Shown here: one piece after another, positions 1-32,523 of the stretch | How positions within the stretch are numbered: position 1 is the stretch's first letter | Layout: the number at the start of each line of letters is the position of its first letter | IMG/VR virus record: IMGVR_UViG_3300046314_000532 | Span: 1 to 32,523 of that record | Direction: 5' to 3' (one strand) | Length of the DNA stretch: 32,523 nucleotides | Origin: a virus | The notes under the pieces: generated by a model | What the model saw: the letters and a program-made list of their open reading frames with translations, nothing else | Database searches by the model: none | Told to the model about the DNA's origin: nothing | Program-made: the position numbers and the translations under genes

Positions 1-1
1 T

Positions 2-67
2 AAAATCGACGAACAGTCTCCTACCACAGAAGCTGTTGATTCTACAGAGTGTATCGCCTGCCAATAA
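2..67 (+). CDS. nrdA: Ribonucleotide reductase large subunit, C-terminal end (partial)
   Basis: The reading frame enters from outside the window and stops at 65-67. The last 21 codons end in E-C-I-A-C-Q. A CxxC pair at the extreme C-terminus is the swinging redox arm of class I NrdA, which passes reducing equivalents from glutaredoxin or thioredoxin to the active site. The stop is only 6 nt before nrdB, the usual nrdA-nrdB order. Only the tail is visible, so the call rests on this motif and the neighbour. Confidence 0.72.
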   Translation, partial: KIDEQSPTTEAVDSTECIACQ

Positions 68-73
68 ACTACT

Positions 74-1342
74 ATGTCCAAAAAGAAATTAAAATTAACA
101 GACCCACGTCCATCGTACAAGCCATTTAACTACCAGTGGTGCTACGAAACGTGGATGGATCACGAACGCATGCATTGGGGTCACTGGGAGGCCCCTCTCC
201 TGGAGGATGTTAAAGATTGGAACACCAAATTAACACAGTCTGAACAAAACTTCTTGACCCACATCTTCAGATTTTTCACTCAAGGTGACATCAGTGTAGC
301 AAATGCATATGTGATGAATTATCTACCGGTATTTCCCCAACCAGAAGTTCGGATGATGTTGTTAAGTTTTGCGGCTCGTGAAGCTACTCATATTGCAGCA
401 TACTCTAACCTAGTGGAAACGCTAGGAATGCCTGACACAATCTACAATCAGTTCTTAGAATATGATGCGATGCGTGAAAAATACGAATATGTTGAGAATT
501 TTATCGGAACTGACACCGAGTCCATTGCTCAACAGCTAGCAGTATTCTCAGCATTCACTGAAGGTATGCAATTATTTTCATCATTCATCATGTTATTGAA
601 CTTCCCCCGTCACGGAACGATGGTCGGCATGGGCTCGAATATCTCTTGGTCGATCTTGGATGAAAAGGTCCACGCCGATTCGATGATTAAGTTGTTCCGT
701 GTGTTTATTGAGGAAAATCGACACATCTGGAAAGATAGCCTGAAGAGTCAACTCTATACAATTGCAGAGCGCATGGTTGATTTGGAGGATAAGTTTATCG
801 ATCTCGCGTTTGAGATGGGTGAAATGAAAGACCTTACGGCAGCTGATGTGAAGTTGTATATTAGGTACATTGCAGATCGCCGATTGATCGCCCTTGGATT
901 AAAGGGGATATTCAAAATTAAAAAGAATCCGCTACCATGGGTAGAGCAGATGATTGATAGCGTAACTCACGGAAACTTTTTCGAACAAAAAGTATTTGAG
1001 TATTCCAAAGGTGCTACAGAGGGTGATTGGGATGACGTCTGGGGCCAATACAGCGGTGATGATGCTCCAATGTTTGGTTCAGCAGATCGATATGTTGGAA
1101 TTCCAGAATTTACTGTATATTCCAAACCCGGCTGTCCACAGTGCGATCAAGCTAAAGCGCTACTGACAAACAAGGATAAACAATTTATAACCAAGATGTT
1201 GGATGTTGACTTCACGCGTGACGACTTTAGTGAGAAGTTTCCAAGCGCTCGAAGCTTCCCGCAAATAGTGTGCCCTGATGGCACCCCCATTGGCGGACTG
1301 CCTGATCTGCATAAATATCTCACTAATTTGGTTGTGAATTAA
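74..1342 (+). CDS. nrdB: Class I ribonucleotide reductase small subunit fused to glutaredoxin
   Basis: 422 aa. Residues 1-~330 are the radical-generating beta subunit that, with NrdA, reduces ribonucleotides to deoxyribonucleotides. All diiron ligands can be placed: D72 (in TQGDIS), E103 and H106 (E-x-x-H), E163, E197 and H200; the radical tyrosine is Y110, four residues after H106. Residues ~343-420 are a glutaredoxin with the active-site motif C354-P-Q-C357, the S-F-P-Q-I turn near 394-398 and G-G-L-P-D near 407. The normal NrdB C-terminal tail, which docks on NrdA, is thus followed by its own reductant. The gene sits 6 nt after nrdA and 4 nt before the next gene. NrdB identity is near certain; that the glutaredoxin reduces this NrdA is inference. 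Confidence 0.96.
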   Translation: MSKKKLKLTDPRPSYKPFNYQWCYETWMDHERMHWGHWEAPLLEDVKDWNTKLTQSEQNFLTHIFRFFTQGDISVANAYVMNYLPVFPQPEVRMMLLSFAAREATHIAAYSNLVETLGMPDTIYNQFLEYDAMREKYEYVENFIGTDTESIAQQLAVFSAFTEGMQLFSSFIMLLNFPRHGTMVGMGSNISWSILDEKVHADSMIKLFRVFIEENRHIWKDSLKSQLYTIAERMVDLEDKFIDLAFEMGEMKDLTAADVKLYIRYIADRRLIALGLKGIFKIKKNPLPWVEQMIDSVTHGNFFEQKVFEYSKGATEGDWDDVWGQYSGDDAPMFGSADRYVGIPEFTVYSKPGCPQCDQAKALLTNKDKQFITKMLDVDFTRDDFSEKFPSARSFPQIVCPDGTPIGGLPDLHKYLTNLVVN

Positions 1343-1346
1343 TAAA

Positions 1347-2756
1347 ATGCCAGGAACCTACGTAGTCGACCATAGCGACAATACAAAACCACAGATTATA
1401 ATTCCCCCACTGAGTTTCGACCACTCAACATCACTCAAGATGGTTGGGTATCGATCTCCAGTGTACGGTGAATTGATTTGGGAGAATATGCTCCATACAA
1501 TGGAGCACTTCGCGAGTGATTATCCCCCTGTCAACCCAACCCCGGGGCAGATGTGGTATGATACTGGAGCCCAGGAGTTGAAATTGTACGACTCTGTTGG
1601 AGTCTGGCAATTAGTCTGGCCGATTCCTGAGGAAGTGATTGTTAGCCCAAGTCAACCACCTACGGAAATTGGGTTATTGTGGCACAATACCGCGGTCAAT
1701 AAGTTATACATCTGCGACACAGCTGGCACATGGCAATTAGTCTGGCCCACCCCCGAAGAGGTTATTGTTAGCCCAGTTCAACCAGCGTACGAAACTGGTC
1801 TACTCTGGCACAATACCGCAACCAATAAGTTGTATATTTGTGACACCAATAACGCATGGCAATTAGTCTGGCCAATTCCTGAGGAAGTAATCGTTAGCCC
1901 TAATCAACCAGCAAATGAAACTGGTCTACTCTGGCACAATACCGCTGCTAATCAACTCAGAATCTGTGATGTGAATAACATCTGGCAATTAGTCTGGCCA
2001 ATTCCTGAGGAAGTAATCGTTAGCCCTAACCAGCCAGCAAATGAAATTGGTTTGCTCTGGCACAATACTGCAGTCAATAAGTTATACATCTGCGACACAG
2101 CTGGTACATGGCAATTAGTCTGGCCGATTGAGCAACCCTATCCAGCAGTTTGGGTTAGCAACCCCAGCACACTGATTGGTGCTGGGATTTGTCTGGCTGT
2201 CGGTGCCCAATGGTATCAATACGACACAGGGAATGGTGATGGTGTAGCAATCTTCCGAGGTAGGGACTTTGCAACTGAAGCTGGAGGAGTTACAATTCCC
2301 TCTGGCAGCAATCCACCCGCGTATCTAAGTTATTCATATACAAATCCGACAAATCAATCGGTACTATTTGAAGCAGACCTCACTGGACACGGCAATTTGT
2401 ATTATGGATTACCCAACGCCGCATTTGGTTTGGTTTATACAATCGGTGAGAATTTAAATATAACAATGCCTGCTGGATACAGTGGTAATGGTGACCCAAA
2501 TCTACAAGGCACGATGAGACAGGATGTGTACTCTTCGGGCCTCAATACGCGAAGTGCTGGCGGCTTCGACGTCTACACAGAATCTACTGTATCAGGAGCG
2601 AGATTTTTCAAAGTTATCCCACCTGGTGGAACGGTGACAGTATACGCTCAATGGTGGGGCATTCTATATCAAGCCCATAGTTGGAACGGATACGCTGTAA
2701 TTCACGGCAATATGGCAATGAAAGTTAAAGTAACACGCGGAGGAGCATATCTATGA
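1347..2756 (+). CDS. Tail-fibre-like virion protein with tandem 42-residue repeats
   Basis: 469 aa. Residues 1-~80 match the start of the protein at 3236 (M-P-G-T-Y, a TSL...GYRSPVY block, then W-x-N-x-L...EHFA...PP...GQ-W-DTG), a head domain seen in fibre-like structural proteins of marine T4-like phages. Residues 87-262 are four near-perfect 42-residue repeats plus a partial fifth, each built around WQLVWP, EEVIVSP and GLLWHNTA-N-LYICD. The rest (~263-469) is glycine/serine-rich and beta-like, as expected for a receptor-binding or virion-surface tip, without a recognisable enzyme motif. It follows nrdB by 4 nt and overlaps the next gene by ATGA. The virion role is inferred from composition and family resemblance. 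Confidence 0.72.
   Translation: MPGTYVVDHSDNTKPQIIIPPLSFDHSTSLKMVGYRSPVYGELIWENMLHTMEHFASDYPPVNPTPGQMWYDTGAQELKLYDSVGVWQLVWPIPEEVIVSPSQPPTEIGLLWHNTAVNKLYICDTAGTWQLVWPTPEEVIVSPVQPAYETGLLWHNTATNKLYICDTNNAWQLVWPIPEEVIVSPNQPANETGLLWHNTAANQLRICDVNNIWQLVWPIPEEVIVSPNQPANEIGLLWHNTAVNKLYICDTAGTWQLVWPIEQPYPAVWVSNPSTLIGAGICLAVGAQWYQYDTGNGDGVAIFRGRDFATEAGGVTIPSGSNPPAYLSYSYTNPTNQSVLFEADLTGHGNLYYGLPNAAFGLVYTIGENLNITMPAGYSGNGDPNLQGTMRQDVYSSGLNTRSAGGFDVYTESTVSGARFFKVIPPGGTVTVYAQWWGILYQAHSWNGYAVIHGNMAMKVKVTRGGAYL
1605..2130 (+). repeat. Tandem 126-bp in-frame repeat inside the fibre-like gene
   Basis: Four complete 126-bp units start at 1605, 1731, 1857 and 1983, with a partial fifth at 2109-2130. Each begins TGGCAATTAGTCTGGCC and encodes 42 residues. 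The preceding segment GQMWYDTGAQELKLYD is a diverged earlier unit. The units stay in frame, so copy number can change without breaking the gene. Confidence 0.93.
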
Positions 2757-3178
2757 TAACAAAATATTACACACTAGGTGAACTCAATGACTCATTTGGA
2801 ACAGGTCTAACACTTGCGTGTTACAATCAAGATGACAATGGTGAGTGGATTGGTGTAATGCGAACTACAGATGGTAGTGTATTTTTGGGGTACAAGCCCA
2901 CAGAGATCTCAGAAGCTGAATATATTACCCTGCAACAACAAATTGCTTCCCCCGACATGATCACTTACTTTCCTGGTAAATTTCCAAGGGTTGGTGTAGT
3001 TGACAAGACAACCTATACCAAACTACAAAAAGAGCAGGCAAAGCTACAAAAAGTATATGATAAAGAACAACTCAAACTATCTACAGAGCAAGCTGAGAAA
3101 GAAGCCGCACTGTGCGCTAAGCTAGGAGTTACCAGTGATGAGTTAAAATTACTTGCAAAAATAGCACTAGCAACGTGA
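2753..3178 (+). CDS. Hypothetical protein next to fibre gene
   Basis: 141 aa, not recognised. The start overlaps the stop of the fibre-like gene as ATGA. The N-terminal half looks globular and beta-rich (residues ~1-60). Residues ~90-125 are rich in K, E, Q and A and are probably a helical or coiled segment. A gene directly after a fibre gene could be a fibre assembly factor or a small virion protein, but no motif shows this. Confidence 0.6.
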   Translation: MITKYYTLGELNDSFGTGLTLACYNQDDNGEWIGVMRTTDGSVFLGYKPTEISEAEYITLQQQIASPDMITYFPGKFPRVGVVDKTTYTKLQKEQAKLQKVYDKEQLKLSTEQAEKEAALCAKLGVTSDELKLLAKIALAT

Positions 3179-3194
3179 CGTATCACTCATCGCA

Positions 3195-3201
3195 CTAAAT
3201 A
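3195..3201 (+). promoter_or_regulatory. Possible T4-type late promoter (CTAAATA)
   Basis: CTAAATA lies about 40 nt upstream of the fibre-like start at 3236, inside the only gap of this block (3179-3235). It is a weaker version of TATAAATA found before 7975 and 14121, and the same heptamer precedes 16289. T4-like phages read such -10-like boxes with a phage sigma factor (gp55) late in infection. Confidence 0.4.
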
Positions 3202-3235
3202 AACAATACTACAACCAGAGAAACTGCCATCCATC

Positions 3236-4471
3236 ATGCCAGGAACCTATTCAGTCGAACACAGCGACCCAACAAAAACCCCCATATCCATCCAACCCCT
3301 TGGTATAGATATGAGCACATCACTGACACTTTTAGGTTACAGATCTCCTGTATACCAAGAAGCTGTTTGGACAAACTTCTTACAAATGCTAGAGCACTTT
3401 GCTCGCAATTCTCCACCCATCCATCCAATTGCTGGACAAATTTGGTTGGATACAGGAACTACTCCAGGTACACCCAAATTCTATGGTGTAGACAATCTAT
3501 GGCACACAATCGGATCCGGCGTATACGTAGGACCCACAGCCCCCGCCAACAGCAATACTCTCTGGTACAACCCCATCACTGGTGGTTTATACTATTATGA
3601 TGGCGCAGCCTGGATCAACACAGTATGCATCGCAGTTGCTGGTGTGTGTGAGTACGACGAACTGGTTGCGCTTGTAAACGCTGACTCAATCGCAGTTGGT
3701 CAGACTGAAATCCTACCGTCTCCGACACCGGCTACTGTGTACAGAATTACCGACGCTCAGTGGCAGACTCTGATTAATCGAGTGAAGCAACTTGCATATG
3801 CAAAATCTGTTCCAACTGCTACAATCAATGCTGTAGCATTTAACAACTTCCGCCTCTGTTCGGATGCTCGCTGTGGCTTGGCTACAGTATTGAGTGAGTA
3901 TAGTAAGCTACAAACGCTGTTGAATCAAGCGCTACTGTCACCAACCATTAACACGTCGTGCTTCGAGACGATCACACCACCGAATGCATCAGCTGCTCGC
4001 ACCGCCGCATGGATAGGGACAATCGCACACACTGTGACTTTGTCATGGGCAGACGCCGGTTCTGTTGGTAGATTTTTTAACACAGGCGGTAAGATTGTCT
4101 GGACCGGAGCAGTTACTAATACCAGTAGCGCTGTTGACGTAGCTTGGCAAACAGCGTTAGCTTCAATTCCAAACGTCACGGTCACAAAGAGCAATACAAC
4201 TCAAGGAGCTCAGACTTCGACCATTGGGTTTGAGGATCTAACAACCGCAAATCAAACAATGTTCTCGCACGTACTAGCTACTCGATCTGTCTTGATTCAA
4301 GGCAAAGTTAATACAACAGGAAATGTATTAACTTTAACCATATCATTCAACGACTCAGCTACAGTAACAGGCTCGTTCACAAGTGGAATATCACTCACAC
4401 GAGTTGGAGCACTGTGCTACAATAATCCGCCTGTAGCATACCCAGCAAGTTCATCTGTTGGTATCGCCTGA
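3236..4471 (+). CDS. Tail-fibre-like virion protein, second copy of the shared head domain
   Basis: 411 aa. The first ~85 residues are paralogous to the start of the protein at 1347 (M-P-G-T-Y, TSL...GYRSPVY, LEHFARN-PP, GQIWLDTG) and probably anchor both to the same virion site. A single GLYYYDGAAW unit follows instead of the tandem repeats. Residues ~115-250 appear partly helical (a tyrosine-, asparagine- and threonine-rich segment with an L-I-NRVKQ stretch). The C-terminal third is a threonine/serine-rich beta-like domain. A strong terminator follows at 4496, so this closes the fibre block. Receptor binding is inferred. Confidence 0.72.
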   Translation: MPGTYSVEHSDPTKTPISIQPLGIDMSTSLTLLGYRSPVYQEAVWTNFLQMLEHFARNSPPIHPIAGQIWLDTGTTPGTPKFYGVDNLWHTIGSGVYVGPTAPANSNTLWYNPITGGLYYYDGAAWINTVCIAVAGVCEYDELVALVNADSIAVGQTEILPSPTPATVYRITDAQWQTLINRVKQLAYAKSVPTATINAVAFNNFRLCSDARCGLATVLSEYSKLQTLLNQALLSPTINTSCFETITPPNASAARTAAWIGTIAHTVTLSWADAGSVGRFFNTGGKIVWTGAVTNTSSAVDVAWQTALASIPNVTVTKSNTTQGAQTSTIGFEDLTTANQTMFSHVLATRSVLIQGKVNTTGNVLTLTISFNDSATVTGSFTSGISLTRVGALCYNNPPVAYPASSSVGIA

Positions 4472-4495
4472 CCTATTGAACTAAAGCTTCCCCCC

Positions 4496-4550
4496 AACAA
4501 GGAAAAGTTGTACGGTGATTAACACCTGTTGCAACTTTTCCTTGTTTTGA
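4496..4550 (+). terminator. Rho-independent terminator after the fibre block
   Basis: A perfect 15-bp stem: AACAAGGAAAAGTTG at 4496-4510 pairs with CAACTTTTCCTTGTT at 4532-4546. The loop holds a minor GGTG/CACC helix. A short T run (TTGTTTTGA) ends the element. It follows the stop at 4471 by 25 nt and overlaps the upstream TTG of the next open frame, which argues against that TTG as a start. Confidence 0.8.
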
Positions 4551-4582
4551 ATGTAGGCTATAAGCCTATAGAACTCGCTTAT

Positions 4583-5314
4583 ATGTTTGATATTGTACTA
4601 ATTAGTTATGATGAACCAACCGCTGATTCAACATATGCAAAACTCCAGGAAGACTTCCCATATGTAAAACGCGTCCACGGTGTGGTTGGTATAGCAGCGG
4701 CACATTACGAAGCCGCCAAGCTTGCTAGCACTGAGATGTTTTATGTAATTGATGGTGATAATGAACCATTGAGTACGTTTAAGTTTGACACTGAGGTCCA
4801 ACCTTGGGATCAGGGATATACCCACATATGGCCAACAAAAAATATTGTGAACGGTAGCACGTATGGTTACGGTGGTATAAAATTATTCAACACTCAGTTG
4901 ATGACCGTAGACAAACCACCCACATGGATTGATTTCTGCTCGACGCGAGGACTCGGCATAAAATGCATGAACACTCCACCCGCAAGTATAACTCATTTTG
5001 ACCAAACTCCATTCCACACATTCAGAGCAACAGCTCGGGAGGTGTTTAAACTAGCAACCGCTCAACACCACTACGAAACTACCCTATCACTAGCTGAGTT
5101 ATCGACCAACACAGAATATGCTGATGTGATAGCGAGGCTTAGCCTCTGGCGTACGGATGATCCGAATACTGAATATCAATTGGAATATAACGCTGGGGTT
5201 TGTGCTGCACAAACGTGGTATGATCAGAATATAGATCCAACACTCATTAATAATTTCACATGGTTGAGAGACCAATGGACATCACAATCACCCAATGAAT
5301 ACATCACACACTGA
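4583..5314 (+). CDS. Glycosyltransferase-like protein (GT-A type DGDNE motif)
   Basis: 243 aa from the ATG at 4583. The frame is open back to a TTG at 4529, but that lies in the terminator stem. The protein starts MFDIVLISYDEP, then has a KRVHGV block and VIDGDNE, which resembles the DxD metal/nucleotide-sugar motif of GT-A fold glycosyltransferases; YGYGGIKLF follows. Similar proteins occur in marine T4-like phages. The acceptor is unknown: virion fibre, host surface or DNA are possible. The stop overlaps the next gene by 20 nt. No strong ribosome-binding site is visible upstream. Confidence 0.55.
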   Translation: MFDIVLISYDEPTADSTYAKLQEDFPYVKRVHGVVGIAAAHYEAAKLASTEMFYVIDGDNEPLSTFKFDTEVQPWDQGYTHIWPTKNIVNGSTYGYGGIKLFNTQLMTVDKPPTWIDFCSTRGLGIKCMNTPPASITHFDQTPFHTFRATAREVFKLATAQHHYETTLSLAELSTNTEYADVIARLSLWRTDDPNTEYQLEYNAGVCAAQTWYDQNIDPTLINNFTWLRDQWTSQSPNEYITH

Positions 5315-5963
5315 TCTAGTACTACACCTCACAACTTCTTACTCTTGGGATATATTGAGCGATAACCACATTCCTGCTGCCCTAACCAGTGACCTTGTTA
5401 GCGAACTATACCACCAACCAATGCGAGTGCAAGCTGATGCCGTCAGAGACGCACTATCAGAGGGACAACTTGCGAGTAAGATATTAGCTTGCGATATGCT
5501 ATACAACACAGGTCTCGACCACGACACAGCTCTGGTGGTTGGTGGGTGGTATGGTACACTAAGCAAATTGTTGTTGAGTAAGAAACAAAACTTACACATT
5601 ACTTCATTGGATATAGACCCAACTGTAGCACCGATCGCAGACGCGTACATCCGTGATCCAAATCGTTTTACTGCTGTTACTGTTGATATGTACGACTTCC
5701 AGTTGTACGGTGATTACGGTGTAGTAATAAACACAAGTTGCGAACACATACCTGATCTTCCGATGTGGTTGAGTATGCTTCAACGAGGGCAGACTATATT
5801 GCTGCAGAGCAATAATCTATTCGACTGTGAAGGGCACGTCAATTGTTGCAATTCAATATTTGATTTGGTTGAACAAGCACACAAGCATGTTGACATCATT
5901 TCATGTAACATACTATACTGTGCTGCATATCAACGGTATACACTATTAGGACAAATCAAATGA
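5295..5963 (+). CDS. Class I SAM-dependent methyltransferase-like protein
   Basis: 222 aa. Residues ~77-110 show a Rossmann start (TALVVGGWYGTLSKLL), then ITSLDIDP with the acidic residue that binds the SAM ribose, and later a strand VVINTSCEHI followed by IPDLPMW. This order (motif I, acidic loop, N-T-S/C-E-H motif) fits a class I methyltransferase. No NPPY or similar DNA-N-methylase signature is present, so the substrate is open. It overlaps the glycosyltransferase-like gene by 20 nt and the next gene by ATGA. Confidence 0.6.
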   Translation: MNTSHTDLVLHLTTSYSWDILSDNHIPAALTSDLVSELYHQPMRVQADAVRDALSEGQLASKILACDMLYNTGLDHDTALVVGGWYGTLSKLLLSKKQNLHITSLDIDPTVAPIADAYIRDPNRFTAVTVDMYDFQLYGDYGVVINTSCEHIPDLPMWLSMLQRGQTILLQSNNLFDCEGHVNCCNSIFDLVEQAHKHVDIISCNILYCAAYQRYTLLGQIK

Positions 5964-6166
5964 GCACCATTATAACGCACGCAGATATTGAGAAGTATCT
6001 GACACGGGAAAGATCTACGGGAGAATTCAAACAAGTCCACGAAGCGTGGGTCGCGAATACGGTTAGTAATGCTGTGTCTTGGTACACCACAGCTCCTGAG
6101 TCTCCACTGTTCAAGAGTATTCGACAATATACAGATTCTGTTAGTACTACTCCCACCACAACATGA
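5960..6166 (+). CDS. Small hypothetical protein
   Basis: 68 aa, not recognised. The ATG overlaps the upstream TGA, and the stop overlaps the ATG of the P-loop gene, so it is translated as part of a coupled run. The sequence is hydrophilic, with a helical N-terminal half and a Thr/Ser-rich tail. Confidence 0.6.
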   Translation: MSTIITHADIEKYLTRERSTGEFKQVHEAWVANTVSNAVSWYTTAPESPLFKSIRQYTDSVSTTPTTT

Positions 6167-6738
6167 CAATAGTCGTTAACCTGTATGCTGGCCCTGGCGC
6201 TGGCAAATCAACTACAGCACTACGCCTGACGTATGATTTGAAATTAGCTGGATTAACGACTGAGTATGTGTACGAATTTGTCAAGGACGCTGCTTGGTGG
6301 GGACACACAGATGTATTTGATCAGCCTGATTATTGCTTTGCTCAACAACATCGACTATTGCGATCAGTTGTAGGTAAGTGTGAGATTGCAGTATGTGATT
6401 CTCCAATCAACTTGCCAGTTGTGTATGCGTCCCAACGCCCATACGACAAATATTGCCCATTCGATGAGTATAGCGCTCTTGTGAACAAAGTGTACAAGAG
6501 CTACAATAATGTAAACCTATTCATCGATCGTGGTTCACTACCATACAGTCATCTAGGCAGAAATGAAGATGTAGATCAAGCGAAGGTGATCGATGAGTTG
6601 ATCACAACTCATCTTATATCTCAAAATATCAAATATATCAAATTTGATCCTAGTAACAAGTTTCAATACGATACAATTTTAAGATACCTACTAAAACAAA
6701 AGAAAGCACATGAAAACAGTATCAATTCTACTAACTAA
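6163..6738 (+). CDS. P-loop NTPase/kinase-like protein
   Basis: 191 aa. A clear Walker A motif G-P-G-A-G-K-S-T lies at residues 10-17, right after a hydrophobic first strand. IAVCDSPINLP near residue 77 is a likely Walker B-type strand with D-S-P. The short one-domain layout fits AAA_28/nucleotide-kinase-like ATPases common in T4-like marine phages. The substrate is unknown. The start is translationally coupled to 5960-6166, and the gene overlaps the next by 29 nt. Confidence 0.68.
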   Translation: MTIVVNLYAGPGAGKSTTALRLTYDLKLAGLTTEYVYEFVKDAAWWGHTDVFDQPDYCFAQQHRLLRSVVGKCEIAVCDSPINLPVVYASQRPYDKYCPFDEYSALVNKVYKSYNNVNLFIDRGSLPYSHLGRNEDVDQAKVIDELITTHLISQNIKYIKFDPSNKFQYDTILRYLLKQKKAHENSINSTN

Positions 6739-6994
6739 CGGCGCTGAATGGATTGCTCAGCAACAAGAGACACTCGACTCCAATACAGTCTTGTCGCTGA
6801 CAAAAGTCCGCAAACTCCACATCATGCCTCAACAAGGAGGCGGGGTCGGCATGGCACTCATTCCCGTACTGATGAGTAACAATGACAAAGAAGATTTTGA
6901 ATTGGATCGCAAGCACGTTGTTGTTGTAAGTACTCCACACCCCGATTTTGAGAAGCAGTACCTCACAGAGGTTTCTGGCATTCAATTGATTTAA
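6710..6994 (+). CDS. Conserved small phage protein
   Basis: 94 aa. It has a beta-strand-rich pattern (VSILLTNGAEWI, LSLTKVRKLHIMPQQGGG, ALIPVLMSN, HVVVVSTPHPDFEKQYL, SGIQLI). This profile resembles a conserved small protein of cyanophage-like T4 relatives, and an Sm-like barrel is conceivable, but no function is asserted. The start lies inside the preceding gene by 29 nt. Confidence 0.6.
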   Translation: MKTVSILLTNGAEWIAQQQETLDSNTVLSLTKVRKLHIMPQQGGGVGMALIPVLMSNNDKEDFELDRKHVVVVSTPHPDFEKQYLTEVSGIQLI

Positions 6995-7017
6995 CAAAAC
7001 TATTATAGGATATAACC

Positions 7018-7710
7018 ATGGCAAGCACAGATAAATTACTTGGAAGTCAAGTACACACCCACTTGAAATCTCTCGGTCTCGAGACACCGACTACAGATAA
7101 GGTGAACGCTTCCAGAGCGGAAAAATTAGCCGCTATTGAAGCGAGTACCAAAGCAATGTTAGAAGTGCTTGGTTTAGACCTGACGGATGATAGCTTAACA
7201 GAGACTCCGATGCGGGTTGCTAAGATGTGGGTAGATGATATGATGTGGGGGCTTGATTACAACAACTTCCCAAAGTGCACGACCGTAGACAATAAGATGT
7301 CAGCACCAGATGAATTTGTTGCAGTCGCAGTTTCTGCGGCTTCTCAGTGTGAACATCACCTTTTGTCCATAATTCCTGCGGGTGGCTTGAACCAACCTTC
7401 AATTGTGATCGCTTACATTCCAGCGGATAAAGTGCTTGGGTTGTCAAAGTTGAGTCGAATTGCGAACTTTTTCGCCGCCCGCCCACAGGTACAGGAACGT
7501 CTCACACATCAAATTTTGGAAGCTGTCAAGTTTGTCACAAAATCCGACAGTGTCGCTGTGTTTGCATCCATGGCACATTTGTGTATGTCAACACGGGGAG
7601 CAAAAGATACAGCTTCGGATACAACAACGTGTGCGATGAGTGGAAAATTTGTAACCGACTCGAGTGTCCGCTCAGAATTTCTGGCCATCGCCCGTCAAAA
7701 ATTATCATGA
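7018..7710 (+). CDS. folE: GTP cyclohydrolase I
   Basis: 230 aa. Converts GTP to 7,8-dihydroneopterin triphosphate, the first step of both folate and 7-deazaguanine synthesis. The N-terminal motif TETPMRVAKMW is at ~61-71. The catalytic core carries zinc ligands C111 and H114 (CEHH), IAYIPADKVLGLSKLSRI, QERLTHQI, then H187-L-C189 with the third zinc Cys and S-T-R-G. Length matches the family. An AGGA precedes the ATG. In phages with a nearby QueD-like gene and a DpdA-like gene, FolE most often serves deazaguanine synthesis, but folate supply for DHFR is also possible. Confidence 0.95.
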   Translation: MASTDKLLGSQVHTHLKSLGLETPTTDKVNASRAEKLAAIEASTKAMLEVLGLDLTDDSLTETPMRVAKMWVDDMMWGLDYNNFPKCTTVDNKMSAPDEFVAVAVSAASQCEHHLLSIIPAGGLNQPSIVIAYIPADKVLGLSKLSRIANFFAARPQVQERLTHQILEAVKFVTKSDSVAVFASMAHLCMSTRGAKDTASDTTTCAMSGKFVTDSSVRSEFLAIARQKLS

Positions 7711-7889
7711 CCACAGCCCGCAATGACATCACTGGTGACGCACTGATTTCCAAGAAAGCATCAGACTCATATCGAACAGGTTGGGATAGAATATTCGGCA
7801 CAAAACAACCGAACGTTGAGTGGTCCGACCACGAAGAAATTGAAGAAGATCTGAATCCTGACCTCCATACTGATAACTCAACTGATTAA
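7707..7889 (+). CDS. Small conserved phage protein
   Basis: 60 aa starting at the ATG that overlaps the folE stop (ATGA); a longer in-frame extension upstream lies wholly inside folE and is not used. The sequence begins MTTARNDITGDALISKKAS, then YRTGWDRIFG and an acidic tail. The DITG...K...S..Y...W..IFG pattern recurs in small proteins of T4-like phages. Function unknown. Confidence 0.65.
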   Translation: MTTARNDITGDALISKKASDSYRTGWDRIFGTKQPNVEWSDHEEIEEDLNPDLHTDNSTD

Positions 7890-7943
7890 AGTATACTGCA
7901 AATAATTATGACCCTAACGTGCTACCTATAATTAGTATCCGTG

Positions 7944-7951
7944 TATAAATA
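7944..7951 (+). promoter_or_regulatory. T4-type late promoter TATAAATA
   Basis: A perfect TATAAATA 31 nt upstream of the homing endonuclease start, with an AGGAG ribosome-binding site at 7963-7967 in between. It lies in an 85-nt gap, one of few in this gene-dense block, so the endonuclease probably has its own late transcript. Confidence 0.7.
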
Positions 7952-7974
7952 CTCTTTTAATTAGGAGCACGGAT

Positions 7975-8940
7975 ATGGTAATGACGGTACAAGACTACAT
8001 CGATAAATATGGTAACGATCGAGGGGTTGAGAAATTTGAGGCTACCCAACGGCGATTGGCTATACGAGCACAAACTTACGCCACTCACCCGTATACACGA
8101 CTAACCAAGGAGTGGTTAGTGTGGAGATATCCACTAGATGGTTTAACTAGATTTAATAATCATGTGAATAAATCCAGGCAGTCGGAAGAAAATATGATTG
8201 CTAGGTGGGGTGAAGAGTTAGGTAGAAAAAAATGGCAGGACACTGTCGCTAAGAAGAACACTGTCGCTCTAGTCCGAGCAAGTGGTGGAGAGGTTGCGGT
8301 AGATGCAATGCATGCAAAACGAAAAGCTGCTATTGATAAGTATTGGTCCAATCTATCTGAGACAGAACGGCAATACCACATCACGACGAGAGCTGCGAAA
8401 TCATCCGCAACCAAAAAAGAGCGATATGGTAATAAAACAAAGCTCCAAATTTACATCGACAAGCATGGTGAGCTTGGTCACGAATTATACGCCCGTTACC
8501 TCCAGAAAATTTTCAAGTCTATCGGCCATTCGAAGGAAGCTGAAATACTAATCGATCGAGTGTTGTTGGAAAATCCATGGCTATTAAATTACTCGCTGTA
8601 TTACAGAAGTTCCTCCGACAAATCCAAATGTGAGTGGTTTTTGAGTTCTAAGAGTGGTGTTAATTTTTATGATTTCTGTGTACGTGAAGCCAAATCAATT
8701 TTAGAGTATGATGGATTTCGGTGGCACCCAACTAAACAGCAAGCTGAGGAATTTCCTGATGAGCTGATGGAGATAACTGGCATGACATATGCACAAAAAT
8801 ATTCAAAAGACCAAGCTAAAATACAAATGGCTGAAGATCGAGGGTACAAAGTCTTTGTCGTCCGATCTGACTTCACGGAGCAACAAACAGTAGAAGTTCT
8901 GAGCGAATTTATTAACTATACTACAGAAAGATTACAATGA
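7975..8940 (+). CDS. Free-standing Vsr-like (EDxHD-type) homing endonuclease
   Basis: 321 aa. The N-terminal two thirds hold repeated DNA-binding-like modules (YIDKYGNDRGVEKFE, MIARWGEELGRKKWQ, YIDKHGELGHELY), a pattern typical of phage homing endonucleases. The C-terminal catalytic domain has E244-Y-D246-G-F-R-W-H251-P, then Y276-S-K-D279-x-x-K282 and G-Y-K-V-F-V-V, matching the Vsr-related PD-(D/E)xK fold. It shares this plan with the protein at 12041. It sits between the folE block and the QueD-like gene and overlaps the latter by ATGA. The start at 7975 is favoured over 7981 by the AGGAG spacing. The cut site is unknown. Confidence 0.8.
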   Translation: MVMTVQDYIDKYGNDRGVEKFEATQRRLAIRAQTYATHPYTRLTKEWLVWRYPLDGLTRFNNHVNKSRQSEENMIARWGEELGRKKWQDTVAKKNTVALVRASGGEVAVDAMHAKRKAAIDKYWSNLSETERQYHITTRAAKSSATKKERYGNKTKLQIYIDKHGELGHELYARYLQKIFKSIGHSKEAEILIDRVLLENPWLLNYSLYYRSSSDKSKCEWFLSSKSGVNFYDFCVREAKSILEYDGFRWHPTKQQAEEFPDELMEITGMTYAQKYSKDQAKIQMAEDRGYKVFVVRSDFTEQQTVEVLSEFINYTTERLQ

Positions 8941-9452
8941 CCCCACAACATCAGCCAATCGCATACAAATTCACATCCACAAAAGAGTACGTTGACGCAT
9001 TCCCGTGTGCATATCGCCAGTGGAAATCAGACACCTGGTGCAACACTGTACACGGGTACAGTTTTTCAATGAAGTTTTACTTCGGTACAAATGATCTTGA
9101 CAAAAGAAACTGGGTTTGTGACTATGGCGGCCTCAAAGAATTAAAACAAGTTTTGGCAGATCAATTTGACCACACACTACTAGTCGCCCAGGATGATCCA
9201 TATATTACGCTCTATGAAGCAATGCAGAGTGCAGGCATTGCTAAGCTAACGATCCTCCCTAGATTAGGCTGCGAAGGATTGGCGGACATGTTGTACAAAT
9301 ACATTAATGGAGTGTTTATTCCAGATATGTTGGGCCAGGGCGAAGCCGCTCGAGTTTGGTGCTACCGCGTAGAAGTGAGAGAAACACAAGCGAATATGGC
9401 CTTTCGGGAAGGTCACAGAGAGTGGAATGAAGACTTGCTCGCTGAATTTTAA
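8937..9452 (+). CDS. QueD / 6-pyruvoyl-tetrahydropterin synthase-like protein
   Basis: 171 aa. It would turn dihydroneopterin triphosphate into 6-carboxy-tetrahydropterin, the step after FolE in preQ0 synthesis. Seen: C35-x3-H39-G-Y41 (the C-x3-HGH region), F-x-L-D-K-R-N-W-V-C-D62-Y-G-G-L-K, F-D78-H79-T-L-L, C-E113-G-L-A and V-E-V-R-E149-T, in the right order for the T-fold family. The second and third zinc-ligand His of canonical QueD appear as Tyr (HGY, and AY in FPCAYRQW), a pattern I associate with phage-type members. The ATG overlaps the endonuclease stop. A terminator follows. Confidence 0.8.
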   Translation: MTPQHQPIAYKFTSTKEYVDAFPCAYRQWKSDTWCNTVHGYSFSMKFYFGTNDLDKRNWVCDYGGLKELKQVLADQFDHTLLVAQDDPYITLYEAMQSAGIAKLTILPRLGCEGLADMLYKYINGVFIPDMLGQGEAARVWCYRVEVRETQANMAFREGHREWNEDLLAEF

Positions 9453-9480
9453 TCCTACTACAATCTAGCTAACAACTCAC

Positions 9481-9520
9481 AACTCACCTGATAATATTAG
9501 GTGAGTTTTATCTTTTTCTT
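9481..9520 (+). terminator. Rho-independent terminator before the polymerase gene
   Basis: AACTCACCT at 9481-9489 pairs with AGGTGAGTT at 9499-9507 around a 9-nt loop, followed by TTATCTTTTTCTT. It ends the folE-queD side and overlaps the GTG at 9501, so that GTG is not a likely start for the polymerase. Confidence 0.82.
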
Positions 9521-9542
9521 AGTATACAAAACACCCAAATCA

Positions 9543-12038
9543 ATGTACATTGCAGCTAGTAGACACTTCGATCACGTAACCATCTGGGAACAACGCCTGA
9601 CACCTAACCACGCCCCGACGATTAAGACGGTCAGAGCGCTATACAATTGCTACATCAAGTGTAGCGACTGGTACTCAGCCCACGCCGAGTTTAGTGATTC
9701 AGTAGAAGAAGGAACGCCTGATGGAGTGTTAAAAAAGTTTCTGGGGCTTGGTACTACTGCAATTGACGAAACTACCAAATATCAATCAATGTTTGGTGAT
9801 GATTTGTATGAACTAGAATTCTCAAATAAGAAGGAGATGTCGAAGTTTCTAGATAGCAAACCAATCGATGTTGAGTTATTTGAGAGTGATATTCCACCTG
9901 AACTAAAGGCGCTGAGTGCGCTGTATTATAAATGTGAATTGCCTCACATCAACACAACATACTATGACATCGAGGTAGATTACCGGCCCAAAAAGTACGA
10001 CGCGGACCATAAAATCAAACTTCGCAATATTGGTTCAGAATCCTTCGAAGCTACAGTTTGGGACCTTCGTGATTATAGGAGTGATCCTGATGTTGAGGTG
10101 TGGGATGAGCCAGTAAAGAAGTGGGTGGCGGTGAAAAATTCATTGTACCTATACGATGGACCAATCGGATTCAGCTCACCACTCGATCCATACGCACCAC
10201 TAAACTCAATTGCGTTCTACCACACCTGGAAAGACGAGTACGTCATCTTTTCTGTCCCGCCTAAGTCCTGGACAGGATGCAATGTCGAAGAACTGTTTGA
10301 CTACAGTTTATTTGAAGATATTGATTCCAAGGTTACAATTGTGTTCTGTAAAAATGAGACTGAGTTGCTAACTCGCTCTGTCGAAGAGATTCAACAATCC
10401 GATTTATTGTCTGGATGGAACTCCTCGCGATTTGATGATCCGTACTTTGCTAAACGAGTGGAGATTGTGTTAGGTAAAGAGTGGTTGCAGATGCTGTCAT
10501 TTCCAAAAGGTAAAGCGCCGTGGTTCCAGACCAAAGAAGTATTCTTCCAAGAGCAATTATTTGTTCAGTTTGATGGCCGCGTCACACTCGACTACATGGA
10601 GTTATTCAAGAAGTTTACAGTCGAGGATCGAGACTCGTGGAACTTGGAAACTGTTTCCCAGGACCATCTCGGCGAGCGATTCAAGAAGTTGGATTACGAA
10701 GGCACTCTGCACCATCTGTACAACAACAACTTTAGTAAGTTTGTGAGGTACAATTGCCGTGACACTGAAATTCTTCGAGAGTTAGATAAGAAGTATAAAT
10801 TTATAAATTTAGCTAATACACTAATTCATGAATCTACGTGCCATTTCAAAAACATTGTGGGTACTGTCCGGTCTGCAGAGATGGCTATCAATAATTACTG
10901 TTGGTACGAGTTAAATGTTCGGGTCCCTGATACAAAACAGCTAGACGAACAAGGGCAAGCTGCCGGTGCATATGTGTTAGTTCCGCAAACTGGTATGCAT
11001 AACTGGATAGTTTGTTATGATATAAATTCTCTATACCCAAATACAATCCGCACCGTCAACATTTCACCCGAGACGTTAATCGGACAATTCAGTGAGTTTG
11101 AGTCTGCGTGGACTGAGATTAATGCTGGGTCAACCGCCCAATTAACATTTAGATGGGAAAAAACTCAGGAAGTAGAAACTAAGTCAGCTAGAATGTGGAA
11201 GGAGCATCTCATTGAACTGAAGTATGCCATTTCAGGGTACGGTACAGTTTTCCGCCAAGATGTTGAAGGCATCATTCCAGCATTACTCGGTAGGTGGTAT
11301 TCGACAAGGAAGCAATTCCAAGCTCAATCCAAACAAGTATTGGGTGCCATAGCAGCAACGACTGATGCTCATCAAGCGGCATTACTGCAGACAGAGTATG
11401 AATTCGCAGATATGACGCAATATGCGATGAAAATTAAGCTCAATTCAGCATACGGTGCATTACTCAATCAAAATTTCCGGTTCTATGATAAGCGGATGGG
11501 GCAATCAGTGACTGCAACAGGTAGGTGCATACTCGGGCACCAAATTCGCAAGGGTTGTGAAATTATAGATGGAGATTACAACATCAACCCAATTACTAGT
11601 GATGAAGACCCACGGGCGATCAACAACGAGATTGCAAGCCCATGTCTGATCTATGGCGACACCGACTCGGTTGTTGGGGGTACCGCGATTTATGTAAACG
11701 GAATTCAAAAAACTATTGCCCAGTTTTACGAGGAGCAGCCAGGTGATTTCATAAAACACGACCCGATTACCAACAATTATGTCAAGCGAGTAGTCGGCTC
11801 AACGAGTGTGGGTTTTGATGGGTCCAACCCAGTAACCAAACCCATTAATTATGTCATGAAACATACTGTCAAAAAACGCATGTTTGAGGTTAGGGTAAAT
11901 GGAGCATCGGTTACTATAACAGCTGATCACTCCATTATAGTCCGCCGCGGCACTGAAATAATAAGCACAACACCGATGAATATAGTAAGGGGGGATAAGT
12001 TGATTAGTGTAAATACCCCCGAATCTGTATCTCCATAA
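9543..12038 (+). CDS. Family B DNA polymerase, N-terminal part, fused to N-half of a split intein
   Basis: 831 aa from the ATG at 9543. The 3'-5' exonuclease motifs are D142-I-E144 (YYDIEVDY), GWNSSRFDDPYF and YNCRDTEIL. Polymerase motif A is D493-x-N-S-L-Y-P-N, motif B is KLNSAYGALLN, and motif C, Y-G-D-T-D, ends at residue 708. There the sequence switches to an intein starting at S709, and the frame stops 123 residues later. The remaining polymerase is encoded at 13122. Replication polymerase of the T4 gp43 type. Activity should need trans-splicing to a ~984-residue product (708 + 276). This is the key replication gene of the window. Confidence 0.93.
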   Translation: MYIAASRHFDHVTIWEQRLTPNHAPTIKTVRALYNCYIKCSDWYSAHAEFSDSVEEGTPDGVLKKFLGLGTTAIDETTKYQSMFGDDLYELEFSNKKEMSKFLDSKPIDVELFESDIPPELKALSALYYKCELPHINTTYYDIEVDYRPKKYDADHKIKLRNIGSESFEATVWDLRDYRSDPDVEVWDEPVKKWVAVKNSLYLYDGPIGFSSPLDPYAPLNSIAFYHTWKDEYVIFSVPPKSWTGCNVEELFDYSLFEDIDSKVTIVFCKNETELLTRSVEEIQQSDLLSGWNSSRFDDPYFAKRVEIVLGKEWLQMLSFPKGKAPWFQTKEVFFQEQLFVQFDGRVTLDYMELFKKFTVEDRDSWNLETVSQDHLGERFKKLDYEGTLHHLYNNNFSKFVRYNCRDTEILRELDKKYKFINLANTLIHESTCHFKNIVGTVRSAEMAINNYCWYELNVRVPDTKQLDEQGQAAGAYVLVPQTGMHNWIVCYDINSLYPNTIRTVNISPETLIGQFSEFESAWTEINAGSTAQLTFRWEKTQEVETKSARMWKEHLIELKYAISGYGTVFRQDVEGIIPALLGRWYSTRKQFQAQSKQVLGAIAATTDAHQAALLQTEYEFADMTQYAMKIKLNSAYGALLNQNFRFYDKRMGQSVTATGRCILGHQIRKGCEIIDGDYNINPITSDEDPRAINNEIASPCLIYGDTDSVVGGTAIYVNGIQKTIAQFYEEQPGDFIKHDPITNNYVKRVVGSTSVGFDGSNPVTKPINYVMKHTVKKRMFEVRVNGASVTITADHSIIVRRGTEIISTTPMNIVRGDKLISVNTPESVSP
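11667..12035 (+). other. Split intein N-half (IntN), in polymerase motif C
   Basis: 123 codons beginning with Ser709 directly after YGDTD. Block A is S-V-V-G-G-T-A-I-Y-V; block B is T793-A-D-H796-S-I-I-V. Both are standard intein splicing motifs. Ser as first residue fits inteins at the pol-c type site (YGDTD/S). No endonuclease domain is fused; the frame ends with a stop. Confidence 0.88.
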
Positions 12039-12040
12039 AC

Positions 12041-13114
12041 ATGCTAACCTTACGAACACTACGCAATAAAGCAACTACATTCAACCTAGACATATCAGAT
12101 ATCGACTTAATTAAATACCAGCAGTTGAGTAAGCAATTGGAAGATAGTGGGAACAAAAATCACCACAAGTTTACGTATAACTTCTTGAAATATGAAATTC
12201 ATAAGATCGAACCTAATATGTTTGATCGGTATTGGAGGATTGTTATTGAGCATAAAGGAGGGTTATCCCACACATATGACCGCTACGTATTATCATACGG
12301 CGCTTACGCAGATGCAAAATGGGCCGCACGTCGGGCATTCATGGCTGAAAAAAATACATTTGTGTATAAATCGCGTACACATGGGTGGACCCTCGATCAG
12401 TTTGATGAATACAACTCAACCAGAAAGCAGACTAAAGAAAGAATGATCGCCCGCCATGGTGAACAAGAGGGGTTGCTTAGATGGACCAGTTATGTCGAGA
12501 AGCAACGAACTGCAGGAGTATCCCTACAGTGGTTCCAGGACAAGCATGGGGTGGATGAGGGGTTGGTAGTATGGGATGCGCTATGTAAATCTAAAGCCCA
12601 CACAATTGACAACTATATCCAACGGTATGGGGATATTGAGCTTGCTACTCAGAAATTGGTTGAGAAGTTCTCAAATCAATTTAACTTTTATTCCGTAAAG
12701 TCGCAAGTATTGTTCGACTTAATAGTCAATGACTTACAGCTTCCGGATGAGCACGTATATTACGCCACAAAAAATACCGAATTTGGGTCATTTGACCCGT
12801 TGGGTAGACGATTTTACAAATATGATTACGTTGATACCAACCACAAGATTTGTATAGAATTCAACGGGGATCACTATCATGGGAATCCAACGCTATATGG
12901 TCCAACCGACTTCCCAAAAGCACTCCGCGGTAGAGGCAGAAAAACCGCATCTCAGTGTTGGGACGCAGACGCTAAAAAACTTGCCCACATACAAAGCCGG
13001 AACTATCGCACTATAGTAGTGTGGGAGCGAGATTTTGATCGTGATCCCAGCCACGTGCTTGACATAATACGTGCAGAATATAAACTACCACCTCGTGATC
13101 CCCCTGAAGAGTAA
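12041..13114 (+). CDS. Vsr-like homing endonuclease located between split-intein halves
   Basis: 357 aa. It starts 2 nt after the IntN stop and ends 7 nt before the IntC start. The central part has the same kind of G-E-x-x-G-x-x-x-W modules as the protein at 7975 (MIARHGEQEGLLRWTSY, DKHGVDEGLVVWD, YIQRYGD). The C-terminal domain has C-I-E273-F-N-G-D277-H-Y-H280-G-N-P, then C-W-D308-A-D310-A-K-K and T-I-V-V-W-E-R-D, matching the Vsr/EDxHD fold. Position and family fit the 'fractured gene' arrangement known from environmental phage sequences, where such an enzyme spreads the split intein. Its target would be an intein-less polymerase gene; this is inferred. Confidence 0.88.
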   Translation: MLTLRTLRNKATTFNLDISDIDLIKYQQLSKQLEDSGNKNHHKFTYNFLKYEIHKIEPNMFDRYWRIVIEHKGGLSHTYDRYVLSYGAYADAKWAARRAFMAEKNTFVYKSRTHGWTLDQFDEYNSTRKQTKERMIARHGEQEGLLRWTSYVEKQRTAGVSLQWFQDKHGVDEGLVVWDALCKSKAHTIDNYIQRYGDIELATQKLVEKFSNQFNFYSVKSQVLFDLIVNDLQLPDEHVYYATKNTEFGSFDPLGRRFYKYDYVDTNHKICIEFNGDHYHGNPTLYGPTDFPKALRGRGRKTASQCWDADAKKLAHIQSRNYRTIVVWERDFDRDPSHVLDIIRAEYKLPPRDPPEE

Positions 13115-13121
13115 AAAATAG

Positions 13122-13244
13122 ATGAATATAGTTGAGACAGATAATTTTGAAATTATTGATTTGGGTCTACAAGAGCTTGATGTGTACGACATTGAGGTTG
13201 ATGGGGTACATAATTTTTTCGCCAACGGTATATTGGTGCACAAC
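13122..13244 (+). other. Split intein C-half (IntC)
   Basis: 41 codons from the start Met to Asn41. Block F/G reads VYDIEVDGVHNFFANG-ILVHN, with penultimate His and terminal Asn that carry out cyclisation, and Ser at +1 as the acceptor nucleophile. Together with IntN the intein is 164 residues, mini-intein size. Confidence 0.9.
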
Positions 13245-14075
13245 AGTTTGTATTGTTCACTCAGTGAGATAATCCCACCCAATGCCAATCCAAACCTTGT
13301 AGTTAAGATTGCTGACAAGATAGGTCATGAGATCAATGCCTCATTCCCCGCGTACAATCGATCAGCATTCTTGGTACAACCCGGGTTCGACCAGCACATT
13401 AAAACTGGTAGAGAATTGGTTGCTGATAAAGGATTTTTCATTCAGAAGAAGCGGTATGTCATCCATGTGATCGACAAAGAAGGCAAGGCCAAGGATGAAC
13501 TGAAGGCTATGGGGGTCGACATGCGCAAGACTACGACCCCCCGCCCCGTCAAAGCATTCCTGCGATCTACGTGTCACAAACTGCTTACAGGAACCCCTGA
13601 TGAAGAGCTAGATGATTTTATCATGGAATATCGTGACGAAATGATTGACGAGATTGATCTAATGGATCTTGGCCTTCCAAAAGGTATCAAGGGAATTGAA
13701 CAGTACACAGCCTCGTTTAGAGACTACCCGACTACCCGACTACCCGGCCATGTATCAGCAGCAATTTTATATAATGATTTTAGACAAGCAGCGGGAGATA
13801 CCGAGTCGCTGTTAATATCGAGTGGTATGAAAATTAAAATTTTCAAGTTGAAGTATGAAATGGAACACGCCGGTCGTATGTTTAAGGCGATTGCTGTCCC
13901 GACAGATGAGGAGATGATCCCTCACTGGTTCAAGGATGAATTCTTTGATAAAATCGATAGGCAACGCCACGTCGGTATGTTGGTTGACAATATGCTGCAT
14001 AATATGTTCGATTCGATTCCCAGACAAGTACCCACTCGCCAAAGTAAGGCGTATGAGTCTGACTTCTCGTTTTGA
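13122..14075 (+). CDS. C-half of split intein fused to C-terminal part of family B DNA polymerase
   Basis: 317 aa. Residues 1-41 are IntC, ending G-I-L-V-H40-N41; S42 is the +1 extein residue. Residues 42-317 continue the polymerase directly after motif C: SLYCSLSEI, then the thumb region with FIQKKRYVIHV (the KKRY motif). Joined across the break, the site reads YGDTD-SLYCSLSEI, the normal motif C context. A GAAGAG sits 15-20 nt upstream of the ATG, so independent translation is likely. It is followed by a late promoter and spanin genes. Confidence 0.93.
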   Translation: MNIVETDNFEIIDLGLQELDVYDIEVDGVHNFFANGILVHNSLYCSLSEIIPPNANPNLVVKIADKIGHEINASFPAYNRSAFLVQPGFDQHIKTGRELVADKGFFIQKKRYVIHVIDKEGKAKDELKAMGVDMRKTTTPRPVKAFLRSTCHKLLTGTPDEELDDFIMEYRDEMIDEIDLMDLGLPKGIKGIEQYTASFRDYPTTRLPGHVSAAILYNDFRQAAGDTESLLISSGMKIKIFKLKYEMEHAGRMFKAIAVPTDEEMIPHWFKDEFFDKIDRQRHVGMLVDNMLHNMFDSIPRQVPTRQSKAYESDFSF

Positions 14076-14083
14076 CGCTTTTG

Positions 14084-14091
14084 TATAAATA
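14084..14091 (+). promoter_or_regulatory. T4-type late promoter TATAAATA
   Basis: A perfect TATAAATA just after the polymerase stop (14075) and 37 nt upstream of the spanin gene at 14121. Lysis genes are expected to be late, so motif and context agree. Confidence 0.75.
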
Positions 14092-14120
14092 GACCACAGA
14101 CCAACAGTGGCCATACGCAC

Positions 14121-14549
14121 ATGAGTATATCAATAATTGTATCTTTATTAAGACGAGTACCACTCGCCGCCTGGGGGTATGGCGTATGTTCGATAGTCAT
14201 TATCGTCATGTATGGTATGCTGCAACACTCACAATCAGTGGTATCTAAACTCGAAGTCAAAGTTAAACAACAAGAAACAGATTTAATTGTTGCTTCAGAG
14301 TTGAATACCCAACAAGCAGATAGCTTCCGAGACACAATAGCACTCCAAAATGCGGCTGTCAACAAACTCAAGACCCAAGTTATTGAGCAACAAACGAGAG
14401 TAACCACTGCTGAAAAGTCCAACCAACGAGTGGTTGTCGATGGCAACCGCAAGATTGCGACTATTCGCCAGGATGAAAATATTGCCCTTACTTGTGTTGA
14501 TGCAATTAGTGTGCTAAGAAACCTAGAGGCCTTACAATGGAAAAAATAA
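14121..14549 (+). CDS. Inner-membrane spanin-like lysis protein (Rz-like)
   Basis: 142 aa. One N-terminal membrane segment (residues ~15-33, GYGVCSIVIIVMYGML) is followed by a long periplasmic Q/E/K-rich region, residues ~40-110, with coiled-coil character. This is the i-spanin layout; it would pair with the lipoprotein at 14537 to fuse inner and outer membranes at the end of lysis. The two genes overlap by 13 nt in different frames, as is common for Rz/Rz1. Driven by the late promoter at 14084. Confidence 0.78.
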   Translation: MSISIIVSLLRRVPLAAWGYGVCSIVIIVMYGMLQHSQSVVSKLEVKVKQQETDLIVASELNTQQADSFRDTIALQNAAVNKLKTQVIEQQTRVTTAEKSNQRVVVDGNRKIATIRQDENIALTCVDAISVLRNLEALQWKK

Positions 14550-14830
14550 TTTTACCTGTAGTGTTGTGTGTACTACTCAGTGGATGCTTTGCGCTTCCGA
14601 AATCTAAGTTTGTTCGAGTAGAAACTCAAGTTGTTGAAGTGCCTGTTGCATTAGATCTACCCAAAGTTGTAGTGCCGCACCGCCCCGACCTAGAAATTGC
14701 TAAAATCACTCCCACAAGCTCAGTATCAGAGTTGGTAATTGCGTATAGAGTCACAATTGTACAACTACAGACCTATGCTAGTCAGCTGGAAGCACTGTTG
14801 AATGCAGTCAACCAAACCCCATCGAAGTAG
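14537..14830 (+). CDS. Outer-membrane spanin-like lipoprotein (Rz1-like)
   Basis: 97 aa. The signal sequence MEKIILPVVLCVLLSGC ends in a lipobox L14-S-G-C17, predicting a mature lipoprotein of ~80 residues. It begins inside the end of the i-spanin gene. The mature part has several prolines (VPVALDLPKVVVPHRP) and a C-terminal helix. The o-spanin role is inferred from lipobox, size and overlap. Confidence 0.8.
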   Translation: MEKIILPVVLCVLLSGCFALPKSKFVRVETQVVEVPVALDLPKVVVPHRPDLEIAKITPTSSVSELVIAYRVTIVQLQTYASQLEALLNAVNQTPSK

Positions 14831-14842
14831 TGTTGTGATCAC

Positions 14843-15157
14843 ATGAGACTCGAAACTGTACTCGCAGAATCTGCACTAAGCACATCACTATTAACAATTG
14901 CAGCTGGATTCGCAACAGGGATAGTTGCTTTTAACATGAACAAAAAGCTCAAAGTGATGATCCCAGCTAGCAAGAAGTTTCAGGATATCGTGAAGTTGCC
15001 TCCTTATCAACGAACATCACTCACATTCACTGCGGACGACAAGAAAACGATTGATGAAACTCAACACCTAGTGGATATGCTCATCAAGAAAGCATCATAC
15101 AAAATATCCAAGACCGGCACAGGTATCCTCCACAAATCGTGGGAATTGCGGCTCTGA
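14843..15157 (+). CDS. Small membrane-anchored hypothetical protein
   Basis: 104 aa. A hydrophobic helix at ~10-31 (STSLLTIAAGFATGIVAF) is followed by a basic, cytoplasm-like domain. It lies directly after the spanins, so another lysis or late role is possible. It is not recognised as a holin: there is only one clear membrane segment. Confidence 0.6.
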   Translation: MRLETVLAESALSTSLLTIAAGFATGIVAFNMNKKLKVMIPASKKFQDIVKLPPYQRTSLTFTADDKKTIDETQHLVDMLIKKASYKISKTGTGILHKSWELRL

Positions 15158-15174
15158 GTTCTTAACACCACGCA

Positions 15175-15182
15175 GATAAATA
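15175..15182 (+). promoter_or_regulatory. Possible late promoter (GATAAATA)
   Basis: GATAAATA lies 35 nt upstream of the start at 15210, in a short gap after 15157. Spacing matches the perfect TATAAATA sites at 7944 and 14084. Confidence 0.5.
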
Positions 15183-15209
15183 ATTAACTAACTACAGTAG
15201 TAACATACC

Positions 15210-15581
15210 ATGGCATCATTCTCAGACTCTACATCAGCATACGTTGTGTTGGTAAACAACACAATCCACAGCATAACTAGTGAACGCTCTATTGCAGATG
15301 CGATTTCAGCAGATACTAGAGGGAGTGTAGTACAAGCATTCCCAATTATCACATCATACCAACCTCAAGTAGCAGTGACAGAAGCACACGATGTGCCAAC
15401 ATTTGGTGAATTTTTGGATAGCTTACCTAATAAGACCACAATCCCAACAATCGCCGATATTTTCAAAGGCAAAAAAACGGCAAGCAAACTGACGTCTATT
15501 TCACATGATGTGAAACAAGACACCAATACTGCGTATGTAGTTGCAGATACCCTTGCTGTGATCAACCACCCAACTCCATGA
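15210..15581 (+). CDS. Hypothetical protein
   Basis: 123 aa, not recognised. It is Ser/Thr/Ala-rich without membrane segments. Residues 1-35 look beta/alpha (AYVVLVNNTIHSITSERS). A basic KGKK lies near residue 86. It follows a late-promoter-like box and overlaps the next gene by ATGA. Confidence 0.55.
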   Translation: MASFSDSTSAYVVLVNNTIHSITSERSIADAISADTRGSVVQAFPIITSYQPQVAVTEAHDVPTFGEFLDSLPNKTTIPTIADIFKGKKTASKLTSISHDVKQDTNTAYVVADTLAVINHPTP

Positions 15582-15895
15582 TACTGTCCGGCTTACAATT
15601 GGCACTACTAGCCCAACTGTGGCAATCACGAGATTCAGCGATTGATTGTTATAACTTGGTAAATGCTAACACCAAGACACTGTCTTTTGGCAAACTCTTG
15701 GAATCCGAACACTTGATTTCAATAGGCCCCGAGAGTGTTGTCGTGGATGTAGTTACAACTCAAGCGAAGTGTGTTGAGTATGGTATTATCGATGATGTTG
15801 GAGAGTTGACAGAATTGGGGCAGAGCTACATCAACATGGTGATTACCGAATCATTACAAGCGATGTTTCTTCACAATCGAGCAAAACGACACTAG
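15578..15895 (+). CDS. Hypothetical protein, possible winged-helix fold
   Basis: 105 aa, not recognised. Mostly helical N-terminal part with CVEYGIIDD and ELTELGQSYINMV near the C-terminal half, which resembles a small winged-helix pattern, though no specific family is claimed. The ATG overlaps the preceding stop (ATGA). Confidence 0.55.
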   Translation: MILSGLQLALLAQLWQSRDSAIDCYNLVNANTKTLSFGKLLESEHLISIGPESVVVDVVTTQAKCVEYGIIDDVGELTELGQSYINMVITESLQAMFLHNRAKRH

Positions 15896-16253
15896 CGGTT
15901 CTCCACTGGTGAGTACCTGTGTTGTTGGTAACGATACGTAGTGGGTATAAAATTTAGAACTGAGACTTTCCTCAACGACACTAGCGATATACAAACTGAA
16001 GTAATGGGTCGCCGCCGGCACCTCTCCGCAGATTGTAGTAAAGTCCTGCCACAACACCTCGAGTGATAATATTATGTGGGTACATGATTGATCTACTAAA
16101 AAACCTTTCACGTGATCGTCAATTAAAACATCTGGAAAAAAAGTATGTAATTTTCCGTTGCGGGTAATGGTCTGTAGTTTCTTCACGTGTATGTTGAGCT
16201 GAGTGCTGAGATATTCAAGGTGTACTTAGTCGGACTATCCTTGTAGTCACGCT
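15896..16253. other. Stretch without a + strand gene; weak minus-strand open frame
   Basis: No + strand frame of useful length is present from 15896 to 16288. On the minus strand a frame of 110 codons runs from a GTG at 16184-16186 down to 15854, overlapping the end of the preceding + gene. Its translation (starting MKKLQTITRNGKLHTFF) has protein-like composition, but there is no clear ribosome-binding site, no ATG and no minus-strand promoter, and every other gene in the window is on +. It could be an antisense gene, a decayed insertion, or chance. Confidence 0.35.
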
Positions 16254-16254
16254 C

Positions 16255-16261
16255 CTAAATA
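16255..16261 (+). promoter_or_regulatory. Possible late promoter (CTAAATA)
   Basis: CTAAATA 34 nt upstream of the start at 16289; the same heptamer precedes the fibre gene at 3236. It ends the gene-free stretch. Confidence 0.45.
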
Positions 16262-16288
16262 GTAATACACTTAAAACAATCTAATATT

Positions 16289-16663
16289 ATGCGATTATTT
16301 CAAATCCTAGAATCTCCAATCGTATCTTTTGCTGCTATCCCTGACACCACAGAAGATCAAGTTGATGATCAAACGGAAGATCAGGATGATCCAAACAAAC
16401 AAGGTACTATCCGTACTGTTAAAGGCGCTCACTTGGTATATAAACGCAAAGATGATGCTACTCGGTACAGTGAACTGTGGATATACAAAAGCAACAAGTT
16501 AGCTAAGCGCGAAGATGTGGTATACACAGCAATTCTTGCTGGTACAGATATTTCCAAACACTCTCGCAAGAGTCCCGATGGAGAGCAAACAGTTGATGTG
16601 TGGAGTGTAGGGGCACCTGAAGATACATTAAATTTTGTCCAAATAAATGGCCTCTCTAACTAA
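16289..16663 (+). CDS. Conserved hypothetical phage protein
   Basis: 124 aa. Starts MRLFQILESPI, followed by an acidic segment (residues ~20-36) and then GTIRTVKGAHLVYKRKDD and SELWIYKSN. The KGAHLVYKR...SELWIY...AILAGTDI pattern resembles a small protein of marine T4-like phages. Function unknown. It overlaps the next gene by 17 nt. Confidence 0.6.
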   Translation: MRLFQILESPIVSFAAIPDTTEDQVDDQTEDQDDPNKQGTIRTVKGAHLVYKRKDDATRYSELWIYKSNKLAKREDVVYTAILAGTDISKHSRKSPDGEQTVDVWSVGAPEDTLNFVQINGLSN

Positions 16664-16970
16664 AATCGTCCCAACTCCAGCAACATTTTTTGCTTGGTTT
16701 AGGGTCGTGATCGCACTATATGCACTACCCAGTGATCAAATAACTCAGGTTCAGCTCACACAGCGAAATAAGATGTACGAACTGCTGTTGGCGGATTGCC
16801 TGTCTAATAACCCCGTCTTGCAAGGATTGACGCGGTTGCGGGCTATCGGAACTCTCAAGCTGCTTGATGAAGGCGCTTATGAAAAAAGTTGGGTAGCCAC
16901 TGAGGCTCGCCGAAAATTAGAACAACAAGCCGTTCTCGCATCATCTACTCCACTGTCTGTTGTCAACTAA
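16647..16970 (+). CDS. Hypothetical protein
   Basis: 107 aa, not recognised. Largely alpha-helical (WFRVVIALYALPSD, QRNKMYELLLADCL, RKLEQQAVLASS). The start lies 17 nt inside the previous gene. Confidence 0.55.
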   Translation: MASLTKIVPTPATFFAWFRVVIALYALPSDQITQVQLTQRNKMYELLLADCLSNNPVLQGLTRLRAIGTLKLLDEGAYEKSWVATEARRKLEQQAVLASSTPLSVVN

Positions 16971-16997
16971 TTCAGATGTGTGTATGCTGCATACACT

Positions 16998-17339
16998 ATG
17001 ATATACACATCCACAAAAAGTAAACCTAAAAAATTAACAAAAGCGCAGCGAGAGTTGTTAGTCGAATGGGAAGCCCTCAAGCTTCGATACCGAGCCAACA
17101 CATCCGCCTCGGCAACCAAGACCACCACTAATAGTAACTCTTTTTGGCAACCAAAATCTCCGCCTCGTGGAGAGTCGCCGAAGCTCTCGTCCTATGGTGA
17201 CCTGGTCGGAAATGGCACAACCCCAATTCACAAGCCGGTGCTAACAGTTACTGCTACCATAGCACCAATCTGTAACAAAGGTGCGTACCAAGTAATTACA
17301 GACAGCAAAGACTTTCATACGATGGGTAGGAAAGTTTAA
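16998..17339 (+). CDS. Small basic conserved phage protein
   Basis: 113 aa from the ATG at 16998; a GTG at 16980 would add six residues. The N-terminus is strongly basic with KPKKLTKAQRELLVEWEAL, then a low-complexity Thr/Ser/Pro part, and a C-terminus ending in KDFHTMGRKV. The K-LTKAQRE-L--EW-AL start and the M-R/K end resemble a short protein common in T4-like phages. Role unknown. Confidence 0.6.
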   Translation: MIYTSTKSKPKKLTKAQRELLVEWEALKLRYRANTSASATKTTTNSNSFWQPKSPPRGESPKLSSYGDLVGNGTTPIHKPVLTVTATIAPICNKGAYQVITDSKDFHTMGRKV

Positions 17340-17361
17340 TAACTCATTGAGATCAGATTTT

Positions 17362-17586
17362 ATGTCTTTTGAAGTTCAGCAACGCATCGACCAATCTCGC
17401 TACCCCCTTGACCCAACCTGCATGTTTTGTGGTAGTGATGTTGGGCACACAGAGGAGGTGTGGACAGGCGCAACCGAAGAAGATAAGTCTGGTTGGGAGG
17501 TGTGGTTTTGTTGCCACCCCTGTAGAGATATTGGAGCCGATTCTCCATGCGAAACATTCTACCCTATTCGATTAACCACTAACTAG
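17362..17586 (+). CDS. Small zinc-binding-like protein
   Basis: 74 aa from the ATG at 17362; a TTG at 17347 is the only longer option. CMFCG near residue 20 and CCHPC near residue 50 form two C-x-x-C type knuckles, so a single structural zinc is likely. Tryptophan-rich between them. Function unknown. Confidence 0.6.
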   Translation: MSFEVQQRIDQSRYPLDPTCMFCGSDVGHTEEVWTGATEEDKSGWEVWFCCHPCRDIGADSPCETFYPIRLTTN

Positions 17587-17596
17587 AACATACTAC

Positions 17597-17806
17597 ATGC
17601 AATCAAGAACAGTAACAGAGTTTAGCTCAATAACCAACAAAATCGAATATGCACTACCAGATTGTGATGTCGACTCATTTTTGAGATTTGCTCGAGCAAC
17701 GAGAACCACCCGGTGCATATTGGTTGACGGCGAAGTTGTACATTCGGGGTTATTTGATCCTACATCCATTGCTAAAATAGTAAAGTCGAGTAGACCCACT
17801 AAGTGA
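17597..17806 (+). CDS. Small hypothetical protein
   Basis: 69 aa, not recognised. One compact alpha/beta pattern (FLRFARATRTTRCILVDGEVVHSG). It follows the previous stop by 10 nt. The region after it holds a promoter. Confidence 0.55.
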   Translation: MQSRTVTEFSSITNKIEYALPDCDVDSFLRFARATRTTRCILVDGEVVHSGLFDPTSIAKIVKSSRPTK

Positions 17807-17809
17807 GCT

Positions 17810-17838
17810 TTGACACCATCTTTAGATTACCACATAAT
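17810..17838 (+). promoter_or_regulatory. sigma70-type promoter before the dpdA-like operon
   Basis: TTGACA at 17810-17815 and CATAAT at 17833-17838 with a 17-nt spacer, 33 nt before the ATG at 17871. It would drive the tightly packed run from 17871 to 22827. It lacks the TTAGGGT inverted repeat seen in the right-hand promoters. Confidence 0.65.
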
Positions 17839-17870
17839 TAGATCACTCCCATCACTATATTCAAACATCC

Positions 17871-18722
17871 ATGAAACAACATCCACAATTCTGTACAATC
17901 ACACCAACGGCATACTTGCCTAAATTTGCCCGTGCAAACGGCTCCGACTTCCACTTGCTTTTGGCACATTTAATTGATCCCAATTCATCTCACTATGATC
18001 CCGGCTACGCATCATTCTATAAGGAGTCGAAGTATTCCAACGAAACATACATCTGCGACAATGGAGCTTTCGAGTTAAATCAGTCATATGCTCCTGACCG
18101 ATTAATCACAATTGGTAAGTCGGTAGGAGCTGATGTATTAGTGTTGCCTGATTACCCTGGGCAACCATCCGATGTCACAATTACAGCAGCGAAGAAATAT
18201 ATTCCACAATTCAAAGACGCGGGATTCAAAACATTCTACGTCCCACAATCAGCACCAGGTGATTGGGGTGGGTGGCTACGAAGCTTCGAGTGGGCTCTAT
18301 TCAATCCTGAAATTGACATGATCGGTATGTCAATCCTCGCACACCCAATTGCACTTCCCCACATCCCAAAATCATACGTCCGTGTTGTAGCAGCCGATCG
18401 TATTGCAACCTGGCTAACACAAGATACTGAGCGTGCTGAAGCATTCTACTACAAACACATCCATTGGTTGGGTTTGTTGAATCCTGGACTGGAGTTACCG
18501 GCACTGTTGGGGATGGGTCTCGTTGATACCCTCGATAGCTCCAATCCTGTGTGGTTTGGTCACTGTGGAATTCCTTACAATCAATTTAGTGAATCACTGA
18601 CTCCTGTTGACAAGAAATATGTACCAGAGGTAGACTTCTCAGTTCACCCCGTTAAAGATGACTCAATCATCTCCCATAACCTCGCAATTATTGACGAGAT
18701 TTTTAGATCGTATCAAAAATGA
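17871..18722 (+). CDS. DpdA/TGT-like 7-deazaguanine DNA transglycosylase
   Basis: 283 aa. Candidate enzyme that swaps guanine in DNA for a 7-deazaguanine base. Motifs follow the tRNA-guanine transglycosylase/DpdA order: C-D63-N-G-A-F-E (the DSGGFQ-like base-binding site), VLPD94YPGQ, H198-W-L-G201 followed by PGLELPAL, and D219-T-L-D222-S-S, where the second catalytic Asp of the family is expected. The C-terminal CxCxxC zinc site of tRNA-acting TGTs is absent, as in phage DpdA proteins. FolE and a QueD-like enzyme in the same window support this. Overlaps the next gene by ATGA. DNA substrate and base are inferred. Confidence 0.7.
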   Translation: MKQHPQFCTITPTAYLPKFARANGSDFHLLLAHLIDPNSSHYDPGYASFYKESKYSNETYICDNGAFELNQSYAPDRLITIGKSVGADVLVLPDYPGQPSDVTITAAKKYIPQFKDAGFKTFYVPQSAPGDWGGWLRSFEWALFNPEIDMIGMSILAHPIALPHIPKSYVRVVAADRIATWLTQDTERAEAFYYKHIHWLGLLNPGLELPALLGMGLVDTLDSSNPVWFGHCGIPYNQFSESLTPVDKKYVPEVDFSVHPVKDDSIISHNLAIIDEIFRSYQK

Positions 18723-19306
18723 TTATTTCACCACAAAAAGCCTACGACCTCGGGATTGTTACAAAACTATTAAACGCTACCAAACAAATTGGCAGTGATG
18801 GTATTGATTTGACAATCAAATCTATCTCGCGGGTGGCTAGTCCACACCGACCAGTTACCCTATCAGAATCCAAACAACGGACACAGTACCTCGATCATAC
18901 CCCTATTATACCGGTATCGACCCCGGGTGCAGATTCTAGTCTACCACGATCGTACTTCTTGCACCCGGCTGTGTATGATGTTACATTTAATGAAGGGTGT
19001 GCATTGCCCTTGGGGGTAGCTGCAACATTGCACCTGCGCAGTACATTCGTGCGCAATGGTTGCTTTGGGGTAAGTGGTTTGTACGATTCCGGCTTCACTT
19101 CAACAAACTGTGGAATGCTGTTACACGTCAATTACACAATCGCCGTTGAAGAGAATATGCGGTTAGCCCAGATGGTGTTGTGGGACAGTGATTCAGCTAA
19201 GTTGTATGATGGTACGTACAACAATCAACTTGGTACATCCTGGAAGGACACAGCCACCAGCAATATTGCTCGTCCAACGACAGAATTTGATAAGGACGTA
19301 TTGTGA
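18719..19306 (+). CDS. dCTP deaminase / dUTPase superfamily protein
   Basis: 195 aa. Seen: Q-I-G-S-D-G-I-D-L-T near residue 22, then L-R-S-T-F-V-R-N-G (the RSSxxR motif), G-L-Y-D-S-G-F (the trimer-site GxxDxGF motif) and M-R-L-A-Q-M-V-L. This order matches the Dcd/Dut fold, which makes or clears dUTP and feeds dTMP synthesis. Which of the two activities it has is not clear from sequence. ATGA overlap upstream and GTGA overlap downstream. Confidence 0.82.
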   Translation: MIISPQKAYDLGIVTKLLNATKQIGSDGIDLTIKSISRVASPHRPVTLSESKQRTQYLDHTPIIPVSTPGADSSLPRSYFLHPAVYDVTFNEGCALPLGVAATLHLRSTFVRNGCFGVSGLYDSGFTSTNCGMLLHVNYTIAVEENMRLAQMVLWDSDSAKLYDGTYNNQLGTSWKDTATSNIARPTTEFDKDVL

Positions 19307-19887
19307 GCAAAGTCTTATTCATTGACGTTGAGACTAGTGGATATAGTAGGAATACCGGCATGGATCGGAGCAACGGCTACAAGTACCAAATTGTATCCCT
19401 TGGAGGGGTAGTATCAGATACTAAAACGCTCAAAGAAGGAAACTCATTCTATATTGAAATTAAACCAAATGGTATGAGTTTGTGGGACAGTGAAGCAGAG
19501 GCTGTACACGGACTGTCGAGAGAGTACCTAGAGGAGAATGGTGTTGAAGAAGAGGAAGCTCTTGCAGCATTCTGTGAATTCTTGAGCGAAAACTTCGACA
19601 CGAACAAGGCTCTAACGCTTGGTGGACACAATGTAGATACGTTCGACCGGCATTTCTTACTAAGTTGGTTCGACAAATACAACATGGCTCTCAAGTTGTC
19701 GGGGCACAGCATCGATTCGTTCTCAGTTGGGTCTATCCTATATAACACCAAGGACTCGAATGAGTTGTTTGAGATGTTCAATGTAGTTCGTGACAAGCAC
19801 AATTCACTTGAAGATGCTCAAGCTGCACTCAAAGCGGTCAGAATGATTCGTACTATTTTCAATAAAGCACTAGACGCAAATGTTTGA
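19303..19887 (+). CDS. DEDDh 3'-5' exonuclease (DnaQ/RNase T-like)
   Basis: 194 aa, starting at a GTG that overlaps the upstream TGA. Catalytic residues are D8 and E10 (FIDVETSG), D112/D115 in GGHNVDTFDRHFL, and H166 with D171 (KHNSLEDA), the DEDDh pattern. The polymerase already has its own exonuclease domain, so this is an extra, free-standing nuclease; DNA or RNA could be its substrate. It overlaps the next gene by 8 nt. Confidence 0.86.
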   Translation: MSKVLFIDVETSGYSRNTGMDRSNGYKYQIVSLGGVVSDTKTLKEGNSFYIEIKPNGMSLWDSEAEAVHGLSREYLEENGVEEEEALAAFCEFLSENFDTNKALTLGGHNVDTFDRHFLLSWFDKYNMALKLSGHSIDSFSVGSILYNTKDSNELFEMFNVVRDKHNSLEDAQAALKAVRMIRTIFNKALDANV

Positions 19888-20359
19888 ATTCATCAAGAAA
19901 CTCCATATATTATTGGAAGCAAAGAAACCCGCCGGGGATTATGCTGCACTCTCACTGAGTGATACCAGTATTGCTGCCATCAAAGATTGGGCGCGCAATC
20001 ATAATATCAAAATTGATGATGAGTACGACCTACACATCACAACTGCGTACTCAAAGACACCATTTGAGTATGATTGGACCACTCTCAAAACTGATCTGGA
20101 GAATGTGGAGGCTCAGCCGACTAAGTTTGATGTGTTTGAAACACCAAATACCCAGACTAAACTGTTGGTAGTCCGTGTGAAGTGTCCCTATGCGACAAAG
20201 AGGTTCAAAGAATACATGAAGTGTGGAGCTGAGTATGATTATGATGAGTATCTCCCTCACATCACACTGTCTAAGGAATGGTCAGGTGAGTTGCCTGACG
20301 TATCAACACTACCAAGAATCGTGCTCACGAGCGAATATCACTCTAAGTTGGAGGACTGA
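19880..20359 (+). CDS. acb1: Acb1-like anti-CBASS 2H phosphodiesterase
   Basis: 159 aa. Two H-x-T motifs, H52-I-T54 (DLHITTAYSKTP) and H127-I-T129 (DEYLPHITLSKEW), 75 residues apart, define the 2H phosphodiesterase fold. The start (FIKKLHILLEAKKPAGDY), the AYSKTP after the first motif and the G-A-x-Y-D-x-D-E-Y-x-P before the second are close to what I know of T4 Acb1, the enzyme that degrades cyclic di- and trinucleotide signals of the bacterial CBASS defence. It lies in a metabolic operon. A plain RNA-processing 2H enzyme is the alternative. Not tested for substrate. Confidence 0.75.
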   Translation: MFEFIKKLHILLEAKKPAGDYAALSLSDTSIAAIKDWARNHNIKIDDEYDLHITTAYSKTPFEYDWTTLKTDLENVEAQPTKFDVFETPNTQTKLLVVRVKCPYATKRFKEYMKCGAEYDYDEYLPHITLSKEWSGELPDVSTLPRIVLTSEYHSKLED

Positions 20360-20363
20360 TAAA

Positions 20364-20573
20364 ATGGTACAACTAGAATTCGACTTTCCCACACCGCTAG
20401 ACCAACTCAACACTGAACTCGCTGAGATTATGGATTCAATCGCGGCCCTGTGCATCAGACGAGATACTGTAAAAAGCAAAATACGCCAAATGCACAATAT
20501 TGATATGGTGAACAGTGTTCTTGGTGCCCGGATTGTAGGCACTACAATTTATTTTCCCCACCAAACTAAATGA
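20364..20573 (+). CDS. Small hypothetical protein
   Basis: 69 aa starting at the ATG preceded by GGAGG, in a gap of 4 nt after the acb1-like stop. A longer open frame upstream lies inside acb1 and is discarded. Mostly helical (LDQLNTELAEIMDSIAALCI, then RRDTVKSKIRQ). Overlaps the DHFR gene by ATGA. Unknown. Confidence 0.6.
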   Translation: MVQLEFDFPTPLDQLNTELAEIMDSIAALCIRRDTVKSKIRQMHNIDMVNSVLGARIVGTTIYFPHQTK

Positions 20574-21124
20574 TATTTCAAAATGTAACCCCTGCGGTTA
20601 ACGCACTAACTATCGATAACGGCTTCAAGCACATCGTCAGTGTCAATTCGTACGGTGGAATCGGCAAAGACGGCAAACAACCTTGGTACATAAAGGAAGA
20701 TTTGAAGCGATTCAAAGAACTGACTATGGGGCACACTGTCGTGATGGGGAGGAGGACGTATCTGGATGTTGAGCGAATTGCTCAAGAGAAGGGTATTGAA
20801 TTTCTGCCAGGTCGCAAGTGTTATGTTGTTAGTAATACTGAGGACTTTACCCCGGCCCACGCCACCAAAATTCCCAGCGTAGGTAAATTGCGTGATATAA
20901 ACATCATGCAGGATGGTGAGACTGTATTTGTAATTGGAGGGTATTATTTGTTTGTAGAAACACTACCCTTCACAACACACTGTTACATGACTGTAGTCAA
21001 GAACACAGATGATTGCGATGTATTCTACCCCATAAAGGCGATTTCCACAAACTTTGTGCCTGTAAATAAAGCCGGCGAGCTCGACGGAGATAATTTTGTC
21101 TTTGTCGACTATGTGAGAACTTAA
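20570..21124 (+). CDS. Dihydrofolate reductase
   Basis: 184 aa. Reduces dihydrofolate to tetrahydrofolate, needed for dTMP synthesis. Conserved DHFR features: HIVSVNSYGGIGKDGKQPW (start strand, NADPH/folate loop), W-Y-I-K-E-D-L-K-R-F (the active-site acid region), G-H-T-V-V-M-G-R-R-T-Y, C-Y-V-V-S-N-T, V-F-V-I-G-G-Y and a C-terminal V-F-x-D-Y. Slightly longer than E. coli DHFR (159). Together with Dcd/Dut-like and NrdAB it forms a nucleotide set. Confidence 0.92.
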   Translation: MIFQNVTPAVNALTIDNGFKHIVSVNSYGGIGKDGKQPWYIKEDLKRFKELTMGHTVVMGRRTYLDVERIAQEKGIEFLPGRKCYVVSNTEDFTPAHATKIPSVGKLRDINIMQDGETVFVIGGYYLFVETLPFTTHCYMTVVKNTDDCDVFYPIKAISTNFVPVNKAGELDGDNFVFVDYVRT

Positions 21125-21142
21125 TTTACACACAAAGGTACG

Positions 21143-21826
21143 GTGAATCAGGCAATGAGCAAAATCTCCAAAAATAACAATCTTGATGAAGAAGCAGAAT
21201 TAGATGATGCCCCGATTAACATCGTATACAAGCAAAGTCTTTCGCGGGTAATCCCCGTAAAACAACATCCGTACTACTTGTATGGACCGATCGGCGCACC
21301 CGCTAATTATGTTGAGATGATCAATACGATTCGCACTGCAGAACCACACGATGACATCACGATATACCTAAATTCGGATGGTGGGAGACTCGATACTGGT
21401 ATTGCAATTTGTAGCGCAATTGCTGAATCACGAGCGACTGTTACGACAGTGCTAGATTCTAGTGCTAGCTCGATGGCTGCAATTATTTTCCTTGCGGGGC
21501 ACCAGTATGTTGTGCATGATTGTACAATGTTGATGTTCCACACATTCAGTGGTGGATTCTATGGTAAGAGTTCGGACGTCGATCGACAGATTGTCGCATA
21601 CAAGAGACAATACTCAAATCTCGTCAAGAAGATATGTTCAAAGTTTCTCACCAGCGATGAGATTAAGAAGATAGACAACGGTGAAGAACTTTGGTTACTT
21701 TCTGAGACAATTGAGAAGCGACTGAAGGAACTAGCCAAGCAAGCGCAATCAACTCTCCAAGAACCTAAACCAAAAAAATTAACTTCAAAATTAGCTAAAC
21801 CCAATCCCGATCAACCCATTGAATAA
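21143..21826 (+). CDS. ClpP-like serine protease
   Basis: 227 aa from the GTG at 21143 (AAGG 4 nt upstream); the ATG at 21155 would shorten it by 4 residues. The ClpP fold is visible: Y-L-Y-G-P-I near residue 45, I-T-I-Y-L-N-S-D-G-G at 72-81, then the nucleophile S110 in D-S-S-A-S-S-M-A-A and H133 in M-F-H-T-F-S-G-G. The catalytic Asp is not placed with certainty. A basic, Pro/Lys-rich tail follows the fold. Similar ClpP-like proteins occur in marine T4-like phages; a role as capsid protease or host ClpP mimic is open. Confidence 0.82.
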   Translation: MNQAMSKISKNNNLDEEAELDDAPINIVYKQSLSRVIPVKQHPYYLYGPIGAPANYVEMINTIRTAEPHDDITIYLNSDGGRLDTGIAICSAIAESRATVTTVLDSSASSMAAIIFLAGHQYVVHDCTMLMFHTFSGGFYGKSSDVDRQIVAYKRQYSNLVKKICSKFLTSDEIKKIDNGEELWLLSETIEKRLKELAKQAQSTLQEPKPKKLTSKLAKPNPDQPIE

Positions 21827-21837
21827 TACATACACAC

Positions 21838-22827
21838 ATGGTACTGCCTGGATCTGACGACACTCTCGAGCAGATAATCACATCAAGCGGGATCCTAGGA
21901 TCCCGCTCCCCGTCTGGGTGGTATACACTGCGTTGTCCGGTGTGTAATGATAAGAAGTCGCGCGGCGGGTGGAAATTTGAGGGTGGAAGCGCAAGCTACC
22001 ACTGTTTTAATTGCTCTACCACAGCTGGATACAAAGCCGGCGCTAGCCGATTCTCTGAAAAAATGGTAACGGTTTTATCAGACTTTGGGTTATTGGATAG
22101 CGCAAAATCAGTACTATTCTCGGCATTCGCCGCAGGTGGTCGGCAAGTCGACTCTACTCAGTATATCCCAGCTAACCTCGCTGAAGCCTCTCAGATTGAA
22201 CTACCGACCTTCTTCAGACCGCTGGATCCAACTCGAGATACTACATATGTGGATTACTTACGCACTCGAGCACTCGAGCCTTCCAGTCATGAGTTTATGG
22301 TGAGTGATAAAATAGGAGGCAAGTGGCAAGACAGGTTGATTGTTTTGTGCCGCAACCAAGCTAATCAGGTAACTTTTTTTCAAGGTCGTGACATAACAGG
22401 CAACCCCAACACAAAGCGTTGGGAATCACCTATCCACCCCAAGACGAACGTGTTGTTCAATTACAATTCAATTCCGCGGTTCTCGGAAGATGATATTGTA
22501 GTGTGTGAGGGATCATTGGATGCTCTATCGGTGTCTAATGGTGTTGCAATACTGGGGAGCACTTTCTCTAAGTATCACGTTCACAAATTGACGCAAGCGC
22601 GTGGTAGAAAAATCATCGTACCAAATAAAGATGCAAATGGCGCTGTGATGGCTAAGCAAGCCCTTAGTGTTGGGTTCTCACTGAGTTTCCCCGACATTGG
22701 ATCTTGCAGCGATCTTAACGAAGCCCTGCGCAAATATGGGAGTATGTACCTCGAAAGTGCAATTACACAAGGAATTGTTGATAGTGAATTTAGTGCACAA
22801 ATGAAACTGGGACATTGGGCATCATAA
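21838..22827 (+). CDS. DNA primase (T4 gp61-like)
   Basis: 329 aa. N-terminal zinc ribbon C33-P-V-C36 and C56-F-N-C59; Toprim core with C-E224-G-S-L-D228 and then I-V-P-N-K-D265. The layout (zinc domain, middle, Toprim) matches phage primases that make lagging-strand primers with the helicase. In the second Toprim motif the usual D-x-D appears as N263-K-D265. Follows the protease by 11 nt and closes the left-hand operon; the next promoter lies 14 nt after its stop. Confidence 0.85.
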   Translation: MVLPGSDDTLEQIITSSGILGSRSPSGWYTLRCPVCNDKKSRGGWKFEGGSASYHCFNCSTTAGYKAGASRFSEKMVTVLSDFGLLDSAKSVLFSAFAAGGRQVDSTQYIPANLAEASQIELPTFFRPLDPTRDTTYVDYLRTRALEPSSHEFMVSDKIGGKWQDRLIVLCRNQANQVTFFQGRDITGNPNTKRWESPIHPKTNVLFNYNSIPRFSEDDIVVCEGSLDALSVSNGVAILGSTFSKYHVHKLTQARGRKIIVPNKDANGAVMAKQALSVGFSLSFPDIGSCSDLNEALRKYGSMYLESAITQGIVDSEFSAQMKLGHWAS

Positions 22828-22841
22828 ATCCAAAATAAGTG

Positions 22842-22878
22842 TTGACTTGATGTTGAATTAGGGTATAATTGAACCTAA
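22842..22878 (+). promoter_or_regulatory. Early sigma70-type promoter with operator-like inverted repeat (P1)
   Basis: TTGACT at 22842-22847, TATAAT at 22864-22869, spacer 16 nt. TTAGGGT at 22858-22864 faces AACCTAA at 22872-22878 (one mismatch), so the repeat spans the -10 box and the expected start site. An AAGGAAGTTCAAA leader precedes the gene at 22900. Confidence 0.85.
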
Positions 22879-22899
22879 GATCAAACAAGGAAGTTCAAA

Positions 22900-23130
22900 A
22901 TGATTAAAATTACAAAAATTCACACTGTTGAGATTTTTATGAAATCTGGAAACTCACTGGTACTCGATCGGGTCAAGGAAATAACTGTGGACTATACGAA
23001 TAGTGTGATTTCGTCATTTAAACTTGCTCAAAGCACTCAAGCAAAGACCAGATTGTTGGTCCAATCCATTGAGCTCTTGCAAATTGAAGCGATCACGTAT
23101 TCAAACCCAACATACACACTATTTTATTGA
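22900..23130 (+). CDS. Small hypothetical protein, paralogue of 23856
   Basis: 76 aa. Residues ~9-38 (HTVEIFMKSGNSLVLDRVKE, then ITVDY) match the protein at 23856 (YSLKIYMKSG...LDKVESCDIDF), a short beta-hairpin-like domain. First gene after the P1 promoter, with the AAGGAAGTTCAAA leader. Function unknown. Confidence 0.65.
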   Translation: MIKITKIHTVEIFMKSGNSLVLDRVKEITVDYTNSVISSFKLAQSTQAKTRLLVQSIELLQIEAITYSNPTYTLFY

Positions 23131-23190
23131 AACGCAATTTAACAATACTGTGGACTTTTGTGAGTAAAAATCTCATTTCTCAAATAAGTG

Positions 23191-23227
23191 TTGACATGAT
23201 GTAGAATTAGGGTATAATTGACCCTAA
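23191..23227 (+). promoter_or_regulatory. Early sigma70-type promoter with perfect operator-like inverted repeat (P2)
   Basis: TTGACA at 23191-23196, TATAAT at 23213-23218, spacer 16. TTAGGGT at 23207-23213 and ACCCTAA at 23221-23227 are perfect 7-bp arms 7 nt apart, centred on the -10 box. Downstream AAGGAAAACC leads to the gene at 23253. Confidence 0.9.
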
Positions 23228-23252
23228 GATCAAACAAACAAGGAAAACCAAG

Positions 23253-23459
23253 ATGAACTTTTATATTAGCGCTGAAGGTTGTGAAGTGATTAGTGGTGAA
23301 ACAGGGACAGCCGTTCCAATCCCACGTGTTGGTGAAACTGTGGCGATGCGCAAAAAAGGACCAGGACAGTTGCGACAGTTGTGCGATACTATCGTCGAAT
23401 CGGTGTCGTATGATTTCTTTCAACAAACTGTGGAAATTCGGTGTGCTAGATGTTATTGA
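23253..23459 (+). CDS. Small hypothetical protein
   Basis: 68 aa, not recognised. Begins MNFYISAEGCEVISGETG, then a beta-rich stretch and a C-terminal CARCY. Directly behind promoter P2. Unknown. Confidence 0.6.
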   Translation: MNFYISAEGCEVISGETGTAVPIPRVGETVAMRKKGPGQLRQLCDTIVESVSYDFFQQTVEIRCARCY

Positions 23460-23552
23460 TGAAATTGCTAGAGAGATCAGGTGTGAGAGCTTAGCACGAA
23501 TAATCGTGTAATGTCCGCATGCGATAGAATTCGAACCTGGGAGAAAATAATT

Positions 23553-23747
23553 ATGCAAATTGCAAAAACTATCGACGGGACAATTGTTCAAATCATGAAA
23601 TTTGTAGACACTGTTGCTTTTGCTCCAGAGCGCGGTTGGTTTTGCATTTGTGTTGACTTCCATAAACCTCAACACAAGCGGTGTGAAGTCAAGTGGGTAC
23701 CAGCGTCTACTAGGTTTGTTTGGACACGCACGATTTCGATCTGTTGA
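23553..23747 (+). CDS. Small hypothetical protein
   Basis: 64 aa from the ATG at 23553, chosen because GGGAG lies about 9 nt upstream; the in-frame ATG at 23511 would add 14 residues and has no such site. Sequence MQIAKTIDGTIVQIMKF then a beta-rich part. Its stop overlaps the -35 box of the next promoter. Confidence 0.55.
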   Translation: MQIAKTIDGTIVQIMKFVDTVAFAPERGWFCICVDFHKPQHKRCEVKWVPASTRFVWTRTISIC

Positions 23748-23772
23748 CCTTATTCCAATTTTAGTATATAAT
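23744..23772 (+). promoter_or_regulatory. Early sigma70-type promoter (P3)
   Basis: TTGACC at 23744-23749 and TATAAT at 23767-23772, spacer 17. The right operator arm is kept (GACCCTA at 23774-23780), the left is degraded (TTAGTAT). Leads to the gene at 23856. Confidence 0.78.
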
Positions 23773-23855
23773 AGACCCTACATCAACTCACTAGACTCAT
23801 GTATGTGAGATGTGAAACCCCATCCAACGAACCCACAACTAATGGAGATCATAAT

Positions 23856-24116
23856 ATGACATATTCATTAAAAATTTACATGAAGTCTGGTGCGATTATC
23901 GAGCTTGACAAAGTTGAGTCTTGTGACATCGATTTTAACACCGAGAACCTCACGGCATACCCAAATCAGGCATATTCTTCGTACAGCCCCATAAGCCCTC
24001 AGTCTCTGTGCAATCGATCGATCAGCAATTTCGTACAATCTGGTAGTGCACGCAACTTAATTGAGTTGGAAACGCTCGATTTGAATGAAGTTGTAGCGAT
24101 TGTTCGAGTATACTAA
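23856..24116 (+). CDS. Small hypothetical protein, paralogue of 22900
   Basis: 86 aa from the ATG at 23856 (GGAG 9-12 nt upstream); an upstream in-frame start at 23799 would lie in the leader. Shares YMKSG..L.LDKV....ID with the protein at 22900. The remainder is Ser/Asn/Leu-rich. Unknown function. Confidence 0.62.
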   Translation: MTYSLKIYMKSGAIIELDKVESCDIDFNTENLTAYPNQAYSSYSPISPQSLCNRSISNFVQSGSARNLIELETLDLNEVVAIVRVY

Positions 24117-24136
24117 AAACATAGAGGAATTAGATT

Positions 24137-24301
24137 GTGAGTAATTATGCAATAGCTTATATTTGCCTGCAGATTGTGGGTGCTTTATTTTTAGCACACA
24201 TGCATGGTAAGCCGCAAGTCGGAAATTACAACTTTTGGGTTAGTGTCGTGTGCGCTAGCCCAGCTTGGGCGTGTGTATACTTTGGTGGATTTTTCAAATG
24301 A
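24137..24301 (+). CDS. Small membrane protein, GTG start
   Basis: 54 aa from a GTG at 24137, with GAGGA 9-13 nt upstream. Two hydrophobic segments (AIAYICLQIVGALFLA, then FWVSVVCASPAWACVYFGGF) are joined by a short polar turn HMHGKPQVGNYN, which fits a two-pass inner-membrane hairpin. The stop overlaps the next ATG as ATGA, which supports it being real. Easily missed by ATG-only calling. Confidence 0.62.
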   Translation: MSNYAIAYICLQIVGALFLAHMHGKPQVGNYNFWVSVVCASPAWACVYFGGFFK

Positions 24302-24630
24302 ACCAAGTAGAAATCATCAAAGCCATCCTCGCTGGTGATGTCTTAGACATTAAGTTCCTAGGGGAGCAGTGGGACTGTTTCAATAGTGCAGCCACGCCAG
24401 TCGAACGAACTTTGCGAGCATACATCAGTAACTACGAAGGCCGATATGAGCTCGCAGAGTTTCGTATTCGACCCAAGGTGAAGACCTATCAGTCCCGCGC
24501 GTACATTGATAATGAAGGTGGCATCTTTCACTGGGTGTCTACTGGCTCATTGACGCAAGACGAAACCATAAATGCACATGGCTACTGGGCCCGCTGGATA
24601 GAAGAAACACAAACCAAGGAATATGTATGA
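24298..24630 (+). CDS. Hypothetical protein
   Basis: 110 aa from the ATG overlapping the upstream stop (ATGA); a TTG at 24265 lies inside the membrane gene and is not used. Begins MNQVEIIKAILAGDVLDIKF; contains several Trp and Tyr (HWVSTGS, GYWARWIEE). Not recognised. Overlaps the next gene by ATGA. Confidence 0.6.
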   Translation: MNQVEIIKAILAGDVLDIKFLGEQWDCFNSAATPVERTLRAYISNYEGRYELAEFRIRPKVKTYQSRAYIDNEGGIFHWVSTGSLTQDETINAHGYWARWIEETQTKEYV

Positions 24631-25022
24631 TTAGAATTAAAACACTACACACAATCAATGTAGATGATTTTGACCAATTAGTCATGGATACATATGGACG
24701 CATCTACAATTTCCAACAACAAGATAGTTGTAAATCTCGTGGGTTGGAATATATCACAGTTCCATCAGATGGGTATCTTGGGGATTATGATAACGACACA
24801 ATTCCAGATGAAGTTAATGGTGAAGAGCGGGGTGTGAGTTTCAGCGCCTGGCTCGCTCGTGACCCAAAAGAATGGTACGGTATCCCAGATCAAAATACTC
24901 AGTGGTATATCGATTTATTCTGGGCTCGAAATTTTTATCCTAGTGTTGATATGGTTATCAATGATCTACATGCCAAAGGTCTACTGCCTGCAGGTGAGTA
25001 CGCAATTAATATTGATTGGTGA
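24627..25022 (+). CDS. Hypothetical protein
   Basis: 131 aa, acidic and aromatic-rich, not recognised. Starts MIRIKTLHTINVDDFDQLVMD. Start and stop are tightly packed with neighbours, so it belongs to the same transcript as 24137-25217. Confidence 0.6.
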   Translation: MIRIKTLHTINVDDFDQLVMDTYGRIYNFQQQDSCKSRGLEYITVPSDGYLGDYDNDTIPDEVNGEERGVSFSAWLARDPKEWYGIPDQNTQWYIDLFWARNFYPSVDMVINDLHAKGLLPAGEYAINIDW

Positions 25023-25025
25023 ATT

Positions 25026-25217
25026 ATGATTAGAATTATTGATACAAAACCACATAAAAGTGTAGTTAAAGAAGTTGTTTGTAAGAACTGCGGTTCGACA
25101 TTGGAATATACACCGTCTGACGTGCAACGATCATATACAACAGATTATACTGGTGACAAAGATTATTATAATTTCATTAAGTGTCCTTCATGTTCTCATG
25201 AAATTGTAGTGAAATAA
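25026..25217 (+). CDS. Small zinc-ribbon protein
   Basis: 63 aa. CKNCG near residue 19 and CPSCSHEIVVK at the C-terminus form a classic two-knuckle zinc ribbon. The family and role are unknown. It is the last gene before the tRNA-like gene at 25231. Confidence 0.7.
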   Translation: MIRIIDTKPHKSVVKEVVCKNCGSTLEYTPSDVQRSYTTDYTGDKDYYNFIKCPSCSHEIVVK

Positions 25218-25230
25218 TGTGTGTATTTAA

Positions 25231-25331
25231 GGTTTCTTCGTTTAACACGGTAAGACCATTACCCTTCGATTAGTCAGAAAACAGGCGTCGCTGACTTGGT
25301 AATGAAATAGGTTCGAGCCCTATAGAGACTA
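25231..25331 (+). tRNA. tRNA-Arg(TCG)-like gene with a 27-nt insertion in the anticodon arm
   Basis: A cloverleaf can be drawn: acceptor GGTTTCT (25231-25237) with AGAGACT (25324-25330, two G-U pairs); D arm GTTT/AGAC with loop AACACGGTA; T arm ATAGG-TTCGAGC-CCTAT. The anticodon stem TTACC (25259-25263) finds its partner GGTAA only at 25298-25302. Between lie a canonical loop CTTCGAT (U33, anticodon TCG, A37) and then 27 extra nt, TAGTCAG...CTGACTT, that form their own 6-bp stem. Discriminator A, no encoded CCA. Known self-splicing introns are far larger. It may be a pseudo-tRNA, a tRNA needing enzymatic trimming, or a structured RNA with another job. Confidence 0.55.
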
Positions 25332-25350
25332 CAATTAGGAGATTTAAATT

Positions 25351-25626
25351 ATGGCTAGTTTACGTGGTGAATTTTTAGATTATTTGTCAACCGCCGAAGA
25401 ATTCATCTTTGCAAATGAAAATTCATTCATGTTTGAGTTTACTGGCGGCTTTGCTAAACAATGTGGGTTATCTAATGAATTAGTTAGTGTTAGTTTTTCA
25501 GCATACGGTGTAAAGATTGTTTATGTTACACCCGACGGGCAACATGTATCTGGCGTGATAGAAGCCAGCCAATATAATGACTGGGTTTCGCATAGATGTG
25601 TCGTCAACATACAACAATTAATCTGA
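25351..25626 (+). CDS. Hypothetical protein
   Basis: 91 aa, not recognised. AGGAG lies ~11 nt before the ATG. Starts MASLRGEFLDYLSTAEEF; mixed alpha/beta without clear motifs. Confidence 0.6.
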   Translation: MASLRGEFLDYLSTAEEFIFANENSFMFEFTGGFAKQCGLSNELVSVSFSAYGVKIVYVTPDGQHVSGVIEASQYNDWVSHRCVVNIQQLI

Positions 25627-25635
25627 GAGTAAATT

Positions 25636-25923
25636 ATGATCGAAATAGCACCAGATAATCACATTGCATCACTGACAAAGTGGAGTGAGTCGAGTTGGGT
25701 GGAGCCAATTCCAGTTTTTCTTTTAGATCTTGAGTGTGAAGAATATCAGGATGAAGACCTTGACCCGCACTATGCATGCAAACATGAGGGTGATTTTTAC
25801 TATGACCCATCTACAATTGTTTGTTCTAGTGTAATGCAGGATGATTCCTCTACAGAATTTAATATTGCTATGCTGCACAACAAACCAGACTGGGCAACAC
25901 ACGTACACTGGAGTTCAAAATGA
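25636..25923 (+). CDS. Small acidic hypothetical protein
   Basis: 95 aa, strongly acidic (LDLECEEYQDEDLDPHY near residues 30-46). No known motif. Small acidic early proteins of phages often bind and block host enzymes or mimic DNA, but nothing here proves that. Overlaps the next gene by ATGA. Confidence 0.6.
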   Translation: MIEIAPDNHIASLTKWSESSWVEPIPVFLLDLECEEYQDEDLDPHYACKHEGDFYYDPSTIVCSSVMQDDSSTEFNIAMLHNKPDWATHVHWSSK

Positions 25924-26246
25924 TTAAGAAAATCAAAGGGTCATTCCTTAAAGCAGCTAATCTACGTCGGTACAATAATGAACCAATTCGAGATGGTGAT
26001 TATGTCGGTATTGGTAAGAACAGGCATTGGCGGATCAATTGTGATAATGAATTTGAATTGTCGGAAAGCAATGAAACATTTGACCGATGGGCGCTTTCCA
26101 AACGTGCAACCAGGTTAATCACTGATGAGCTTACCGATGTAAAGAAATTTGTGGCAATGGTAGATGAGCTGCATGCTGAAATTTTGGTGCATGAGGCTAA
26201 TGAGCACTATTGGGATGTTGATCTGTATTTGAGTGTATTGGAGTAG
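25920..26246 (+). CDS. Hypothetical protein
   Basis: 108 aa, not recognised. A basic N-terminus (MIKKIKGSFLKAANLRRY) is followed by RDGDYVGIGKNRHW and an acidic helical C-terminus. Start coupled to the previous stop. Confidence 0.6.
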   Translation: MIKKIKGSFLKAANLRRYNNEPIRDGDYVGIGKNRHWRINCDNEFELSESNETFDRWALSKRATRLITDELTDVKKFVAMVDELHAEILVHEANEHYWDVDLYLSVLE

Positions 26247-26248
26247 AA

Positions 26249-26437
26249 ATGTACCTATCTCAAATGTCAGTTGGAAAAAACTACAAATATATAAACAGTA
26301 CTGTAGTCCTGGTATATTTGGGTGCACAGCGCCACCCGCTTGGTTGGTTCTATCAGTTTGCAAATCTCAACGAACCTAAAATTTGTTGGTTAGAACTACA
26401 AGAGTATGAACTTAGACAACTTGAGGAGTCCACATGA
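26249..26437 (+). CDS. Small hypothetical protein
   Basis: 62 aa, not recognised. Beta-rich with YLGAQRHPLGWFYQF and a helical C-terminus. Stop directly adjoins the next start. Confidence 0.55.
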   Translation: MYLSQMSVGKNYKYINSTVVLVYLGAQRHPLGWFYQFANLNEPKICWLELQEYELRQLEEST

Positions 26438-26986
26438 ATGATAAAACTATCAACGTTACGCCACGACGACTCGTCCGATACACTAGTCGCAGAAATTGTA
26501 CGCATGGCTGAACTGCTGAAAAGGTGGGATGAAGATCACCCTGATTCAGATTATGTCGCCCTGCCTCAAGCATTTGGTCCTAAAATATCCTTCGCGGGTA
26601 GTAATCTACTCATCGATTGTGATGACATTGCAGACCTAATTTTAGGGGAAATTGATTCATATTCTACAACACCAGAGTATGATCCACTTACTACTGGATA
26701 TGTACCGAAACCAAAGTTGACTAATGCTGAATACGCTGAACGCTGGCAGAAACATGAGTCGCTGATATCAAGAATGTCTGAGTGGGTAGATGTCATCGCC
26801 CGCACTCCAAAATATGGCGAACGGGTGTTTGCTATTCACGACCTCAGACCCATTGGTAGGGGTAGATTTGTGGCAGACTATTACTTTAGTGAATATGGCT
26901 TTGTCGCTAATGAAGGAGACACTGATTGTTATGGATATATTACCCATTGGATCTCCGTTGGTGATGTGAAATTAATTTTGAGATAA
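26438..26986 (+). CDS. Hypothetical protein
   Basis: 182 aa, not recognised. Starts immediately after the previous stop with GAGGAG upstream at 26423. Has a long helix-rich middle (AEYAERWQKHESLISRM) and a C-terminal beta-rich part with GRGRFVADYYF. The largest unknown of this block. Confidence 0.6.
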   Translation: MIKLSTLRHDDSSDTLVAEIVRMAELLKRWDEDHPDSDYVALPQAFGPKISFAGSNLLIDCDDIADLILGEIDSYSTTPEYDPLTTGYVPKPKLTNAEYAERWQKHESLISRMSEWVDVIARTPKYGERVFAIHDLRPIGRGRFVADYYFSEYGFVANEGDTDCYGYITHWISVGDVKLILR

Positions 26987-26992
26987 TAGTAG

Positions 26993-27027
26993 TTAACCTT
27001 TTGTAAATTAGGGGATAATAGACCCAA
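26993..27027 (+). promoter_or_regulatory. Early sigma70-type promoter (P4)
   Basis: TTAACC at 26993-26998 and GATAAT at 27014-27019, spacer 15. Repeat arms are present with mismatches: TTAGGGG and ACCCAAA. Short spacer and a non-consensus -35 suggest a weaker promoter than P2. Precedes the gene at 27051. Confidence 0.7.
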
Positions 27028-27050
27028 AGCGCAACCAATCTAAGGATACC

Positions 27051-27263
27051 ATGACCACAACAATTTTGACAATCTTGCTTTTTGCCGCATCAGCTTCAAG
27101 CCCTCCTACACTACTTGGTGAATACGCATCTCCGACTGCATGTGAACAAGCTAAAGCGCAAATCTTGAATCACATTACTGTAGGACGCATGATGGGCGTC
27201 CTACCTACATATATTCCCGCCGCTTATATATGCGTACCAACGGGGAAAATTAACAAAAATTAA
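27051..27263 (+). CDS. Small exported-looking protein, paralogue of 31647
   Basis: 70 aa. N-terminal hydrophobic stretch TTTILTILLFAASASS fits a signal peptide or membrane anchor. The body has LLGEYASPTACEQA and AAYICVPTG, matching LGNYASELACKNA and RFVCINSNTG in the protein at 31647; the two conserved Cys could form a disulfide in the periplasm. Its own promoter P4 precedes it. Function unknown. Confidence 0.65.
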   Translation: MTTTILTILLFAASASSPPTLLGEYASPTACEQAKAQILNHITVGRMMGVLPTYIPAAYICVPTGKINKN

Positions 27264-27266
27264 CCG

Positions 27267-27295
27267 TTGACCTTTTGCAAATTAGGGTAGATAAT
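27267..27295 (+). promoter_or_regulatory. Early sigma70-type promoter (P5)
   Basis: TTGACC at 27267-27272 and GATAAT at 27290-27295, spacer 17. The left arm TTAGGGT is kept (27282-27288); the right arm is not. Precedes the small gene at 27332. Confidence 0.78.
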
Positions 27296-27331
27296 TACCG
27301 TATCGACAAACAATTCAACTAAGGTACACAT

Positions 27332-27508
27332 ATGCAATTTGATATCACAGTAACTATCCGAGTGACAGTCGCGGACCGCGACGAGGCGCTAGCAATTGCT
27401 GATCGTTATGGCAACATGTCTACAGGGTATCTCAGCATCGGTGCTGACTCTTTCGATGTGACTGCACTGGCAGAAGTACAGGAAATTTCTTCCAATGGAG
27501 CGAACTGA
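27332..27508 (+). CDS. Small hypothetical protein
   Basis: 58 aa, with AAGG at 27321-27324 before its ATG and directly behind promoter P5. Starts MQFDITVTIRVTVADRDEA, an alternating beta pattern, and ends 2 nt before the next gene. It was found by reading the gap between 27263 and 27511. Confidence 0.68.
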   Translation: MQFDITVTIRVTVADRDEALAIADRYGNMSTGYLSIGADSFDVTALAEVQEISSNGAN

Positions 27509-27510
27509 TA

Positions 27511-27792
27511 ATGACTATTGAATATAAATCCATAATCACAAGCCCTGAATACTTGACAGCCCTCAAAAAATCGTTGCGTGATGGGCAGGTGTGTGACTAT
27601 GAAACTGGTCGAGCGATTAGTTGCGATACCGTAATGGATACAGCAGCAGATGTAATTGAAGTTCTTCAGGAGCGAGTTACATCAATGGAACGATTATTGA
27701 AAATTATTCACCACAACGCCAATGTGGAGGGTATGGTGGGGTTTCGTGAGTGGTGCAGCGGTACTATAGAATACAAATTAAAACATCTTTAA
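27511..27792 (+). CDS. Hypothetical protein
   Basis: 93 aa, not recognised. Helical (LTALKKSLRDGQVCDYETG, VLQERVTSMERLLKII). Last gene before the two tRNAs; its stop is 4 nt from the tRNA-Arg. Confidence 0.6.
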   Translation: MTIEYKSIITSPEYLTALKKSLRDGQVCDYETGRAISCDTVMDTAADVIEVLQERVTSMERLLKIIHHNANVEGMVGFREWCSGTIEYKLKHL

Positions 27793-27796
27793 TAAT

Positions 27797-27871
27797 CTGG
27801 CGTTCGTATAATGGATAATACTGGAGATTTCTACTCTTCAAATAGCGGTTCGATTCCGTTACGCCGGACCA
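27797..27871 (+). tRNA. tRNA-Arg (anticodon TCT)
   Basis: Full cloverleaf: acceptor CTGGCGT/ACGCCGG, D arm GTAT/ATAC, anticodon stem GGAGA/TCTTC around TTTCTAC (U33, anticodon TCT, A37), T arm AGCGG-TTCGATT-CCGTT, discriminator A and encoded CCA. Reads AGA codons (and AGG by wobble). Confidence 0.95.
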
Positions 27872-27882
27872 ACTAATATATT

Positions 27883-27957
27883 GAAACGGAAGCTCAACGG
27901 TCGAGCGCCATCCTCATAAGATGGGGGAAGTGGGTTCAACTCCCACCCGTTTCACCA
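27883..27957 (+). tRNA. tRNA-Met or tRNA-Ile2 (anticodon CAT)
   Basis: Perfect acceptor GAAACGG/CCGTTTC, D arm GCTC/GAGC, anticodon stem CCATC/GATGG around CTCATAA (anticodon CAT), T arm GTGGG-TTCAACT-CCCAC, A73 and encoded CCA. A G1-C72 pair and no run of three G-C pairs next to the anticodon loop argue against initiator tRNA. Elongator Met and lysidine-modified Ile2 cannot be told apart here. Confidence 0.95.
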
Positions 27958-27987
27958 GTAATAATTTATCATGAAGGAAATTCAAAA

Positions 27988-28419
27988 ATGAAACAGCAAC
28001 TATTTTTATCACAAGAGCAATTTACTAACTGGCTGTTCGGTCTGCGCTCAGGTGAGTATACTCAAGGTAGAGTACTTCTTAGAACTTCGGATAAAGAAGC
28101 CGGTACATGTTCTCATTGTTGCCTTGGTGTGTTATGTGAAGTTTCTAAGTTTAAATTTGATGATACTTGCGGATATTATTTTGATGAGGTTACTGGATGT
28201 AGGTCATCGCATGCGTTTCCAACACCAAATGATGAGACAAAAAATCCATATGTTGTTGCTACTACAGACGAGCAAAAAGAGTTTGTTAAAAAGATGAGAG
28301 ACAAAACTGGATACATGATTGACTTTCAGTCGTTAGCGAGTATTAACGATTCTGGTAGGTTTACATTTAATGACATTGCAGATAGTATCGAAATGTTTTT
28401 TGAACCATCCCATTCATAA
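27988..28419 (+). CDS. Conserved phage hypothetical protein
   Basis: 143 aa. The pattern FTNWLFGLRSGEYTQGRVLLR, then CSHCCLGVLCEVSKF and a C-terminal FNDIADSIE is a recurrent small phage protein family of unknown function. It has the AAGGAAATTCAAAA leader before its ATG and follows the tRNAs. Confidence 0.72.
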   Translation: MKQQLFLSQEQFTNWLFGLRSGEYTQGRVLLRTSDKEAGTCSHCCLGVLCEVSKFKFDDTCGYYFDEVTGCRSSHAFPTPNDETKNPYVVATTDEQKEFVKKMRDKTGYMIDFQSLASINDSGRFTFNDIADSIEMFFEPSHS

Positions 28420-28430
28420 GGAAATTCAAA

Positions 28431-28646
28431 ATGAACTTCTCAGAACACGTCAATGTGCCCGCTGATTATCTCCCTCGATCTGATTGGGAAATTGTGATGG
28501 CTGATAAGCAGCGTTGTGTAAAACTAATCGAAGATGTATATGATTTGTTAGTTGCTGGTAATCACATTGAGGCGAAGGAATTGATTCAACAGCGTGTCAA
28601 TAATCTCACAGTAAATGTACCATTCTATATTGATGTAGGTGAATAA
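28431..28646 (+). CDS. Small hypothetical protein
   Basis: 71 aa, not recognised. Helical (RCVKLIEDVYDLLVAGNHIEA). Preceded by the AAGGAAATTCAAA leader that is repeated before several early genes. Confidence 0.6.
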   Translation: MNFSEHVNVPADYLPRSDWEIVMADKQRCVKLIEDVYDLLVAGNHIEAKELIQQRVNNLTVNVPFYIDVGE

Positions 28647-28660
28647 TATTAAGAGCCAAA

Positions 28661-28915
28661 ATGATTAAACAATTCGACCATGATTTCTTCAATATTACAG
28701 CACACATTACTGATTACAACAAGGTACTATTCCTGTCCGATGGCGACGTGCGCTCGGTAGGATTAGTGGATGTTTTCATTGAACTTGGTGGGACTGTATT
28801 ATTAAAACGCTCGATGCCTTTTGATGTTGATATAGATGATGCAGAACAAGTATTTGGCGCTATTAAGCGGTCATACTTGCCAGCACTAATCAAAGAGGCA
28901 ACATCTATGTTATAA
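28661..28915 (+). CDS. Small hypothetical protein
   Basis: 84 aa, not recognised. Alternating strands (NKVLFLSDGDVRSVGLVDVF) and a C-terminal helix. Packed between 28431 and the membrane protein. Confidence 0.58.
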   Translation: MIKQFDHDFFNITAHITDYNKVLFLSDGDVRSVGLVDVFIELGGTVLLKRSMPFDVDIDDAEQVFGAIKRSYLPALIKEATSML

Positions 28916-28924
28916 GGAATTGAT

Positions 28925-29287
28925 ATGATACTAATAGTTCTCACACTCCTGGTAATTAAACATTTCGTTGTTGATTTCCTAATACAAACAAAGTATCAGT
29001 GGAGTAACAAAGGTACATATTTCCACCCAGGTGGATTATTGCACGCTGGACTACACGGTATTACTACACTCGCCTGCTTCTCACTACTATCACTCAGTAC
29101 CGCAATGATTGCTGCTCTGGTTGATTTTGTTGTTCACTACCATATTGATTGGGCGAAGATGAATATTAATGCGCACTATGGATTTGGACCAAATACTCAC
29201 GGAGAATTCTGGTGGTTGCTTGGACTAGATCAGTTCCTACACTCGCTGACGTATATTGGGTTGTTGTATTACGCATTTTATACGTAG
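28925..29287 (+). CDS. DUF3307-like integral membrane protein
   Basis: 120 aa. Three or four hydrophobic segments (ILIVLTLLVIKHFVVDFL, TTLACFSLLSL, MIAALVDFVVHYHI, FLHSLTYIGLLYYAF). The K-H-F-x-x-D-F-L-x-Q-T start and conserved His (LLHAGLHG, VVHYHIDW) match what I know of the DUF3307 family, found in phages and bacteria, function unknown. Confidence 0.72.
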   Translation: MILIVLTLLVIKHFVVDFLIQTKYQWSNKGTYFHPGGLLHAGLHGITTLACFSLLSLSTAMIAALVDFVVHYHIDWAKMNINAHYGFGPNTHGEFWWLLGLDQFLHSLTYIGLLYYAFYT

Positions 29288-29319
29288 ATTGTGGTGTCAG
29301 CCACGAAGCACGGTGTGCG

Positions 29320-29347
29320 TTGACCTGATCTGAAATTGGGGTATAAT
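29320..29347 (+). promoter_or_regulatory. Early sigma70-type promoter (P6)
   Basis: TTGACC at 29320-29325 and TATAAT at 29342-29347, spacer 16. ATTGGGGTATAATTGAATC: the repeat is degraded, mostly on the right arm. Precedes the gene at 29378. Confidence 0.82.
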
Positions 29348-29377
29348 TGAATCATCTAACAAAATAAGGTGGGATTC

Positions 29378-29761
29378 ATGAACATACTAGGAATAGACGA
29401 CTCGATCACTACCTGTGGTTGCTGTGGGAAATCTGGCTTGAAATTCACGATCCTAGTTGAGCGAACTGGTGAAGTGTTCAATTACGGTCGTGTATGCGCA
29501 ACTAAACATACAGGCTTAGGCTACACTCAAATTAAGCAGAACATCACATGCGCTCGTGAGGCGATCAAAACCGCAGCGAAATTGGAATACACCAATAGCA
29601 CTGAGTACCTAATGCACTGTAATAAGTTACGGGAGCTTAATAACTCAGGCGTGAAGAGTGGACGGGAATTCTATGCCGCCCAAATGGTAGATTTGGCGAG
29701 AGCTGATGCCAAGAAAATCGAGATCGCTGCAAAGTACAAAATTGCCGCGCACTCATTCTGA
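29378..29761 (+). CDS. Hypothetical protein with N-terminal Cys knuckle
   Basis: 127 aa from the ATG at 29378 (AAGGTGGG upstream; a GTG at 29369 is inside that site). TTCGCCGKSGLKFTI near residue 11 is a possible zinc knuckle, with a further Cys near 40. The rest is helical and Ala-rich (REAIKTAAKLEY, ARADAKKIEIAAKYK). Unknown. Confidence 0.62.
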   Translation: MNILGIDDSITTCGCCGKSGLKFTILVERTGEVFNYGRVCATKHTGLGYTQIKQNITCAREAIKTAAKLEYTNSTEYLMHCNKLRELNNSGVKSGREFYAAQMVDLARADAKKIEIAAKYKIAAHSF

Positions 29762-29775
29762 TTACCGTCCATTAT

Positions 29776-30417
29776 ATGACCTCTAGAACAAAATACCCTC
29801 GAACGTACCACCTACCATTCTCCCCAGGCCTCCAATCAGACGACAAGGTCATCCAATCTATGGAGGATCTGATAGGATCTGAAGTTGTCGTGACACTGAA
29901 AATGGATGGTGAAAACACTACGCTGTACCCAGATGGGTATCTACACGCACGTTCGATCGACTCGGTGTCTAATTGGACTCGTGATATTGCTAAGAAAATT
30001 CACTCACAAATTGCCCACGATATACCAATCGGGTACAGGCTGTGTTGCGAGAATGTATATGCCAAACATTCGATCCACTATCCAGATGGTTACCTGGAGG
30101 GGTACCTATATTTGCTGTCTGTGTGGAATGATGACACTTGCCTGTCATACGACGACACGCTGATGTATGCTGAACTATTTTCCCTCCCAACACCAAAACA
30201 ACTGTATAGAGGTGTATATGATGAGAGTGCACTCAAGGAACTCGCGGCAAATCTTGATACTGCGATTGAGGAAGGTTTTGTTGTGAGGGCGACACGCGCA
30301 TTCAATTACGAGAACTTCAGCTCTTGTGTCACAAAGTACGTCAGGGCTGGACACGTGCAGACAGATCAACACTGGCTCAAAAATGCTAGTCCAAACGGAA
30401 AAATAAGTTCAAAATAA
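29776..30417 (+). CDS. RNA ligase (nucleotidyltransferase superfamily)
   Basis: 213 aa. Motif I is K42-M-D-G-E46-N, with Lys42 the AMP acceptor; motif III C-C-E92-N-V-Y; motif IV E-G-F-V-V-R at 166-171; motif V T-K187-Y-V-R. The adenylylation core without a clear extra C-terminal domain resembles phage Rnl2-type or related RNA ligases that seal broken RNAs, typically tRNAs cut by host nucleases. Its location among tRNA and tRNA-like genes fits RNA repair or processing. Confidence 0.85.
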   Translation: MTSRTKYPRTYHLPFSPGLQSDDKVIQSMEDLIGSEVVVTLKMDGENTTLYPDGYLHARSIDSVSNWTRDIAKKIHSQIAHDIPIGYRLCCENVYAKHSIHYPDGYLEGYLYLLSVWNDDTCLSYDDTLMYAELFSLPTPKQLYRGVYDESALKELAANLDTAIEEGFVVRATRAFNYENFSSCVTKYVRAGHVQTDQHWLKNASPNGKISSK

Positions 30418-30420
30418 CTG

Positions 30421-30458
30421 TTGCCCATTGATGTGAATTAGGGTATAATAGACCCTAA
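30421..30458 (+). promoter_or_regulatory. Early sigma70-type promoter with perfect operator-like inverted repeat (P7)
   Basis: TTGCCC at 30421-30426 and TATAAT at 30444-30449, spacer 17. TTAGGGT at 30438-30444 and ACCCTAA at 30452-30458 are perfect arms 7 nt apart. Starts 3 nt after the ligase stop. Confidence 0.85.
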
Positions 30459-30484
30459 GAGCAATATACGATAGAAAGCCTATA

Positions 30485-30730
30485 ATGAAATATTCAAAGA
30501 AACTATTAGTAACATCGATGAAATATGTGATGCCACATCTACAGGAACGATATGTTCTGGATGGAGAGTTGCAGGATTTCATAGAAGGTGCCGCCGTAGA
30601 ATATTTCTTGAAAGACCCTGATCTAACACAAGACGAACAACACGGTCGATATGTGGTTAAGTGTGCACTCGTCGAACTTCAGCAAACCGACAGTCTGGCG
30701 TTTGGGTCGGTAGATGACCATTGGATGTGA
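30485..30730 (+). CDS. Small hypothetical protein
   Basis: 81 aa, not recognised. Helical, with KKLLVTSMKYVMPHLQERY and an acidic second half. Driven by P7. Confidence 0.6.
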   Translation: MKYSKKLLVTSMKYVMPHLQERYVLDGELQDFIEGAAVEYFLKDPDLTQDEQHGRYVVKCALVELQQTDSLAFGSVDDHWM

Positions 30731-30743
30731 GTAGATCAAAATA

Positions 30744-31022
30744 ATGTTTAAATACACTGCTCACCCAGACGTACTGCGCAAGTATCGGAATATTGTACAC
30801 CGTTCACCACCTATTGTCGGTGCAGCATATCGGTATGCTTGTGAGATAACAAGGTCACCACAAGCATACCTCGATTGTGGTGACTTCTGGAGACATTATA
30901 TTAATATCAATCTGTATAGCTCAACAAAACTTAGTCGAGTTCCTGTGAATGGGGTACTAATTGACGCACACTGGTTTTTGGAATCAGACAACAATTGTAT
31001 CGACGCATCAACGGTTTTGTAA
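30744..31022 (+). CDS. Small hypothetical protein
   Basis: 92 aa, not recognised. Begins MFKYTAHPDVLRKYRNIV; aromatic-rich. In the P7 transcript. Confidence 0.58.
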   Translation: MFKYTAHPDVLRKYRNIVHRSPPIVGAAYRYACEITRSPQAYLDCGDFWRHYININLYSSTKLSRVPVNGVLIDAHWFLESDNNCIDASTVL

Positions 31023-31035
31023 CTGAAAGTTTGAC

Positions 31036-31209
31036 ATGAAAAATAAAGTAACGCTACTCGCTGGCCAACACTTCATTGGTGACCCGTGCTGTGCAACTGA
31101 AGATGGTAAAATTCACATCGGGCACATCATGATTGATACTAATCCACTCGACGAAGACCCGTGCGATGAGGCAGATAGATTGTACTCCGAAGGAATCAAT
31201 GATGAATAA
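31036..31209 (+). CDS. Small hypothetical protein
   Basis: 57 aa. Begins MKNKVTLLAGQHFIGDPCC and has an acidic C-terminal half. No strong ribosome-binding site. It overlaps the start of the next gene by 11 nt, fills the gap from 31023 and is in line with its neighbours, so it is probably real. Confidence 0.52.
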   Translation: MKNKVTLLAGQHFIGDPCCATEDGKIHIGHIMIDTNPLDEDPCDEADRLYSEGINDE

Positions 31210-31543
31210 TCAAGCATTAACCGAGTTTTTGAACAGACCAATTGTCCCTACCGTTGACGAGTTACCATTTAAAGTTAACTCGTGTGTGCAAAGAAGAACA
31301 GAAGCAATTACGCTTAATCCAGTTTGTATTGGATATGATGAAGTGTCTGGATGGACAGTGGTCGCGGAAGTTCATGAAGACTATTACAAGTGGGTGAACC
31401 ACTTTGAAGCATCACACCTAGTGTACGGTAAAGTGGTTGGAGATTTAGAATCGTTGGTAGAAGCCTCGACGGAAGCTGCCTACAATAATTTTATCGAATC
31501 ATATGGTTCATGTATTGAAAACTGGGATTACCACGATATCTGA
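31199..31543 (+). CDS. Hypothetical protein
   Basis: 114 aa from the first of two adjacent ATGs (31199, 31202), with AAGGA 5 nt upstream; a longer open frame upstream lies inside 31036-31209. Not recognised; acidic, with several Trp and Tyr (GWTVVAEVHEDYYKWVNHF). Confidence 0.6.
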   Translation: MMNNQALTEFLNRPIVPTVDELPFKVNSCVQRRTEAITLNPVCIGYDEVSGWTVVAEVHEDYYKWVNHFEASHLVYGKVVGDLESLVEASTEAAYNNFIESYGSCIENWDYHDI

Positions 31544-31582
31544 ACTTTTTTTGATTAAAACCATAAAAACTTGAATTACTTG

Positions 31583-31619
31583 TTGACCTTACTCCGATTT
31601 GGGGTATAATAGACCCTAA
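31583..31619 (+). promoter_or_regulatory. Early sigma70-type promoter with operator-like inverted repeat (P8)
   Basis: TTGACC at 31583-31588 and TATAAT at 31605-31610, spacer 16. TTGGGGT at 31599-31605 faces ACCCTAA at 31613-31619 with one mismatch. The leader AAGGAAATTCAAA precedes the gene at 31647. Confidence 0.87.
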
Positions 31620-31646
31620 GAGCAAGTTTAATAAAGGAAATTCAAA

Positions 31647-31847
31647 ATGGCGACCGTATACACACTAATTTACATTGCAGCATCATTCCACAATCCATTA
31701 GCTGCACCAGCTGTGTTAGGTAATTATGCATCAGAACTTGCTTGCAAAAATGCAAGCACCACACTACTTGTGGCTAGTAAAGTTGGAGACTCTAATACCA
31801 GCCGATTTGTGTGCATCAACTCCAACACTGGTCAGAAAGTAAATTAA
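31647..31847 (+). CDS. Small exported-looking protein, paralogue of 27051
   Basis: 66 aa. N-terminal hydrophobic part (VYTLIYIAASF) is shorter than in the paralogue. Shared LGNYAS-LAC and FVC with the protein at 27051, including the two Cys. Driven by P8. Confidence 0.63.
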   Translation: MATVYTLIYIAASFHNPLAAPAVLGNYASELACKNASTTLLVASKVGDSNTSRFVCINSNTGQKVN

Positions 31848-31856
31848 AAATAATTG

Positions 31857-31884
31857 TTGACTTACTTGAGGTTTCATGGATAAT
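31857..31884 (+). promoter_or_regulatory. Promoter for tRNA-like RNAs (P9)
   Basis: TTGACT at 31857-31862 and GATAAT at 31879-31884, spacer 16. No TTAGGGT repeat. The transcript would start shortly before the first structured RNA at 31908. Confidence 0.75.
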
Positions 31885-31907
31885 GGATATCAAGTGAGGA
31901 TTACATT

Positions 31908-32058
31908 AAAATCTGAACATAGTAAACGATAGCTTAAGTAGTAGAGCTAGTACAAAGGTAGTGGGAAATATTAGCTATAAAGCCCATGAGAATAGTACGA
32001 CCTGTAACCATCAGGTGGTAGTTGGCGCAAATCCAACCGAGTACTGTGTTCAGATTTT
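31908..32058 (+). ncRNA. tRNA-like structured RNA R1 with 17-bp end helix
   Basis: The ends 31908-31924 (AAAATCTGAACATAGTA) and 32042-32058 pair over 17 positions with one G-U. Inside: D-arm-like AGCT...AGCT with loop TAAGTAGTAG, a hairpin ACCTG-TAACCAT-CAGGT in the place of a variable or anticodon arm, and a T arm GTTGG-CGCAAAT-CCAAC (TT of the T loop replaced by CG). About 41 nt between GTAC and GTAC would form an enlarged anticodon region. At 151 nt it is twice tRNA size. No encoded CCA. A spurious 60-codon frame lies across it. Confidence 0.6.
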
Positions 32059-32074
32059 AGTGCAATTCTTGTAT

Positions 32075-32251
32075 AAAATAAATTCAGAAAGAGTGGTTGC
32101 AAGGCAGCCAACTTCGTGTGGGCATAGATTAGTAGACTCCTAATTAGTATTGAGGGTCTGTGCCACGATAGGAGGTAATATTACCTATCGAGAAATCCAC
32201 AGAGTTGTTGGGGTTCGATCTCCCCTTACTCACTCTTTCTAAATTTATTTT
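32075..32251 (+). ncRNA. tRNA-like structured RNA R2 with 20-bp end helix
   Basis: Ends 32075-32095 and 32231-32251 pair at 20 of 21 positions. Inside: D arm GTTG-CAAGGCAGC-CAAC, T arm GGGG-TTCGATCT-CCCC, and an anticodon-like stem TGTGG (32117-32121)/CCACA (32197-32201) that encloses 75 nt. That insert has a helix GGCATAGA/TCTGTGCC with an inner ATTAG-TAGACTC-CTAAT hairpin, and a palindrome-like hairpin CGATAGG...CCTATCG (32166-32190). An alternative acceptor GAGTGG/TTACTC is possible. Function unknown; probably co-transcribed with R1. Confidence 0.58.
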
Positions 32252-32269
32252 TCAACTTGAAAATAATCG

Positions 32270-32297
32270 TTGACATTTTCGAATAAATGTCGATAAT
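32270..32297 (+). promoter_or_regulatory. Promoter for tRNA-like RNA R3 (P10)
   Basis: TTGACA at 32270-32275 and GATAAT at 32292-32297, spacer 16. GGGGTCTAAG follows. It lies between R2 and R3, so R3 has its own start. Confidence 0.75.
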
Positions 32298-32321
32298 GGG
32301 GTCTAAGTAGTTAGAAAATCT

Positions 32322-32440
32322 AAAATATTTTCAAATCAAATTTTATAGCTCATTGGTAGAGCAGTCGGAGCGGCGTTCAATTGCTATCCTATTGGATGGG
32401 AGGTTCAAGTTCTTTCTAAAATTTGATTTGAAAATATTTT
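32322..32440 (+). ncRNA. tRNA-like structured RNA R3 with perfect 24-bp end helix
   Basis: 32322-32345 and 32417-32440 are perfectly complementary over 24 bp. The enclosed 71 nt read like a tRNA body: TA, D arm GCTC-ATTGGTA-GAGC, an AGCGG-CGTTCAA-TTGCT hairpin, a small ATCC-TATT-GGAT variable hairpin and a T arm with loop TTCAAGT. Departures: no U33, five or six extra nt before the anticodon hairpin, G-U-rich T stem. No encoded CCA. Best of the three cloverleaf matches, class II-like. Confidence 0.65.
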
Positions 32441-32462
32441 TAAAATTTTGGTAAAATAATTG

Positions 32463-32491
32463 TTGACTTATATAAATAAAGCATATATAAT
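32463..32491 (+). promoter_or_regulatory. Early sigma70-type promoter (P11), with TATAAATA inside the spacer
   Basis: TTGACT at 32463-32468 and TATAAT at 32486-32491, spacer 17. A TATAAATA sits at 32471-32478 within the spacer, so both early and late reading are conceivable. AAAGAGATCAAGAA leads to the ATG at 32521. Confidence 0.75.
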
Positions 32492-32520
32492 AGACAGATA
32501 GCAAATAAAGAGATCAAGAA

Positions 32521-32523
32521 ATG
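32521..32523 (+). CDS. Start of a further gene (only the ATG is in the window)
   Basis: ATG at the last three bases, 30 nt after the P11 -10 box with an AAAGAG about 11 nt upstream. Nothing can be said of the product. Confidence 0.45.

What the first reader, a model, noticed from the sequence alone, without database searches (positions are those of the whole stretch)
9543..14075. DNA polymerase gene fractured by a split intein with a homing endonuclease gene between the halves
Family B polymerase stops inside motif C (YGDTD) with a 123-residue IntN (blocks A and B); a Vsr-like endonuclease gene fills 12041-13114; a 41-residue IntC ending HN|S then restarts the polymerase. The catalytic core is thus made only by trans-splicing. 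'Fractured genes' of this type are known from environmental phages, but each case, above all one breaking the replicative polymerase, is notable and may give a new fast split intein.
Basis: partly seen in the sequence, partly recalled or inferred. Interest (0 to 1): 0.88.

Follow-up and report, generated by a model that had tools for sequence, protein, structure and literature searches.

The report
Phage polymerase broken by split intein
A phage's DNA-copying enzyme is encoded in two pieces that carry the halves of a self-splicing protein joiner, with a gene for a DNA-cutting selfish enzyme between them; the arrangement is real but already known from other phages and is common in environmental ones.

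Summary
A family B polymerase stops after YGDTD with a 123-residue IntN (11667-12035). An EDxHD/Vsr-type homing endonuclease gene follows (12041-13114), then a 41-residue IntC ending HN|S (13122-13244) that restarts the polymerase; the spliced product would be 984 aa. Splicing residues and the Ser1-specific NX Lys-His pair are present; neither half has cysteine. The nearest solved relative is the Aes123 PolB1 split intein (9HTH), already a protein-splicing tool. Apart from two near-copies, the closest related polymerases lack the insert, so it is an insertion into an intact gene. It is not rare: the layout is annotated in Aeromonas phages, and 202 IMG/VR stretches encode IntN relatives; of the best 80, 65 are split (36 with an EDxHD match of at least 120 residues between the halves) and 11 fused. 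So it is a new member of a known kind, useful mainly as one more cysteine-free split intein. Splicing and homing are inferred. Side findings: the polymerase core around the insert is swapped relative to the sister lineage, without proof that the intein caused it; and a sister genome has a second fractured gene, nrdB, where the window has the empty site.

The parts
9543..11666 (+). N-extein: family B polymerase residues 1-708 (exonuclease domain, motif A DINSLYPN, motif B KIKLNSAYG, motif C up to YGDTD)
   Evidence: motif names recalled
11652..11666 (+). motif C codons YGDTD, directly before the insertion point
11667..12035 (+). IntN, 123 aa, Ser1, NX Lys65-His66, TxxH T85-H88, no Cys (stop 12036-12038)
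12041..13114 (+). EDxHD/Vsr-type homing endonuclease gene, 357 aa; nuclease domain at residues about 216-352, helical region before it
13122..13244 (+). IntC, 41 aa, ending HN, no Cys
13245..14075 (+). C-extein: polymerase residues 709-984 from Ser+1 (stop included)
7975..8940 (+). second, free-standing HEG-like ORF matching the same PHROG (22677), between folE and queD; no match at that place in L014-L017. Related element, not part of the fractured gene

Best explanation
A mobile split intein with its own homing endonuclease sits in catalytic motif C of a phage gp43-like DNA polymerase. Inferred mechanism: three proteins are made from adjoining genes. IntN (net charge +4) and IntC (-9) bind and fold into one intein. 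The bond before Ser1 shifts to an ester, Ser+1 attacks it, Asn41 cyclises, and the 984-residue polymerase with an unbroken YGDTDSLY motif is released. The endonuclease is a separate protein that would cut intein-less polymerase alleles in co-infected cells, so that repair copies the 1.58-kb insert. Shown here: sequence anatomy, homology to an intein proven to splice, predicted fold of the nuclease, intein-less alleles in sister lineages. Inferred: splicing, cleavage and homing in this phage.
For: Intein domain models on both halves. Match to the solved Aes123 PolB1 intein, whose trans-splicing is published (PMC11923092, passages). Class-1 residues and the Lys-His of the NX motif present (motif from PMC10189870, passages). 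Uninterrupted polymerase in L014-L017 (four near-identical contigs), L018 and L272; L271 has no intein at motif C. HEG model from 70 sequences, mean pLDDT 88: VIA-align Z 11.2 to Vsr 1cw0, 10.1 to 1vsr, 9.9 to I-Bth0305I 3r3p over 97 of its 97 residues. Against sister contig L013 the exteins differ at 54 of 2952 nt, IntN and IntC at none, the HEG in two codons, both synonymous. Same layout in cultured phages.
Against: No splicing or cleavage data for this phage. The single-sequence HEG model was poor (pLDDT 37). Foldseek alone gave no match at E <= 0.001, and in VIA-align 3r3p (Z 9.9) is tied with, or within 1 of, other folds such as mitoribosomal proteins 9i05_Xr (9.6) and 9g6k_L9 (9.1) and FASTKD4 9gek (9.0). 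Opposite charge is not special to split forms: split (n=98) and fused (n=10) relatives do not differ (p 0.79). The low divergence of the insert against the sister contig proves no homing, as long identical tracts occur elsewhere in the window. Window record and sister contigs are fragments, so a second intact polymerase is not excluded.
Confidence: 0.93

Rival explanations
1. The halves work as a non-covalent two-subunit polymerase, and the intein pieces no longer splice.
For: Relatives L271, L273, L275, L278, L280 have polymerases in two or three ORFs with a break between motifs A and B and no intein match at that break (L273 and L275 have intein matches further on). Aes123 has a gp43A/gp43B break too. 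So polymerases in pieces exist.
Against: The splicing residues are kept in the window, and both intein halves are unchanged against a contig whose exteins differ by 1.8%, though that low divergence may only reflect a shared recombination tract. The break lies inside motif C with 164 aa of intein at the joint.
Confidence: 0.05
2. The gene is broken by assembly error or is a pseudogene.
For: Window and nearest relatives are metagenomic contigs.
Against: Same anatomy in contigs 3300046336_000121 and 3300048016_000207 and in cultured phages; in the exteins 46 synonymous against 5 other codon changes versus the sister contig.
Confidence: 0.01
3. The endonuclease gene is not tied to the intein but is a chance neighbour.
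For: Some relatives are split without an EDxHD gene (12 of 80 with a gap under 150 nt); in Paride the gap holds another gene annotated 'homing endonuclease'. A second gene of the family stands alone at 7975-8940. The window's nearest relatives by intein (L113, L104) and by HEG (L161, L184) are not the same contigs.
Against: Of 78 loci first fetched by HEG (L182-L259), 77 have an IntN match and 76 of these hold the HEG between the two halves; but they are among the best 80 of 486 for a query built mostly from such genes, so the set is biased. Intein and HEG distances correlate (Mantel r 0.66, 70 pairs, 0 of 2000 permutations as high).
Confidence: 0.05

Closest known systems
Aes123 PolB1 split intein (Aeromonas phage Aes123; PDB 9HTH; parent of CL and CLm)
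   Same: Insertion after DTD and before S in PolB; Ser1/Ser+1; no Cys; two halves with a putative VSR endonuclease gene between
   Different: About 49% identity over the joined intein halves; the polymerase of Aes123 is in three pieces, here in two; at the CLm positions T69/F75/M118 the window has T67, F73 and V121
Fractured genes of Dassa et al. 2009 (paper not held; content recalled, cited in PMC6892783)
   Same: Gene in two ORFs with intein halves and a Vsr-like HEG between (recalled)
   Different: The cases I recall are other genes (gp41, nrd, IMPDH); here the polymerase
Split PolB of Pseudomonas jumbo phages Paride and MIJ3
   Same: Split intein at DTD|S with a nuclease gene between the halves (Paride; MIJ3: PMC6892783, passages)
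   Different: Paride's gap shows no EDxHD match; the MIJ3 paper calls its nuclease HNH
I-Bth0305I and E. coli Vsr (EDxHD homing endonuclease family)
   Same: Predicted fold of the nuclease domain
   Different: 13-14% identity over the aligned part; long helical region before it; target site unknown

Membership tests
class 1 split intein (Ser1 subgroup) | nucleophile at 1, TxxH in block B, HN at the end, Ser/Thr/Cys at +1 | tested here: met
   S1, T85-H88, H40-N41, S+1
class 1 split intein (Ser1 subgroup) | NX motif: Lys/Arg-His, specific to Ser1 inteins (PMC10189870, passages) | tested here: met
   K65-H66; the His is invariant in 7 of 7 aligned IntN. A rough pattern for it matched 80 of 108 relatives
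class 1 split intein (Ser1 subgroup) | two halves on separate ORFs that together make a complete intein | tested here: met
   IntN matches 9hth 6-119, IntC 128-166
class 1 split intein (Ser1 subgroup) | protein trans-splicing | not testable with these tools
   needs expression
Aes123 PolB1-type intein | insertion between D and S of motif C (DTD|S) | tested here: met
   continuous gene at that point in L014-L018
EDxHD / Vsr homing endonuclease | Vsr / I-Bth0305I nuclease fold | tested here: met
   Z 11.2 (1cw0), 10.1 (1vsr), 9.9 (3r3p, 97 of 97 residues) on a model of pLDDT 88. Caveat: 3r3p is tied with mitoribosomal and FASTKD4 chains at 9.0-9.6, and Foldseek alone was not significant
EDxHD / Vsr homing endonuclease | E-D-x-H-D active-site residues (motif recalled; which residues fill it is my assignment) | tested here: met
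   E247, D262, H280, D310 invariant in 7 sequences; in 70 sequences D262 and H280 invariant, D310 at 90% or more, E247 below 90%
EDxHD / Vsr homing endonuclease | cuts the intein-less allele of its host gene | not testable with these tools
   needs a cleavage assay
fractured gene | intact homologue exists and the insert splits one coding sequence cleanly | tested here: met
   L014-L017, L018, L272 continuous across the site; XacN1 polymerase annotated as one CDS
fractured gene | no second intact copy in the genome | tested here: inconclusive
   one polymerase found in the window record and in sister contigs of 49 and 18 kb, all possibly fragments

The most novel reading that the evidence does not exclude
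The element reshapes the enzyme it inhabits. The catalytic core of about 275 residues around the insertion point (motif A to just past motif C) was exchanged between this phage lineage and its sister in the same event that brought in, or cleared out, the intein, so that intein homing replaces the active site of a replicative polymerase by co-conversion.
Probability: 0.2. Interest if true: 0.6.

Novelty: new member of a known kind. Interest (0 to 1): 0.36.

Why it matters
Cysteine-less split inteins are wanted for protein labelling. PMC12707363 (passages) names only two efficient sources, the Aes-derived CL/CLm inteins and LCGC14; PolB16 is a further characterised one (PMC10189870, passages). 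The window's intein has no cysteine at all and is about half identical to Aes123, so it is a candidate for an orthogonal partner. In the survey 16 of 108 non-redundant inteins, the window included, were cysteine-free. The survey also shows split-with-HEG, split-without-HEG, fused and empty states at one site, useful for asking how inteins split and re-fuse.

Tried and rejected
Charge segregation as a mark of natural splitting: split and fused relatives do not differ. Low divergence of the insert against the sister contig as proof of recent homing: it looked striking at first, but the full profile has long clean tracts elsewhere (no difference in bins 2.5-8 kb, one in bins 16.5-25 kb), so it shows nothing special. 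Core swapping as a general effect of the intein: of 4133 polymerase pairs with 60-97% identity in the C part, 3 have a core more than 15 points lower, one in each class (both with intein, both without, mixed), so no link to intein state in general; the window/L014 pair is the most extreme. Direction of the core swap: trees put the window core with L018 and the flanks with L014, but L018 and L271 are mosaic too, so it stays open. Clustering of states on the intein tree: presence of the HEG (22 changes; as low in 110 of 500 shuffles) and fused form (10 changes; 500 of 500) are no more clustered than shuffled labels, which can mean frequent change or a poorly resolved tree. Single-sequence fold of the HEG: useless. 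Rfam: tRNAs only in the window at gathering scores, nothing around the sister's nrdB insert at E <= 0.1. Dassa 2009 and Taylor 2011 are not held. The exact phrase 'intein-containing split DNA polymerase' is in no paper held. One search failed by an error in my script and was rerun.

Rows dropped and limits: the tree of 108 came from 169 rows after leaving out L010, L102 and L103 (near copies of the window), rows without a usable C half and near-duplicates. State frequencies are quoted only from the 80 loci, the best of 202; they contain near-duplicates (for instance L119-L123) and L102/L103. 'With EDxHD gene' means a model match of 120 residues or more between the halves; 'ends HN' was a condition of the script, not a result. 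The tree rests on 159 columns, with 13 of 105 inner branches at 95% support or more. One search left out near copies of the window and of L014, and 189 of its 260 loci had a usable core.
Full report
What is there. The window (an IMG/VR virus record of 32,523 bases) has three adjoining ORFs on the + strand. The first is a family B polymerase that ends in 123 residues beyond YGDTD. The second starts 2 nt after its stop codon and encodes 357 aa. The third starts 7 nt after that with 41 residues ending HN and then continues the polymerase. NCBIfam's intein N- and C-terminal models pass their cut-offs on the two halves; Pfam's intein model does not reach its cut-off. PHROG 262 (DNA polymerase) covers both exteins in register, and PHROG 27191, a polymerase family of 230 positions, matches residues 639-835, across the YGDTD|S joint into IntN, so such halves are already in that library. 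Removal of nt 11667-13244 gives a 984-aa product reading YGDTDSLYCSL. The start at 9543 is preferred to 9501 because L014 and L018 have a Met there.

The intein. IntN and IntC align to the solved Aes123 PolB1 intein 9hth at E 1.7e-24 and 1.6e-11. That intein comes from phages of Aeromonas salmonicida, splices in trans (natively at about 30%, because IntN aggregates), and is the parent of CL and CLm (PMC11923092, passages; PMC12707363, passages and sections 6 and 7). The window has Ser1, TxxH, the NX Lys-His pair described as specific to Ser1 inteins (PMC10189870, passages) and HN|S, with no cysteine in either half. Its halves carry +4 and -9 (Aes123 +8 and -11), but fused relatives show the same polarity, so charge does not mark the split state. 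At the three positions changed in CLm the window keeps T and F and has V for M, so low aggregation cannot be assumed.

The endonuclease. With 69 homologues the model reached mean pLDDT 88. Residues 216-352 match Vsr (1cw0, Z 11.2; 1vsr, Z 10.1) and the I-Bth0305I nuclease domain (3r3p, Z 9.9, 97 of 97 residues, 2.6 A). Mitoribosomal and FASTKD4 chains score 9.0-9.6, so only Vsr stands clearly above the rest, and Foldseek alone gave nothing at E <= 0.001. D262 and H280 are invariant in 70 sequences, D310 at 90% or more, E247 less; E273, G276 and W328 are invariant too. EDxHD as a homing-endonuclease family was read in PMC3943268 (passages). Before the nuclease domain lies a helical region, the likely DNA-binding part (inference).

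Empty sites. Four near-identical contigs L014-L017 (C half 83% identical), L018 (65%) and L272 run straight through the insertion point, and L271 has no intein there. The two IMG/VR contigs found that are closer to the window, L012 and L013, carry the insert. L014-L017 keep the order folE-queD-pol but show neither the intein insert nor the second HEG-like gene at 7975-8940. So the insert is a clean addition to an intact gene.

How common. Among annotated phages 47 records match IntN plus 15 residues of flank (E <= 0.01) and 36 match the HEG (E <= 0.001). Aeromonas Aes123 and Tenacibaculum PTm1 bear intein or VSR labels; Vibrio VPALA shows the same layout without them. Aes516 is split with only a 29-residue HEG match. 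In IMG/VR 202 stretches encode IntN relatives and the best 80 were kept. Of these 80: 36 split with an EDxHD match of 120 residues or more, 7 split with a shorter match, 12 split with a gap under 150 nt, 10 split with another gap, 11 fused in one ORF, 4 with no C half found. 73 sit at DTD|S and 7 at GD|TDS, two residues upstream. All 76 with both halves have Ser at 1, and 6 are cysteine-free. On a tree of 108 non-redundant inteins the 10 fused forms need 10 changes (at least 5 forced by well-supported branches) and presence of the HEG 22 (at least 7); neither is more clustered than shuffled labels, so the states change often or the tree is too weak to show otherwise, and direction is unknown. 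Intein and HEG distances correlate (Mantel r 0.66, 70 pairs, 0 of 2000 permutations as high), though the window's own nearest neighbours differ for the two.

Mosaic core. In 40-residue windows the spliced window polymerase is 71-100% identical to L014 up to about residue 480 and 90-97% from about 763, but 24-78% in between. By segment: N part 89%, core 55%, C part 83%. In the core the window groups with L018 (support 0.96), in the flanks with L014 (0.999 and 1.0). Among 4133 pairs of polymerases this pair has by far the lowest core for its flanks (57% against 92-93%). The insertion point lies inside the swapped piece, about 225 residues from its left and 52 from its right edge as judged by eye. 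That fits co-conversion during homing, but equally an unrelated swap: a piece of this size would cover the site by chance in roughly a quarter of placements (my estimate), other genes differ between window and L014 far more than their neighbours (dcd 32%), and core swaps are not linked to intein state in general.

A second fractured gene next door. Sister contig 3300046336_000121 differs from the window at 345 of 32,364 aligned bases, and its nrdB is interrupted: a Cys1 IntN-like stretch follows ILDEK, then an ORF with a GIY-YIG domain (PF01541, 28.0 bits, cut-off 22.6), then an IntC-like end SGN|CHTDAM. The IntN matches the AceL NrdHF-1-1 intein 6zgq at E 3.6e-18. A 38-aa query over the IntC found nothing, NCBIfam's intein models did not fire, and the last IMG/VR scan found this one contig only, with a single-protein query that reaches close relatives alone. 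The window and contig 3300048016_000207 have the empty site, reading ILDEKVHADSM. The codons right after the insert differ between filled and empty alleles (CHTDA against VHADS) while the surroundings are nearly identical, as co-conversion of the flank would give. So such an insert is present in one and absent in another of two close genomes.

Verdict. It is a new member of a known kind (PolB1-type split intein with an EDxHD endonuclease), not a rare curiosity. Splicing and homing in this phage remain inferred.

Noticed in passing
L299:1300-2949 (sister contig of the window); empty site in the window between 670 and 671: nrdB of the sister genome is fractured by a second, unrelated Cys1 split-intein-like insert holding a GIY-YIG endonuclease ORF; the window and L301 have the empty site, and the codons just after it differ between filled and empty alleles.
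   Followed up: partly
window 10995-11666 with 13245-13400, against L014: Polymerase core (motif A to just past motif C) swapped between window and sister lineage while the flanks are about 92-93% identical.
   Followed up: partly
7975-8940: Second HEG-like ORF matching PHROG 22677 between folE and queD; no match in L014-L017, where folE and queD are neighbours.
   Followed up: partly
L168, L169, L176, L178-L181, L207, L214 and others: Relatives of the intein inserted at GD|TDS, two residues upstream of DTD|S, mostly with Thr+1; the site needs 4 changes on the tree.
   Followed up: partly
L271, L273, L275, L278, L280: Related polymerases broken between motifs A and B with no intein match at that break, like the gp43A/gp43B break annotated in Aes123.
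   Followed up: no
1605-2129: About 4.2 copies of a 126-nt tandem repeat inside ORF 1347-2756; the alignment to the sister contig breaks here, so copy number may vary.
   Followed up: no
L021: A 174-kb contig with a HEG relative and, about 5 kb on, an IntC-like end before what by eye looks like a ribonucleotide reductase large chain: perhaps another fractured gene.
   Followed up: no
27797-27957: tRNA-Arg(tct) and tRNA-Met(cat) genes; a third weak tRNA match at 32339-32424 just at the Rfam threshold.
   Followed up: no
L300 about 10427-11222 (window about 28424): Sister contig carries about 0.8 kb more, with two small ORFs, near the tRNA region.
   Followed up: no
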